Shown: positions 1 through 56,774 of the stretch, in pieces
How the letters are laid out: each line of letters opens with the position of its first letter
Numbering within the stretch: position 1 is the first letter of the stretch
Origin: Actinomycetes bacterium
Lineage (GTDB): Bacteria > Actinomycetota > Actinomycetes > Nanopelagicales > Nanopelagicaceae
DNA length: 56,774 bases
NCBI GenBank assembly: GCA_025363635.1
Contig: JANYDL010000050.1
Location: forward strand, 1-56,774
Direction of reading: 5' to 3'
Made by a program: the position numbers and the translations under genes
Notes under the pieces: model-generated
Databases searched by the model: none
What the model was told of the DNA's origin: nothing
What the model saw: only the letters and a program-made list of their open reading frames with translations

Positions 1-1457
1 ACTTGAGTTTTAGATTGCAGTACACCTTCTCCGTCGGTGGCTCTCACGGATATTTTGTATTTTCCAGGAGTTGATGACCAATCTAACCACCATTGTCGCC
101 ACGTAGTCTTTGCTAATTCTGGTCCTAGATTTGCAACGCGCCAAGGTTGATTGTTCACTTGAACTTCAACTTTTGAGATTCCACGGCCGGGGGCCCATGC
201 AACTCCAGCAATAGGGTGTCGTCCTGCCTTCACAGCGAAACCATCAAAGGGTGTATCTATCCTCGATTGTGTTTTGATCGGCGCCAGGGTGGCCCATCCG
301 CGCGGTATCCAATAACCCTGCTTTTCATCAAAACGGGTGAGCTCAATTCTCGTGAGCCACTTTGTCGCGGATACGTATCCGTAAAGTCCCGGAACAATGA
401 TCCGCGCGGGAAATCCATGATCAATGGGAAGAACTTCCCCATTCATTCCAATCGCGATCATCGCGTCGCGCCCGTCCAGTGCCGCAAGCGGAAAGCCTGC
501 AGTAAATCGATCTATAGAGTGTCCCATAATTTGGTCAGCTCTTGCCGTCGGTGCACTTTCGTGAATGAGATCATCTAGGCGGATGCCAAGCCAGCGTGCA
601 TTTCCAACAAGATTGCCGCCCACTTCATTTGATACACACGCAATTGTGTCATCTAGTTCGAAGGTGGGTCTCCGCACTAATTCCGCATAGGTATAGGTTT
701 TCGGTTTCGCGACCATGCCGTCAATCTGCAGTCTCCATGTGTCGATCGAAATATTCGGAGTGGAGAGGGCGGTATCGATTCGATAAAACATGGCATTTGG
801 CGTGAAAAGGGGAGAAAGCCCAGATACTTTAAGTGCTGGATCAACTGGAGGTTTCGGCAGAAACTTGAGAGCCTTCGGTAAGAGGACTTTAAGTCTTTCT
901 GTTTGAACACTTGCTTTAGTTCGGAGAGCTTGGCCAATTCCTAATGCCACAAGTGAAGTGGCAGCAACTACCCCAATAGCTTTGAAAAATAGGCGTCGAC
1001 TCTGATCAATCTCTAAAGATTCTTCCCGCTTCTTGGCCAGCCAACGCAATGTCTGAAAGGTAAATACCCCGCTAGAAATTGCCGGCAGAACCGAAAATAG
1101 ATTTGAGTGAGGGTCCATGATCGCAGCAATGCCCGCAAGAAACGTCATTAAAGTGATCGCGGATGTCGCTGTTGACGTTCTTCCAGCGAAATAGGATTTG
1201 CCAATCGTAAACGAAAGCGCGAAGACTACAAGAAGTATCATAACTATGAGAAATATTTTGTCGTTTACTCCGAAATTACGAATTGTAAATTCTTTGACTG
1301 CGTTCGGAACATGATCAATTATCCGATTACCAATAGAGACTACGGGGTTTGACCAATTGTGGTTGAGACTCGAAATTAATCCTCCAACGGAAAGACCTGC
1401 CAAACTTGCGATAACTCCAATTAATCCACCGATGCGCGGATTCCTGAGGTCAGCCAT
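1..1457 (-). CDS. membrane-anchored molybdopterin-dependent oxidoreductase, sulfite oxidase family (3' end cut by window)
   Basis: Read from an ATG at 1457 leftward off the window edge: 485 residues with no stop, so the C-terminus is missing. Residues about 10-30, 66-86, 96-114 and 123-140 are hydrophobic helices. A fifth (about 160-178) is preceded by a twin-arginine motif, SRRLFFK (R154-R155). A sulfite-oxidase-type Mo-cofactor domain follows, with the conserved Cys in TIACVSNEVGG (C274), then the start of an Ig-like dimerisation domain. The family binds molybdopterin-Mo and catalyses redox chemistry outside the membrane; the substrate is not predictable. The layout of four helices plus a Tat-preceded fifth matches the actinobacterial SCO3746 type, which uses both Sec and Tat. 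The start overlaps the stop of the upstream TMEM175-like gene by 8 bases, so the two are probably co-transcribed. Confidence 0.85.
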   Translation of the reverse strand, partial: MADLRNPRIGGLIGVIASLAGLSVGGLISSLNHNWSNPVVSIGNRIIDHVPNAVKEFTIRNFGVNDKIFLIVMILLVVFALSFTIGKSYFAGRTSTATSAITLMTFLAGIAAIMDPHSNLFSVLPAISSGVFTFQTLRWLAKKREESLEIDQSRRLFFKAIGVVAATSLVALGIGQALRTKASVQTERLKVLLPKALKFLPKPPVDPALKVSGLSPLFTPNAMFYRIDTALSTPNISIDTWRLQIDGMVAKPKTYTYAELVRRPTFELDDTIACVSNEVGGNLVGNARWLGIRLDDLIHESAPTARADQIMGHSIDRFTAGFPLAALDGRDAMIAIGMNGEVLPIDHGFPARIIVPGLYGYVSATKWLTRIELTRFDEKQGYWIPRGWATLAPIKTQSRIDTPFDGFAVKAGRHPIAGVAWAPGRGISKVEVQVNNQPWRVANLGPELAKTTWRQWWLDWSSTPGKYKISVRATDGEGVLQSKTQ

Positions 1458-2031
1458 TCTTTTCAGCAACTTTCTCAATCCGTCTATCGGGAAGGAGCCA
1501 CATAGTGGCCACTAGGAAGTAGCAGGCAAAAGCTAACCACGAATTTACGAAAGCCAACGGCATGGAGATCAGATAGATGATGACCGAGATCTTTTCCTTG
1601 TTACCTGTACCCACAACGGTAGCAAGGAGCGATTCCGAGTCATGATTATCTAGTAGCGCTCGGGTAAGTATCAAAAAAGCCATTCCACAACCCAATTGGA
1701 GAACCCCATACATAGCCACGGGGACGGGATAAGAATCGTTTTCTCCCATCCACGAAGTAGCTACTGGAGTCAAAGACAGCCAGAAAAGCAAGTGAGCATT
1801 TGCCCAAAGAATCTTTCCATTCACTCGGTCTGCTAGTTGCAATAGGTAATGGTGATTGTTCCAATAGTTCGCGACGAGAACAAAACTTAAGATGTAGCTC
1901 ACGAAAGTGGGCAATAATGGGCGCAAGGAATCAAAATTGTGCCCTTTAGGAACCTTAAATTCGAGCACCATGATCGTGATGATGATGGCGAACACGCCAT
2001 CGCTAAATGCCTCGAGCCGACGGGTTGACAT
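1450..2031 (-). CDS. TMEM175-family (DUF1211) potassium-channel-like membrane protein
   Basis: About 193 residues starting MSTRRLEAFSDGVFAI. The signature RxxxFSDGVFAI(I/V)IT in the first helix is the hallmark of TMEM175/DUF1211 proteins, which form K+-permeable channels in the inner membrane in bacteria and in lysosomes. Further hydrophobic stretches fill the rest of the chain. In-frame starts exist upstream (GTG at 2049, ATG at 2037). I prefer the ATG at 2031 because GTGAGG sits about 9 bases before it. The stop overlaps the start of the molybdoenzyme gene by 8 bases. Channel activity is inferred from the family only. Confidence 0.8.
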   Translation of the reverse strand: MSTRRLEAFSDGVFAIIITIMVLEFKVPKGHNFDSLRPLLPTFVSYILSFVLVANYWNNHHYLLQLADRVNGKILWANAHLLFWLSLTPVATSWMGENDSYPVPVAMYGVLQLGCGMAFLILTRALLDNHDSESLLATVVGTGNKEKISVIIYLISMPLAFVNSWLAFACYFLVATMWLLPDRRIEKVAEKNG

Positions 2032-2052
2032 AGTCATAAACCTCACCACGCC

Positions 2053-2066
2053 GACTCAAGTGAGTC
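2053..2066. promoter_or_regulatory. short palindrome upstream of the TMEM175/molybdoenzyme pair
   Basis: GACTCA-AG-TGAGTC is an inverted repeat with six-base arms and a two-base centre. It lies between the stop of the aminotransferase gene (2091) and the start of the TMEM175-like gene. Its size and place fit a dimeric repressor site, but no regulator is identified and chance is possible. Confidence 0.3.
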
Positions 2067-2090
2067 AAGGCGGATGAGGATATGTCGAGG

Positions 2091-3485
2091 TTAACTTCTT
2101 ATTGCCACTGCAAGTTGGAGGAAATCATCAACGAGAAGGTCTATTTCTAATTGACCGTGTGCCAGGCTGATTAACCATTGTTCATCGAGTCCAGGAGGCG
2201 TGATAATTCCTCGGTTAATTGACCAGAGCCATGAAAGTTCGGCAATCTTAAAATCAGTTGCTTTATAGTCGCGGTAGTTTCGTACCGGAGCAGACGCCCA
2301 TGTCACGCAACCTTTAACCCCCAACCCAACTGTGTGAGCGGGAAGCTCATACTCTTCGATGATCTGGCTAATTCGCTCTAATGCTTGCAAATTGAATCCT
2401 TCTGCCGTGCTCAAAGCCTCAGGAGTACAGACCTTATCTACAGCTCGAACTCCTGCCATTGCGAGTGGATTGCCATTGAAGGTGCCAAAGTGAGCAAGGC
2501 GACCATCCGATACAGCATCCATATATTCCTTTTTTCCTCCAAAGGCAGCAAGAGGAATACCGCCACCAATGGACTTAGCGAGGCAGATCAAGTCGGGTTG
2601 CACGCCCAGGCGCTGGGCTGCACCTTGTGGTCCAGCGGTCAGGCCAGTCTTCACCTCATCGAAGATGAGCACGATGCCGTATTGGTCGCAGAGTTCTCTG
2701 ATTGCTTCAAGATACCCAACATCAGGAAGAACTATCCCAAGGTTTTCAAGAACCGGTTCAAGAATGAAGCAAGCAATTTTTTTGGCATTTTCCTTGAAAG
2801 TCTTCTCTAAAAATTCAAGATCATTGTAAGGAACGACATATACATCACCGGAGATCGCTCCGGCAGAGTGGACAGGAGTGGGATTATTGGCCGGTCCCGC
2901 TTTCTCAAGTGATGGCTTTGAGGAAACTGTTAAAGGATCGTAACTACCGTGATAACCACCCTCTACTTTTACGATTGCGTCCTTGCCAGTTACCGCGCGA
3001 GCAAGTCGCACCGCATACATAGTGGCTTCGGTGCCTGAGTTGGCAAATCGAACTTGGTCGATTGCAAAACGATGACAAATTCTCTCGGCCGCATCACGAG
3101 AAATAGGTGAAGGAGTCACAAAAAGCGTTCCAACTTCTAATGTGCTCTTAATTTCTTCAACAACAACAGGATTTAAATGGCCAACAAGCATCGCTCCAAA
3201 TCCCATAGAAAGGTCAAGTAAACGGCGACCATCTACATCTGTCATCCAAGCGCCTAGGGCCGATTTGATCGAAATTGGATACGGCTCCCAGTATTGGAAG
3301 CTAGATGGCACGCCGAGTGGGATTACGAGTGCGGCCTGTTTGCTTTCTACACCAGATGCACGAGTGTTATTTTTGAATTGAGACCATTCCTGGTCTAGGA
3401 GTGAAGTTAATTTTGTGTCCGATAGTGGAGTTGCATGTGTGGGAATCGAACGAAAAGTCTCTGCATGATTTGTTGTGGTTCTCAT
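2091..3485 (-). CDS. class III PLP-dependent aminotransferase (glutamate-1-semialdehyde aminomutase-like)
   Basis: 464 residues. Class III features are clear: the PLP phosphate-binding SGTEA (150-154), YHGSYD (178-183), the pyridine-nitrogen Asp in FDEVKTG (D276), and the Schiff-base Lys in LAKSIGGGIPLAAFGG (K304). The chain resembles glutamate-1-semialdehyde aminomutase but is longer at the N-terminus, and no other haem-synthesis gene lies nearby. An aminotransferase acting on an amino acid or diamine is therefore an equally good reading. It lies close to, but is separated by a plus-strand gene from, a polyamine ABC operon. No Shine-Dalgarno is seen: the ATG follows a run of A residues on the coding strand. 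Confidence 0.8.
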   Translation of the reverse strand: MRTTTNHAETFRSIPTHATPLSDTKLTSLLDQEWSQFKNNTRASGVESKQAALVIPLGVPSSFQYWEPYPISIKSALGAWMTDVDGRRLLDLSMGFGAMLVGHLNPVVVEEIKSTLEVGTLFVTPSPISRDAAERICHRFAIDQVRFANSGTEATMYAVRLARAVTGKDAIVKVEGGYHGSYDPLTVSSKPSLEKAGPANNPTPVHSAGAISGDVYVVPYNDLEFLEKTFKENAKKIACFILEPVLENLGIVLPDVGYLEAIRELCDQYGIVLIFDEVKTGLTAGPQGAAQRLGVQPDLICLAKSIGGGIPLAAFGGKKEYMDAVSDGRLAHFGTFNGNPLAMAGVRAVDKVCTPEALSTAEGFNLQALERISQIIEEYELPAHTVGLGVKGCVTWASAPVRNYRDYKATDFKIAELSWLWSINRGIITPPGLDEQWLISLAHGQLEIDLLVDDFLQLAVAIRS

Positions 3486-3630
3486 TTTTTTTGTACAGTC
3501 AAGGTCCAGATTGGCCAGAAATTGAGTAGTACGCTCCTTACCGCGCCTATTAGTTTCCGAATTCTATCAGGGCAAAATATAAACACAACTTTTTAGACTT
3601 TGTCGCGTGTGTTTCACATAAAAGTACGCG

Positions 3631-3636
3631 TAATAT
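3631..3636 (+). promoter_or_regulatory. putative leaderless -10 (TAATAT) for the membrane methyltransferase
   Basis: TAATAT lies seven bases before the ATG at 3644, the spacing expected if transcription begins at the start codon. No Shine-Dalgarno is present. This favours 3644 over the in-frame ATG at 3635, which overlaps the hexamer. Confidence 0.35.
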
Positions 3637-3643
3637 GCATTTT

Positions 3644-4099
3644 ATGAACAAAAAACGCATTTTTGCGTATTCCTTTGTTGTTGCGCAAATGCTGATTCTG
3701 TTCGCTCTTATTTTCCTTAGTAATAATTTATTTTCACGTTTCCAACCTCAAACATCTTTAGGGTATGTATTAAAGGTGCTTGGTGCAGTCGGGTTGCTGG
3801 CTTCTGCGGGAAGTTTGCGCGGCGCACTCACAGCAGTACCGATTCCTAAAGAATCCGGGACACTCAGTACGGGTGGTCTCTACAAATATGTTCGACATCC
3901 CATGTACACAGCACTTCTCCTCTTCTCTGCAGGCATGGCTCTTGGGAGCGGAAGTGTCCTAAAATGTGGCTTTTTCTTTGCCCTATTGGCTGTGCTCTAT
4001 TTCAAATCGCGATTCGAGGAAAAATTTCTCCTAGTAAAATATGCAAATTACAAAGAGTATTTAGATCGTACGCCGCGTTTTTTGCCGAACTTTCGATAA
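3644..4099 (+). CDS. isoprenylcysteine carboxyl methyltransferase-like small membrane methyltransferase
   Basis: About 151 residues starting MNKKRIFAYSF. Several hydrophobic helices are followed by the family motif GLYKYVRHPMYTALLL and then the C-terminal ICMT/PEMT-type segment with SRFEEKFLLVKYANYKEYLDRTPRFLP. These proteins bind S-adenosylmethionine at the membrane and methylate lipid or prenyl-type substrates; the bacterial substrates are mostly unknown. It is a lone plus-strand gene between two minus-strand units. Seven bases separate its stop from the stop of the convergent DUF3224 gene. In-frame ATG 3635 is the alternative start. Confidence 0.8.
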   Translation: MNKKRIFAYSFVVAQMLILFALIFLSNNLFSRFQPQTSLGYVLKVLGAVGLLASAGSLRGALTAVPIPKESGTLSTGGLYKYVRHPMYTALLLFSAGMALGSGSVLKCGFFFALLAVLYFKSRFEEKFLLVKYANYKEYLDRTPRFLPNFR

Positions 4100-4106
4100 T
4101 TTTTCG

Positions 4107-4514
4107 CTAAAACTGCACATCCAATTCCCAGCGACAACCTTTCTCGTCTGCTTGATAAGTTCCAAGTCCGACGATACCCACGAGATCTCCTGTACCCGAT
4201 CCAATCAGGATATCCACTTCGGAACTCGCAACCCCTGCCTCGAAAGTACCTGAATCAGTGAGAACGAAAGTTCCTGACTTTCCCCTCACTTTTCCCTCGA
4301 TCTTAAGATGGCCAACGTAGTACGCAATCGACCTATGGATGTCATTCGCATCAAAAAAAGAATAAAACATTAAATATTCAACAAATGCAAAACCTTCGAT
4401 GTCACCCTCGAAAGCGAATTTTGCACTTGTCTTGGAAAAACGCATACCATCTGCATCAGGTCGGTAAATGCTCTCATCCCATTGTGATACTGAATAAGTT
4501 CCTGAAAGTTTCAC
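4107..4514 (-). CDS. DUF3224 domain protein at the end of the pot operon
   Basis: 135 residues with a GTG start at 4514, preceded by GAAAGG six bases upstream. The gene begins 13 bases after the potC stop (TAA at 4528), so it is the last cistron of the polyamine transporter operon. The pattern GTYSVSQWDES, FEGDIEGFAF, GKSGTFVLTDSGTF and IGSGTGDLVGIVG matches DUF3224, a small beta-barrel family related in fold to allene oxide cyclase. No enzyme activity is established for the family. The same frame stays open further into potC, but that part shows no family resemblance, so I place the start at the GTG. Confidence 0.75.
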   Translation of the reverse strand: MKLSGTYSVSQWDESIYRPDADGMRFSKTSAKFAFEGDIEGFAFVEYLMFYSFFDANDIHRSIAYYVGHLKIEGKVRGKSGTFVLTDSGTFEAGVASSEVDILIGSGTGDLVGIVGLGTYQADEKGCRWELDVQF

Positions 4515-4527
4515 TGTAAGCCTTTCA

Positions 4528-5334
4528 TTAGAAGCGACCTCCGGACGTGGAATCCTGGCTAAGTCTTTGTGATAAATAGATTGGTAAAACGGAGAAGACC
4601 ACAAGTGTTGCAGCGACGACATTGACAACCGGTGCTTGGTTGGGTCGGAAGAGATTGTTATAGATCCAGATTGGCAAGGTTTGTATTCCCGGACCAGCGG
4701 TAAAGGTGGTAACAACAATCTCATCGAAGGAGAGACCAAAAGCCAGTAAGCCACCTGCAAAAAGCGCGGAGGCAAGATTTGGAAGTGTAATGAGACGAAA
4801 AGTAGTAAATCCGTTTGCACCTAAATCCATAGAGGCCTCTTGAAGAGAGGTTCCCATTCGGCGCAATCTGGCAAGGGCATTGTTATAGACAACAACGATG
4901 CAGAAAGTAGCATGTCCGATTATTACGGTGAGCAAACTTGTTGATATACCTAATTGTTGTGTAAAGGCATTGCTTAGGGCGATTCCAGTGACAACGCCTG
5001 GCAGGGAAATAGGTAGAACTACAAGAAGAGAAATAATCCCTTTCCCGAAAAATTCATATCTGCTGACGGCGAAGGCTAGGCAAGTGCCAAGGAGAAGGGC
5101 AATTGCAGTGGCAGTTAATCCCGCCGAAATACTCCAACCTAGAGCCTGACGCACCCCAGTATTTGCGGCCGCCTTGGACCACCATTTCAACGAGAGATCG
5201 GTCGGCGGCCAACTAAACGTTCGGCTTGCGTTAAACGAGTTGATCACCACGACCGAAAGTGGAATGTAAATAAACGCTAGCCCGACGCCCATGAGAGACA
5301 TAAGGGCATATCGAGCTTTGTTGGTGAGAGTCAT
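4528..5334 (-). CDS. potC: polyamine ABC transporter permease, PotC type
   Basis: 268 residues with six predicted membrane helices. The cytoplasmic EAA loop, EASMDLGANGFTTFRLITLP, contacts the ATPase subunit. The order and sequence fit the second permease of the spermidine/putrescine importer family. Its start abuts the stop of the other permease gene (5335), so translation is probably coupled. The partner genes on the same strand (ATPase, lipoprotein, permease) complete a type I ABC importer. The exact substrate (putrescine, spermidine or a related amine) is inferred from the family. Confidence 0.9.
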   Translation of the reverse strand: MTLTNKARYALMSLMGVGLAFIYIPLSVVVINSFNASRTFSWPPTDLSLKWWSKAAANTGVRQALGWSISAGLTATAIALLLGTCLAFAVSRYEFFGKGIISLLVVLPISLPGVVTGIALSNAFTQQLGISTSLLTVIIGHATFCIVVVYNNALARLRRMGTSLQEASMDLGANGFTTFRLITLPNLASALFAGGLLAFGLSFDEIVVTTFTAGPGIQTLPIWIYNNLFRPNQAPVVNVVAATLVVFSVLPIYLSQRLSQDSTSGGRF

Positions 5335-6204
5335 TTATAGACTCGCCAAGGCGCCGGTGCGTCGCACGAGCCAGAGATAGAGCGCCATGATCGTGACAGG
5401 GATAGTCGCAATGGTGGCGGCGAAGGGAAGGTTGATGCTGAAGTTTTGGTAAACGACATTGCCTAACATTTGAAGTTTGCCACCGATAATCTGAGCGGTG
5501 ATGTAATCGCCAAGGCTCAGGGAAAAAGTGAACATGGATCCGGCGACCAGACTTGGGAAAATCAGCGGCAGGATAACTTTTCGAAATGTATAAAAATTAT
5601 GAGCACCCAAATCGCCAGATGCATCTAAAAGTGAATTAGGAAGTCGCTCTAATCCTGCGTAAATTGGAAGGATCATGTATGGCAACCACAGATATGAAAG
5701 TCCGATGATGATGGCTGGTCCACCAAAACCAGGAGAGTGAATTCCAAGGGGAGATAGAAGCCAATCGATCACTCCCGTTTTTGGCTCCAACATGGAACGC
5801 CATGCGTAAATCTTGACAAGATAGGAAGCCCACAACGGGGTCAGTACTAATGCGACAAGAAATTTTTGACTTCTCGGCTTTGCCACCTTAGCCATAAAAA
5901 ATGCCATAGGTATTGCAATGACGCTACATATTAATGTGACCGAAAGTGCGATTCCTAAAGTCCGAAACATAACGTTGCGATAGGCAGGATCAGTAACCAT
6001 GTCGTGAAAATTCCCAAGACTAAATCCAGGAATGGTGTCTCCAGTGAAATTATTAATTGTAAAAAAAGCCGTAATGAGTAGCGCCCCTAGAGCCCCCAGA
6101 TAGGCGATGACTAACCATAATCCCGGGGCAGCCAGAAGTGCCAAAAGGCGAACCTTCGGCCTTTTGTGCATCCAGGATGCAAGCGAATTATTCACGCGAC
6201 CCAT
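5335..6204 (-). CDS. potB: polyamine ABC transporter permease, PotB type
   Basis: 289 residues: a first helix near residues 20-42, five more helices, and an EAA loop DASGDLGAHNFYTFRKVILP. It pairs with the adjacent PotC-like permease to form the membrane channel. The start lies 54 bases after the stop of the binding-protein gene, and that gap holds a strong hairpin (6222-6253). It ends directly against the potC start. Confidence 0.9.
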   Translation of the reverse strand: MGRVNNSLASWMHKRPKVRLLALLAAPGLWLVIAYLGALGALLITAFFTINNFTGDTIPGFSLGNFHDMVTDPAYRNVMFRTLGIALSVTLICSVIAIPMAFFMAKVAKPRSQKFLVALVLTPLWASYLVKIYAWRSMLEPKTGVIDWLLSPLGIHSPGFGGPAIIIGLSYLWLPYMILPIYAGLERLPNSLLDASGDLGAHNFYTFRKVILPLIFPSLVAGSMFTFSLSLGDYITAQIIGGKLQMLGNVVYQNFSINLPFAATIATIPVTIMALYLWLVRRTGALASL

Positions 6205-6221
6205 TTCATCATTGAAGTGAA

Positions 6222-6253
6222 AACCGGGTGCGAGGACATCTTCGCACCCGGTT
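6222..6253 (-). terminator. strong intercistronic hairpin between potD and potB
   Basis: The arms AACCGGGTGCGA (6222-6233) and TCGCACCCGGTT (6242-6253) are perfect 12-base inverted repeats around an 8-base loop. No U-run follows on the minus strand. It may therefore be a partial terminator or an mRNA-stabilising structure that keeps binding-protein expression above permease expression, as is common in ABC importer operons. The function is inferred. Confidence 0.6.
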
Positions 6254-6258
6254 CACGT

Positions 6259-7452
6259 TTAAGCGTTTCGCAGGCTAGACCACGCCTTTACCCACTCGGA
6301 GTACGGCACGCATTTCACGTCGGTGCGTCCATCCAAACAGGTTTCCGTAGGTGTATTCCAGTAGTAGACATCAGTCCAATAAGAGGCATCAGCTGCGTGG
6401 AAAGTTGTGCAGAAGTTTTTGTCAGAGGTTAGAGCACACGCTTTTGCGTTTGAGGGCGCCTCTCCAAACCATTCTGCTACAGCAGCATTTGCCTTGGGTG
6501 AAATAATGTGATCCATCCACATGTAAGCGCAATTAGGATTCTTGGCTTTACTACTAATCATCCATGTATCTGACCATCCCGTGGAACCTTCGACCGGCTT
6601 AATTCCGTTCACCTTCACTCCCTCGCTCAGAGCTAGGTTCAGGTTGGCTTGCCAAGTTGTACCAAGAACAGTCCCACCGGATTTCAAAGAAGCTACGTGC
6701 TTGAGATAATCACTCCAGTACTCACCAATCAATGGCTTTTGGGCATTGAGAAGTGCCACCGCGGCATCAAACTGCTTTTGATCTAGCGCATAAGGGTAAG
6801 TAATACCGAGACTTGGTTTTGATTTCATCAGATACAGAGCGGCATCAGCGATGTAAATAGCGGAATCGTAAGCTGTGATCTTCCCCTTGTAAGGTGAATT
6901 CACATCGAAGACCGATCCCCATGATGTGGGTGCAGGCTTCACGATATCGGTGTTGTAAGCCAATAAATTGGCTCCGCGTCCGTGAGGAACTCCATATGTA
7001 ACGCCCTGAACAGAGTTCCATGGTTGATCTTTGAGACCTGGGAAAATATCTGCGTAATTTGGTATTAGGGAAGTATTGACCGGTGCCACATCGCCACCGT
7101 AAATCAAACGTAGAGATGCATCACCAGAGGCAGAGACCACGTCATATTGGCCAGTCTTCATTAGGGCGACCATGTCGTCCGAAGTCGCGCCAACTTTTAC
7201 ATTAACCTTGCAACCAGTGGATTTTTGGAAGTCTGTAACCCAATCTACTTTAGGATCGTTAGCACCACTTTCAACGTATCCACCCCAAGCAACAATATTT
7301 ACTTGGCCTTCGCCGGTACCCAGCGTTTTCATGGTGTCGATCTTAGGGAGAGTCGACTTTGTTGCACTCGGCGTATTCGAAGAACAGCCAGCAAGGATTA
7401 TTGCTATTGCGGATGCAACCGCGATCTGTGAAAACAGACGTGCGTTACGCAT
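6259..7452 (-). CDS. potD: polyamine ABC transporter substrate-binding lipoprotein
   Basis: 397 residues with a lipoprotein signal: MRNARLFSQ, a hydrophobic core and the lipobox ILAGC, giving lipidated C23. The mature part has PotD/PotF-like periplasmic-binding features (VNIVAWGGYVE near the start, YGVPHGRGANLLAYN, and conserved Trp and Asp/Glu positions). It should capture the amine outside the membrane and deliver it to PotB/PotC. A good ribosome site (GGGAGG) precedes the ATG. It lies 56 bases after potA. Confidence 0.88.
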   Translation of the reverse strand: MRNARLFSQIAVASAIAIILAGCSSNTPSATKSTLPKIDTMKTLGTGEGQVNIVAWGGYVESGANDPKVDWVTDFQKSTGCKVNVKVGATSDDMVALMKTGQYDVVSASGDASLRLIYGGDVAPVNTSLIPNYADIFPGLKDQPWNSVQGVTYGVPHGRGANLLAYNTDIVKPAPTSWGSVFDVNSPYKGKITAYDSAIYIADAALYLMKSKPSLGITYPYALDQKQFDAAVALLNAQKPLIGEYWSDYLKHVASLKSGGTVLGTTWQANLNLALSEGVKVNGIKPVEGSTGWSDTWMISSKAKNPNCAYMWMDHIISPKANAAVAEWFGEAPSNAKACALTSDKNFCTTFHAADASYWTDVYYWNTPTETCLDGRTDVKCVPYSEWVKAWSSLRNA

Positions 7453-7508
7453 CTATACCTCCCTCATAACGGTCCATGGTCAGATATTGACCATGGTTTT
7501 CCTAGCTT

Positions 7509-8486
7509 TTACGCCAAGAATTCTTTTTTAGATTCCCATGAAAGAATCACGGAATCACCAATGGATAAATCTTCTAAGGGTTTGACTGAGATGACTTGCT
7601 CGCCGTTTTCTGCATCAACGAGAAAACGCGTAGAGGCTCCAACGAATATTGCATCCTTGAGCAAGCCCGTAAGGGTTCGATCCCCGGATTCTTTTGATTT
7701 TGAAACTGAAATGAACTCAGGCCGAATGTTGATTCTCTTACCTTCGAATAAAATTTTGTTGGTTTGTCCGACAAACTCAGATACAAAGGCGCTCTGTGGA
7801 TTCTCATAGATCTCTCGAGGAGTGCCAATTTGTTCTATACGACCTTGATTGAAGACAGCGATTCGATCACTCATGGTGAGGGCTTCTTCCTGATCATGGG
7901 TAACAAAAATGAATGTTATGCCCACTTCACGCTGGAGTTCCTTTAACTCAATTTGCATTTGTTCTCGCAATTTCAAATCGAGGGCACCCAATGGTTCATC
8001 CAGAAGTAGAACCGATGGTCGGTTAACGAGAGCTCTTGCCAGTGCTACCCGTTGACGTTGGCCACCTGATAACTGAGCAGGCTTTCGATCTCCGTAGCCT
8101 GATAGTCGGACTTGCTCCAGCGCCTGCTCGGCTCGCGCCTTGCGCTCGGTCTTTTCAATTCGTTGCACTCGCAGTCCGTATTCAATATTGGACAGGACAT
8201 TCATGTGAGGGAATAGCGCGTAGTCCTGAAAAACTGTATTTACATCTCTTTCATAGGGTGGCAGTTGAGAAACATCTTTGCCTCCGAGATGGATGGTCCC
8301 TTCATCGGGTTTTTCAAAGCCGGCAATGATCCGAAGAACGGTGGTCTTTCCCGACCCAGAGGGACCTAAGAGAGTGAGGAATTCTCCTGAGTAGATATCC
8401 AGATCCACATGGTTAACGGCTTTGATGGCACCAAAACTCCGTGACAGGTTTCGAATGGATACTGTGATTTCAGCAGATTCACGCAC
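7509..8486 (-). CDS. potA: polyamine ABC transporter ATP-binding protein
   Basis: 325 residues with a GTG start at 8486 preceded by a GGGGGA ribosome site. Walker A is GPSGSGKTT, the signature is LSGGQRQRVALARAL, Walker B is VLLLDEPLGALD and the switch histidine is in VTHDQEEAL. A C-terminal TOBE-like regulatory domain follows (INIRPEFISVSK onward), as in PotA. It is the first cistron of the leftward operon; a 16-base tandem repeat lies just upstream. Confidence 0.9.
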   Translation of the reverse strand: MRESAEITVSIRNLSRSFGAIKAVNHVDLDIYSGEFLTLLGPSGSGKTTVLRIIAGFEKPDEGTIHLGGKDVSQLPPYERDVNTVFQDYALFPHMNVLSNIEYGLRVQRIEKTERKARAEQALEQVRLSGYGDRKPAQLSGGQRQRVALARALVNRPSVLLLDEPLGALDLKLREQMQIELKELQREVGITFIFVTHDQEEALTMSDRIAVFNQGRIEQIGTPREIYENPQSAFVSEFVGQTNKILFEGKRINIRPEFISVSKSKESGDRTLTGLLKDAIFVGASTRFLVDAENGEQVISVKPLEDLSIGDSVILSWESKKEFLA

Positions 8487-8508
8487 CGTGTATTTCCCCC
8501 GTGTTTAA

Positions 8509-8540
8509 TTCCCCAAGTGTTAGATTCCCCAAGTGTTAGA
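8509..8540. repeat. two tandem copies of a 16-base unit upstream of potA
   Basis: TTCCCCAAGTGTTAGA occurs twice head to tail (8509-8524 and 8525-8540). A degenerate third TTCCCC..GTGTT lies at about 8494-8505. The repeat fills the 106-base gap before the pot operon, where an operator or promoter duplication would matter most. Confidence 0.6.
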
Positions 8541-8592
8541 TTATCTAGGGGATTACTTTACATATGGCGGTGCGAAAACCGATAGTGCTGGG

Positions 8593-9624
8593 TTATGAGC
8601 GCGACATCGAAGAGACGCACTTATTCGTATTTGCAGCCACATTCTGTTGTATGAGATACGGACGATCTCCAATGGTCATATTAGAGAATGATCCATCTGC
8701 TGCTTGGGTGACCGTTCCATAGCGATATGCACATTTATCTGCGTTTTCCCAGCCGCCTTGATCAAACCATGCATCAAATAGTGGGTCTGAAATAGGTTCG
8801 ATGAGTTCGTGTGCGAGTACAGAAGCCATCGCGTCTGCCGCCGGGTTCTTATTGGGCGAAACTGTTGGCTGTGAGACACAACCACCAGGGTTCATATTGA
8901 GTGACGGATCTCCGATAAATGCATACTTAATTTCCATAGTTGGAAGGACGTAGTAATCGTGGTAGCCACAAAAGACTGTCTGGAAGCCAGTAACTTGGAC
9001 ATTTGTTGCCGTGAGCACAAGATAAACACCATTCGCATCTGTACTTAGTGCGCCAGATTGAAGTTGAGCATCAACAACGTCGGCAACGATGGCATCTGAG
9101 GGTCCATTGAGAGAAAGTCCTAGTGAACCAGAATCAACTACGCAACCAGCGTATTCAATACCTGAAGAGACAAATTGCTTCTTTCCATTCACCATCTGGA
9201 AGTAGGAGGTGTTGATCGCATTCCATTCTGAGTCACCAATATGTTTCGTAAGATTCATGAGTATCGATGCCGTTGAATTCCCATGATCTTCTGCAGAGCA
9301 ACTCTTCTTATCCCAATCTCCATACCAAATAACATAAACACGAGGTTTGAGAATCACCGTTCCGCCTTGATGATAGGTAACTGCACCAATACCGTCAGGA
9401 GGTCTGGCTTGAGGCGTCGTTGTTACACCACCACCGGAGGAGTCTGAAGAGTCATTTCCTCTTGTCGAGACATACCCGCGCTGTTGCGAATTGTGAGACT
9501 TCTCCGAATTTTTGCTTATGCGACTTTTTGATTTCGCGACCCCGTCGGCGAATGAAATTGAAATAGGTTGGACCAACAAGGTGGCAACGGCAAGCGATAC
9601 GACAGCAAGGGATTTTATTTTCAT
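8593..9624 (-). CDS. secreted EXORDIUM/phosphate-induced-protein-like protein
   Basis: 343 residues with a Sec signal peptide (MKIKSLAVVSLAVATLL through SFA, cut near residue 26), then a Ser/Gly-rich linker to about residue 70. The core matches the EXORDIUM (phosphate-induced 1) family known mainly from plants: YVIWYGDWD (97-104), NGVYLVLTA (198-206), FCGYHDYY (218-225), YAFIGDP (234-240), VLAHELIEPISDPLFDAW (269-286) and ENADKC (293-298). The HELIE motif resembles a zinc-peptidase helix, but activity in this family is not established. Several Cys residues could form disulfides outside the cell. No operon partner is obvious. Confidence 0.75.
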   Translation of the reverse strand: MKIKSLAVVSLAVATLLVQPISISFADGVAKSKSRISKNSEKSHNSQQRGYVSTRGNDSSDSSGGGVTTTPQARPPDGIGAVTYHQGGTVILKPRVYVIWYGDWDKKSCSAEDHGNSTASILMNLTKHIGDSEWNAINTSYFQMVNGKKQFVSSGIEYAGCVVDSGSLGLSLNGPSDAIVADVVDAQLQSGALSTDANGVYLVLTATNVQVTGFQTVFCGYHDYYVLPTMEIKYAFIGDPSLNMNPGGCVSQPTVSPNKNPAADAMASVLAHELIEPISDPLFDAWFDQGGWENADKCAYRYGTVTQAADGSFSNMTIGDRPYLIQQNVAANTNKCVSSMSRS

Positions 9625-9705
9625 TGCACAGGCTCTCTAACTTGGAGAAGGGAGAAACACCTCAGACCCTATCAGGCGTGCCTCCAAGCCAAAAGGTCAA
9701 TTGAG

Positions 9706-11517
9706 TTAACTCTTCTTCTCTATAAGAGTGGTAAGTGCCCAAGTGATGGCGATGACATCGATAAATTCTTGAGATACAGCTGCTTGGCTTGCGCTCATCA
9801 GACCTACGGCGCCAGCAATCATTGCGACAAGCGATAACGCCATTCCTAGACCGGCCCCCTGGAGCGCTTTTCTTCGAGCATTTTTTGCGATTGAAATTGC
9901 TTTTGTCAATCGATCGATAGAGTCTTCAACAATCACAATGTCGGCCGCTTCACTTGCAGCCGTGGCGCCCCTGGCACCCATGGCCACGCCGACGCTCGCC
10001 GCCGCGAGTGCTGGGGCGTCATTTATTCCATCTCCAACCACGATGACAGTTCCACTTGCTGTACGTAACTCTCTCTCAACGAGATCCATTTTGCCTCGCG
10101 CGGTTACTGATGAGTAAACCTCCGTAATGCCAACCGCGTTAGCTACTTCTTCCGCGGTTTCTTTTCGATCTCCCGTCACCAGAATAATCTTCTTAACTCC
10201 GGCACTTCGAAGGTCAGAGACCATTTTTTTTGACTCCGCTCTTAATGGGTCACTTAGACCAATGACTCCGCTCAAGACCCCATCGATCTTTACCGCAACA
10301 AGTAAAGGATGACTCATTGCAAACCATTTTGGACGCTCTCCTCCAATCTGCCCGACTTCAATAGACCTTCCGTCCACCACGCCGATAATTCCGTGTCCAT
10401 GATCTTCCACTACGTTCGTCGCATTGACGAGGGGAACTTTCTCCGATTGAGCCGCAGTAACAATAGCTTTGGCAACAATGTGTGGGCTGAATTGATCAAG
10501 GGACGCAGCAAGACGAAGAATTTCTTTTCTCTCTAATCGTGGAGCCGTTTCTATCTCAGAAATAGCAGGACCACCGTGAGTTAACGTTCCCGTTTTATCT
10601 AAGAGAACAACTTGCGTTCGAGCGAGCAATTCAAGGATTGCACCACCTTTAATGACGGCTCCGTGCCTTGCCGCTTGCGACATTCCTGCCACGACTGCGA
10701 TAGGCACCGCCAAAATTAAGGGACAAGGAGTGGCAGCTACGAGTACGGCAACAGCGCGCGAGACTTCACCACTAATCACCCAGGCTGCTATGGCAATCGC
10801 GAGAGCAATAGGCACAAAGCGAAGCGCCCATGTGTTGGCAATTCGAACGCTGGGAGCAGAACGGGCTTGGGCAGATTCAACGAGTCTGACAATTCCTGCG
10901 TAAGTGCTTTCTTGTGAAGTGTTTGTAGCAGTGAATTGGAATTGAGAGCCTGAATTAAGGACACCGCTTAGAACTGGTTCGCTCTTTACTCGTGTCATCG
11001 GCATCGGCTCGCCTGTGAGTGCAGATTCATCGAGAATTGCTGTGGAAAGAAGAATACCATCCGCAGGAACAACTTCACCAGACCGAACGAGTAACTGATC
11101 TCCAATCAAAATGTCATCCGCCGCAATTTCACTGAGTGCGTCATTGATATCCACGCGATGCGCTTTTCTTGGAAGACGCAGCAAAAGAGATTTCAATTGT
11201 CGCTCTGCTTGACCCTCGGCCCAATGTTCTAAATTGCGACCCGTCGCTAACATCAAAGAAATGATCGCCGCAGCAAACATTTCCTTCGTGAGCAGTGCCC
11301 CGGCGAGAGAAAGTACTGCCAGAATATCCGAACCCAATTGCTTTTGGAAAAAAGATTGGATAAGCCATATAAGCGCTGGAATTAAACCGACGAATCCTCC
11401 GATAGCCCATAACAACTCACCAAGTGATTTGCGATCAGAAACGTTGGCAACAGTGCCGAGTACAAGTATCGCTGTCGAAAAAACAAGCAGTGAGATATCA
11501 AGACGTTTGGCAGTCAC
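9706..11517 (-). CDS. P1B-type heavy-metal-translocating ATPase without N-terminal metal domain
   Basis: 603 residues with a GTG start. All core P-type elements are present: TGEP in the actuator domain (168-171), a membrane metal-site motif TPCPLIL (263-269) in place of CPC, the phosphorylated Asp in DKTGTLT (D307), and GDGINDAPAL near the C-terminal third. The usual HP dipeptide of the nucleotide domain is read here as SPHIVAKA. There is no N-terminal CxxC metal-binding domain. The family exports transition metals using ATP. The TPC motif points away from the classical Cu and Zn/Cd classes, so the metal is uncertain. Confidence 0.85.
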   Translation of the reverse strand: MTAKRLDISLLVFSTAILVLGTVANVSDRKSLGELLWAIGGFVGLIPALIWLIQSFFQKQLGSDILAVLSLAGALLTKEMFAAAIISLMLATGRNLEHWAEGQAERQLKSLLLRLPRKAHRVDINDALSEIAADDILIGDQLLVRSGEVVPADGILLSTAILDESALTGEPMPMTRVKSEPVLSGVLNSGSQFQFTATNTSQESTYAGIVRLVESAQARSAPSVRIANTWALRFVPIALAIAIAAWVISGEVSRAVAVLVAATPCPLILAVPIAVVAGMSQAARHGAVIKGGAILELLARTQVVLLDKTGTLTHGGPAISEIETAPRLERKEILRLAASLDQFSPHIVAKAIVTAAQSEKVPLVNATNVVEDHGHGIIGVVDGRSIEVGQIGGERPKWFAMSHPLLVAVKIDGVLSGVIGLSDPLRAESKKMVSDLRSAGVKKIILVTGDRKETAEEVANAVGITEVYSSVTARGKMDLVERELRTASGTVIVVGDGINDAPALAAASVGVAMGARGATAASEAADIVIVEDSIDRLTKAISIAKNARRKALQGAGLGMALSLVAMIAGAVGLMSASQAAVSQEFIDVIAITWALTTLIEKKS

Positions 11518-11589
11518 TTGTACAAAACCTTCACCCGATGGAATTTACCCTTCCTCTTGCAGGAGCAGTAGCCACCGAGGCTGTGAGAT

Positions 11590-12030
11590 TCAACTTATGT
11601 AGATATTTCCTGACTTTTCTACCACTGTATATTTATAAAGAGGCTTAATTGCGTTCTTAGGCGATCCGTTTGGACCAAGAACGACCACTCCAGAATTTGC
11701 TTGAAAAACTGAGCCATGACACGGGCAAATAAGTTTTGTCTTGTTCAGTGCAACGGTACAGCCTTGATGTGTGCAGGTTCCATTCAGTGCGACTAGTCCG
11801 GTTTTAGTGCGCGAGAGAATTACTTCGACTGATCGTCCTGAGGAATCATTGCCAGTGTAAACCTGAGTTTGTCCAACCTTAATGGACGAAGACTTCGCAA
11901 GTAGCGTTCCTTTTGAGGATGCGGCTTTGGCAAGATTAAACCCAACAGATGCTTGGGCTTTTGAAAGCAAGAATGAGGGAATTAACCCTGAGGCAATGGC
12001 CAGAAAACTGCGCCGATTAATTCGTGACAT
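11590..12030 (-). CDS. Tat-exported Rieske [2Fe-2S] protein
   Basis: 146 residues starting with a twin-arginine signal (NRRSFLAIASG; hydrophobic region to about residue 22, AQA cleavage near 27). The Rieske boxes are CTHQGC (86-91) and CPCHGS (102-107). By family analogy C86, H88, C102 and H105 bind the cluster, and C91-C104 form the disulfide. It is much shorter than the actinobacterial QcrA Rieske subunit and has no cytochrome b neighbour, so it is probably a stand-alone electron carrier outside the membrane. A well-formed promoter places transcription at its ATG. Confidence 0.88.
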   Translation of the reverse strand: MSRINRRSFLAIASGLIPSFLLSKAQASVGFNLAKAASSKGTLLAKSSSIKVGQTQVYTGNDSSGRSVEVILSRTKTGLVALNGTCTHQGCTVALNKTKLICPCHGSVFQANSGVVVLGPNGSPKNAIKPLYKYTVVEKSGNIYIS

Positions 12031-12036
12031 TGAGAG

Positions 12037-12065
12037 AGGTTACCTTACTTTCTAGTCACCCTCAA
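12037..12065 (-). promoter_or_regulatory. leaderless promoter of the Rieske gene (TTGAGG-17-TAACCT-6-ATG)
   Basis: On the minus strand TTGAGG (12065-12060) is separated by 17 bases from TAACCT (12042-12037), which lies six bases before the ATG at 12030. No Shine-Dalgarno is present. This is the best-formed example of the spacing pattern seen at several genes here. Confidence 0.6.
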
Positions 12066-12678
12066 TTAACCTTTCTAACTTCCGCTTCAAATAGAAAATC
12101 ACAATCCCAGCGAATATTAAGAAACCAATCGCCCAATAACGTAAGGCGTGCTCCAACTTTGCCAATTTGTCGGCGAATTCATATCCGAGAACAATCACCG
12201 TAGTGGAAAATACGATCCCACCCAGAGCATTCCATTTAAGGAATGTTCGGTAAGGAACATTATTCATACCGGCAAGTGCGGGTACGAGCGCACGCAATAG
12301 CGCTTGAGCCCGACCGAAAAAAATTGCGCCTGCGTGGTACTTATCGAATATTCTTTGAGCGAGTTGCCATCGCTTGGCTCCTACTAATTTACCCATTCTG
12401 GAAATCTCAATTCTGGGTCCAAAATGTTTTCCAACTTCATATCCGACGGAGTCTCCCGCAATTGCGCCAATAATTGCGCACACAATAAAGAGCCATAAAG
12501 GCCAAACTTTTTGATGGGCGAGGACTCCGCCAATTAATAGGGAAGTTTCTCCTGGTAACACGAAACCCACGAAAGCCGCCGCTTCGGCAAAAGCTAGGAG
12601 TATGAGTAAGAGGAATAGTGGAACTTGCAGATTATGCAGAACGAGCCAATTAGCGGTCGTATGGATCCAGTTGGACAT
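12052..12678 (-). CDS. DedA family membrane protein
   Basis: 208 residues. The VTT/DedA core is visible: FAEAAAFVGFVLPGETSLLIGG, GAIAGDSVGYEVGKHFG, and the later FFGRAQALLRALVPALAG with its conserved Arg residues. DedA proteins are membrane transporters, several implicated in recycling undecaprenyl phosphate or flipping lipids. That would suit the glycan cluster starting next door on the other strand. It is divergent from that cluster, with only 35 bases between the chosen start codons. A TAGGCT -10 six bases before its ATG suggests a leaderless message. Confidence 0.85.
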   Translation of the reverse strand: MSNWIHTTANWLVLHNLQVPLFLLLILLAFAEAAAFVGFVLPGETSLLIGGVLAHQKVWPLWLFIVCAIIGAIAGDSVGYEVGKHFGPRIEISRMGKLVGAKRWQLAQRIFDKYHAGAIFFGRAQALLRALVPALAGMNNVPYRTFLKWNALGGIVFSTTVIVLGYEFADKLAKLEHALRYWAIGFLIFAGIVIFYLKRKLERLIEGD

Positions 12679-12684
12679 TGGGTA

Positions 12685-12690
12685 AGCCTA
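12685..12690 (-). promoter_or_regulatory. putative leaderless -10 (TAGGCT) for the first DedA gene
   Basis: TAGGCT on the minus strand lies exactly six bases before the ATG at 12678. No ribosome site is present and the -35 is weak. Confidence 0.4.
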
Positions 12691-12701
12691 ACGGAAGGGG
12701 C

Positions 12702-12707
12702 TATCTT
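12702..12707 (+). promoter_or_regulatory. putative leaderless -10 (TATCTT) for the glycan cluster
   Basis: TATCTT lies six bases before the GTG at 12714, with a TTGGGT 18 bases further upstream. It sits back to back with the divergent DedA promoter and supports the GTG as the true start of the first glycosyltransferase. Confidence 0.45.
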
Positions 12708-12713
12708 TCTCTT

Positions 12714-13907
12714 GTGGCTACCAACGCGAACCAAGTCACCGTTTTAATGTTGGTTGCTACCTCTGTCGCGGGGGATACTCGTGTTTTACGTGAGGCAGGA
12801 GCGCTCGAAAAAGAAGGATACCGCGTCGAGATTGTTGGAAAAGAAGTGCCTGCGGACTTTCTGCCACCTAAAGGAATAAGTATTCATTCAGCGAAGAGCG
12901 GACATGGTTTGCGGCCGACTTCTATGAGTTCGCTTCGAACTAAGAAACTGGCTCCGCATCTGAGGTTTCTCCGCTGGATGCTATTACCCACTCATCGAGC
13001 GAAATCTTTTCGAGCCTGGTCCGAAGATTCGTATCGCCTTGTTTCGCAGATGCACTTCGACATTGTCCATGCTCATGATTTCACCGCTCTTGAACTCGGC
13101 GCCAGACTTTCTCTCGAGCACCGTGTTCCACTTATCTATGACAGCCATGAATGGTGGCTGGGACGTCAAAGACAATATCGCCCTACACCAATAATAGATA
13201 AGCACGAAGCGCGCGCCGAGAAAAAATTTGTCAGGCAAGCATCGGCCGTAATTACTGTCGGAAATGCGATCGCTGACTTAATGAGAACTCAGAGGAGTGC
13301 CACAAATGTCAAGGTTGTGAGAAATAGTTTCCCACCGACACCTGATGCGACTTCTTTGGTTCGAACTCCACCAAAAGGTCTGATTTACGCTGGCCGGATA
13401 GATGCTTATCGCGAACTTGAAACAATTATTGAAGCTACCCGGAAATCATCTCTTTCAATTTCATGGATGGGAGACTATGCGAATCAATGGGCTTCCCATT
13501 GGGTTCCACTCGCCAGGGCGGCCGGAATCGAAATCCTTCCCTCCCAATCCTTAGATGCGGTGACAATCGCAATGCAGAATGCTGGCCTTGCTTTTGTCAC
13601 ACATTCAAATCAATTTGAATCTCATCGCCTAGCATTGCCAAACAAGTTATTTCACGCTGTCCAAGCAGGAGTTCCAGTAATCGCTACGGATGTTACTGAA
13701 CTTGCTGGAGTTGTGAGGGAATTTGATCTTGGAGAACTATATGAGCCATGCAACGCCGACTCGATGCGCCGTGCGATTGATCGGGCCATTGAGCGACATG
13801 ATGTACTTATCAAAAATGTGAACGCAGCTAAGAATTCACTTTCATGGGAAGTAGACGAGAAGGTTTTGGTTCAGATTTACCGAGAAACCCTTGAAGGAAG
13901 AGCCTAA
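12714..13907 (+). CDS. family 4 glycosyltransferase (first of three)
   Basis: About 397 residues from the GTG at 12714; a TTG at 12678 is an in-frame alternative but overlaps the DedA start. It has a GT-B fold. The N-terminal half carries SVAGDTRVLREAGALEKEGY and HAHDFTALELG with YDSHEWW. The C-terminal nucleotide-sugar domain starts near KGLIYAGRIDAYRELETII and includes the late LPNKLFHAVQAGVPVIATD with the donor-binding acidic region. It would transfer a sugar from a nucleotide donor to a lipid-linked or surface glycan at the cytoplasmic face. It ends in TAATG, overlapping the next start by one base. Confidence 0.82.
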   Translation: MATNANQVTVLMLVATSVAGDTRVLREAGALEKEGYRVEIVGKEVPADFLPPKGISIHSAKSGHGLRPTSMSSLRTKKLAPHLRFLRWMLLPTHRAKSFRAWSEDSYRLVSQMHFDIVHAHDFTALELGARLSLEHRVPLIYDSHEWWLGRQRQYRPTPIIDKHEARAEKKFVRQASAVITVGNAIADLMRTQRSATNVKVVRNSFPPTPDATSLVRTPPKGLIYAGRIDAYRELETIIEATRKSSLSISWMGDYANQWASHWVPLARAAGIEILPSQSLDAVTIAMQNAGLAFVTHSNQFESHRLALPNKLFHAVQAGVPVIATDVTELAGVVREFDLGELYEPCNADSMRRAIDRAIERHDVLIKNVNAAKNSLSWEVDEKVLVQIYRETLEGRA

Positions 13908-15010
13908 TGGCGAAATACGATGTGAGCATTATTGCTGCTGGCCGTGATGCTTCAAATGCCCGCCTACAAAGAGTCATGGCCTCCTGTTTAGCTGCAAATC
14001 TCACCGTGGAATTGTTTTCGTCAGGAAATAAATCGGATGTGCCTGAGGGAGTGGATTTTCATACCGTAAGTAAAGGATCGCGAGCATTGCGCGTTTCAAA
14101 TTCGTTTACGCTTCCATGGAGAGCGCGAGGAAGGGTTCTATTCACTCCGGATCCAGAGGCAGCAATTGCGATCTGGTTGACAAACATACTCTTTCGTCGA
14201 CCTTGGGTTGTCGATGTTCGTGAAGATTATCGATTGCTTATAGAAGATCGTGCGTGGGCTAGGGGTCCTGCTAAAGCGATTGCAATAGTGATTGCCAAGA
14301 TGGCGCTTCTCGCCAGCGCTCAGGCTGATACCACATTCGTTGTAGACGATTGGGTTCGCCCCGCCCTAGCAAGAAACCGAATGGTCGTACGCAATGCACC
14401 AGATATTCGTTTTCTACCTGATCTTGCACCAGCAGAAGAAAACCCCCGCGCCCTATATGTCGGAGATGTGCGGTCGTCACGAGGTCTGTGGTCAATGCTT
14501 CGCACAATTGAGATGGCCCCAGAATGGACACTCGATATCGCGGGAACAATTGCCTCGCAAGATTTATCGAGAGTATTAGAGTGGAAAGAGAATTCCGAAG
14601 CGTCGCATCGAGTGAAATTTCACGGAACTCTCAGGCCACAAGATTCTTGGAAACTTGCGGCCGGCGCGTGGGTTGGGCTCTCCCTTCTTGAATCTACGCC
14701 AGCATTTCAACGTGCTTGGCCGACGAAGATCGGTGAATATTTAGCGTGCGGGATCCCCGTTATAACTACAGATCTACCGCGACCTCGCGAAGTCATCGTT
14801 GCTACAAAAGCGGGAGCAACAGTTGATTATGATTCCAATGAGTTAACCGCTGGCCAAACTGCTGGAATTCTCAATTCATGGGCTGAAAACCGAGGTGAAT
14901 ACGCATTGGTGCGAGCACGGGCGGAAAAACAAGTAGATACGTGGAGAAGTGCCGCAAGTTACGACCTGATTGCCACATCTATCGCCAAATTATGCGCGAG
15001 CAAAAGGTAA
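13907..15010 (+). CDS. family 4 glycosyltransferase (second)
   Basis: 367 residues starting MAKYDVSIIAAGRD. The middle region RPWVVDVREDYRLLIEDRAW and the C-terminal GT-B half (ENPRALYVGDVRSSRGLWSML, then WPTKIGEYLACGIPVITTD) fit a retaining glycosyltransferase of the GT4 type. It is translationally coupled to the preceding glycosyltransferase and is followed 9 bases later by the acetyltransferase gene of the Wbp-type pathway. Donor and acceptor are unknown; the neighbouring pathway suggests a diacetamido-uronic acid donor for at least one of the three enzymes. Confidence 0.75.
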   Translation: MAKYDVSIIAAGRDASNARLQRVMASCLAANLTVELFSSGNKSDVPEGVDFHTVSKGSRALRVSNSFTLPWRARGRVLFTPDPEAAIAIWLTNILFRRPWVVDVREDYRLLIEDRAWARGPAKAIAIVIAKMALLASAQADTTFVVDDWVRPALARNRMVVRNAPDIRFLPDLAPAEENPRALYVGDVRSSRGLWSMLRTIEMAPEWTLDIAGTIASQDLSRVLEWKENSEASHRVKFHGTLRPQDSWKLAAGAWVGLSLLESTPAFQRAWPTKIGEYLACGIPVITTDLPRPREVIVATKAGATVDYDSNELTAGQTAGILNSWAENRGEYALVRARAEKQVDTWRSAASYDLIATSIAKLCASKR

Positions 15011-15013
15011 GAT
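15008..15013 (+). promoter_or_regulatory. putative internal leaderless -10 (TAAGAT) before the acetyltransferase gene
   Basis: TAAGAT overlaps the stop codon of the upstream glycosyltransferase and lies six bases before the ATG at 15020. No ribosome site is seen. It may give the sugar-biosynthesis genes their own transcript. Confidence 0.35.
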
Positions 15014-15019
15014 CGCTCC

Positions 15020-15616
15020 ATGACGCGCATCCATCCAACTGCAGATGTTGCGGAAAGCGCTCATATTGGTTCGGGTTCAAGTATTTGGCATTATGCGCAG
15101 GTCCGCGAAGGTGTCGTGTTAGGTGAAAATGTTATTGTCGGCCGCGGCGCATATGTAGGCACGGGCGTAAGTGTTGGAAATAATTGCAAGATTCAAAATT
15201 ACGCTTTGGTTTATGAACCTGCGATTCTGGAAGACGGTGTTTTCATAGGTCCTGCGGTTATTCTGACAAATGATCAATATCCAAGGGCTATTAATGTTGA
15301 TGGCACAATAAAAAGTGGAAGCGATTGGGAAGCCACGGGGGTGATTATTCGCGAAGGTGCATCAATTGGAGCTGGAAGTGTGTGTATTGCACCATTGGTA
15401 ATCGGTCGATGGGCACTCGTGGCAGCCGGTTCAACTGTAGTGAAAGATGTCCCGGACTTTGCATTGGTAGCAGGGGTACCTGCCAAGAGAATTCGGTGGG
15501 TTGGAAAGGCTGGCGTACCATTAACCGATGAAGGCGCTGGAACGTACTTGTGTCCAAAAACAGGCGCTCGTTATGTCGAACGAAGCCCCAATACTCTCGT
15601 GGAAGTAGAAAAATGA
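15020..15616 (+). CDS. WbpD-type nucleotide-sugar N-acetyltransferase (left-handed beta-helix)
   Basis: 198 residues of hexapeptide repeats ([LIV]-G-x4) from residue about 10 to 150, for example VVLGENVIVGRGAYVGTG and FIGPAVILTNDQYPRA, then a C-terminal segment with YLCPKTGARY. This is the pattern of WbpD/WlbB enzymes, which acetylate the 3-amino group of UDP-2-acetamido-3-amino-2,3-dideoxyglucuronate using acetyl-CoA. The assignment is strengthened by the aminotransferase (ATGA overlap) and oxidoreductase directly downstream, which carry out the two preceding steps. Confidence 0.85.
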   Translation: MTRIHPTADVAESAHIGSGSSIWHYAQVREGVVLGENVIVGRGAYVGTGVSVGNNCKIQNYALVYEPAILEDGVFIGPAVILTNDQYPRAINVDGTIKSGSDWEATGVIIREGASIGAGSVCIAPLVIGRWALVAAGSTVVKDVPDFALVAGVPAKRIRWVGKAGVPLTDEGAGTYLCPKTGARYVERSPNTLVEVEK

Positions 15617-16707
15617 GCACTGACCTTAAAATGATCCCCGCTGCTAAACCGCTTGTTGGCGATGACGAGCGAGCCGCTGTTGATCGAGTGTTGAGGTCAG
15701 GAATGATGGCGCAAGGACCAGAAGTTGCTGGATTCGAAAGAGAGTTCTCTTCAATTGTCGGGGATCGACATTGCATTGCTGTTAATTCAGGCACATCGGG
15801 GCTACATATGTCCCTTGTCGCCCTCGGCCTGAAAGCAGGCGACGAAGTCATCGTTCCATCTTTCACCTTCGCCGCAACGGCGAACTCAGTTGCCCTTACT
15901 GGGGCCACCCCAATTTTTGTAGATATTGACCCTCGGACTTTTAATATTGATCCGAATGCGATTGAAGCTGCGATCACGCCCCGCACTCGAGCAATTCAAC
16001 CAGTCCATCTATATGGTCAACCGGCTGCAATGAAAGAAATTATGGATCTCGCGGCTCGGCATAATCTCTTGGTAGTGGAAGATGCATGTCAGGCACATAT
16101 GGCATCTCTCGACGGCACGCATGTAGGTGCATTTGGAGACGCTGGTGTTTTCTCTTTCTATCCAACTAAGAACATGACATCAGGTGAAGGCGGGATGATC
16201 ACAACCGCCTCCGACGAGACAGCGCGGATGTCCCGATTGTTGCGCAATCAAGGGATGGAAAAGCGGTATGAAAATGAAGTCGTAGGATTTAACACCCGTA
16301 TGACCGATATTCATGCCGCCATTGGCCGAGTTCAACTCACAAAGTTGGCAGGATGGACCGCTCAACGCAGAGCAAATGCCAAATTCCTTGATGAGAACCT
16401 TTCAGGGGTGGTTGTGCCTTATGTAGCACCTGGTGCGTTTCACGTTTATCACCAGTACACAATTCGCGTCGTCGGTCATGATCGAGATGCCTTTGGTGAG
16501 GAAATGACAAAACGAGGAGTCGGCAATGGTGTTTACTACCCGATTCCAGTACATCAGTTGCCATCCTTCGGTCATACCTTCGACCTTCCTGAAACGTCGA
16601 GCGCCGCTCGCGAAGTAATTTCTATCCCGGTCCACCCTTCTCTCTCCCAAGGAGATCTCGAAACGGTTGTCTCGGTGATTAACTCAATCGCCTCAGCAGG
16701 GGCGTAA
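15613..16707 (+). CDS. DegT/DnrJ/EryC1 sugar aminotransferase, WbpE type
   Basis: 364 residues from the ATG at 15613, which overlaps the stop of the acetyltransferase (ATGA). An earlier in-frame start inside that gene is unlikely. PLP features: NSGTSGLH (58-65), VPSFTFAATANSV (81-93), EDACQAHM (156-163) and the Schiff-base Lys in SFYPTKNM (K186). In the Wbp pathway this enzyme aminates the 3-keto sugar nucleotide with glutamate. The neighbours on both sides belong to the same pathway. Confidence 0.88.
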   Translation: MSTDLKMIPAAKPLVGDDERAAVDRVLRSGMMAQGPEVAGFEREFSSIVGDRHCIAVNSGTSGLHMSLVALGLKAGDEVIVPSFTFAATANSVALTGATPIFVDIDPRTFNIDPNAIEAAITPRTRAIQPVHLYGQPAAMKEIMDLAARHNLLVVEDACQAHMASLDGTHVGAFGDAGVFSFYPTKNMTSGEGGMITTASDETARMSRLLRNQGMEKRYENEVVGFNTRMTDIHAAIGRVQLTKLAGWTAQRRANAKFLDENLSGVVVPYVAPGAFHVYHQYTIRVVGHDRDAFGEEMTKRGVGNGVYYPIPVHQLPSFGHTFDLPETSSAAREVISIPVHPSLSQGDLETVVSVINSIASAGA

Positions 16708-16710
16708 AGA

Positions 16711-17703
16711 ATGGCCAACCTTCGCGCAGGCCTTATCGGGCTTGGAATGATGGGCCGGCACCACGCTCGTGTACTTGCCTCCTTACCAGGAGTTGATTTT
16801 GTCGGCGTATCGGATCCCGCTGGCGATAAGAATGGAGTGTCGCAAGGCAGACCGGTCGTCAAGAACGTTGGTGAACTCATTGAAATGGGCATCGATTACG
16901 CAATGGTGGCCGTTCCAACCATTTTTCATTTAGATATCGGCCTAGAACTTGCCGCTTCGGGAATCCATGCCATGGTTGAGAAGCCTCTTTCCCATGACAC
17001 CCTCACTTCTTTGAAATTAACGCGTGCCTTTAGTGAGGCTGGATTGGTTGGCGCTGTGGGACATATAGAAAGGTATAACCCTTCTTTGCAAGAAGCTCGG
17101 CGCAGACTTGAGCAATTGGGTTCTCTCTACCAAGTTGTCACTCGTAGGCAAGGACCTTTCCCTGCACGAATCGCGGATGTGGGAGTGGTTAAGGATTTAG
17201 CAACCCACGACATTGACCTGACTGCGTGGATAACGGGACAACCTTATGCGTCTGTCTCGGCTCAGACTGCCCTTCGAACCGGTCGTGAACATGAAGATTT
17301 GGTCGCATTTATTGGAAGTTTGAAGGATGGGACCGTCACGAGCCATCTCGTGAATTGGTTAAGCCCGCTTAAAGAGCGCGTCACGATTCTGACCGGAGAG
17401 AAGGGCGCTTTTGTTGCGGATACATTGACAGCAGATCTGACCTTTTATGCGAATGGGACAGTTAGTTCTGGTTGGGATGAGATTGCAATGTTCCGCGGTG
17501 TCAGCGAAGGCGACGTCATCAGATATGCGATTTCAAAGCACGAACCTCTTCGCATGGAGCATGAGAATTTCCGTGACGCGGTTTTAGGTAAAGAGGCAGA
17601 TATTGTGACAATGCAGCAAGGCTTAGCCACGGTTGTGGTGGCTGAAGCGATTATTGAAAGCGCTCGCACGAACTCAATCGTGACCATTCCCATTGCGGAG
17701 TAG
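16711..17703 (+). CDS. Gfo/Idh/MocA-family nucleotide-sugar 3-dehydrogenase, WbpB type
   Basis: 330 residues. An N-terminal Rossmann motif GLIGLGMMGRHHARVLA binds NAD(H), and the family Lys lies in MVEKPLSHD (K91). The C-terminal sheet domain follows. WbpB/WlbA enzymes oxidise C3 of UDP-GlcNAc uronic acid, making the keto group that WbpE aminates. It starts three bases after the aminotransferase stop. The substrate is inferred from context, because this family is broad. Confidence 0.82.
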   Translation: MANLRAGLIGLGMMGRHHARVLASLPGVDFVGVSDPAGDKNGVSQGRPVVKNVGELIEMGIDYAMVAVPTIFHLDIGLELAASGIHAMVEKPLSHDTLTSLKLTRAFSEAGLVGAVGHIERYNPSLQEARRRLEQLGSLYQVVTRRQGPFPARIADVGVVKDLATHDIDLTAWITGQPYASVSAQTALRTGREHEDLVAFIGSLKDGTVTSHLVNWLSPLKERVTILTGEKGAFVADTLTADLTFYANGTVSSGWDEIAMFRGVSEGDVIRYAISKHEPLRMEHENFRDAVLGKEADIVTMQQGLATVVVAEAIIESARTNSIVTIPIAE

Positions 17704-17711
17704 TTCATACA

Positions 17712-19058
17712 ATGAATTCTGAGCAACGTTCTGCGATTCATATAGTCTCAATCGTTACAAATAATGCGGTAGGTGATTCTCGCGTGCTTAAGTCTGCTGA
17801 GACTCTGGGCGCAGCAGGTTATCGAGTGACGCTACTAGCAGGGCGAATTGGATCCGTGCCTGCCGAAGAAGAAGGCAAGAATTTTATGATTAATCGCGTC
17901 CCCGTAATTGCTACCGAAATGACGCATCGCGTGAGACCAATATTTCCCTTTAATCGAATTCTCGATTTGAGCAATCGATATCTTCCTCGAGGAAAAAGAT
18001 TTGTTCGGTACGGTTGCAAATTATTTACACCAGATCTTCTCTTCTGGCGGTGGGCAAGTCCTATCATGCTGAAATCCTCCGCTAAGTTCCTGTATTTGTG
18101 CTGGCCGTCGTTAAGAGATGGTGAGAAAACATTCGGTAAAAAAATTGATGAGCTGCAACCCGACATTATTCACGCGAACGATTGCGACACTCTAGGTTTG
18201 GCTCTTCGTGCAAAACGAAGGGCGTCTTTTCGTGGCCGTTCTATTGCTGTTCTTTACGATGCCCATGAATATGTGCAGGGCGTGCACAGAAAACATCCCA
18301 CATGGCAGGTCGCGATGACATTGCTTGAGAGCACATCCATCAAGAACGTTAATTCGGTGATGACGGTTTCTGAAACCATCGCAGGCATGCTCGTTTCAGA
18401 TTATGAACTCACTCGAAGGCCTTCGGTGGTTCTCAATGCTCCTCGTCGTCAACAACCTCCAATTGATCAAGATCTAAGTACTATTCGTACAAAGATTGGT
18501 TTGGGTGCGGAGATTCCGTTGCACGTTTACGTTGGAGCGGCAGCTCCACAACGTGGGCTAGACGCGATGGTGAAAGCGCTTCCAAAAGTCCCCGGCCATC
18601 ACATTGCTTTTGTTGTAAATCCGTCAAACCAATATGTTAAGAAATTACAAACTCAGGCAGAGTTGCTTGGGGTAGCGGACCGAGTGCATATCCATCCTTA
18701 CGTACCTGAATGGTACGTTTCCACGTTTGTCTCTGATGCTACGAGTGGGGTTATTCCAATTCTGCACCATCCAAATCATGAGATTTCACTAGTCACAAAG
18801 TACTTTGAATATTTGCACGCGCACATTCCTATCATTGTTAGCGATGTGAAAACTATGGCGGAGGAAGTTCTCCTTCAGGGCAATGGCCTTGTATTCACTG
18901 CCGACAATTTTGAAGAACTAGCCAAGTGCTTTGAGGAAATGGCTGTAAATCGCACAAAGTATCTTGGTGCGATTAGTGAAACAATGCTTGACGAATATTC
19001 ATGGGAGTTACAAGGCGATAAACTGGTATCAGCGCACGATGAACTTGCAAGTCTCTAG
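17712..19058 (+). CDS. family 4 glycosyltransferase (third)
   Basis: 448 residues. The N-terminus (IVTNNAVGDSRVLKSAETLGAAGYRVTLLAG) clearly parallels that of the first glycosyltransferase, so the two are paralogues. HANDCDTLGLAL and YDAHEYVQG mark the acceptor half. The donor half starts near PLHVYVGAAAPQRGLDAMV and ends with a region including VTKYFEYLHAHIPIIVSDV. It lies between the 3-dehydrogenase and 6-dehydrogenase genes of the sugar pathway, suggesting that it uses their product. Confidence 0.8.
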   Translation: MNSEQRSAIHIVSIVTNNAVGDSRVLKSAETLGAAGYRVTLLAGRIGSVPAEEEGKNFMINRVPVIATEMTHRVRPIFPFNRILDLSNRYLPRGKRFVRYGCKLFTPDLLFWRWASPIMLKSSAKFLYLCWPSLRDGEKTFGKKIDELQPDIIHANDCDTLGLALRAKRRASFRGRSIAVLYDAHEYVQGVHRKHPTWQVAMTLLESTSIKNVNSVMTVSETIAGMLVSDYELTRRPSVVLNAPRRQQPPIDQDLSTIRTKIGLGAEIPLHVYVGAAAPQRGLDAMVKALPKVPGHHIAFVVNPSNQYVKKLQTQAELLGVADRVHIHPYVPEWYVSTFVSDATSGVIPILHHPNHEISLVTKYFEYLHAHIPIIVSDVKTMAEEVLLQGNGLVFTADNFEELAKCFEEMAVNRTKYLGAISETMLDEYSWELQGDKLVSAHDELASL

Positions 19059-19073
19059 AAAAGGACATAATCG

Positions 19074-20366
19074 ATGAATATCACTGTGGTCGCTCTTGGC
19101 AAGATCGGTCTTCCGCTAGCCGTTCAATTCGCCCGCAAGGGGCACACGGTTTTTGGAGCAGATGTAAATGCCAATACTGTAGATCTCGTTAATGCTGGTA
19201 TTGAACCTTTCCCCGGAGAAGATCATCTTGATGAGTACCTGAAAGAAGTTGTCCGAAGTGGAAAGTTGATTGCAACGACCGATACAACCTCAGTGGTGGC
19301 AAAAAGTAGTGCGGTGGTTGTAGTTGTACCTCTCTTCGTGGATGATGATGGCGTTCCGGATTTTGGGTGGATGGATGCTGCCACCGAGGCGATCGGAAAA
19401 GGGCTACAGCCGGGGACGTTAGTTTCATACGAAACGACTTTGCCCGTGGGAACTACGAGAAATCGATTCGCGCCTGCTCTGGAGAAGATTTCAGGATTGA
19501 CTGCAGGAGTGGATTTTCACTTGGTCTTTTCTCCTGAGCGTGTCTTCACCGGTCGAGTATTTGCCGATCTAAGAAAATATCCGAAATTGGTTGGTGGAAT
19601 TGATTCTACGAGCGGCGCTCGTGGCGTCGCCTTCTATCAAGAAGTTTTGGATTTTGATGACCGTCCTGACCTCTCTGAGAAGAATGGAGTATGGGATCTA
19701 GGCAGTTCTGAAGCGTCCGAACTAGCTAAACTCGCAGAGACTACGTACCGAGATGTAAATATCGCTCTTGCAAATCAATTTGCACTCTTCTCGGAATCTC
19801 ACGGCATTGATGTACAAAAAGTTATTGATGCCTCCAACTCTCAACCCTTTTCGCACATTCATCGTCCAGGGATCGCCGTGGGAGGACATTGCATTCCTAT
19901 TTATCCCAGGTTTTATCTTTGGAATGATCCAGCCGCGACAGTCGTGAGCGCTGCTCGAAGTGCAAATGCAGCCATGCCAGCGCATGTGGTGAATACTCTG
20001 GTCAGGATTCACGGCAGCCTTAATGACCAAAGAGTTGTAGTTCTCGGCGCGGCATATCGCGGTGGAGTGAAGGAAACGGCCTTCTCTGGAGTTTTCCCAA
20101 CGGTTATCGCACTCGAAGAACAGGGTGCGATTGTCTCAGTCCATGATCCGATGTACACCGATGAAGAACTCATGAGCTATGGGCTTGCTGCTTATCACCT
20201 AGGAGACAGTGTGGATGCTGCAATTGTGCAGGCAGATCATGCGATGTATCGCACTTTGGCAAAAAGCGATCTTCCAGGAGTACGCACGTTTTTAGACGGG
20301 CGTGGAATTACTAGTGAAAATAATTGGGCAGGTGTTCGCTACCACGTGGTTGGACGCGCACTTTAG
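19074..20366 (+). CDS. UDP-N-acetylglucosamine 6-dehydrogenase-like enzyme, WbpA type
   Basis: 430 residues of the UDP-glucose/GDP-mannose dehydrogenase superfamily. The Rossmann start is MNITVVALGKIGLPLAVQFA, with SPERVFTGR (153-161). The Lys/Asn and catalytic Cys region is GIAVGGHCIPIYP with C273, and a C-terminal UDP-binding domain follows. The family oxidises C6 of a UDP-sugar to a carboxylate in two NAD+-dependent steps. In this cluster it most likely acts on UDP-GlcNAc and supplies the first step of the diacetamido-uronic acid route. A good AAAAGGA ribosome site precedes its ATG. Confidence 0.83.
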   Translation: MNITVVALGKIGLPLAVQFARKGHTVFGADVNANTVDLVNAGIEPFPGEDHLDEYLKEVVRSGKLIATTDTTSVVAKSSAVVVVVPLFVDDDGVPDFGWMDAATEAIGKGLQPGTLVSYETTLPVGTTRNRFAPALEKISGLTAGVDFHLVFSPERVFTGRVFADLRKYPKLVGGIDSTSGARGVAFYQEVLDFDDRPDLSEKNGVWDLGSSEASELAKLAETTYRDVNIALANQFALFSESHGIDVQKVIDASNSQPFSHIHRPGIAVGGHCIPIYPRFYLWNDPAATVVSAARSANAAMPAHVVNTLVRIHGSLNDQRVVVLGAAYRGGVKETAFSGVFPTVIALEEQGAIVSVHDPMYTDEELMSYGLAAYHLGDSVDAAIVQADHAMYRTLAKSDLPGVRTFLDGRGITSENNWAGVRYHVVGRAL

Positions 20367-20383
20367 AATGAATAAGTGCCATC

Positions 20384-22174
20384 ATGGCGCGTAACCTAGT
20401 AAATCTGGAAAGCGTCTCAAAGGCGTTCGATATAAAGCAACTCCTTGATGGAGTCTCTTTGGGAATTTCAGAAGGTGATCGCATTGGAATTGTTGGACGT
20501 AATGGATCAGGGAAAAGTACCTTAATACGAGTAATGGCCTCGGTTGAGCCTGCAGATGTCGGTCGGGTTACCCGCGCTGGAACCGTGCGTATCGGTCTAC
20601 TATCGCAAGTGGACTTCGCTGATCCACACGCCACAATTCGCGACGTCGTTCTTGGTGACAGAGCAAAACATGAGTGGGCTGGAGAGTCGGCTATTCGGGA
20701 TGTTTTTGATGGTCTTTTTGGCGGCCACAGTGATGAACTTTTTGATCGAAGATTCGCCGCACTCTCTGGAGGAGAGAGGAGACGTGTTGGCCTGGCTAAA
20801 TTGCTTATTGATGATCTAGATCTGCTTCTTCTAGATGAGCCCACAAATCATTTAGATGTTGAAGGAGTCGCTTGGCTTTCTCGCCACCTAAATAGTCGCG
20901 GAGATTTAGCGGTCGCGGTCATCACCCACGATAGGTGGTTTTTGGATGCAGTCACTGATCGAACATGGGAAGTTGTCGATGGAAAAGTAGAGGAGTACGA
21001 CGGTGGATATTCCGCATTTGTGCTTGCAAAAGCAGAACGGAGTCGTCAAGCATCAGCAATGGAAGGTAGAAGAAATCAACTTATTAGGAAGGAGTTAGCC
21101 TGGCTTCGTCGAGGTCCACCAGCGAGGACTAGTAAACCAAAATTTCGAGTGGATGCTGCAAATGAATTGATTTCGAATGAGCCACCACCTCGAGATGGGA
21201 CGGAGCTACTTCGCTTCGCGCGAAATCGTCTTGGAAATACGGTTTATGAGATGCATCATGCGCTCTTACATGCGGGCAGCAAGGAAATTCTCAATGACTC
21301 CTATTGGAATATTGGTCCGGGTGATCGCATTGGTTTAGTAGGTATTAATGGTGCGGGGAAAACAACTCTGATGCGAGCGTTGGCTGGGGAAGCAAAATTC
21401 ACCTCTGGAAAGTTAGTTAAAGGAGTGACGGTTAAGTCAGCTTTTCTTACTCAACACCTTGACGAATTAAATCCCACGTGGCGCGTCTTAGAGGCAGTGG
21501 AGCAGGTCGCAAACCGCGTTGAATTGGGAAACGGCAAGGAATTATCAGCTTCTCAATTATGTGAACGGCTCGGGTTTAACAAAGAGTCGCATTGGACTCC
21601 GGTCGGAGATTTATCAGGGGGAGAGCGTCGACGACTGCAAATTACGCGATTGCTTATGGAGAGCCCAAATGTTTTGCTGCTTGATGAACCCACCAATGAC
21701 TTTGATATAGAAACCTTGACTGAACTTGAGGATTTACTCGATAGCTACAGTGGCACAATCGTGATCATCTCGCATGATAGGTATTTTTTGGAAAGAGTAT
21801 GCGATCGATTTGTAGGAATGCTAGGGGATGGACAATTACGCGACTTGCCTCGTGGGGTTGAACAGTATTTAGAGCAGCGCGCGGAAATGATAGTTAGTAT
21901 TAATAAAAAGGATGCAAGTGAGAAAAGTTCCTCCAGTGCAGCGCGTCTACGAGAGCTAAAGAAGGACCTGGTTCGTGTCGAGAGACAATTAGAAAAGTCC
22001 TCACAAAAAATCGTCAATCTTGAACACGAACTCGAAAAAGCTTCATTTGATGCTGTGCTTCTTACTTCAATTGGTGAAGAGTTGAAACGCCAAAATGAGC
22101 AGCACTCCAACTTAGAAGAGAAATGGCTCTCGACGACTATTGAATTGGGAATAGACTCCGCCGATGCGACTTGA
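20384..22174 (+). CDS. ABC-F family ATPase, Uup type
   Basis: 596 residues with two nucleotide-binding domains and no membrane helices. Domain 1: GRNGSGKST, LSGGERRRVGLAKLL, LLLLDEPTNHLD. Domain 2: GINGAGKTT, LSGGERRRLQITRLL, VLLLDEPTNDFD. A charged, coiled-coil-like tail follows (residues about 510-590), as in Uup. ABC-F proteins act on ribosomes or DNA rather than as transporters. No Shine-Dalgarno is present; a TAGAAT hexamer lies 14 bases before the ATG (20364-20369). It is separate in function from the glycan cluster that precedes it. Confidence 0.88.
   Translation: MARNLVNLESVSKAFDIKQLLDGVSLGISEGDRIGIVGRNGSGKSTLIRVMASVEPADVGRVTRAGTVRIGLLSQVDFADPHATIRDVVLGDRAKHEWAGESAIRDVFDGLFGGHSDELFDRRFAALSGGERRRVGLAKLLIDDLDLLLLDEPTNHLDVEGVAWLSRHLNSRGDLAVAVITHDRWFLDAVTDRTWEVVDGKVEEYDGGYSAFVLAKAERSRQASAMEGRRNQLIRKELAWLRRGPPARTSKPKFRVDAANELISNEPPPRDGTELLRFARNRLGNTVYEMHHALLHAGSKEILNDSYWNIGPGDRIGLVGINGAGKTTLMRALAGEAKFTSGKLVKGVTVKSAFLTQHLDELNPTWRVLEAVEQVANRVELGNGKELSASQLCERLGFNKESHWTPVGDLSGGERRRLQITRLLMESPNVLLLDEPTNDFDIETLTELEDLLDSYSGTIVIISHDRYFLERVCDRFVGMLGDGQLRDLPRGVEQYLEQRAEMIVSINKKDASEKSSSSAARLRELKKDLVRVERQLEKSSQKIVNLEHELEKASFDAVLLTSIGEELKRQNEQHSNLEEKWLSTTIELGIDSADAT
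22152..22157 (+). promoter_or_regulatory. putative leaderless -10 (TAGACT) for the DMT transporter
   Basis: TAGACT lies inside the last codons of the ABC-F gene, exactly six bases before the ATG at 22164. No ribosome site is seen. Confidence 0.35.
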
Positions 22175-23096
22175 TCTTCTTGCTGCACTTTCAGGTGCTT
22201 TAATTTCGCTTCAATCTCGAGCTAACGGTGAGCTGTCCCATCGAATGAATAATGGACTTGAGGCTGCACTCATTTCCTTCGGATCCGGTTTGATTGTTCT
22301 TCTCCTTATTTCACTTTTCATACCTGGGATAAAAGAGGGACTTCACAAACTGCGAAGTGCAGCGCAACACAGAGCCTTACCTAAGAATCGTCTCTTCGCG
22401 GGAGCACTAGGGGCTTCCTTTGTCGCCGTGCAAACACAAATGGTCCCCCTCTTGGGCGTTGCTGTTTTTTCTGTCGCGTCTATCGCTGGGCAAACCGCGG
22501 CTTCACTTGGGGTTGATCGATTGGGCCTCACTGGAGGAGGCAAGAAGCACATTACTTTCCGAAGAATGGCTGCAGCGCTTGTGACGGTCCTAGCGGTCCT
22601 TATTGCTTCCTGGGACAGAATTGATGCAAAGAATCTTTCATTAATTTCTGTCGTTGTTGCCGGCCTCGCCGGGGGAATTGTTGGAGTGCAGCGCGCTTTT
22701 AACGGACAGGTAAATGAACATACTGGGCAAAGTTTTACCACTTCGCTACTCAATTTCTTCACAGGCACCTCTGCGCTCTTTCTTGTCTTGCTTATCGGAG
22801 TAATGATGCATCGAGCGCATTTCAGCCCACTTCCACCCGGACCTTTTTGGATTTATACAGGTGGCACTATTGGGGTTTTCTATGTGGCATTCACATCAAC
22901 AATTGTTCAGCACCTCGGAGTTCTCACCTTCACGCTTTTTTCAATCGGCGGTCAGCTCATTGGTGCTCTCATTATTGATCTTTTGATTCCCACCGAGGGC
23001 GTCAATGTCAGTTGGTATCTTTTTAGTGGAATTGTAATGACGTATGTCGGGGTAGTTATTGGAGGATCGGGTCAATCCCGCTTAGCTCGAAAGTAA
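22164..23096 (+). CDS. DMT-superfamily transporter (DUF606/YdcZ type)
   Basis: 310 residues with about ten hydrophobic helices in two homologous halves (LSGALISLQSRANGELSHRM near the start and GGIVGVQRAFNGQVNEHTGQ in the second half). This internal duplication is typical of the DUF606 branch of drug/metabolite transporters. The substrate is unknown. It overlaps the ABC-F gene by 11 bases, and its 3' end overlaps the convergent DedA gene by 25 bases. Confidence 0.82.
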   Translation: MRLDLLAALSGALISLQSRANGELSHRMNNGLEAALISFGSGLIVLLLISLFIPGIKEGLHKLRSAAQHRALPKNRLFAGALGASFVAVQTQMVPLLGVAVFSVASIAGQTAASLGVDRLGLTGGGKKHITFRRMAAALVTVLAVLIASWDRIDAKNLSLISVVVAGLAGGIVGVQRAFNGQVNEHTGQSFTTSLLNFFTGTSALFLVLLIGVMMHRAHFSPLPPGPFWIYTGGTIGVFYVAFTSTIVQHLGVLTFTLFSIGGQLIGALIIDLLIPTEGVNVSWYLFSGIVMTYVGVVIGGSGQSRLARK

Positions 23097-23680
23097 TTCA
23101 GAATTGCCGAAATGAGTGATGCTGAAATGAAGAAAATTGCAATCGCGTAAGAAGATCCTTTAACCCACGGAAATTTTGCCGAGTAAAAGCCAGCGAGAGT
23201 AATTCCGACTCCCCATAGCAAGGCACCTAATGTATTTGCTGAAAGAAACCTGTAATAGTTCATCCTTGCCGCGCCAGCGATTGGTGGGACAAAACTCCGC
23301 ACCCATGGAAAAAATCGCGCTGCGACAACTGCCCACCATCCAGTGTGCTCATAAAACTTCTCGGAGCCAGACACCAGACGTTGAATCCGAGGCGAACGAT
23401 TCTTTTCAAGGTATGGCCTACCGATCATTCGACCTAGGACATAGCCGACCTGATCTCCCAGAAAAGCGGCAATGAATATGAGTACAACAAGGATCGCAAT
23501 ATTTGTATCGTTGCGGGTTGCAGTTATGAGCCCAGCGCTATAAAGAATGGAATCCCCAGGGAGAAAGAAGCCGAGAAGTATTCCCGTTTCTGCAAAAATG
23601 ATGACGGCGGTAATGAGGTAAATCAGAAACGGCGTTAATTGGGCATATTGCGTGTCAAAGGACGCTGCAAACTCAATCAC
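23072..23680 (-). CDS. DedA family membrane protein (second)
   Basis: 202 residues from the GTG at 23680, which overlaps the malic enzyme stop as GTGA. Upstream in-frame codons fall inside the malic enzyme gene and add a Cys-rich stretch with no family support. Core motifs: FAETGILLGFFLPGDSILYSAG, FLGDQVGYVLGRMIG, and RFFPWVRSFVPPIAGAARM with the conserved Arg. It is a closer match to the DedA/YohD type than the copy at 12052. It is probably the third cistron of upp-malic enzyme-dedA. Confidence 0.85.
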   Translation of the reverse strand: MIEFAASFDTQYAQLTPFLIYLITAVIIFAETGILLGFFLPGDSILYSAGLITATRNDTNIAILVVLIFIAAFLGDQVGYVLGRMIGRPYLEKNRSPRIQRLVSGSEKFYEHTGWWAVVAARFFPWVRSFVPPIAGAARMNYYRFLSANTLGALLWGVGITLAGFYSAKFPWVKGSSYAIAIFFISASLISAILNYFRAKRD

Positions 23681-25053
23681 ACGCTCCTCTTCACAGCCGC
23701 TGCAACTGCCTTGACGACGTTCGGATCGAAAACACTTGGGACAATAAATGAGGCATTGAGTTGCTCTGGCGAAACACACTCAGCGATTGCTTCCGCTGCC
23801 GCAACTAGTAATTCATCAGTGATTTTATGAGCGTTGGCATCGAGCAGTCCGCGAAAAATTCCAGGGAAGGCTAAAACGTTGTTGATTTGATTTGGTTGGT
23901 CACTGCGTCCTGTGGCCACAACCGTGGCGTATTTACGCGCAATGTAAGGATCAATCTCTGGATCTGGATTCGCAAGTGCAAAGACGATGGCATCGGTGCC
24001 CATACTTGCAATATCTGATTCTTTGAGAATATTTGCCGCGCTCACCCCAATGAAAATATCCGCCCCAACCATTCCTTCTGCCAAGGAGCCTTTAAAGTCA
24101 TTGGGATTGCAGTTGTCGATGAACCAACGTCGCATCGGGTCAACCGTTTTTGTCCCGGAATGGATAGCACCTTTTGTATCGAAGGCAATAATGTTCTTTG
24201 CGCCGCTTATCGTGAGCAATCTAGCAATTGCTGTGCCCGCAGCTCCGGCACCGCTCATCACGATCTTGCACTCACCGATGTCTTTCTTTACTAACTTAAG
24301 CGAATTCCTGAGGGCTGCGAGGACAACGATGGCGGTTCCATGTTGATCATCATGGAAAACAGGAATATCAAGAAGTTCGCGGAGACGGCGCTCAACTTCA
24401 AAACAGCGGGGCGCGGAGATATCCTCCAAGTTGATGCCACCATAGACGGGAGCGATCAATTGCACCGTACGTACAATTTCATCGACATCTTGAGTGTCTA
24501 GGCAGACTGGCCATGCATCTACATCAGCAAATCTCTTAAAAAGTGCTGCCTTTCCCTCCATTACTGGAAGAGCCGCCGCGGGACCAATATTGCCAAGACC
24601 TAAAACTGCTGATCCATCCGTCACAACCGCGACAGTATTTCGTTTGATGGTCAATCTTCTTGCATCAGCGGGATCGTCAACGATCGCCTGACAAATTCGA
24701 GCAACGCCAGGTGTATATGCGCGCGACAAATCGTCTCGAGTTTTCAAGGGAACTTTAGATTGAACTTCTAACTTACCTCCAAGGTGAAGCAAAAACGTTC
24801 GATCGCTAACTTTGCGAACCGTAAGTCCTGCATGCGAGCTTATTGCCTTTGTTATTTCTTCAGCATGTTCGGCATTTATTGTGTCGCACGTGACGTCAAC
24901 TACCACACGCTCGAGCAGAGATTCCACAACATCAAGGGCTGTAATTGTTGCACCAGCCTTTGTAATGGCGGCTGTTGCTTCTGCAACTGGCTGCGCCGAA
25001 GGTGCACCTTCAACACGAATTGTGATTCCGTAACCAGGGCTTGTTGAGGTCAT
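23677..25053 (-). CDS. NAD-dependent malic enzyme with N-terminal ACT domain
   Basis: 458 residues. Residues about 1-75 form an ACT-type regulatory domain ([12 protein letters not shown] onward). The catalytic part shows [46 protein letters not shown] and the Rossmann [13 protein letters not shown]. The enzyme oxidatively decarboxylates malate to pyruvate. It starts two bases after the upp stop and overlaps the DedA start. ACT domains usually bind amino acids, so allosteric control is likely, but the ligand is unknown. Confidence 0.9.
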
Positions 25054-25055
25054 CT

Positions 25056-25694
25056 TTACACAACTCCATAAAGTCGGTCGCCCGCGTCACCAAGACCCGG
25101 CACGATGTATCCCTTTTCATTTAACTTAAAATCTAGTGCTCCAAGCACAATTGTGATGGGTACTGATGAGTATTCAAATTCGCGTTCAATAAACGAGATG
25201 CCCTCTGGCGCAGCAAGAATGCATAACGCTGTGATATCGGTCGCACCTAGGGCAATCAAGTAGTGAATGGCAGAAGCGAGAGTTCCGCCTGTCGCCAACA
25301 TTGGGTCTAGTACAAAGCACTGTCTGCCAGAGAGATCTTCTGGAAGTCGATTTGCATATGTAGTTGCTTGCAACGTCTTTTCATCGCGGACCATTCCTAA
25401 AAAACCCACTTGCGCCGTTGGAATCAGGCGGGTCATACCTTCAAGCATCCCAAGTCCCGCTCGAAGTATTGGAACAACAACCGGTCGTGGATCGGCCATC
25501 TTCTTGCCTTCAGTTTGTGTAACAGGAGTTTGAATCACAACGTTCTTTGTTCGGACATCACGAGTTGCCTCGTATGCGAGCAAAGTCACGAGCTCCTCGA
25601 CGAGTAGTCTAAAAGTTGGAGAATCTGTCTTTTCATCGCGTAAAACGGTCAATTTATGTGAAATTAGTGGGTGGTTGGCTACATGCACTTTCAT
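25056..25694 (-). CDS. upp: uracil phosphoribosyltransferase
   Basis: 212 residues. The PRPP-binding loop is [15 protein letters not shown], and other Upp motifs are [13 protein letters not shown] and the C-terminal [12 protein letters not shown]. It salvages uracil to UMP with PRPP in the cytoplasm. It is first in a leftward operon with malic enzyme and DedA. AAGGAG lies only one base before the ATG, too close for a normal ribosome site, whereas TAAGGT seven bases upstream fits a leaderless promoter. Confidence 0.95.
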
Positions 25695-25701
25695 GCTCCT
25701 T

Positions 25702-25707
25702 ACCTTA
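25702..25707 (-). promoter_or_regulatory. putative leaderless -10 (TAAGGT) for upp
   Basis: TAAGGT on the minus strand lies seven bases before the ATG at 25694, in the short divergent gap before the tadA-associated gene. Confidence 0.35.
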
Positions 25708-25801
25708 CAGGTCTTTCATTCCTCGCAAATGAGTGTCACTATGCGACATAGAACAGGCACTATTAAGCCCATTTTTTGGAGGCTTAAGAGGGGGGCGCAG
25801 C

Positions 25802-26263
25802 ATGAGCGATGAAGGAGATATTGCTGTAGCCGCTTGGCACGAAGACGGTCGGTGGACGCTTGCGCAACTGCCAAGCGCTCATGATTTGGCTCGCATTATT
25901 GATCAATTAAAAAGTCAGCGTACAAACGGCGGCGCCATTGCCTTGATCGCAGTCGATGAAGAATTCTTTATCATCATTAGAGTTTTAGGTGCGCATATAA
26001 GTATGTTCTTGAGTGATGTTACATGCGCCTTTGATTATGAGGTTGCCTCTGATTTTATCGAACTTGCAGATTTGCCATTTCCGGAAGAGGATGACGAGCC
26101 TTTGCCTACCGGTCATCTAGATATTTTGGTTGACCTTGGCATGAATCACATGGAGATCTCTGCGCTGTGCGACGATGGCGAACTTTTTCCGGATGAGCAA
26201 CTTGATGCAATTGCAACTCGCCTAGGTTTCGGTGAAGAGTTTCGTAAACTCATTAACATCTAG
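25802..26263 (+). CDS. tRNA adenosine deaminase-associated protein
   Basis: 153 residues, acidic, starting MSDEGDIAVAAWHEDGRW, with PFPEEDDEPLPTG and LDILVDLGM in the middle. It matches the actinobacterial family encoded just before tadA. Its biochemical role is not established; the fixed pairing suggests that it assists or regulates the deaminase. The ATG at 25802 follows a strong GAGGGGGG ribosome site. An in-frame start at 25733 is less likely. Twelve bases separate its stop from the tadA ATG. Confidence 0.82.
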   Translation: MSDEGDIAVAAWHEDGRWTLAQLPSAHDLARIIDQLKSQRTNGGAIALIAVDEEFFIIIRVLGAHISMFLSDVTCAFDYEVASDFIELADLPFPEEDDEPLPTGHLDILVDLGMNHMEISALCDDGELFPDEQLDAIATRLGFGEEFRKLINI

Positions 26264-26275
26264 TTTTGCAAATTG

Positions 26276-26749
26276 ATGAATATTGAAGGAGCGATGGCGT
26301 TAGCCATCGACGTTGCTCGACAGGCATCGATCGTCGGAAATGATGTGCCGGTAGGTGCTGTCATTCTCAATTCTTTAGGTGAAGTAATTGCGACGGGTGG
26401 GAATGAACGTGAACTGACTCAAGATCCGACGGGTCATGCTGAGATCGTTGCAATACGAAGAGCGGCGGAAGTCCTGGGGACTTGGCGACTTGAAGGTCAC
26501 ACTTTGGTTGTCACTCTTGAACCTTGCTCCATGTGCGCTGGTGCGATTGTTCAATCAAGAATTTCGTCATTGGTAATTGGAGCTTGGGACGAGAAAGCCG
26601 GTGCCGTCGGTTCTGTGTGGGACGTTGTTCGCGATTCGCGTACATTGAGCAAAGTGGAGGTGAGGGGGGGTGTATTGGCCGATGAATGTGCTCAACTGCT
26701 GACCGATTTTTTCGAAGTTCGGCGTAAGGCAAATCTCGATCTTATGTAG
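26276..26749 (+). CDS. tadA: tRNA-specific adenosine-34 deaminase
   Basis: 157 residues. The cytidine-deaminase-fold zinc site is visible: HAE in GHAEIVAIRRAAE (the Glu is the proton shuttle) and the second motif PCSMCAGAIV. TadA converts A34 to inosine in tRNA-Arg(ACG). The ATG at 26276 is chosen; a TTG at 26273 and an ATG at 26294 (preceded by GAAGGAG, but only two bases away) are alternatives. A tRNA-Ser gene follows 20 bases after the stop. Confidence 0.92.
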   Translation: MNIEGAMALAIDVARQASIVGNDVPVGAVILNSLGEVIATGGNERELTQDPTGHAEIVAIRRAAEVLGTWRLEGHTLVVTLEPCSMCAGAIVQSRISSLVIGAWDEKAGAVGSVWDVVRDSRTLSKVEVRGGVLADECAQLLTDFFEVRRKANLDLM

Positions 26750-26768
26750 TTGCGCTATCCTCCCTCTT

Positions 26769-26858
26769 GGTGGCGTGTCCGAGCGGCCAAAGGAGCACGC
26801 CTCGAAAGCGTGTGTTGGGGAAACTCAACCGTGGGTTCAAATCCCACCGCCACCGCCA
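26769..26858 (+). tRNA. tRNA-Ser (anticodon CGA), CCA encoded
   Basis: Acceptor arms GGTGGCG (26769-26775) and CGCCACC (26848-26854), discriminator G and an encoded CCA (26856-26858). The anticodon stem CACGC/GCGTG encloses loop CTCGAAA with anticodon CGA (26803-26805), reading UCG. A long variable arm (about 26811-26830) and T-arm GTGGG-TTCAAAT-CCCAC confirm a class II serine tRNA. Confidence 0.97.
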
Positions 26859-26896
26859 TAGATGTTGCAAAATGCGATAAAGCCCAATGAATTCGG

Positions 26897-29245
26897 CTAG
26901 ACCGTTATTTCGTATGATGGATTAAGGATTGTGAGTGAGCCATTGAGTTCGCCGACCATCCCTTCAGCGCGCAGATGCGAGCCCACATCAAGTCCGGCAA
27001 TTTCTCGGCGACCAAGGAATTGCAGCGTCACTCCACCTGTTTCATCCCACACTTCTACTTCTAAAAACGGTGCAGAGCCACTGGGCGCGGTGCGAATAGA
27101 CGCTACTTGGCCCTCTACGTGTGCTCTATTTCTCCACGTGATTTTTCCGATCGGTGTGATGTTCTTTGCATAGTGACTTATAGGCTCGTTGTTCTTGTAC
27201 GAAACAACTGTGGCCGGTGCGATTTTAGTCGGAGGAGTAGGTTTCTGCATCAATACGGCTTCGTGGTCATCGTGCACGATCGCTTCCTTGCCAGCGATGA
27301 TTTTTGCAACATCAAAAGGAACGATCGTTGCAACAACTCGAGGAAGTTGTGAGATGGGGCGAGCGATTTCTTCTGCGGTCTGATCGTGAAGTAATTTGCC
27401 GAGCACAGGCGTGTAGGAACGACGGGGAAGAAGAAGTGTTACTTCTACATCCTGTGGTGCAGTCGCACGTATCGCGTAATCCATTGCGGCATTTGCAAGT
27501 CTTCGATCAGGGCAGTCGATGAGTTCGAGCATGACATCGTCAAGGGCAGGAGTAGCCCCCCAGGCTTTTCGAATTTCCTCGGCACGTTGATCGTCGATGA
27601 CAAAGTGCACAGCGGAAATAGCATGTGGATTCAAACTTCTTGCATATCGAACTGCTCCAACGGTAGCGACATCAACGCTGTCGACGAGAATTGTGACGTC
27701 GTGGCGGCTAATCGACGTGGCACGAGATTCTGGTCCCTTGAAATTAAGTGCCTCCTGTTCGAGGCGATATTGTTTGTTGAGTCTGATCAATGAGACGATG
27801 GCAATAGGCGCGATTGTGATTACAATCCAAGCGCCTTCAGTGAATTTCACAACGGCGAAGACCATTACGACAACGATGGATACTCCACCAGATAAGCCAT
27901 TGATAAACATTTTTAGTCGCCAGTTACCTAGCCGATACGTATATGCATGTTTTGCCATTCCGAAACCGGCAAGAGTAAATCCGGTGAAGACACCCAAAGC
28001 GTAGAAGGCCACAAGGTGATCTACAGACGCCCCCGTGAAAAGAACCAGCAGAGCAGCGGAGCTTGCCAAGAAAATAATTCCATTGGAGAAAGCAAGCCGG
28101 TGCCCACGCTTTGTTAGTTGATGAGGGAGATACCCGTCTGTCGCGACAAAGTTGCAGAGCAGTGGAAAAGCGTTGTACGTGGTATTTGCCCCGGCGAAAA
28201 GTATGAGCATCGTTGCCGCCTGGACGAAAATAAAGAAAATTTGACCTGCCGTGCCGTTTCCCAGTGCCACTTTCGCAATCTGGGATATGACAGTGGGTGC
28301 GCCGGCTTCATACGGCATTGCATGAATTCTCTGAGCAAAATAGGAAACACCTAGAACGAGTGTCCCTAGAATGCTGCTCATAATGACCAATGTGCGTCGA
28401 GCGTTGCGATCCTCAGGAACTTTGAAGAGCGCCACACCATCGGAAATGGCCTCAAGACCTGTCATCGAAGATCCGCCGTTTGCAAATGCCTTAAGAAGAA
28501 TAAATATTGCGCTAAAAGTTAGAAGTCCTTGGGGGTGACCCAATGGGAATGTCCCTGGTTGATCAGTTGCAAGCACCTCCAAATTTCCAGTGAATGCCTT
28601 GTATAGACCTGCGGTGAAGACGACGGCCATCGCTCCAATGAAAAAATAAGTCGGCATTGCGAAAGATTTGCCTGCTTCTTTAACCCCTCGGAGATTTCCA
28701 TATGTGATGAGAGCGATAATTCCTAATGTCATCTCAACTTTGCCAACTCTTAGGGAAGGGAAAGTAGAGATTATTGCGGCAACGCCCGCCGCTGATTGAA
28801 TTGCGACGGTGACGATGTAGTCGAGCATGAGAGCGACTGCAGCCACGATGGACATCTTTGGGCCGAAGTTATCCTTTGTGACTATGTATGCCCCGCCAGT
28901 TTTTGTATAAACCTCAATGACATTTCGGTAACTCAAAGTAATAATGATCAATATTGCGATAATCACTGCGGTCATCGGCATCATGATGGCAAAGGAGGCA
29001 AGTCCAAAAGCTGGAAGTAGAGCAATGAGAATCTGTTCGCTCCCATAAGCCGATGACGAAATGCAATCCGATGAAAGAATTCCCAGGGCGAATCTCTTCG
29101 CAAGTCTTTGGTGGCCCAGGCTATGGCGGTTAAGAGGATTACCTAGAAGTTTTCGTTTAACTTTGTACGAGAGGGGATCTTTGAGATGTGAGTGCTCCTG
29201 TAAGGGCGCAGGTGCAGGAGCATCATCTGTCCATGATTTAGGCAC
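26897..29245 (-). CDS. APC-superfamily (KimA-like) transporter fused to a C-terminal OB-fold domain
   Basis: 782 residues from a GTG with AGGAGA upstream. Residues about 40-500 form a 12-helix APC transporter; FALGILSSDCISSSAYGSEQ and GGSSMTGLEAISDG resemble KimA-type potassium importers. Residues about 515-670 form a cytoplasmic UspA-like segment (HDVTILVDSVDVATVGAVRYA). The last 94 residues (689-782) form an OB-fold: HVEGQVASIRTAP, VTLQFLGRREIAGLDVGSHL, LTILNPSYEI. In streptomycetes very similar OB-fold proteins are separate small genes. No stop or frameshift separates the parts here. Potassium transport is inferred from the family. Confidence 0.85.
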   Translation of the reverse strand: MPKSWTDDAPAPAPLQEHSHLKDPLSYKVKRKLLGNPLNRHSLGHQRLAKRFALGILSSDCISSSAYGSEQILIALLPAFGLASFAIMMPMTAVIIAILIIITLSYRNVIEVYTKTGGAYIVTKDNFGPKMSIVAAVALMLDYIVTVAIQSAAGVAAIISTFPSLRVGKVEMTLGIIALITYGNLRGVKEAGKSFAMPTYFFIGAMAVVFTAGLYKAFTGNLEVLATDQPGTFPLGHPQGLLTFSAIFILLKAFANGGSSMTGLEAISDGVALFKVPEDRNARRTLVIMSSILGTLVLGVSYFAQRIHAMPYEAGAPTVISQIAKVALGNGTAGQIFFIFVQAATMLILFAGANTTYNAFPLLCNFVATDGYLPHQLTKRGHRLAFSNGIIFLASSAALLVLFTGASVDHLVAFYALGVFTGFTLAGFGMAKHAYTYRLGNWRLKMFINGLSGGVSIVVVMVFAVVKFTEGAWIVITIAPIAIVSLIRLNKQYRLEQEALNFKGPESRATSISRHDVTILVDSVDVATVGAVRYARSLNPHAISAVHFVIDDQRAEEIRKAWGATPALDDVMLELIDCPDRRLANAAMDYAIRATAPQDVEVTLLLPRRSYTPVLGKLLHDQTAEEIARPISQLPRVVATIVPFDVAKIIAGKEAIVHDDHEAVLMQKPTPPTKIAPATVVSYKNNEPISHYAKNITPIGKITWRNRAHVEGQVASIRTAPSGSAPFLEVEVWDETGGVTLQFLGRREIAGLDVGSHLRAEGMVGELNGSLTILNPSYEITV

Positions 29246-29350
29246 GTAGTCTCCTAGTGGGTTTCAATTCATCACTCCGATTTCTCATTTGTCTTATCTT
29301 AGATTGACTTTCTCCGAGTCGACCATCGGGAAGCGACTAATCCCTTGGAG

Positions 29351-29356
29351 TATGCT
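29351..29356 (+). promoter_or_regulatory. putative leaderless -10 (TATGCT) for the semialdehyde dehydrogenase
   Basis: TATGCT lies six bases before the ATG at 29363. It favours this ATG over the in-frame TTG at 29345. Confidence 0.4.
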
Positions 29357-29362
29357 CGCCCC

Positions 29363-30781
29363 ATGCGCACACAACTCTTTATTGACGGAAAATGGCTCGA
29401 TGGAAGCGGAAAATTGCCTGTTTTTGATCCCAGCGATGGTTCGGTTATAGCTGAAGTCTCAACCGCCGGGGATGCCGAATGTGAAGCGGCAATTGCTGCT
29501 GCTGATGCAGCCGCAGTTGAGTGGGCAAAGACTGCACCAAGATATAGAGCCGAAATATTGCGCAAAGCTTTTGAAATTATGACCGCTGAGAATGAGCAGA
29601 TTGCGATTCTCATATCACGCGAAAACGGCAAGGCGCTCCCCGACGCTCGAGGAGAGGCGACTTACGCCGCCGAATTCTTCCGTTGGTTTGCCGAGGAGGC
29701 AGTTCGCACTCCCGGTGATTTTCGCAAGTCACCTTCTGGGGATAAACGCATATTGGTAACTCACCAACCCATTGGTCTTTCCATCCTAATTACTCCGTGG
29801 AACTTTCCCGCTGGGATGGCTACTCGAAAGATCGGCCCAGCCGTCGCGGCAGGTTGCACAATGGTTTTAAAACCTGCGACCGAAACCCCACTCACTGCTA
29901 TCTATATCGTGGATGTAATGGAGAGGGCTGGACTTCCTAAGGGAGTGCTCAATTTAGTGTTGCCCGAGCGAACTGGCCCAGCCATTTCAAAAATGCTTCA
30001 TGACCCACGGGTGAAGAATTTGTCTTTTACTGGCTCAACAGAGGTCGGTCGGGTACTCCTTAAAGAGGCTGCCGACCGTGTTATTCGTTGCTCAATGGAA
30101 TTAGGGGGGAACGCACAAGTAATCGTTCACGAAGATGCTGATTTGGCGATAACAATTCCGCAGCTTCTTCTTGCAAAAATGCGCAATGGCGGTGCAGCGT
30201 GTACCTCAGCCAACAGAATTTATGTCCAACGTCCAATCGCTGAAAAATTCATCGCAGAATTGACAAAGTCAATGTCGGCATTTGTCATGGGACGTGGAAC
30301 TGATGCAACCACAACTCTAGGCGCGAGTGTTTCCATGAAAGAGCGAAACAAGATTGCAGATATCGTCGATGAATCAATCGCTGCTGGTGCGACCGTTCAA
30401 ACAGGCGGAAAAAAGCCGGATGGGGAAGGTGCTTTTTATCCTGCGACCGTTCTCACTGTTGAGAAAGATAATCCAATTCTTAACCATGAGATATTCGGAC
30501 CAGTCGCGCCCGTAGTCATTTTCGACACCGATGAAGAAGGAATCGCTTGGGCCAATGACACTGATTTTGGTCTTATCAGTTATGTGTTTTCACAGAACTT
30601 GACGCGAGCCCTACGTACTGCTGAAGCAATGGAATCTGGAATGGTCGCTGTAAACCGCGGGATGATTTCTGATCCTGCTGCCCCCTTCGGTGGGGTTAAG
30701 CAATCAGGCTTAGGTCGCGAAGGTGGTTTCGATGGAATTCATGAGTTCTTACAAACCAAGTACATCGGGGTTGAAATCTAG
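29363..30781 (+). CDS. gabD: NAD(P)-dependent succinate-semialdehyde dehydrogenase-like aldehyde dehydrogenase
   Basis: 472 residues from the ATG at 29363. Catalytic and cofactor residues are present: WNFP (N147), FTGSTEVGR (222-230), E246 in MELGGNAQ, and nucleophile C280 in GGAACTSANR; a late FGGVKQSGLGREGG is typical of the SSADH branch. It would oxidise succinate semialdehyde, or a related semialdehyde from polyamine or GABA breakdown, to the acid. The substrate is inferred from the family. It converges on the heliorhodopsin gene with a 24-base gap. Confidence 0.85.
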   Translation: MRTQLFIDGKWLDGSGKLPVFDPSDGSVIAEVSTAGDAECEAAIAAADAAAVEWAKTAPRYRAEILRKAFEIMTAENEQIAILISRENGKALPDARGEATYAAEFFRWFAEEAVRTPGDFRKSPSGDKRILVTHQPIGLSILITPWNFPAGMATRKIGPAVAAGCTMVLKPATETPLTAIYIVDVMERAGLPKGVLNLVLPERTGPAISKMLHDPRVKNLSFTGSTEVGRVLLKEAADRVIRCSMELGGNAQVIVHEDADLAITIPQLLLAKMRNGGAACTSANRIYVQRPIAEKFIAELTKSMSAFVMGRGTDATTTLGASVSMKERNKIADIVDESIAAGATVQTGGKKPDGEGAFYPATVLTVEKDNPILNHEIFGPVAPVVIFDTDEEGIAWANDTDFGLISYVFSQNLTRALRTAEAMESGMVAVNRGMISDPAAPFGGVKQSGLGREGGFDGIHEFLQTKYIGVEI

Positions 30782-30795
30782 TTGATGAGGAATTA

Positions 30796-30817
30796 TTGGT
30801 TCAAATTATTTAACCAA
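30796..30817. terminator. possible weak bidirectional terminator between gabD and heliorhodopsin
   Basis: TTGGTT (30796-30801) and AACCAA (30812-30817) are inverted repeats around an AT-rich 10-base loop at the meeting point of two convergent genes. The arms are only six bases long and there is no clear U-run, so confidence is low. Confidence 0.22.
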
Positions 30818-31567
30818 GGTGGAAGCAAATATTTGCCAGGCTAGTGCTGATTTAGCGACGAGTGAGAGCGTAATGTAGGTTTTTTCGCCACGAAGATAGT
30901 CTGACCATTTCCCAACTTTTTTGTATTGAAGAAACTGTACTACCGCGAAGATATTAAACAAGAGAAATAGCGAGATAACTATTCCGTAAACAAATGCTGG
31001 TGCTTTTGTGTCTCCAGGTCCGCCGATTGCGAATATGTAAAAGACTAAGGAAATCCACGGAACGATTCCTGCAATGCATCCGAAGATGAAGGGAAGCCAG
31101 CCACCAGATCCAGGTTGCTCGTATTTTTCTTGTAACCAGCCGAACAAAATCATGGAAGCGTTGACACCGAAGAGTGAAGTAATGGCCGCAACATCCGTCA
31201 CTCCGCATATTTGAGCAATGAGCACGATCATTACTGAAGAGCTAATTGAGTACTCGACCCAGCGGAAATAATTTCGATTCACCGCAAGACCGTCGCTATA
31301 TTTTTGGAAGAAATTCGGGCTAATTACCAGGAAGTGAAAGAAAGCCGACAAGCCAAGAAATAGAGCAACCGCCACTCCGACGGGAGTTTTAAGGAGAGTG
31401 ATTGGCTGAGCGAAAGTACTCCCTGGAGGACCAGACATATACCGACCGACAATCGGAAGTGAAAAATCGTTAGCGAGAAAGAGGATCAGCGCCATCTGGG
31501 CTAGATGAAAAAAACCTGCAATGAGGTTATAGCGACGAATACTCCGTGGGTGTACGACTTTGGACAT
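30806..31567 (-). CDS. heliorhodopsin
   Basis: 253 residues with seven hydrophobic helices. Heliorhodopsin-specific features: RWVEYSISSSVMIVLIA (102-118) with counterion E105, FGVNASMILFGWLQEKYE (133-150), and the retinal Schiff-base Lys in SLVAKSALAWQ (K239). H21 and H78 also match, with a constant offset of two from the 48C12 protein (E107, K241, H23, H80). These photoreceptors have the N-terminus inside the cell, opposite to type 1 rhodopsins, and are not known as pumps; their roles are unsettled. No retinal-synthesis gene is in the window. The gene looks leaderless and alone in its unit. Confidence 0.93.
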   Translation of the reverse strand: MSKVVHPRSIRRYNLIAGFFHLAQMALILFLANDFSLPIVGRYMSGPPGSTFAQPITLLKTPVGVAVALFLGLSAFFHFLVISPNFFQKYSDGLAVNRNYFRWVEYSISSSVMIVLIAQICGVTDVAAITSLFGVNASMILFGWLQEKYEQPGSGGWLPFIFGCIAGIVPWISLVFYIFAIGGPGDTKAPAFVYGIVISLFLLFNIFAVVQFLQYKKVGKWSDYLRGEKTYITLSLVAKSALAWQIFASTLVK

Positions 31568-31573
31568 ACAAGG

Positions 31574-31579
31574 AGAATA
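31574..31579 (-). promoter_or_regulatory. putative leaderless -10 (TATTCT) for heliorhodopsin
   Basis: TATTCT on the minus strand lies six bases before the ATG at 31567. The bases between, CCTTGT, contain no ribosome site. The -35 region (near TCGAAC) is weak. Confidence 0.45.
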
Positions 31580-31618
31580 CTTGATGGGTCACAGGTTCGA
31601 GATTTTTCGATAAAATAA

Positions 31619-31706
31619 TGGCGGAGGATAGGGGATTTGAACCCCTGAAAGGTTGCCCTTTACACGCTTTCCAAGCGTGCGCACTCGGCCGCTATGCGAA
31701 TCCTCC
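31619..31706 (-). tRNA. tRNA-Ser (anticodon GGA), CCA encoded
   Basis: On the minus strand acceptor GGAGGAT (31706-31700) pairs with ATCCTCC (31629-31623), with discriminator G and encoded CCA (31621-31619). The anticodon stem CACGC/GCGTG holds loop TTGGAAA, anticodon GGA (31672-31670), reading UCC/UCU. The long variable arm identifies a serine tRNA. The anticodon stem is identical to that of the tRNA-Ser(CGA) at 26769. Confidence 0.97.
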
Positions 31707-31746
31707 GTGGAGAACTCTATCGGTGGTCTAAGTATGCTTAGCACCA

Positions 31747-31834
31747 GATCCCTCGTGCGACGATATCGTACTGAACTCCCCCAGGGCTGGAAGGCAGCAA
31801 GGGTAGGTGCGCTCTAGCGGGTGCACGGGGGATC
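31747..31834 (+). ncRNA. ffs: signal recognition particle RNA, small bacterial (4.5S) type
   Basis: The conserved domain IV is clear: CCCCCAGGGCTGGAAGGCAG then CAAGGGTA, with the GGAA tetraloop and the asymmetric loop that binds Ffh. The ends pair: GATCCCTCGTGC (31747-31758) with GCACGGGGGATC (31823-31834). It is followed by CTTTTA, probably the terminator run. With Ffh it targets membrane proteins to SecYEG. Placement just before dnaX-recR is the usual actinobacterial order. The exact ends are estimated from the pairing. Confidence 0.93.
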
Positions 31835-31878
31835 CTTTTATATTGTTGGCTACCAAAGGTTGAGGCGAGGGAGATGAC

Positions 31879-33579
31879 GTGTCACTAGCGCTCTATCGCA
31901 AGTATCGGCCTTCTCTATTCTCTGAAGTTATTGGCCAAGACCATGTAACTATTCCTCTATCTAATGCTCTTTCATCGGGTCGTACGCATCACGCGTATTT
32001 ATTCTCCGGACCTCGCGGATGCGGAAAAACATCTAGCGCTCGCATTATGGCCCGTAGTCTTAATTGTGTTGAAGGTCCAACCCCTGATCCTTGCGGTGTC
32101 TGCCAATCATGTACTGATTTAGTTGCAAACGGTCCGGGCTCACTTGATGTTATGGAATTGGATGCTGCGACTCATGGATTAGTTGATGACGCTCGCGATC
32201 TGCGTGACAAGGTTTTTTATGCTCCTGTACAAAGTCGTTACAAGATTTACATTATTGATGAAGCACATCAGCTTGGCCCTGGTGCAGCAAACGCATTACT
32301 TAAAGTTGTTGAAGAGCCACCGCCCCACGTTATATTTATTTTTGCAACCACCGAGCCAGAAAAATTGATATCAACCATACGATCAAGGACACATCATTAT
32401 CCGTTTCGTCTAGTGCCCCCAGGAATTCTATCTGCGCACTTAGAGAAGGTGTGCGTTGCAGAAGGTGTGCAGGTTGCGAAAGGCGTAATACCTTTGGTCG
32501 TTCGTGCTTCAGGTGGCTCGGTACGCGATGCACTTTCTATCCTAGGCCAACTTCTTGCTGGCGCAGGAAAAGAAGGGGTCAGTTATGACATTGCGGTTCA
32601 ACTACTTGGATTCACAGATAGCGCACTGCTCGATGACGCTATAGATGCACTCGCGGCCCATGATGGTGCAACTCTCTATAAAAGTGTTGATCGTGTTATT
32701 GAGTCGGGGCATGACCCACGGCGATTTGCTAGTGATCTGCTCGAAAGACTGCGTGATTTAATGATTATTGACGCACTTGATGAGGGCGGAGCCGCGGCCA
32801 TTTTGCGTGAGGTTTCAGATGATCAAATGGAGAGAATGCGCACCCAATCGCAGCGCATTGGAAGTGCTGGTTTATCACGGGCCGCTGATATCGCAGCAGA
32901 GGGACTGACTCAGATGCGAGGTGCTACAGCCCCTCGGTTGATGTTGGAACTTATTTGCGGACGCATGCTTTTGCCTGCCGGCGATGATTCTGAGCGCGGT
33001 CTGCTCGTACGTATCGAACGGCTAGAGCGCGCAGAGAATTTGGCGCCGATGTCAAACAGTGCTCCGCAGATTGTTTCTCTTCCAAAAATTGAGAAAGTTT
33101 CCCCTCAAGTAGCCGGCGAAGTTGTTTTCGAAACCAAGCGACCAGCAAAGAAATCTGAGGCCATTTCTGTTGCGAAGCCGACAGGTGCGATTGATGTCGC
33201 TGCCTTACGTCGCTTATGGCCTGATGTCATTGAAGATGTGAAGAAGCGCCGACGGTTAACCTGGTCGCTTTTGAGCACGAGCGCGCAGATTCTCGCGCTA
33301 GATGAGAATGCGATCACCATTGCAATAGTTAATTCTGGAGCCCGTGATTCTTTTATTAGATCCGCCAGTGACGAAATTTTGAGGCAGGCTTTCATTGATG
33401 TTGTCGGAGTTGACCGGAAGATTGAAGTGGTCGTAGATCCATCAATTAACCCGAACACACCTCAAGCGAGAGCAGTGAGAGTTGATGAATCGCCTACGGA
33501 TGCAGATCAACTCAGCGGCCAAGCGTTGCTCGCTCGCGAGCTGGGCGCACAAGTCATTAGTGAAACGCAACGTCCGTGA
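31879..33579 (+). CDS. dnaX: DNA polymerase III subunit gamma/tau
   Basis: 566 residues with a GTG start after GGGAG. The AAA+ clamp-loader core has Walker [16 protein letters not shown], a four-Cys zinc motif ([16 protein letters not shown]), a Walker B-like IIDEAHQLG and sensor FATTEPEK. Residues beyond about 370 form the lower-complexity tau-type tail. The subunit loads the beta clamp at the replication fork. No A-rich slippery heptamer for a gamma frameshift was seen. The stop overlaps a possible GTG start of recR (GTGA). Confidence 0.95.
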
Positions 33580-33584
33580 CCGGG

Positions 33585-34181
33585 ATGTATGAAGGGGCAA
33601 TTCAAGATTTGATCGACGCATTAGGCCGACTTCCTGGGGTTGGACCTAAGAGTGCTCAGCGGATCGCATTTCACATATTGCAATCAGAACCAGAAACTGC
33701 GGCAGCGCTTGTTGATGCGATTAGAACAGTAAAAGAGCGAGTGCGCTTCTGTTCTGAATGTGGCAATGTCTCAGAAGAAGAGCAGTGCAGAATTTGTCGC
33801 GATCCGCGCCGTGACAACACAGCGATTTGCGTAGTTGAAGAAAGTAAGGACGTCATTGCTATCGAACGAACCCGTGAGTTTCGAGGCAAGTACCATGTGC
33901 TGGGTGGGGCAATTAGTCCGATAGATGGGATTGGACCAGAGCAATTGAGAATTCGAGAATTGATGGCTCGATTGGCAGATAGCGCGGTGACTGAAGTTAT
34001 TTTGGCGACTGACCCAAATCTTGAGGGGGAGGCGACGGCGACCTATTTAGCTCGGCTGCTAAAACCGCTGGGTCTGAGCGTGTCGAGGCTTGCTAGTGGG
34101 CTACCCGTTGGCGGCGATTTGGAGTATGCCGATGAAATCACTCTCGGTAGAGCTTTTGAGGGTCGACGCCGCGTAGAGTAA
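33585..34181 (+). CDS. recR: recombination protein RecR
   Basis: 198 residues from the ATG at 33585 ([20 protein letters not shown]), the usual actinobacterial start. A GTG at 33576 overlapping the dnaX stop is the alternative. Order: helix-hairpin-helix ([17 protein letters not shown]), four-Cys zinc finger ([16 protein letters not shown]), then the Toprim domain ([31 protein letters not shown]). RecR works with RecF/RecO in loading RecA at gaps. Pairing with dnaX is typical. Confidence 0.95.
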
Positions 34182-34194
34182 AATGTCTTAGATT

Positions 34195-34224
34195 ATGAGA
34201 CGATAAGTGTCTCATTTGATGAGA
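34195..34224 (+). promoter_or_regulatory. overlapping alternative hairpins upstream of lysC
   Basis: ATGAGAC (34195-34201) can pair with GTCTCAT (34209-34215). The core of that second segment (TCTCAT, 34210-34215) can instead pair with ATGAGA (34219-34224). The two hairpins exclude each other. Just downstream, CCCT/AGGG (34232-34242) could hide the ribosome site. The arrangement could act as a leader switch for lysC, or the first two arms could simply end the recR message; no U-run follows. Confidence 0.35.
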
Positions 34225-34246
34225 TTAGTTTCCCTCAGAGGGGATA

Positions 34247-35533
34247 GTGGTTCACACTTACGACATGGGACTCATTGTTCAGAAATTTGGCGGATCCTCT
34301 GTCGCTGATGCTGAAGGGATGAAGCGTGTTGCCGCTCGGATTGTTGCCACGAAACGGGCGGGCCATCAGGTCGTCGTCGTCGTGAGTGCGATGGGCGACA
34401 CGACGGACGAACTTATTGATCTTGCCAATCAGATAACGCCAATGCCGGCTGGTCGTGAACTCGACATGCTTTTGACCGCGGGAGAGCGCATTTCTATGGC
34501 ATTACTTGCGATGGCGATTTCTAATTTAGGACATGAAGCCCGATCTTTTACCGGCAGCCAAGCGGGTGTAATCACCGACTCTGCCCATGGCCGCGCACGC
34601 ATCATCGATGTAACGCCAGGGAGAATCCAAGAAGCGCTCAAAGCTGGAGCGATCGCGATCGTTGCAGGATTCCAAGGAATTAGCCAAGACACAAAAGACA
34701 TTACGACTTTGGGACGTGGAGGCTCTGACACAACTGCCGTCGCGTTAGCCGCAGCACTTGATGCCGACGTATGCGAAATTTATACAGATGTCGACGGAGT
34801 ATTTAGCGCTGATCCGAGAGTTGTTCCGCAAGCGCAAAAATTGAAATCAGTCACTTACGAAGAAATGTTGGAGCTCGCAGCAAGCGGTGCAAAAGTTTTG
34901 CATCTGCGTTGCGTTGAATACGCTCGCCGATATGAGATGCCGATTCACGTACGTTCATCTTTTTCTACCAATGAAGGAACATGGGTGGTTAAGAATCACC
35001 CTGAAGGAGACACCATGGAGCAAGCAATCATCTCTGGAATAGCCCACGATAAGAGCGAGGCGAAAATAACCATCGTTGGAGTACCTGATCGCACTGGGGT
35101 GGCAGCGAGAATTTTCCAGTCCGTTGCAGATGCAGACATAAACATCGACATGATTGTCCAGAACGTTTCTGCCGCAGCGACTGGTCTAACTGATATTTCG
35201 TTCACGCTTCCTAAGAGCGAAGGAGCGACGGCGACTGCAATCCTGCAACGAATTCAAGGTGAAGTTGGATTCGCATCAATTCAATACGACGATCAAATTG
35301 GCAAGCTTTCGCTAGTTGGGGCGGGCATGCGATCCCACCCTGGCGTTACTGCGACTTTCTTTGCGGCAATGTCCGAGGCCGGCGTAAATATCGAAATGAT
35401 TTCGACTTCAGAGATTCGCATTTCGATTATTTGTCGTGCCACGGATATCGAGCGCGGCGTCCGCGCAGCCCACACTGCCTTCGAAATGGATAGCGATTCC
35501 GAAGCGGTTGTGTACGGAGGCTCCGGTCGATGA
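34247..35533 (+). CDS. lysC: aspartate kinase (alpha subunit)
   Basis: 428 residues from a GTG at 34247 with AGGGG three bases away. The ATG at 34265 ([12 protein letters not shown]) is the start most homologues would give. The kinase domain shows [11 protein letters not shown] and [25 protein letters not shown]; two ACT domains follow ([16 protein letters not shown] and [17 protein letters not shown]), which bind lysine/threonine in this family. It phosphorylates aspartate in the first step to lysine, threonine and methionine. The stop overlaps the asd ATG. An internal start with a good ribosome site would make a separate beta subunit. Confidence 0.93.
35004..35017 (+). promoter_or_regulatory. 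internal ribosome site for the LysC beta subunit
   Basis: AAGGAG (35004-35009) lies five bases before an in-frame ATG at 35015 inside lysC, at residue 257. The start [19 protein letters not shown] parallels the known beta-subunit start of Corynebacterium LysC. Confidence 0.7.
35015..35533 (+). CDS. lysC: aspartate kinase beta subunit (internal in-frame start of lysC)
   Basis: 172 residues, identical to the C-terminal part of LysC and made of the two ACT domains only. Aspartokinases of Corynebacterium and Bacillus form alpha2beta2 complexes in which this shorter chain carries effector-binding sites. The length and the position of the start agree with those systems. The internal ribosome site here is stronger than the one at the alpha start. 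Expression of the short form is inferred. Confidence 0.65.
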
Positions 35534-36582
35534 TGAAAAGGCCTTCTCTTGCCGTCGTTGGAGCCACTGGCGCAGTTGGAACGGTGATGCTTGAAATACT
35601 TTCGAGTCGTCCTGATGTATGGGGAGAGATCCGCCTTATTGCATCTGCGCGAAGTGCGGGAAAGAAATTGCTATGTCGAGGTGATGAGTTAACTGTTGTG
35701 GCACTTTCGTCGCAAGCTTTCGATGGAATTGACGTTGCTATGTTTGATGTTCCTGACGAAGTCTCGGCTGAGTGGGCTCCGATTGCAGCGGCGCGCGGCG
35801 CCGTGGTGGTGGATAATTCAGGTGCTTTTCGTATGGATGTTGATGTTCCGCTGGTAGTACCCGAAGTAAATCCTTTGGATGCGCAGAAGCGTCCCCGTGG
35901 GATAATTTCCAATCCCAACTGCACAACGCTTTCGATGATCGTCGCCCTCGGCGCGCTTCATCGCGAATTTGATTTAAGGGAGCTTGTTGTTTCCTCCTAC
36001 CAGGCCGCCTCTGGTGCTGGACAGGCGGGAATCGATATTTTGCGAGAGCAAATCGAAGCTGTGGCTGGTACAGATGTGGGAACTACTTCAGGGGATCTTC
36101 GCACCAAAGTGAAAAACCTGGGTCCATTTCCCGCGCCACTTGCCCTCAATGTTGTGCCGTGGGCGGGTTCGCTGAAGGAAGATGGATATTCATCAGAAGA
36201 ACTAAAAGTAAGAAACGAATCTCGCAAGATTCTTGGCCTGCCAAACTTGAAAGTTGCGGCAACTTGCGTACGTGTACCTGTGATAACTACACATTCACTT
36301 GCTGTGCATGCGGTTTTTGCTAAGGAACCATCCCGTAAAGCAGCTCAAGATATTTTGTCCAGCGCCGCTGGAGTCAAACTAGTGGACGATCCCGAGAATT
36401 ATCAGTTCCCTACTCCCGCAGATGCTGTCGGGACCGATCCAACGTGGGTAGGTAGGGTACGAAAAAGTATTGATAATCCGATGGCTCTGGACCTTTTCGT
36501 CTGTGGTGATAATTTGCGTAAAGGTGCTGCACTAAATACGGCACAGATTGCAGAACTCCTCGCAATTGAATTTACAAAGTAG
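35530..36582 (+). CDS. asd: aspartate-semialdehyde dehydrogenase
   Basis: 350 residues. NADP-binding [14 protein letters not shown] (11-24), the nucleophile in [11 protein letters not shown] (C131) and the acid/base His in [15 protein letters not shown] are present. It reduces aspartyl phosphate from LysC to aspartate semialdehyde. The ATG at 35530 overlaps the lysC stop (ATGA), so the pair is translationally coupled, as in most actinobacteria. A second ATG at 35533 is possible. Confidence 0.95.
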
Positions 36583-36589
36583 TCAAATT

Positions 36590-37438
36590 TTGAACAGAGA
36601 AGAAAATCGAGACGATCGGGTTATTTCTCATTTCGGTGGGGAATGGAAAAAATTTAATTACCTTGATGAGGAAAGACTTTCGGAAATTCAAAATCAATTT
36701 GACGCTTACCTCACTCCGCTCTCGGAGGATGTTAAAAGTAGGAACGATTTAGTTGTTGGAGATTTCGGGGCTGGTAGTGGACGGTGGGCCCATTTCTTCT
36801 TAAAACTCTCTTCGGATTTGTGGCTAGTGGAGCCGGGAGTTGAGTCTTTTTCTGTGTTGCAAGAAAGGTTTGCCCAAGAGCGAGGAGTTCACTTGCTCAA
36901 CCAAACTGTTTCGGAAAATGAAATTCCACCTGAGTCGCTAGATCTTTCAGTCTCCCTTGGCGTGCTTCACCACATTCCAGACACCCTCGAGGGAATCAAG
37001 GCAATATACGAAAAGACCAAACCGGGAGGGTATTTTCTCTGCTACTTGTATTACGCAATGGAAAACAAGCCAAAGGCTTATAGGATGTTATGGAAGTTTT
37101 CCAATTCTCTTCGCACCGCAATATCAAGTCTTCCCTACCTGTTTCGCAGGTTGGTGTGCGAAGTAATTGCCTTGGTTGTCTATTTTCCTCTGGCTCGGCT
37201 TTCAAAATTTGCGGAAAAAGTCGGGGTGTCCTCAAGAAATATCCCCCTTCACCATTATAAAGATATGTCCTTTTATGTCATGCGCAACGACGCCTATGAT
37301 CGTTTTGGTACCTCGCTGGAACAGCGGTTTACCAAAACGGAGATTTCAGAGCTAATTTCGAAATCAGGTTTCGATATTTCGACGCTTAGATTTTCGGATG
37401 TAGAACCCTTCTGGACCTTCTCTGTTAGAAAAAAGTAA
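36590..37438 (+). CDS. class I SAM-dependent methyltransferase
   Basis: About 282 residues from a TTG at 36590. An in-frame TTG at 36548 inside asd is the alternative, and neither has a good ribosome site, so the start is uncertain. Motif I is VVGDFGAGSGRWAHFFLKL, followed by WLVEPG, LDLSVSLGVLHHIPD and KPGGYFLCYLYYAME, the order of a methyltransferase-11 fold. The C-terminal third is less conserved and includes a hydrophobic stretch (VCEVIALVVYFPLA). The substrate is unknown; in other bacteria such proteins often act on surface glycans. It lies between asd and tRNA-Pro with no pathway link to either. Confidence 0.75.
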   Translation: MNREENRDDRVISHFGGEWKKFNYLDEERLSEIQNQFDAYLTPLSEDVKSRNDLVVGDFGAGSGRWAHFFLKLSSDLWLVEPGVESFSVLQERFAQERGVHLLNQTVSENEIPPESLDLSVSLGVLHHIPDTLEGIKAIYEKTKPGGYFLCYLYYAMENKPKAYRMLWKFSNSLRTAISSLPYLFRRLVCEVIALVVYFPLARLSKFAEKVGVSSRNIPLHHYKDMSFYVMRNDAYDRFGTSLEQRFTKTEISELISKSGFDISTLRFSDVEPFWTFSVRKK

Positions 37439-37460
37439 TTAGTTCTAAGATTAATTTCTA

Positions 37461-37534
37461 CGGGGTGTGGCGCAGCTTGGTAGCGCGCGTCGTTCGGGAC
37501 GACGAGGTCGCAGGTTCAAATCCAGTCACCCCGA
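37461..37534 (+). tRNA. tRNA-Pro (anticodon CGG), CCA not encoded
   Basis: Acceptor CGGGGTG (37461-37467) pairs with CACCCCG (37527-37533), discriminator A at 37534, followed by CGT rather than CCA. The anticodon stem CGTCG/CGACG holds loop TTCGGGA with anticodon CGG (37495-37497), reading CCG. Its 3' end overlaps by nine bases the 3' end of the metallophosphoesterase gene on the other strand. Confidence 0.96.
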
Positions 37535-38341
37535 CGTAAGTGTTACAAGAGATACTTCGGGCGGGCTCGCTACTCGAATACGGGCGAAGGGACTGGTTCC
37601 CATTCCAGCAGACACATTCAGCCACGGTTCCTGACCAAACTTAGTCAAGCCTCTGGCTCTCCACGTGGGTAAATCGCAATTTGTAACGAGGGCCCTACTT
37701 CCACCAATCCAGGGGAGTCTGACTTGTCCACCGTGCGTATGCCCTGCAAAAATCACATCCAATCCATCCATTTCCATTGCGTGCAGTACGCGCTTGTAAG
37801 GGGCATGCGTGACACCTAAAGACAGGTGCGCATCACGATTTGCTTTACCCGATACGAGTGCATAGTCATCTCGACTGAGATGCGCATCGTCGGTACCGCG
37901 TAATTCCAAAATCGAATCTTTAACATTTAGCAAAACCTTCTGGTGGTTTAGGTTGATCCATCCCCTGCGTGTGAGTCCGTGAGATAAATCGTCAAAAGGT
38001 AGAAGTTCACCGAGAGATCGTTTTCCATCATCCGCAAATAGATATGAAAAAGGATTCTTGGGTTTAGGAGCGTAATAGTCGTTGGATCCGAACACAAAGA
38101 CACCCGGCAAATCAAGTAATTCATCTACAGCTTTGAGAACGGCTGGTACTGCCTGCATGTGACCTAGAAAATCACCAGTACTGATTACCATGTCAGGGTG
38201 AAGATTTGCGAAACTTCGTATATCCCTTATTTCGCGCTTGCGTTGCGGCGTGAGGTGTAGATCTGAAAAATGCAAAATCCGAATTGGGCGATGCCCCACT
38301 GGGAGAATCGGGATCTGCGCTTTTCGAACCACGTAACTCAT
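37526..38341 (-). CDS. metallophosphoesterase (calcineurin-like)
   Basis: 271 residues. All five metal-binding blocks are present: FSDLHL (D27, H29), STGDFLG (D57), FGSNDYY (N87), GVTHAP and AGHTHGGQVRLP. An N-terminal region lacking clear membrane helices makes it a soluble YaeI-like enzyme hydrolysing phosphoesters with two metal ions; the natural substrate is unknown. It is divergent from the YqeY gene with 37 bases between starts. Its stop codon lies inside the tRNA-Pro acceptor sequence. Confidence 0.87.
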   Translation of the reverse strand: MSYVVRKAQIPILPVGHRPIRILHFSDLHLTPQRKREIRDIRSFANLHPDMVISTGDFLGHMQAVPAVLKAVDELLDLPGVFVFGSNDYYAPKPKNPFSYLFADDGKRSLGELLPFDDLSHGLTRRGWINLNHQKVLLNVKDSILELRGTDDAHLSRDDYALVSGKANRDAHLSLGVTHAPYKRVLHAMEMDGLDVIFAGHTHGGQVRLPWIGGSRALVTNCDLPTWRARGLTKFGQEPWLNVSAGMGTSPFARIRVASPPEVSLVTLTSG

Positions 38342-38378
38342 CGCTCATCCATCCTTGTAACCGTGAGAAGATAAGCCT

Positions 38379-38831
38379 ATGGGAATCAAAGAGCAACTAA
38401 GAAGCGACCTCACCGATGCGATCCGATCACGCGATGAGGTGACATCAGGGACCATTCGCATGGTTCTCACTTCTATAACAAATGAAGAGGTTGCAGGAAA
38501 GAGCGCTCGCGAACTTTCCGATGAAGAAGTAATCACGGTGCTCTCACGTGAAGCAAAGAAACGCCGCGAGGCTGCCGACGCATTTGAGTTGGGAGGGCGG
38601 CATGAAAAGGCTGCTTTAGAGCGTTCTGAAGGAGAGGTAATCGCAAAATATTTACCTACGCAATTGAGCCAAGCAGAGCTTAGTCAAATGATTGCCGATG
38701 CCATTGTTGAAACGGGCGCGACTGATCCTGCGGGAATGGGCCTGGTAATGAAAATCCTCTCACCTAAGATTGCGGGCAGGGCAGATGGTGGCGTCGTGTC
38801 AGCAGCTGTAAAGTCTGCTCTATCTAAATAG
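38379..38831 (+). CDS. GatB/YqeY domain protein
   Basis: 150 residues of the YqeY family: KEQLRSDLTDAIRSRDEVTSGTIRMVL at the start, KRREAADAFELGGR in the middle, YLPTQLSQAEL and GLVMKILSPKIAGRADGG at the end. The fold is shared with the tRNA-binding tail of GatB. Its cellular role is unproven, although association with amidotransferase or tRNA metabolism is often suggested. The DUF4177 gene follows after 31 bases. Confidence 0.88.
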   Translation: MGIKEQLRSDLTDAIRSRDEVTSGTIRMVLTSITNEEVAGKSARELSDEEVITVLSREAKKRREAADAFELGGRHEKAALERSEGEVIAKYLPTQLSQAELSQMIADAIVETGATDPAGMGLVMKILSPKIAGRADGGVVSAAVKSALSK

Positions 38832-38862
38832 TTCTCACATCTGATAATCGGAGAGAAACCAC

Positions 38863-39018
38863 ATGAAATTTGAATATGTAACAGTTCCACTTCTTACGCA
38901 TGCCACAAAGCAAATTCTTGACAATTGGGGATCAGATGGATGGGAACTTGTTCAAGTTATTCCAGCTCCCGGTGGCGGAGATCAGCTTGTTGCCTATATG
39001 AAGCGAGAGATCAAATGA
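38863..39018 (+). CDS. small DUF4177-type conserved protein
   Basis: 51 residues, MKFEYVTVPLLTHATKQIL, then DNWGSDGWELVQV, ending AYMKREIK. A ribosome site (GGAGAG) precedes the ATG. The DGWELV motif is the core of the DUF4177 family, and near-identical small proteins precede a RidA-like gene in many actinobacteria. Its function is unknown. Its TGA overlaps the ATG of the next gene (ATGA), so the two proteins are probably made together. Confidence 0.85.
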   Translation: MKFEYVTVPLLTHATKQILDNWGSDGWELVQVIPAPGGGDQLVAYMKREIK

Positions 39019-39476
39019 GCTTGGTGCGCTCTAAACTTGCTGAATTGGGACTTGAACTTCCGGTGGCAGCCAAACCAATTGCAGCATATGTACCTGCGGT
39101 GCGCACTGGCAATCTAGTTTTTACTGCCGGACAGCTGCCTCTCGTTGATGGCAAGATTGCATTGACTGGCAAAGTTGGCGGTGCAGTCAGCATTGAAGAA
39201 GCTAAAGCGCTTGCTCAGACTTGTGCCTTGAATTGCCTTGGGGCAGTGGAGACTGTCGCGGACGTAGATGACATTGTCAAAATTGTTCGAGTAGTTGGAT
39301 ATGTGAATGGCATCGCTGGATTTACCAATCAACCCGCTGTTGTAAATGGAGTTAGCGAACTCTTTCTTCACATTTGGGGCGAGCAAGGCAAACATGCAAG
39401 ATCCGCCGTTGGAATAGCCGAATTGCCTATGGATTCCCCGGTGGAGATTGAATTGACGGTGGAGCTGCGTGCTTAG
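39015..39476 (+). CDS. RidA family protein (YjgF/YER057c/UK114)
   Basis: 153 residues from the ATG at 39015; an in-frame codon upstream lies inside the DUF4177 gene and is rejected. Features: TGNLVFTAGQLPLVDGK, ALNCLGAVETV and the anion-binding Arg in HARSAVGIAELPM. RidA proteins hydrolyse reactive enamine/imine intermediates from PLP enzymes. This is a longer sub-branch, so deaminase activity is likely but not certain. Its stop overlaps by four bases the stop of the convergent Crp-type gene. Confidence 0.86.
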   Translation: MSLVRSKLAELGLELPVAAKPIAAYVPAVRTGNLVFTAGQLPLVDGKIALTGKVGGAVSIEEAKALAQTCALNCLGAVETVADVDDIVKIVRVVGYVNGIAGFTNQPAVVNGVSELFLHIWGEQGKHARSAVGIAELPMDSPVEIELTVELRA

Positions 39477-40159
39477 TTATTGCCACGCTTGGTTAATCGC
39501 TCTAAATCGATAATCAATACAGCACGACCGTCAAGTCGGATCCAATTTCGACCTGCAAAATCCGCTAAAGCCTTGTTAACAGTTTCTCGTGACGCGCCGA
39601 CCAACTGAGCCAATTCTTCTTGGGTCAGATCATGATGAACGTATAGTCCGTCGTCCGTCTCTTTTCCAAATCTCTCGCCTAAATCGATGAGTGCTTTTGC
39701 GACGCGGCCTGGAACATCGGAGAAAACTAGATCTCCAACAACTTCATTGGTGCGACGTAGCCGCTGTGCAAGGCGCGCAAGTAGATCTAGTGCAACTTGT
39801 GGATGTTGGGTGACCCACGGAATAACCTTGTTATGCCCCAAACTCAGCAAGCGAACATCAGTGATAGCCGTGGCAGTCGAAGTACGTGGTCCTGGATCAA
39901 AAAGGGAGAGTTCACCGAACATTTCGCCAGGCCCGAGAACCGAAAGAAGGTTTTCTCTACCGTCACCGCTAGATGTACCGAGTTTCAATTTTCCTTCAGC
40001 AATCACGTACAAGTGGTCGCCCTCATCTCCCTCCGAGAAAAGTGTGGCCCCTTTTGAGAGTTTCACGATCTCCATGGAGGAACGCAAGGAAGCCGCCGCT
40101 GCGTCGTCGAGGGCGGTAAAGAGTGGAGCTTTGCGAACTATCGATTCATCAAAAGGCAC
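39473..40159 (-). CDS. Crp/Fnr family transcriptional regulator (GlxR-like)
   Basis: 228 residues with a GTG start. The N-terminal cyclic-nucleotide domain includes [20 protein letters not shown] and the phosphate-binding cassette [22 protein letters not shown]. The C-terminal winged helix-turn-helix has [21 protein letters not shown]. It is closest to the cAMP-responsive actinobacterial Crp/GlxR group, which controls carbon metabolism widely. It is divergent from nth, and a TATGCT hexamer lies 14 bases before its start. Confidence 0.9.
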
Positions 40160-40226
40160 GGGCGCACTTTACTAGCATATGGAGACCAATTTCACCTTCG
40201 GTGTTTTTCCCGCGCCAAATGACGCG

Positions 40227-40232
40227 TAATCT
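40227..40232 (+). promoter_or_regulatory. putative leaderless -10 (TAATCT) for nth
   Basis: TAATCT lies seven bases before the ATG at 40240, supporting this start over the in-frame ATG at 40219. Confidence 0.3.
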
Positions 40233-40239
40233 CTGTCAG

Positions 40240-40938
40240 ATGCCAGCCGAAGAAGAGAAGGTCAAGGCCGCTCGCTCCATCTATCGGGCGTTGAGCAGGA
40301 CCTACCCCGAGGTCAGATGCGAACTAAATTTTGAATCTCCGCTTCAACTTTTGGTCGCCACGGTCCTTTCAGCGCAGTGCACCGACAAGCGAGTCAATAT
40401 GGTGACTCCTAGCCTCTTTCGCACTTTTCCAACCGCCTCGGCTTTGGCGCATTCAGACCTGAGCAAATTAGAGGAGATCATTCATTCCACTGGTTTCTTT
40501 CACGCTAAAGCCAGAAACATTCAGGGCTTGAGTCGAAAACTACTTTCAGATTTTGACGGTTTGGTCCCTTCGACTTTAGAGGAGTTGGTGACTCTGCCAG
40601 GGGTCGGAAGAAAAACGGCAAATGTCGTTCTCGGTCACGCTTTTGATACTCCAGGTATCACAGTTGATACCCACTTCGGCCGGTTGAGTCGGCGTTTTGG
40701 ATGGACAGACCAGATGGATCCTGTGAAAGTTGAAATGGAAGTTGGGGGTTTAATTCCGCGAAAGGAGTGGACGAATTTATCTCAACGGATGATTTGGCAC
40801 GGGCGACGCGTGTGCCATTCGCGTAAACCAGCATGTGGCGCCTGCACAATTGCGAAACTATGTCCATCTGCAGGTATCGGCGAAATGAATATCGCGAAGG
40901 CCACGTTGCTATTGAAGACCGATGCGGACTTTAGATGA
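40240..40938 (+). CDS. nth: endonuclease III (DNA glycosylase/AP lyase)
   Basis: 232 residues from the ATG at 40240; ATG 40219 is an alternative, and further upstream starts run into the divergent crp gene. The helix-hairpin-helix [17 protein letters not shown] carries catalytic K125, and catalytic D143 is in [14 protein letters not shown]. The [4Fe-4S] ligands C192, C199, C202 and C208 have the exact C-x6-C-x2-C-x5-C spacing. It removes oxidised pyrimidines in base excision repair. It overlaps the next gene as ATGA. Confidence 0.94.
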
Positions 40939-41477
40939 AAAAGAATTTAGGTATTGTCTACTTGATAGCAATTCTACTAGTGAGTGCTTGCGCAAAACAG
41001 AGTGATCGGCTCCCCGTAACTGGTGAGGTAGTTTCTTGTGCCCAACTCAATGTCTCTGGTGCAAGAGGAGGCCCAACTTTTCCATGCATGGATGGGAAAT
41101 CCTCGTTGAATTTCGGAACCCTACGGGGTCCATTGATCGTTAATGTTTGGGGATCATGGTGTGCTCCGTGCAAAGATGAAATTCCATTCCTAAAAAGTTT
41201 CAACTCGAAAGCTCAATCGCGATTGCAAATGCTCGGAATAGATGTCGAAGAAGCAAAACCAAAGGATGGATCCGACTTTGTGGTTTCGCAGGGCATGACC
41301 TGGCCAAGTCTTGTAGATCCCGATGGTCGATCACGTTCTCTCTTTGGAATGGGTGTCCCCGTAACGTGGTTTATAGATAGTGGGGGTAAAGTTGCCTTCA
41401 AGAAAATAGGCGTTTTAAAAAGTGAGCGCGAATTGAGTGATTTGACGCGAAAGTACCTCCACCTCAACATAGGTTAG
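40935..41477 (+). CDS. TlpA/ResA-like thioredoxin-fold lipoprotein
   Basis: 180 residues with a lipoprotein signal: MKKN, a hydrophobic core and lipobox LVSAC with C19. The thioredoxin fold follows with active site [11 protein letters not shown] (C76, C79) and a cis-Pro loop GVPVTWFID. It should act as an extracytoplasmic thiol-disulfide oxidoreductase, for example in cytochrome c maturation or protein folding. It is coupled to nth (ATGA) and is followed four bases later by cvpA. The nth-TlpA-CvpA order recurs in actinobacteria. Confidence 0.88.
41470..41475 (+). promoter_or_regulatory. putative leaderless -10 (TAGGTT) for cvpA
   Basis: TAGGTT overlaps the stop of the TlpA-like gene and lies six bases before the ATG at 41482. 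No ribosome site is present. Confidence 0.35.
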
Positions 41478-41481
41478 CCAC

Positions 41482-41976
41482 ATGTTGATTGATGTGTTGC
41501 TGATTCTCATCGCTATCGGATCCGTTTTCACTGGGTTTCGTCGAGGCTTCTTGCAGACTTTACTCACAACAGTGGGTTACATCGGCGGTGGAGTTTTGGG
41601 ACTTGCGCTCGCACTTCACTTCGCGGCTCAGGTTCATAGTCAGATAAATCGAATTGGTGCGATTTTACTTTCGATTTTTCTTATGGCCGAGATTGGGCGA
41701 AGAGTTTTCGGAAAGTTAGCGAATTTTTTTCGTACCCGAATTCTCTGGGCTCCACTTCGATTTATAGATTCTTTGGCAGGGGTCGCGTTAGAACTAGTGC
41801 GAGCAACTTTGATCACTTATTTAGTGCTTTCCGTTCTGCTTTGGTCGCCCTGGAATTCCGTGCGATCTGCAGTCAGAGAGAGCACGATATATCCAAGTAT
41901 CACGAAAGAACTGCCAGAACCCGTGAAGAACTTTCGAAGCGAAATAGAAAAGAAACTTTCTACTAATCTTCTTTAG
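41482..41976 (+). CDS. CvpA family membrane protein
   Basis: 164 residues with four hydrophobic helices; the first shows the CvpA signature (VLLILIAIGSVFTGFRRGFLQTLLTTVGYIGG, of which FRRGF is typical). CvpA is linked to colicin V production and envelope stress. In many actinobacteria the same domain is fused to a serine protease (MarP), but here the protein stops after the membrane part. Its 3' end overlaps the convergent acs gene by 14 bases. Confidence 0.83.
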   Translation: MLIDVLLILIAIGSVFTGFRRGFLQTLLTTVGYIGGGVLGLALALHFAAQVHSQINRIGAILLSIFLMAEIGRRVFGKLANFFRTRILWAPLRFIDSLAGVALELVRATLITYLVLSVLLWSPWNSVRSAVRESTIYPSITKELPEPVKNFRSEIEKKLSTNLL

Positions 41977-43930
41977 ATGAACTTTGGAGTCCCTCGGAGA
42001 TCAACTTCATAATATTGGGATCAGCCAAGGTTGTGGAGTCTCCCACGGCTCGATTTTCCGCGACGTCTTTAAGGAGCCGGCGCATAATCTTTCCGCTACG
42101 AGTTTTTGGAAGTTCAGCAACAACAATAATTTGACGGGGTCTTGCGATAGCGCCAATTTCTTTAGCAACATGTGCACGCAATTCCTGAACAAGCGCATCG
42201 CCCGTCGCGTGATCAATGCCATTTCTTAAGATGACAAATGCGACGATACCTTGACCGGTCATTGCATCTGACGCTCCTACAACTGCAGCTTCGGCTACGG
42301 CGACATGCGAAACAAGAGCAGACTCAACTTCTGTGGTGGAAATGCGATGGCCGGATACATTCATGACGTCATCTACTCGACCTAATAACCATATCGCTCC
42401 ATCGTCATCAAGCTTGGCTCCATCTCCGGCAAAGTAAATACCGTCGAATTTTGACCAATAATTCTCCTTGTATCTCTGAACTTCGCCCCAAATGCCGCGC
42501 AACATCGAAGGCCATGGTTGGTCAAGAATCAAATAGCCACCGTGTCCATTTGCTACGGGCTGGGCAAGATCGTCAACCACTTTTGCACTAATGCCAGGCA
42601 GAGGCCGCATGGCAGAGCCAGGTTTTGATGCCGTTATCCCTGGCAGTGGAGAAATCATGATTGCTCCAGTTTCAGTTTGCCACCAGGTATCCACGATTGG
42701 ACAACGACCGCCTCCAATTATTTCGTAGTACCACATCCATGCTTCAGGGTTGATCGGTTCGCCGACAGAACCCAGCAGGCGAAGAGACTTCAAATTGTGT
42801 CCCTGCGGAAATTGGTCGCCCCACTTCATCCAGGTTCGGATAAGTGTTGGAGCGGTATACAAAATAGTCACTGCGTATTTCTCAATCAATTCAAATATGC
42901 GGCCTTTGTGCGGAGTATCAGGAGTGCCTTCATACATCACTTGAGTGGCACCGTTCATCAGCGGTCCGTAGACAACATAAGAGTGTCCCGTAACCCAACC
43001 CACATCTGCAGTGCACCAGAAAATATCGCTCTCTGGTTTAATATCGAAAACCATTCTGTGAGTAAAGGCCACTTGCGTGAGATAGCCACCTGTAGTGTGG
43101 AAAATACCTTTTGGTTTTGCCGTGGTCCCAGAGGTATAAAGAATGAAGAGCGGATGTTCACTATCAAAGCTTTCAGCGTCATGTTCCTCGCTCTGTCGGT
43201 CAACAATGTCATGCCACCATGTGTCGCGACCTTCTACCCACTCGACCTCTTGCCCCGTGCGTTTTACAACCAAAACATTTTTAACATTCGTTTCACCGCG
43301 AAGCGCGTCATCTACCGCCGGCTTGAGAGCGAAGGCGGCGCCCTTTCGAAAACCGCCATCTGCAGTAATAACCAAGGTCGCATCGGCATCTTGAATTCGT
43401 GATAAAAGTGCTTCTGCTGAGAATCCACCGAATACAACTGAGTGTGGGGCGCCTATTCGCGCGCAAGCCAACATAGCGATAGCGGCTTCAGGAATCATAG
43501 GCATATAAATTGCGACTCGATCTCCAGCCTTGATCCCAAGTTCGATAAGTGCATTCGCACTCTTCTTCACTTCAATGAGGAGTTGGGAGTAAGAAATAGT
43601 TCGAGTGTCTCCAGGCTCCCCCTCAAAAAAGAAGGCCGTGCGGTCACCTCTTCCCTCACGTACATGTCGGTCCAGACAATTAACCGAAGCATTTATTTTT
43701 CCTCCGACAAACCATTGAGCGAAAGGTGGTTGCCAGTCGAGAACTTGATTCCACGGCTGAGTCCATTCAAGACTCTTAGCTTGCTCTTCCCAAAATGCAA
43801 GGCGATCGCGATTCGCCTGAGCGTAAATAAAAGGCTGGGCATTAGCCCCTGCGGCAAATTCAAGACTTGGTTGGAAAGTGCGAGTTTCGGTGAGAAGGTT
43901 TTCGAGAGTTTCGTGGGTTTCTGAAGTCAT
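41963..43930 (-). CDS. acs: acetyl-CoA synthetase
   Basis: 655 residues of the AMP-forming acyl-CoA synthetase superfamily. The P-loop is YTSGTTAKPKGI, then TADVGWVTGHSYVVYGPL, DTWWQTETGAIMI, YFAGDGAKLDDDG, and the acetylatable Lys in TRSGKIMRRLL (K614). It activates acetate to acetyl-CoA via acetyl-AMP. No ribosome site precedes the ATG (the coding strand there reads CCTCCTC). TAACCT nine bases upstream (43940-43945) may be the -10 of a very short or leaderless message. Confidence 0.95.
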   Translation of the reverse strand: MTSETHETLENLLTETRTFQPSLEFAAGANAQPFIYAQANRDRLAFWEEQAKSLEWTQPWNQVLDWQPPFAQWFVGGKINASVNCLDRHVREGRGDRTAFFFEGEPGDTRTISYSQLLIEVKKSANALIELGIKAGDRVAIYMPMIPEAAIAMLACARIGAPHSVVFGGFSAEALLSRIQDADATLVITADGGFRKGAAFALKPAVDDALRGETNVKNVLVVKRTGQEVEWVEGRDTWWHDIVDRQSEEHDAESFDSEHPLFILYTSGTTAKPKGIFHTTGGYLTQVAFTHRMVFDIKPESDIFWCTADVGWVTGHSYVVYGPLMNGATQVMYEGTPDTPHKGRIFELIEKYAVTILYTAPTLIRTWMKWGDQFPQGHNLKSLRLLGSVGEPINPEAWMWYYEIIGGGRCPIVDTWWQTETGAIMISPLPGITASKPGSAMRPLPGISAKVVDDLAQPVANGHGGYLILDQPWPSMLRGIWGEVQRYKENYWSKFDGIYFAGDGAKLDDDGAIWLLGRVDDVMNVSGHRISTTEVESALVSHVAVAEAAVVGASDAMTGQGIVAFVILRNGIDHATGDALVQELRAHVAKEIGAIARPRQIIVVAELPKTRSGKIMRRLLKDVAENRAVGDSTTLADPNIMKLISEGLQSSSKED

Positions 43931-43962
43931 AATTTGAGGAGGTTACCCTTCCGAGCGCGGGA

Positions 43963-44053
43963 TGGGTAGTGATCCACCGCGTAGTCGTACTCACACGAGG
44001 ATGAAGCCGAGTCTTTGTCCAGGGGCTAGGGCGTGAGAATCCACACCTACCCA
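43963..44053 (+). promoter_or_regulatory. possible structured leader of the 36-residue protein
   Basis: TGGGTAG (43963-43969) is complementary to CTACCCA (44047-44053), closing a 77-base region directly before the ribosome site. Inside, CTCAC (from about 43991) can pair with GTGAG (about 44033). It could be a cis-regulatory RNA, but I could not match it to a known riboswitch class. Confidence 0.3.
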
Positions 44054-44066
44054 GAGAAAGGAAGTT

Positions 44067-44177
44067 ATGAGCCTCATTACCTTTTTAAATGCATTTTTAA
44101 AGATCCTCGCCAATCCAGCCCTGGTCAGTGGACTTGCCAGTCTTCTTCTAAAAATGCTTAAAGCGTTAGGGCACTAG
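44067..44177 (+). CDS. unrecognised 36-residue amphipathic small protein
   Basis: ATG at 44067 with a strong ribosome site (AAAGGAAG, two bases away) and TAG at 44175. The chain starts MSLITFLNAFLKIL, has a central Asn-Pro (16-17), and ends LLLKMLKALGH. There is no Asp or Glu; Lys lies at 12, 29 and 32, so the net charge is about +3, with hydrophobic residues spaced as in amphipathic helices. There is no signal peptide. It is divergent from acs and followed by a strong hairpin terminator, so it is probably its own transcript. It could be a small membrane protein, a leaderless-bacteriocin-like or toxin-like peptide. I do not recognise a family. Confidence 0.6.
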   Translation: MSLITFLNAFLKILANPALVSGLASLLLKMLKALGH

Positions 44178-44206
44178 CTCGCGTCACATGACTTGATTTA
44201 GGCTCG

Positions 44207-44244
44207 AAATTCGCCACGAAGGACCATCCCTCGTGGCGAATTTT
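44207..44244 (+). terminator. strong intrinsic terminator after the small protein gene
   Basis: The arms 44207-44222 (AAATTCGCCACGAAGG) and 44228-44243 (CCCTCGTGGCGAATTT) pair over 16 positions with one mismatch around a five-base loop, with T residues at 44241-44244. The flanking A/T runs are symmetrical, so it could work in either direction. It separates the small gene from fba. Confidence 0.8.
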
Positions 44245-44347
44245 CGTTACGGGTCAGTATGTGGTGGGATTGGGCGTAAGCCTCCGATCGGCTCAACGTT
44301 GCGCTAGATGCGGGATTACATTCGTGTCGACCTTTGGAGCAATCAGA

Positions 44348-45382
44348 ATGCCAATAGCAACTCCCGAAATTTATTCTCAGATGTTGGATCGCGCCAAGGC
44401 TGGCTCATTTGCGTATCCCGCGATTAACGTTTCTTCATCTTCTACTCTTGTTGCAGCCCTTCGCGGATTTGCCGAAGCGCAGTCGGATGGAATTATTCAA
44501 TTTTCATGGGGCGGAGCCGAATTTGCTTCTGGTTCCACAGTAAAAAAGATGGTAGACGGCGCAATTGGCCTTGCCGAATTCGCGCATGTTATAGCTAAAA
44601 ATTACAACGTCAATATTGCCTTGCACACCGATCATTGTCCGGCAGAGAAACTAGATGGGTTTATGCGCCCGCTTTTGGATTTTGGAATTGACCGAGTGAA
44701 GTCAGGCAAAGCCCCACTCTTCAATTCGCACATGTGGGATGGTTCGGCAGTTTCAATGAAGGAGAATATGACGATCGCTGACGAACTTCTCGTGAAGTCG
44801 GTTGCTTCTCACACAATCATGGAATTGGAAATTGGGGTAGTCGGTGGAGAAGAAGATGGGGTTGAGGCAAAGCATGATGCAAAGTTGTATTCGACTCCAG
44901 AAGATGCAATATTGACGGCAGCAACTCTCGGCTTGGGAGAACGTGGTCGATACATGCTTGCTGCAACATTTGGAAATGTCCACGGCGTATACAAGCCTGG
45001 AAACGTTGTGCTACAACCAAAAATACTTAAAGATTTGCAAGATGCAGTGGCAGCGAAAAGTGGACTTGCTTCAGGTTCAAAACCTTTCGATTTAGTATTT
45101 CACGGCGGCTCTGGATCATTGCTAAGTGAAATTCGTGAAGCCCTAGATTATGGCGTGGTAAAAATGAATATTGATACGGATACGCAATATGCCTATACAC
45201 GGCCGGTGGTAGATCACGCCTTTAAGAATTATGACGGTGTTCTTAAGATCGATGGCGAAGTAGGAAACAAGAAGATGTACGACCCTCGAGCATGGGGCAA
45301 AGCAGCAGAGGCTGGTATGGCGGCTCGAGTTCAGCGAGCTTGCGATGACCTTCGATCCTCAGGTACATCATTGCTCGCCTAG
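44348..45382 (+). CDS. fba: class II fructose-bisphosphate aldolase
   Basis: 344 residues from the ATG at 44348, with GGAG about nine bases upstream; in-frame codons further upstream fall in the terminator region. Catalytic D95 and zinc ligand H96 lie in ALHTDHC. Other zinc and substrate motifs are TFGNVHGVYKPGN, VFHGGSGS and KMNIDTDTQYAYTRPV. It cleaves fructose 1,6-bisphosphate in glycolysis and runs in reverse in gluconeogenesis. The next gene is purA after 64 bases. Confidence 0.95.
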   Translation: MPIATPEIYSQMLDRAKAGSFAYPAINVSSSSTLVAALRGFAEAQSDGIIQFSWGGAEFASGSTVKKMVDGAIGLAEFAHVIAKNYNVNIALHTDHCPAEKLDGFMRPLLDFGIDRVKSGKAPLFNSHMWDGSAVSMKENMTIADELLVKSVASHTIMELEIGVVGGEEDGVEAKHDAKLYSTPEDAILTAATLGLGERGRYMLAATFGNVHGVYKPGNVVLQPKILKDLQDAVAAKSGLASGSKPFDLVFHGGSGSLLSEIREALDYGVVKMNIDTDTQYAYTRPVVDHAFKNYDGVLKIDGEVGNKKMYDPRAWGKAAEAGMAARVQRACDDLRSSGTSLLA

Positions 45383-45396
45383 TTTCTGTTTTAAAA

Positions 45397-46730
<1,334 letters not shown>

Positions 46731-46732
46731 CG

Positions 46733-47308
46733 ATGATCACTTTGGTGGGTAGCGCGGTTCGCCTTGAACCTCTCGCAGAACACCATGTACAAGGTCTTTT
46801 TGATGTCTTAGGAAATGATGACGAGGCTTGGCGTTGGATGATGGTGTCAACTCCTGGAAAAATTTCAGACATTGCTGCAATCATCATGAGTTACCTGGCC
46901 GAGCGAGAACAAGGTATCCGCGATCCTTTGGCAGTTTTGGATATAAAAACCGACCGAGTCATTGGTACGACTTCGCTAATGGATATTTCTAAAGTGCACA
47001 GATCTGTTGAAATTGGCAGCACGATATACGCGCGGGATTGTTGGCGAACTCGAGTTAATACGGAAACTAAGTATCTTTTACTTGCTCACGCTTTTGAAGT
47101 TGAGGAATATATTCGTGTTTGCTTTAAAACGGATTCTCTCAATGTTCGATCGCAAGCAGCAATTTTGCGACTTGGTGCCCAGTTTGAAGGGAAATTTCGC
47201 TCGCATCGCATTCGTGCGGATGGAACCCTGAGAGATTCTATGTATTACTCAATAATTAAAGAGGATTGGCCTCAAGTGAAAGCCGGGCTAGAGGAAAAAC
47301 TTTCATGA
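46733..47308 (+). CDS. GNAT family N-acetyltransferase (RimJ/RimL-like)
   Basis: 191 residues starting MITLVGSAVRLEPLAEHHVQGLF. The pattern VIGTTSLMDISKVHRSVEIGSTIYAR followed by TETKYLLLAHAFE and the late RSQAAILRLGAQFEGKFRSH fits the RimJ/RimL branch, which acetylates ribosomal proteins or small amines. The substrate is unknown. It sits between purA (two-base gap) and purD (ATGA overlap), so it is co-expressed with purine synthesis, but no biochemical link is evident. Confidence 0.82.
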   Translation: MITLVGSAVRLEPLAEHHVQGLFDVLGNDDEAWRWMMVSTPGKISDIAAIIMSYLAEREQGIRDPLAVLDIKTDRVIGTTSLMDISKVHRSVEIGSTIYARDCWRTRVNTETKYLLLAHAFEVEEYIRVCFKTDSLNVRSQAAILRLGAQFEGKFRSHRIRADGTLRDSMYYSIIKEDWPQVKAGLEEKLS

Positions 47309-48549
47309 GAGTTTTACTTATTGGCTCCGGCGGCAGAGAGCATGCCTTAGCCTTTGGCTTGCGAGCAGATTCGATTGTGACTGAACTTCACTGCGCCCCT
47401 GGAAATCCGGGTATAGAGGAATTAGCAACGCTTCACCAATTAGATATTCTGAATAATCAAGCAGTGGTTGATCTCGCAACTCAACTCAATCCTGATTTGA
47501 TCGTCATTGGACCAGAGGCGCCACTTGTAAACGGAGTGGTTGATGTATTGCGATCAGCAGGTTTTATAACCTTTGGTCCGTCGAAAGCTGCCGCACAACT
47601 TGAAGGCTCAAAAAATTTTGCTAAAGAAGTGATGAATGACGCGGGAGTTCCTACCGCCAGGAGTTTTCTTTGCGTAGATCAGCGCGAAATAGAGAAGGCA
47701 CTGGACCACTTTGGCGCTCCGTATGTTGTAAAGGATGATGGCTTGGCCGGTGGTAAAGGTGTAGTCGTGACGGATGACCGTGATGAAGCGCTCCGTCATG
47801 CGTTGTCATGTGAAAAAGTTGTTATTGAAGAGTTCCTCAACGGCGCTGAAATTTCTCTCTTTGGAATTTCTGATGGAAAAACAATTGTTGCGATGCAACC
47901 GGCGCAAGACTTTAAGCGGGCATATGATCACGATGAAGGCCCAAATACTGGTGGCATGGGTGCGTATTCCCCACTTCCTTGGGCACCTTCAGATATTGTC
48001 GAGCAAGTTCACACGCAGGTATTGGCTCCAGTGGTTGCAGAAATGGCAGCCCGAGGTACTCCCTTTGTTGGATTGCTCTATGCCGGGTTAGCCTTGACCG
48101 ATCACGGGCTCAAAGTCATTGAATTTAATGCTCGTTTTGGAGACCCTGAGACTCAAGTCCTGATACCAAGGCTTCTGACTCCCTTAGCAACTTTGTTGTA
48201 CAAAGCCGCGACCCGCGATTTGGCCGAGGTGGAGTTGGCCTGGAAGTCGGAAAGTGCTGTAACCGTGGTTCTTGCGGCCGAAGGTTATCCGTCATCGCCT
48301 GTTTTAGGTGGACAGATTTCAACTCTGCCTGCTATTCACTGTACTGAAATATTTCATGCGAGTACCGCTCACTCCGAAGTAGGTCTGGTTTCTCAGGGCG
48401 GCCGAGTCTTAAGTGTTACGGGCAGTGGCGCAGACCTGACGGAAGCCAGAAACTGCGCTTACCGAGGAATTAGCCAAATTCAACTTGCAGGCTCTTATTA
48501 TCGCACTGACATCGCGCTCAATGCGTCGGTGGCTGAGAAGGGCAACTAA
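47305..48549 (+). CDS. purD: phosphoribosylamine-glycine ligase (GAR synthetase)
   Basis: 414 residues from the ATG at 47305, which overlaps the GNAT stop, with GAGGAAAA upstream. The N-terminal MRVLLIGSGGREHALA, the ATP-grasp loop VVKDDGLAGGKGVVV, GPNTGGMGAYSP and the metal-binding FNARFGDPETQ are diagnostic. It ligates glycine to phosphoribosylamine in step two of IMP synthesis. It is followed directly by purB (TAAATG). Confidence 0.95.
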   Translation: MRVLLIGSGGREHALAFGLRADSIVTELHCAPGNPGIEELATLHQLDILNNQAVVDLATQLNPDLIVIGPEAPLVNGVVDVLRSAGFITFGPSKAAAQLEGSKNFAKEVMNDAGVPTARSFLCVDQREIEKALDHFGAPYVVKDDGLAGGKGVVVTDDRDEALRHALSCEKVVIEEFLNGAEISLFGISDGKTIVAMQPAQDFKRAYDHDEGPNTGGMGAYSPLPWAPSDIVEQVHTQVLAPVVAEMAARGTPFVGLLYAGLALTDHGLKVIEFNARFGDPETQVLIPRLLTPLATLLYKAATRDLAEVELAWKSESAVTVVLAAEGYPSSPVLGGQISTLPAIHCTEIFHASTAHSEVGLVSQGGRVLSVTGSGADLTEARNCAYRGISQIQLAGSYYRTDIALNASVAEKGN

Positions 48550-49971
48550 ATGAGAGAGAATTCAGCGATGAGCATTCTGGCACATAGATATGCGACGCCG
48601 AGAATGCGAGATATTTTTTCTCCTGAGGCAAAGATAATTTCTGAGCGCAAATTATGGATTGCTGTGGCACGCGCGCAGTCGAGTTTAGGTCATCCCATAG
48701 GTGACGAAGTGATTGCCGCCTATGAAAAAGCGATCGAATTGGTAAATCTGGATTCTATTGATGCTCGCGAGAGAGCCAGCCGCCACGATGTCAAGGCAAG
48801 AATTGAGGAGTTCAATTCGCTAGCAGGACATGAGGCTATTCATGCGGGGATGACAAGTCGCGATCTCACTGAAAATATTGAAGCGCTACAGATAAGAGAT
48901 GGACTAAACGTTGTGCGAGATAAGACTGTCGCGGTTCTGACACAACTTAGCAAGAGAGCGGAGGAATTTGCTGATTTACCAATAACTGGAAGATCACACA
49001 ATGTCCCCGCGCAAGTCACAACCTTGGGAAAGAGATTTGCCAGCGCCGCTGAAGAACTTCTGCTTGCTTACGAAAGACTGACTTCCTTGCTTGAGCGATA
49101 TCCATTGCGAGGAATTAAAGGTCCTGTAGGAACTGCTCAAGATTCAATCGACCTACTAGGATCTTCATTTGCGCATGCGGAACTTGAAAAAGAGATTGCT
49201 GCCGCTCTAGGTTTTGAAAAGGTACTTGACTCAACCGGGCAGGTCTATCCACGTTCACTTGATTTCGATGTTGTCACAAGCCTTGTTCAGATTGCTGCAG
49301 GACCATCCTCGCTGGCTACTTCAATTCGGCTGATGGCTGGAGCCGAACTTGTCTCAGAAGGATTTAAGGCTGGCCAAGTCGGTTCCTCGGCGATGCCGCA
49401 CAAAATGAATACGCGTTCTTGCGAGAGAATCAATGGATTAGCAGTGGTTTTAAGAGGTTATTCATCCATGGTTGGCGAATTATCCGGCGACCAGTGGAAC
49501 GAAGGAGATGTCTCATGTAGCGTCGTTCGACGAGTAGCGATTGCTGATTCTTTTTACGCAATCGATGGGCTGCTAGAGACTACGTTGACGGTTTTGACTG
49601 AGTTTGGAGTTTTCCCCGCGGTGATTGCGGCTGAACTTGAGAAGTACCTCCCATTTCTAGCAACTACAAAAATTCTCATGGCCAGCATAAAAGCTGGCGT
49701 TGGGCGAGAGGTTGCTCATGAAATAATTAAAGAGCATGCCGTTCAAGCCGCCCTAGATTTACGTCAGGGTAAAAAAAATCTTTTACTTGAATCTCTTTCA
49801 AGTGACGATCGAATTCCCTTAAGTGCCAAGGAGTTGGAAGCGCTAATAAGCGAGCCGATTGAATTTACTGGTGATGCCCGCATGCAAGTTGCACGAATTG
49901 TCGCTCGTATTGAGGAAGTAGTTAGAGCTCATCCAGAAGCGGCCAGTTACAGACAAGGAGAGATCCGATGA
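48550..49971 (+). CDS. purB: adenylosuccinate lyase
   Basis: 473 residues; the ATG at 48550 abuts the purD stop, and an ATG at 48568 (MSILAHRYATPRMRDIFSPE) is an equally good start. The fumarase-superfamily signature GQVGSSAMPHKMN carries the catalytic Ser loop, and HAGMTSRDLTEN and TGRSHNVPAQVTT hold the active-site His residues. It cleaves SAICAR and adenylosuccinate. It overlaps purC as ATGA. Confidence 0.95.
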   Translation: MRENSAMSILAHRYATPRMRDIFSPEAKIISERKLWIAVARAQSSLGHPIGDEVIAAYEKAIELVNLDSIDARERASRHDVKARIEEFNSLAGHEAIHAGMTSRDLTENIEALQIRDGLNVVRDKTVAVLTQLSKRAEEFADLPITGRSHNVPAQVTTLGKRFASAAEELLLAYERLTSLLERYPLRGIKGPVGTAQDSIDLLGSSFAHAELEKEIAAALGFEKVLDSTGQVYPRSLDFDVVTSLVQIAAGPSSLATSIRLMAGAELVSEGFKAGQVGSSAMPHKMNTRSCERINGLAVVLRGYSSMVGELSGDQWNEGDVSCSVVRRVAIADSFYAIDGLLETTLTVLTEFGVFPAVIAAELEKYLPFLATTKILMASIKAGVGREVAHEIIKEHAVQAALDLRQGKKNLLLESLSSDDRIPLSAKELEALISEPIEFTGDARMQVARIVARIEEVVRAHPEAASYRQGEIR

Positions 49972-50849
49972 GCGGATTTGGAACGTCAGGCCCGCCGCTT
50001 GCGCCCGTAATTGATGGTTGGACTCATTTACGAACTGGAAAAGTGCGAGACCTCTATACCAATGACTCTGGAAATATTCTGTTGGTTGCTTCTGACCGTC
50101 TCTCAGCATTTGATTGGGTTTTACCAACGCCGATTCCAACTAAGGGAGCGGTCCTAACCCAACTCTCTCTTTTCTGGTTTGAGCGACTCTCAGATGTGGT
50201 GTCTAATCACGTTCTTTGTACAGATGTTCCAGAGCAAGTCAAAGGAAGAGCGATTATTGCAAAACCCTTAACAATGTTTCCTATTGAATGTGTCGCTCGC
50301 GGTTATCTCACAGGAAGCGGCTGGAGTGAATACAAAGCCTCGCAATCTGTTTGTGGGATTTCTCTTCCATCGGGCTTGCTAGATGGTTCAAAATTACCCT
50401 CAAATATTTTCACGCCCGCTACGAAGGCAGAGATTGGCGACCACGATATTAATATAAGTATTGAGGAGGCACGTCGTAGTGTTCCTCAAGCAGATGAATT
50501 GTGCGATTTAACGCTGAAGCTATACGCCGCGGCTGCTGATTTCGCTCTCTCAAAGCAGGTAATTCTCGCAGACACGAAATTTGAATTTGGTCTCGATGAG
50601 TCGGGAAATATTGTCCTTGGGGATGAAGCACTCACACCTGATTCTTCACGTTTTTGGGACGCTGCGACGTGGGTTCCTGGAGGATCACAACCCTCTTTTG
50701 ATAAACAATTCGTGCGAGACTATTTAGTCGAAAGTGGTTGGGACAGAGAGTCGCCTCCACCTGAGTTGCCGTTGGAAATCGTCGAGAAAACTGCCCAGCG
50801 CTATCAGGATGCATACAAGCGAATCACAGGTTCCGATTTTTCACTTTAG
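49968..50849 (+). CDS. purC: SAICAR synthetase
   Basis: 293 residues. It begins with a short extension before WTHLRTGKVRDLYTN, the ATP-binding start of PurC. LLVASDRLSAFDWVLPTPI, PIECVARGYLTGSGWSEYK, ILADTKFEFG and LGDEALTPDSSRFWD are family hallmarks. It couples CAIR to aspartate with ATP. The start overlaps the purB stop, and purS follows after 24 bases with its own ribosome site. Confidence 0.96.
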   Translation: MSGFGTSGPPLAPVIDGWTHLRTGKVRDLYTNDSGNILLVASDRLSAFDWVLPTPIPTKGAVLTQLSLFWFERLSDVVSNHVLCTDVPEQVKGRAIIAKPLTMFPIECVARGYLTGSGWSEYKASQSVCGISLPSGLLDGSKLPSNIFTPATKAEIGDHDINISIEEARRSVPQADELCDLTLKLYAAAADFALSKQVILADTKFEFGLDESGNIVLGDEALTPDSSRFWDAATWVPGGSQPSFDKQFVRDYLVESGWDRESPPPELPLEIVEKTAQRYQDAYKRITGSDFSL

Positions 50850-50873
50850 TTCGGCTCTCAACAAAGGAGAAAC

Positions 50874-51119
50874 ATGGCGAAGATAGTGGTTGACGTAATG
50901 TTGAAGCCGGAAATCCTGGACCCTCAAGGCCAAGCGATAGGTTCTGCACTTCCGCGTCTCGGGTTTAGTTTTGCGAAATCAGTTAGACAAGGGAAACGCT
51001 TTGAAATAGAAGTGGAAGGCCAACCAACTCAAATTCAGCTAGAAGAAATTGGTAAAGCCGCGGAGACCTTGCTTGCAAATCCGGTCATCGAAAACTTTAG
51101 CGTGCGAGTGGAGAACTAG
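50874..51119 (+). CDS. purS: phosphoribosylformylglycinamidine synthase subunit PurS
   Basis: 81 residues starting MAKIVVDVMLKPEILDPQG, with LPRLGF and the C-terminal NPVIENFSVRVE. AAAGGAG precedes the ATG. PurS is the small bridging subunit that links the PurQ glutaminase to small-type PurL and channels ammonia. purQ begins at the next base. Confidence 0.95.
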   Translation: MAKIVVDVMLKPEILDPQGQAIGSALPRLGFSFAKSVRQGKRFEIEVEGQPTQIQLEEIGKAAETLLANPVIENFSVRVEN

Positions 51120-51791
51120 GTGAAGGTAGGAGTCGTAACTTTCCCTGGGTCACTTGATGATCGTGACGCTGCAAGAGCGGTACGAGCGGCAGGAGCAGAA
51201 TCAGTGGCTCTCTGGCATGCGGATGCAGATTTACATGGTGTTGAGGCGGTGATTCTCCCCGGAGGTTTCTCCTACGGTGATTACCTTCGATGTGGTGCGA
51301 TCTCGCGATTTGCACCTGTTATGTCAATGATTATTAAGCAAGCCCAGGAAGGCATGCCGGTATTAGGTATTTGTAATGGTTTTCAGGTCCTTTGCGAATC
51401 TCACCTTTTGCCCGGTGCGCTAACACGAAATCATGGTCTACATTTTCTTTGCACGGATCAAAAATTGCGGATTGAAAAGACCGACACTGCATGGACGAGT
51501 TCCTTTGTTAGCGGTGTCGAAATTGTGATTCCTCTGAAGAATGGTGAAGGTTCTTTTCAGTGCGATGACGAGACTTTAGAAATTCTGGAAAGAGAAGGAA
51601 GAGTAGTAGCTCGATATTTAGGAGATGACCCAAACGGCTCGCGAAATAGAATTGCTGGAATTTCAAATGCTCGAGGAAACGTGGTTGGACTCATGCCACA
51701 TCCGGAGCACGCTATTGACCCTTTGACTGGTCCTAGCGCAGATGGACTTCCTTTCTTCACATCGGTACTTACTCAATTAGTAGGAAAGTAA
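51120..51791 (+). CDS. purQ: phosphoribosylformylglycinamidine synthase subunit PurQ (glutaminase)
   Basis: 223 residues with a GTG start directly after the purS stop (GGAG ribosome site within purS). The class I glutamine amidotransferase triad is visible: the Cys in [12 protein letters not shown] and the His/Glu in [10 protein letters not shown]. Also present are [16 protein letters not shown] and [20 protein letters not shown]. It supplies ammonia from glutamine to PurL. It ends one codon before purL. Confidence 0.95.
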
Positions 51792-54020
51792 ATGGCATCA
51801 GATACAGTGCTCAAGGCCGCCGCCTCTCCGGAAACTGTGCAACCCTTTGCAGAACTAGGTTTAAAAGTAGATGAATACGCTCGAATACGTGAGATTTTGG
51901 GTCGTAGACCAACGTCAAGTGAGTTAGCGATGTATTCGGTCATGTGGAGCGAACATTGCTCGTATAAATCTTCCAAGGTGCACTTGCGTCAATTCGGCGA
52001 GAAGGCCCCATACAGTGCGGCCTTACTTGTGGGAATTGGAGAAAATGCCGGTGTCGTAGATGTTGGGCAAGGTTATGCAGTCACTTTCAAAATTGAATCC
52101 CATAATCATCCATCGTTCGTTGAGCCATATCAGGGTGCCGCCACTGGCGTGGGCGGAATTGTTCGTGACATTCTTACTATGGGAGCACGTCCCATTGCCG
52201 TGATGGATCCATTGCGTTTTGGTCCGGCAGATGCACCAGATACGCGACGGGTTCTACCTGGAATCGTCGCTGGCATTGGTGGATATGGAAATTGCCTAGG
52301 CCTACCAAATATTGGTGGAGAGATAGTTTTTCATGAGAGCTATTCTGGTAACCCACTTGTGAATGCTCTCTGTGTCGGAGTTATGAAACATGAACAAATT
52401 AAGTTGGCGAAGGCTGCTGGCCCAGGAAATCTGGTTGTACTTTTCGGAGCCAAAACCGGTGGAGATGGAATAGGCGGAGTGTCTGTTCTTGCGAGCGAAA
52501 CTTTCAATGCGACGGGTACAGCGAAAAGACCGAGTGTTCAAGTTGGGGATCCATTTACTGAAAAAGTTTTGATTGAGTGCTCACTTGAAATTTTTGCCGA
52601 AGATCTTGTGGTCGGCATTCAGGATCTAGGTGGAGCAGGTCTATCTTGCGCAACCAGCGAATTGGCATCAGCGGGAACGGGTGGAATGAAAGTCGCCCTT
52701 GACGGTGTTCCACTTCGCGATCCGAGTTTGTCACCCGAAGAAATTCTGATGAGCGAATCCCAAGAGCGCATGTGCGCAATTGTTGAGCCGAAAAATATCA
52801 AACGCTTTCTACAAATTTGCGAGAAATGGGATGTCACGGCAACAGTCATTGGCGAAGTGACCGATGGAGATCGCTTGGTCATCACCTGGCATGGGGAAAT
52901 TATCGTCGATGTCCCACCGCGGACAGTTGCGCATGAAGGGCCCATTTACAACCGACCTATTGCCAAACCCTCATATGTTGAAAAACTTGCGTCTATTGAC
53001 ATAAAAGTCCCAATGCCAGAATCACCATCTGAGGTCCGTGAGGCGATTTTGAAGCTTATTTCAAGCCCAAATATGGCCGATAAATCATGGGTCACGAGTC
53101 AATATGACAAGTACGTTCAAGGAAACACGATTCAGTCGCAACCCGAAGATTCGGGAATGGTTCGCATAGATGAGTCGACAAATCTTGGTGTGGCGATTTC
53201 GACAGATGCGAATGCACCGTGGTCGTATTTGAATCCCTACGAAGGCGCAAAGCTTGCTTTAGCCGAGGCGGCAAGAAATATTGCAACGGCTGGAGCTAAA
53301 CCTCTCGCTGTTACTAACTGTTTGAATTTTGGCTCTCCCGAAGATCCAGGTGTCATGTGGCAGTTTGCAGAAACGGTCCGAGGTTTGGCAGATGGATGTC
53401 TGGAAATGGGGCTTCCGGTCACTGGGGGAAATGTTTCTTTCTACAATCAAACTGCCAGCGTCTCCATCCTCCCCACTCCAATCGTTGGAGTACTGGGAAT
53501 CATCCAAGATGTTCGTGAACGAACTCCAATGGCATTTGATCGAGCAGGACTTCAACTCTTTTTACTTGGTGAAACGCAAGCTGATTTTGCAGGAAGTGAA
53601 TGGGCGGGTATTCATAAAGTCATTGGTGGGAAGACTCCAATTGCCGATCTACATAAGGAAATGAAGCTGATTGATTTGCTTCTGGAGGGCCAGTCAATTT
53701 TTGAAGCCGCTCATGACTTAAGTCAAGGTGGATTAGCTTCGACTATTTCTGAAATGGTTCTCAAGAACAATGTGGGAGCCCAAATCAAAATTAGCGGACC
53801 TAGCGCTATCGCACTTTTCAGTGAGACTCCAGGAAGAGTTGTGGTGGCAATAGAAAGTTTCAATGTGCAATTACTCATAACTCTCGCACACCGAAATGGA
53901 ATTGCGTGTAAGAATATCGGAGTAACTGGAGGAAATGACCTATTGATAAATGACACATTGATCGCTTTGCCGGAATTACGCAAGGCATATACGGAAACTT
54001 TTCCAAGGTTGTTTGGTTAG
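51792..54020 (+). CDS. purL: phosphoribosylformylglycinamidine synthase subunit PurL (small type)
   Basis: 742 residues, the length of the small PurL that needs PurS and PurQ rather than the 1300-residue fused form. [58 protein letters not shown] and the late ISEM segment mark the two AIRS-type halves. It makes FGAM from FGAR with ATP and ammonia. Direct adjacency to purQ and purS supports one complex. Confidence 0.96.
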
Positions 54021-54022
54021 AA

Positions 54023-54316
54023 ATGCTAGATCAAGAGATTTTGCAGGCGGTCAAAGATTCTTTAACGCGACTCGTTGCTCTTTCGCCAGGGCGAGCTATC
54101 GAGGTGCGAATTCCTCCGTATGCAGTTGTTCAATGTGGCGATGGGCCAACCCATGCTCGAGGTACACCGCCAAATATTGTTGAAATGGATGCCTCTACGT
54201 GGTTGGCCATTGCAAATGGTTCTCGAACCTGGAAAGAAGCAATGCAGGCCGGCGAAATACGCGCCTCCGGGGCAAGAGCCGATCTTTCCCGACTTTTACC
54301 ATTGGAAATAGGATGA
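54023..54316 (+). CDS. sterol carrier-like small protein of the purine operon
   Basis: 97 residues, MLDQEILQAVKDSLTRLVAL, then VEVRIPPYAVVQCGDG-type text read here as IEVRIPPYAVVQCGDG, TPPNIVEMDASTWLAIANG, and the ending RASGARADLSRLLPLEIG. It matches the SCP2-like family found between purL and purF in many actinobacteria. Its function is unknown; the family shares the fold of lipid carriers. It lies two bases after purL, and its stop overlaps a possible -10 for purF. Confidence 0.85.
   Translation: MLDQEILQAVKDSLTRLVALSPGRAIEVRIPPYAVVQCGDGPTHARGTPPNIVEMDASTWLAIANGSRTWKEAMQAGEIRASGARADLSRLLPLEIG
54309..54314 (+). promoter_or_regulatory. putative internal -10 (TAGGAT) for purF
   Basis: TAGGAT lies six bases before the GTG at 54321. 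AGGA could also serve as a ribosome site at this spacing, so the evidence is ambiguous. Confidence 0.25.
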
Positions 54317-54320
54317 GCAA

Positions 54321-55799
54321 GTGACGCGACGCCCAGACGGTCTATTGACCCATGAAACGTTTCCTGATGATAAAGGACCCCAGGATGCGTGTGGAATATT
54401 TGGGGTCTGGGCTCCAGGTGAAGAGGTCGCGAAGCTCACTTTTTATGGACTGTATGCACTTCAGCATCGCGGTCAAGAGTCTGCGGGAATCGCGACGAGT
54501 GATGGCGAAAGAATTCTTATCTATAAAGATATGGGATTAGTTTCGCAAGTTTTTACCGAAAGTGATCTGACTTCTCTTAAAGGGAACTTGGCAATCGGTC
54601 ATTGCCGCTATTCCACTACAGGTTCAAGCACGTGGGTGAATGCGCAACCAACTCTTAAGCCAACAAAGTACGGAACCCTCGCCCTTGCACACAATGGCAA
54701 CTTAACAAATACCGGCGATCTTGCGGAACTTCTTGCGCGTCAAACCATATTTGTAACTGGCAAAGAGCGTGTTGCCACTACCGATACAGAGTTGATGACT
54801 GCCTTAATTGCTGGACAAGATGAGAAGAATTTTGAGGCAAGCGCTATGGCGATCTTGCCACTTTTGGAAGGTGCTTTTTCACTTGTCTTTATGGACGAGC
54901 ACACTCTCTATGCCGCACGTGATCGACATGGGGTTCGTCCACTCGTGATCGGAAAGTTGGAACGAGGTTGGGCGGTAGCATCTGAAACAGCGGGACTTGA
55001 TATCGTTGGAGCATCTTTTGTTCGAGAAGTTGAACCCGGCGAATTCATTGCAATCGACGAGAACGGAATGCGATCTCAGCACTGGTCCACGCCAGAACCA
55101 AAAGGATGTCTTTTTGAATATGTATACCTTGCTCGCCCTGACACAACTATTGCAGGGCGTGGAATTTATGGAACTCGAGTTGCGGTAGGTGAGCGTTTAG
55201 CACGGGAGCATCCAGTAGAAGCAGATTTAGTAATTCCAGTGCCGGAATCTGGAACTCCAGCGGCAATTGGATATGCAAAAGGGTCGGGAATCGCCTACGG
55301 GGCTGGTTTTGTTAAAAATTCTTATGTGGGTCGTACTTTTATTCAACCAAGTCAGACGATTCGGCAACTTGGAATTCGTCTAAAGCTCAATCCCTTACGT
55401 GATGTCATCGAAGGTAAGAGGATTGTTGTTGTAGATGATTCGATTGTTCGGGGTAATACACAACGCGCAATTGTGAGAATGTTGCGTGAAGCTGGTGCTC
55501 GTGAGATTCACGTGCGAATCTCTAGCCCGCCAGTGAAGTGGCCTTGTTTTTATGGAATTGACTTTGCTTCGCGTGCAGAGTTAATTGCAAGTGGCTTGGA
55601 AGTTGAAGAGATTCGTAGATCCATCGGAGCCGACTCTTTAGGTTACGTCTCGCTTGAAGGTCTTATTGAAGCGACGCAAATCGCGGAATCAAAACTTTGC
55701 CAAGCATGTTTCACTGGTGCTTATCCGATTCCGATTCCTGCCGATATGTCAGAGGGCAAAATGCGCCTTGAAATCACTCCAGCGAGCGGGTTGAACTAG
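54321..55799 (+). CDS. purF: amidophosphoribosyltransferase
   Basis: 492 residues with a GTG start. A 23-residue propeptide precedes the N-terminal nucleophile, giving mature C24 in DACGIFGVWAP after processing. The glutaminase domain shows YALQHRGQESAGIAT, GHCRYSTTGSS and LAHNGNLTN; the PRTase domain has the PRPP loop VVVDDSIVRGNTQ. It commits PRPP to purine synthesis and is normally inhibited by AMP/GMP. Late Cys residues (KLCQACFTG) suggest the Fe-S-containing Bacillus-type enzyme. It overlaps purM by one base (TAGTG). Confidence 0.95.
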   Translation: MTRRPDGLLTHETFPDDKGPQDACGIFGVWAPGEEVAKLTFYGLYALQHRGQESAGIATSDGERILIYKDMGLVSQVFTESDLTSLKGNLAIGHCRYSTTGSSTWVNAQPTLKPTKYGTLALAHNGNLTNTGDLAELLARQTIFVTGKERVATTDTELMTALIAGQDEKNFEASAMAILPLLEGAFSLVFMDEHTLYAARDRHGVRPLVIGKLERGWAVASETAGLDIVGASFVREVEPGEFIAIDENGMRSQHWSTPEPKGCLFEYVYLARPDTTIAGRGIYGTRVAVGERLAREHPVEADLVIPVPESGTPAAIGYAKGSGIAYGAGFVKNSYVGRTFIQPSQTIRQLGIRLKLNPLRDVIEGKRIVVVDDSIVRGNTQRAIVRMLREAGAREIHVRISSPPVKWPCFYGIDFASRAELIASGLEVEEIRRSIGADSLGYVSLEGLIEATQIAESKLCQACFTGAYPIPIPADMSEGKMRLEITPASGLN

Positions 55800-56774
55800 T
55801 GTCTACATATCGTGACGCAGGGGTAGATATAGATGCTGGAGAACGAGCCGTCGAGTTGATGAAAGCCTCAATTGTCACCGCCACTCGCAAAGAAGTAATT
55901 GGCGGAATTGGGGGATTTGCAGGCCTCTTTGACGCAAGCGCGCTAAAGAATTACAGCCGACCATTACTAGCAACTTCAACTGATGGAGTAGGAACAAAAA
56001 CTGAAATTGCAAGGCAAATGGGAATCTATGACACCATCGGCGAGGACCTCGTCGCAATGGTCGTTGATGATCTTGTGGTGTGCGGGGCAGAACCTCTGTT
56101 TATGACGGATTACATAGCGGTTGGAAAAGTTTTCCCGGAGCGAATCGCGCAAATCGTAAAAGGAATCGCCTCAGGTTGCAAGAAAGCAAACACCGCTCTC
56201 ATTGGTGGTGAGACTGCAGAACATCCAGGACTTCTCAGTGAAGATGAATTTGATATTGCGGGTGCCGCTACGGGTGTGGTCGATGGACCGAAACTTTTGA
56301 GTGCCGAGAAAGTTAGAAGTGGAGATCTGCTTCTTGCTATGCCTTCGAGTGGATTTCATTCCAACGGTTACTCACTAATCAGGCACATTCTTAAATCTCA
56401 GAAGTTGGATTTAACTCGGACCTATCAGGATTTTGATCGATCACTCGGAGAACTTTTGTTAACCCCAACGGAGATTTACACTCTGGACTGTCTTGCACTA
56501 GTAAAGGTGCTCGGGGACAGCCTGCGGACTTTTGCCCATGTGACAGGGGGAGGTTTGGCCGCCAATACCGCTCGAGTCATTCCTGCGGGGTTGCAAGCAA
56601 AGTTCGATCGAAGCACCTGGGCACTTCCACCTACTACTACTTTTATGGCCAGTCTCGGGGATGTCGTCCAGGATGATTTTGAGCAAACATGGAACTGCGG
56701 AATTGGCATGGTTGCGGTTCTTGCACCAGAAAGTGCGGATTTAGCGTTGAAATCGCTCTTAGCTAGGGGAATGA
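55799..56774 (+). CDS. purM: phosphoribosylformylglycinamidine cyclo-ligase (3' end cut by window)
   Basis: GTG start at 55799; 325 residues are read before the window ends, probably lacking only a short C-terminus. STYRDAGVDIDAGERAVELM, GGFAGLFD, LATSTDGVGTKTEIA, GGETAEHPG and HVTGGGLAANTARVIP are diagnostic; the usual Met of GGETAEMPG is His here. It closes the imidazole ring to AIR from FGAM. It is the last gene seen in the operon. Confidence 0.95.
   Translation, partial: MSTYRDAGVDIDAGERAVELMKASIVTATRKEVIGGIGGFAGLFDASALKNYSRPLLATSTDGVGTKTEIARQMGIYDTIGEDLVAMVVDDLVVCGAEPLFMTDYIAVGKVFPERIAQIVKGIASGCKKANTALIGGETAEHPGLLSEDEFDIAGAATGVVDGPKLLSAEKVRSGDLLLAMPSSGFHSNGYSLIRHILKSQKLDLTRTYQDFDRSLGELLLTPTEIYTLDCLALVKVLGDSLRTFAHVTGGGLAANTARVIPAGLQAKFDRSTWALPPTTTFMASLGDVVQDDFEQTWNCGIGMVAVLAPESADLALKSLLARGM

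Follow-up and report, generated by a model that had tools for sequence, protein, structure and literature searches.

Between the divergent genes for acetyl-CoA synthetase (acs) and class II fructose-bisphosphate aldolase (fba) in a genome of the Nanopelagicaceae, a family which we take to be acI, lies an open reading frame (ORF) of 36 codons. Its presence raises the question of whether so small a frame is a gene at all and, if so, what its product might do. In the window, i.e., the entire analyzed stretch of 56,774 nucleotides, the frame runs uninterrupted from an ATG to a TAG codon (Table 1), and its translation has lysines at positions 12, 29, and 32 and no aspartate or glutamate, as the original prediction held. 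The signals described around it are borne out as well. The strong ribosome-binding site recurs as AAAGGA or AAAGGAG before nearly all orthologs (AAAGGAG being typical of other genera), and the gene's own terminator keeps arms of the form TCGCCAY/RTGGCGA in relatives, with compensatory changes in both arms.

Table 1. Features of the acs-fba locus in the window.
Feature	Position	Strand	Remarks
acs, acetyl-CoA synthetase	41963..43930	-	Divergent neighbor; Pfam ACAS_N, AMP-binding, and AMP-binding_C; adjacency kept across genera
Probable acs -10	43940..43945	-	TAACCT (relatives, GGTAATCT); the acs ATG is about 10 nt away
Fixed-geometry operator-like block	43963..43995	.	GGTAG...CACCG...CTCACA in the window; between the divergent genes; putative function
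Ribosome-binding site AGAAAGGAAG	44055..44064	+	GAAAGGA, almost without variation among 18 leaders of the genus
Gene for the 36-aa small protein MSLITFLNAFLKILANPALVSGLASLLLKMLKALGH	44067..44177	+	Stop codon included; orthologs at the same site; purifying selection
Intrinsic terminator hairpin	44206..44244	+	14-bp outer stem, then a U tract
fba, class II fructose-bisphosphate aldolase	44348..45382	+	Downstream neighbor; own conserved upstream block

A search with the 36 residues finds the gene in 18 of the 20 other genomes of the window's genus (g1), i.e., in 19 genomes together with the window's own. In all 19 it lies between acs and fba, divergent from the former and upstream of the latter, with ATG as its start codon and a strong ribosome site before it. 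Genomes G001 and G014 (74% and 83% complete, respectively) lack the small gene as well as acs and fba, so that incomplete assembly is the simplest reason for its absence. Among the seven closest species, 33 of 34 third codon positions vary, compared with 14 of the first positions and 9 of the second, and the pairwise differences at codon positions 1, 2, and 3 amount to 155, 88, and 445; between the window and its nearest relative, 22 changes are synonymous and 2 nonsynonymous. Judged from these alignments, selection on the small gene is purifying. The original prediction was open to refutation by a frame that is not conserved in relatives or by the lack of an excess of third-position changes; both checks were run, and the gene passed both. 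Its very short length is what speaks for a spurious ORF, a reading that the conservation and codon-position tests refute and that retains virtually no probability. By the same tests the frame, earlier called unlikely to be accidental, is far beyond chance, and the comparison of sequences shows that the 36-codon ORF is a real gene.

A profile search extends the family to a second genus (g16), in nearly all genomes of which the gene also lies between acs and fba, and a wider profile reaches a diverged version in genomes G304, G185, and G195. In one g16 genome (G178, locus L070), the small gene is cleanly lost, leaving an acs-fba gap of about 140 nt with no ORF inside. Nine further genera (g2, g3, g4, g6, g7, g8, g13, g15, and g17) have an ORF at the same site, those of g3, g4, g6, g8, g13, and g17 being known from one genome each. 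These ORFs encode 34-54 residues, hydrophobic and mostly cationic, lie at a distance of about 110-190 nt from the start of acs, and are mostly preceded by an AAAGGA-type ribosome site. The ORF recurs in 29 of 32 g7 genomes and in 9 of 25 g2 genomes, many of these incomplete, and adjoins acs in the loci examined in both genera. In every pair tested from g16, g7, and g2, pN is lower than pS. The window protein can be aligned with members from g2, g3, g13, and g17 through the pattern K/R-x-L-x-S...L...K/R-x-L-x-x-L-G, and the homology of the g6, g7, and g15 forms rests mainly on position. Genera g5, g9, g11, g12, and g14 possess acs without the small gene beside it; together with the loss in G178, this implies that at least some genomes can do without the gene and that it does not invariably accompany acs. 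The family is probably a freshwater one, and most of its genera have the gene placed back-to-back with acs. Beyond the family, about 300 genomes sampled across the class yielded no matches, and no relatives were found on plasmids or viral contigs. As far as these genomes indicate, the gene is vertically inherited, single-copy, and chromosomal in an actinobacterial family whose single-contig genera have genomes of 1.2-1.5 Mb.

Downstream, fba is followed by purA, and further neighbors encode CvpA, thioredoxin-like, and GNAT proteins. Several g2 genomes and g17 no longer have fba at the acs locus but retain the small gene next to acs. No match to fba was obtained in three genomes of g2 and one of g17 (e.g., G021, G118, and G036), which suggests that the class II aldolase has been lost or replaced there. 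The block upstream of fba in the window (44259-44328, GTGGTGGGATTGGGCGTAAGCC...GCGCT...GATTACA) shows strong conservation across genera and may constitute a promoter/operator or an RNA. Rfam gave no matches on the locus, also at a permissive threshold, alifold yielded little for this block, and an arm-swap test on it is weakly positive (p 0.002), a value confounded by relatedness.

The region between acs and the small gene calls for a revision of what was first proposed. Aligned leaders share an ungapped block counted from the acs start (GATTACC, GGTAG, CACCG, and (T/C)TCACA), after which they are variable up to the ribosome site. The conserved GATTACC reads GGTAATC in reverse, and its TACC is the reverse of GGTAAYCT, a good -10 element for acs. 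TACCCT at 43944-43949, put forward as a -10 of the small gene, is conserved only in TACC; it is reassigned to the reverse of the conserved acs -10 and probably belongs to the acs promoter, on the wrong strand for the small gene. From the distance between this acs -10 and the ATG, the acs mRNA would be nearly leaderless; the acs 5' end (43928-43945, minus strand) appears to have almost no 5' leader and has no ribosome site. The leader of the small gene had been described as structured and closed by TGGGTAG (43963-43969) with CTACCCA (44047-44053). This full 7-base pairing occurs in 2 of 19 leaders (the window and L007), most of the 19 pair at the level of shuffled sequences, and the mean folding z is about 0. 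The 5' arm is conserved due to its location inside the fixed acs promoter/operator block, and the 3' arm is not conserved among leaders. A folded leader is rejected on the latter and on the z value, the leaders folding no better than shuffled sequence.

An intergenic box reads TTATCCACA in g7, TTATCAACA in g16, and TTTTCCCCA in g2, g6, g15, and g17. Across genera, the acs -10 is followed by TTATC(A/C)(A/C)CA or TTTTCCCCA at positions that vary by group, as expected for a putative protein-binding site. Both the g7 form and TTATTCACA, present in some g1 relatives, resemble a DnaA box; an exact TTWTNCACA is absent from the box of the window. The sequences are suggestive of a DnaA-box-like or activator site.

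All 39 members from g1, g16, g3, and g4 are devoid of acidic residues and carry a net charge of +2 or +3. Phe6, Lys12, Pro17, and Lys29 are invariant in an alignment of g1 with one g16 member, and Lys12 is present in more than 90% of a wider member set. Mean hydrophobicity (Eisenberg) is 0.42-0.57 in most members, the longer g7 and g15 versions being less hydrophobic, while the hydrophobic moment of many members falls in the upper tail of shuffles, a modest excess with p of 0.004-0.3 per sequence. AlphaFold predicts a helix at residues 2-14, an Asn-Pro hinge, and a helix at residues 17-34 (mean pLDDT 85.6, pTM 0.38). Pfam, NCBIfam, and PADLOC profiles show no significant match to the small protein, the PDB gives no matches by sequence or by fold, and none of the PHROGs profiles is significant (best E 0.0087, in 1 of 41 members). 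The similarity to Pfam DUF5326 (PF17260; E 0.012 in 6 of 41 members) is not significant and has hydrophobic helical composition alone in common, and that to Pardaxin (PF07425; E 0.042 in 1 of 41 members) is likewise non-significant and by composition only. Published work on the lineage's small proteins or transcriptomes provided nothing useful. The description as an undescribed small cationic amphipathic protein is supported, more than 100 genomes conserving it and no database family matching it. From its sequences, it represents a new, previously unnamed small-protein family of more than 100 members, the mechanism of which we infer below.

One explanation is that the peptide spans the membrane, as a kinked single span or a helical hairpin, and serves as a small subunit dedicated to a transporter or a respiratory complex, comparable to other very small bacterial subunits. 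The hydrophobicity of most members, the predicted helix-hinge-helix, and strict vertical inheritance in single copy agree with this, but helices of 13 and 18 residues are short for spanning, the conserved Lys12 would fall mid-membrane in the single-span model, hydrophobicity is lower in the longer versions of g7 and g15, and no transporter or respiratory gene is among the neighbors; the reading is possible, if unlikely. Still less probable is a type I toxin-like peptide that depolarizes the membrane and is released under stress, silencing at other times being due to antisense RNA or to folding of the leader. Reviewed type I toxins are shorter than 60 residues, hydrophobic, cationic towards the C-terminus, and contain a mid-helix proline (PMC8309996), all of which the small protein matches; by its length, hydrophobicity, and predicted helices it could also provide a helical membrane segment, and its gene has its own transcription unit. 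The TisB, Ldr/Fst, and IbsC classes share with it the size, hydrophobicity, helicity, and positive charge, and Fst/Ldr also an internal proline (PMC8309996). In contrast to these, neither an antisense RNA nor a structured leader that would mask translation is seen at the small gene: its leader folds no more than shuffles, its ribosome site is strong and open, and a consensus scan of 43850-44400 reveals no promoter-like site on either strand, be it for an antisense RNA or for the small gene itself. Besides, it occurs in one copy at one ancestral locus beside housekeeping genes in most genera and is absent from plasmids and phage contigs.

A secreted membrane-active peptide, similar to leaderless bacteriocins or PSMs, is the least likely of these three, given the lack of transport or immunity genes and the strictly local inheritance, and it has to be regarded as very unlikely. 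Known leaderless bacteriocins include peptides of about 30 residues with a charge of +3 to +4 (PMC6131525). Family members, at 32-54 aa, are alike in being leaderless (with a conserved start and ribosome site), cationic, and predicted to be helical, a formyl-Met start is expected in both cases (PMC6131525), and one member has the compositional likeness to Pardaxin given above. However, none of the neighboring genes (thioredoxin-like, CvpA, acs, fba, purA, and GNAT) is a transporter or immunity gene, the position is vertically fixed across the family rather than accessory, and PDB sequence and fold searches find no match. The original suggestion of a leaderless-bacteriocin-like product is therefore disfavored by single copy, vertical inheritance, the fixed site, and the missing transporter and immunity genes. 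As the ORF precedes fba on the same strand and a terminator hairpin separates the two, it might be a regulatory uORF that controls fba by attenuation. This highly improbable reading is rejected, and largely refuted, because the small gene is kept at loci where fba is missing; selection on residues rather than codons and the separate conserved block upstream of fba also oppose it.

The reading preferred here, tentatively and with somewhat less than an even chance of being correct, is that of a housekeeping small protein at the inner face of the membrane, modeled as two amphipathic helices, which would act on or with a membrane protein and is probably controlled together with acs. The gene divergently paired with acs would produce a peptide of 32-54 residues with no signal sequence, predicted to form two amphipathic helices connected by an Asn/Ser/Thr-Pro (or Gly/Ser) hinge. 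The peptide may lie on the membrane's cytoplasmic face, or dip into it, and have its conserved lysines at the lipid headgroups. Held there, it might stabilize or tune a membrane protein or process. Expression of the small gene and acs is probably linked via their common intergenic control region. Of the roles originally suggested, a membrane-acting peptide or a small regulator is the direction favored here. A more specific proposal, that the peptide acts directly with acetyl-CoA synthetase or with acetate entry at the membrane (e.g., by tethering or gating), is doubtful.

SpoVM is a very short amphipathic helical protein of the membrane surface that is synthesized in the cytosol and lacks a signal sequence. 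The small protein is also very short and is predicted to share the amphipathic helicity and the cytosolic synthesis without a signal sequence; it differs from SpoVM in having two helices and a hinge and in its unrelated lineage and context, and no sequence relation is seen.

In a lineage with streamlined genomes, this is a conserved gene smaller than the size limits commonly set for annotation. As selection keeps it at one site, the gene should have a useful function, and its fixed pairing with acs offers a concrete starting point for finding it. At the least, the family provides a new group of more than 100 small proteins for annotation. If the protein is membrane-bound and linked to acs, acetate metabolism would gain a new element; if it acts directly with acetyl-CoA synthetase or with acetate entry, the use of acetate by these streamlined cells, which are probably the most abundant freshwater actinobacteria, would involve a new component specific to the lineage.
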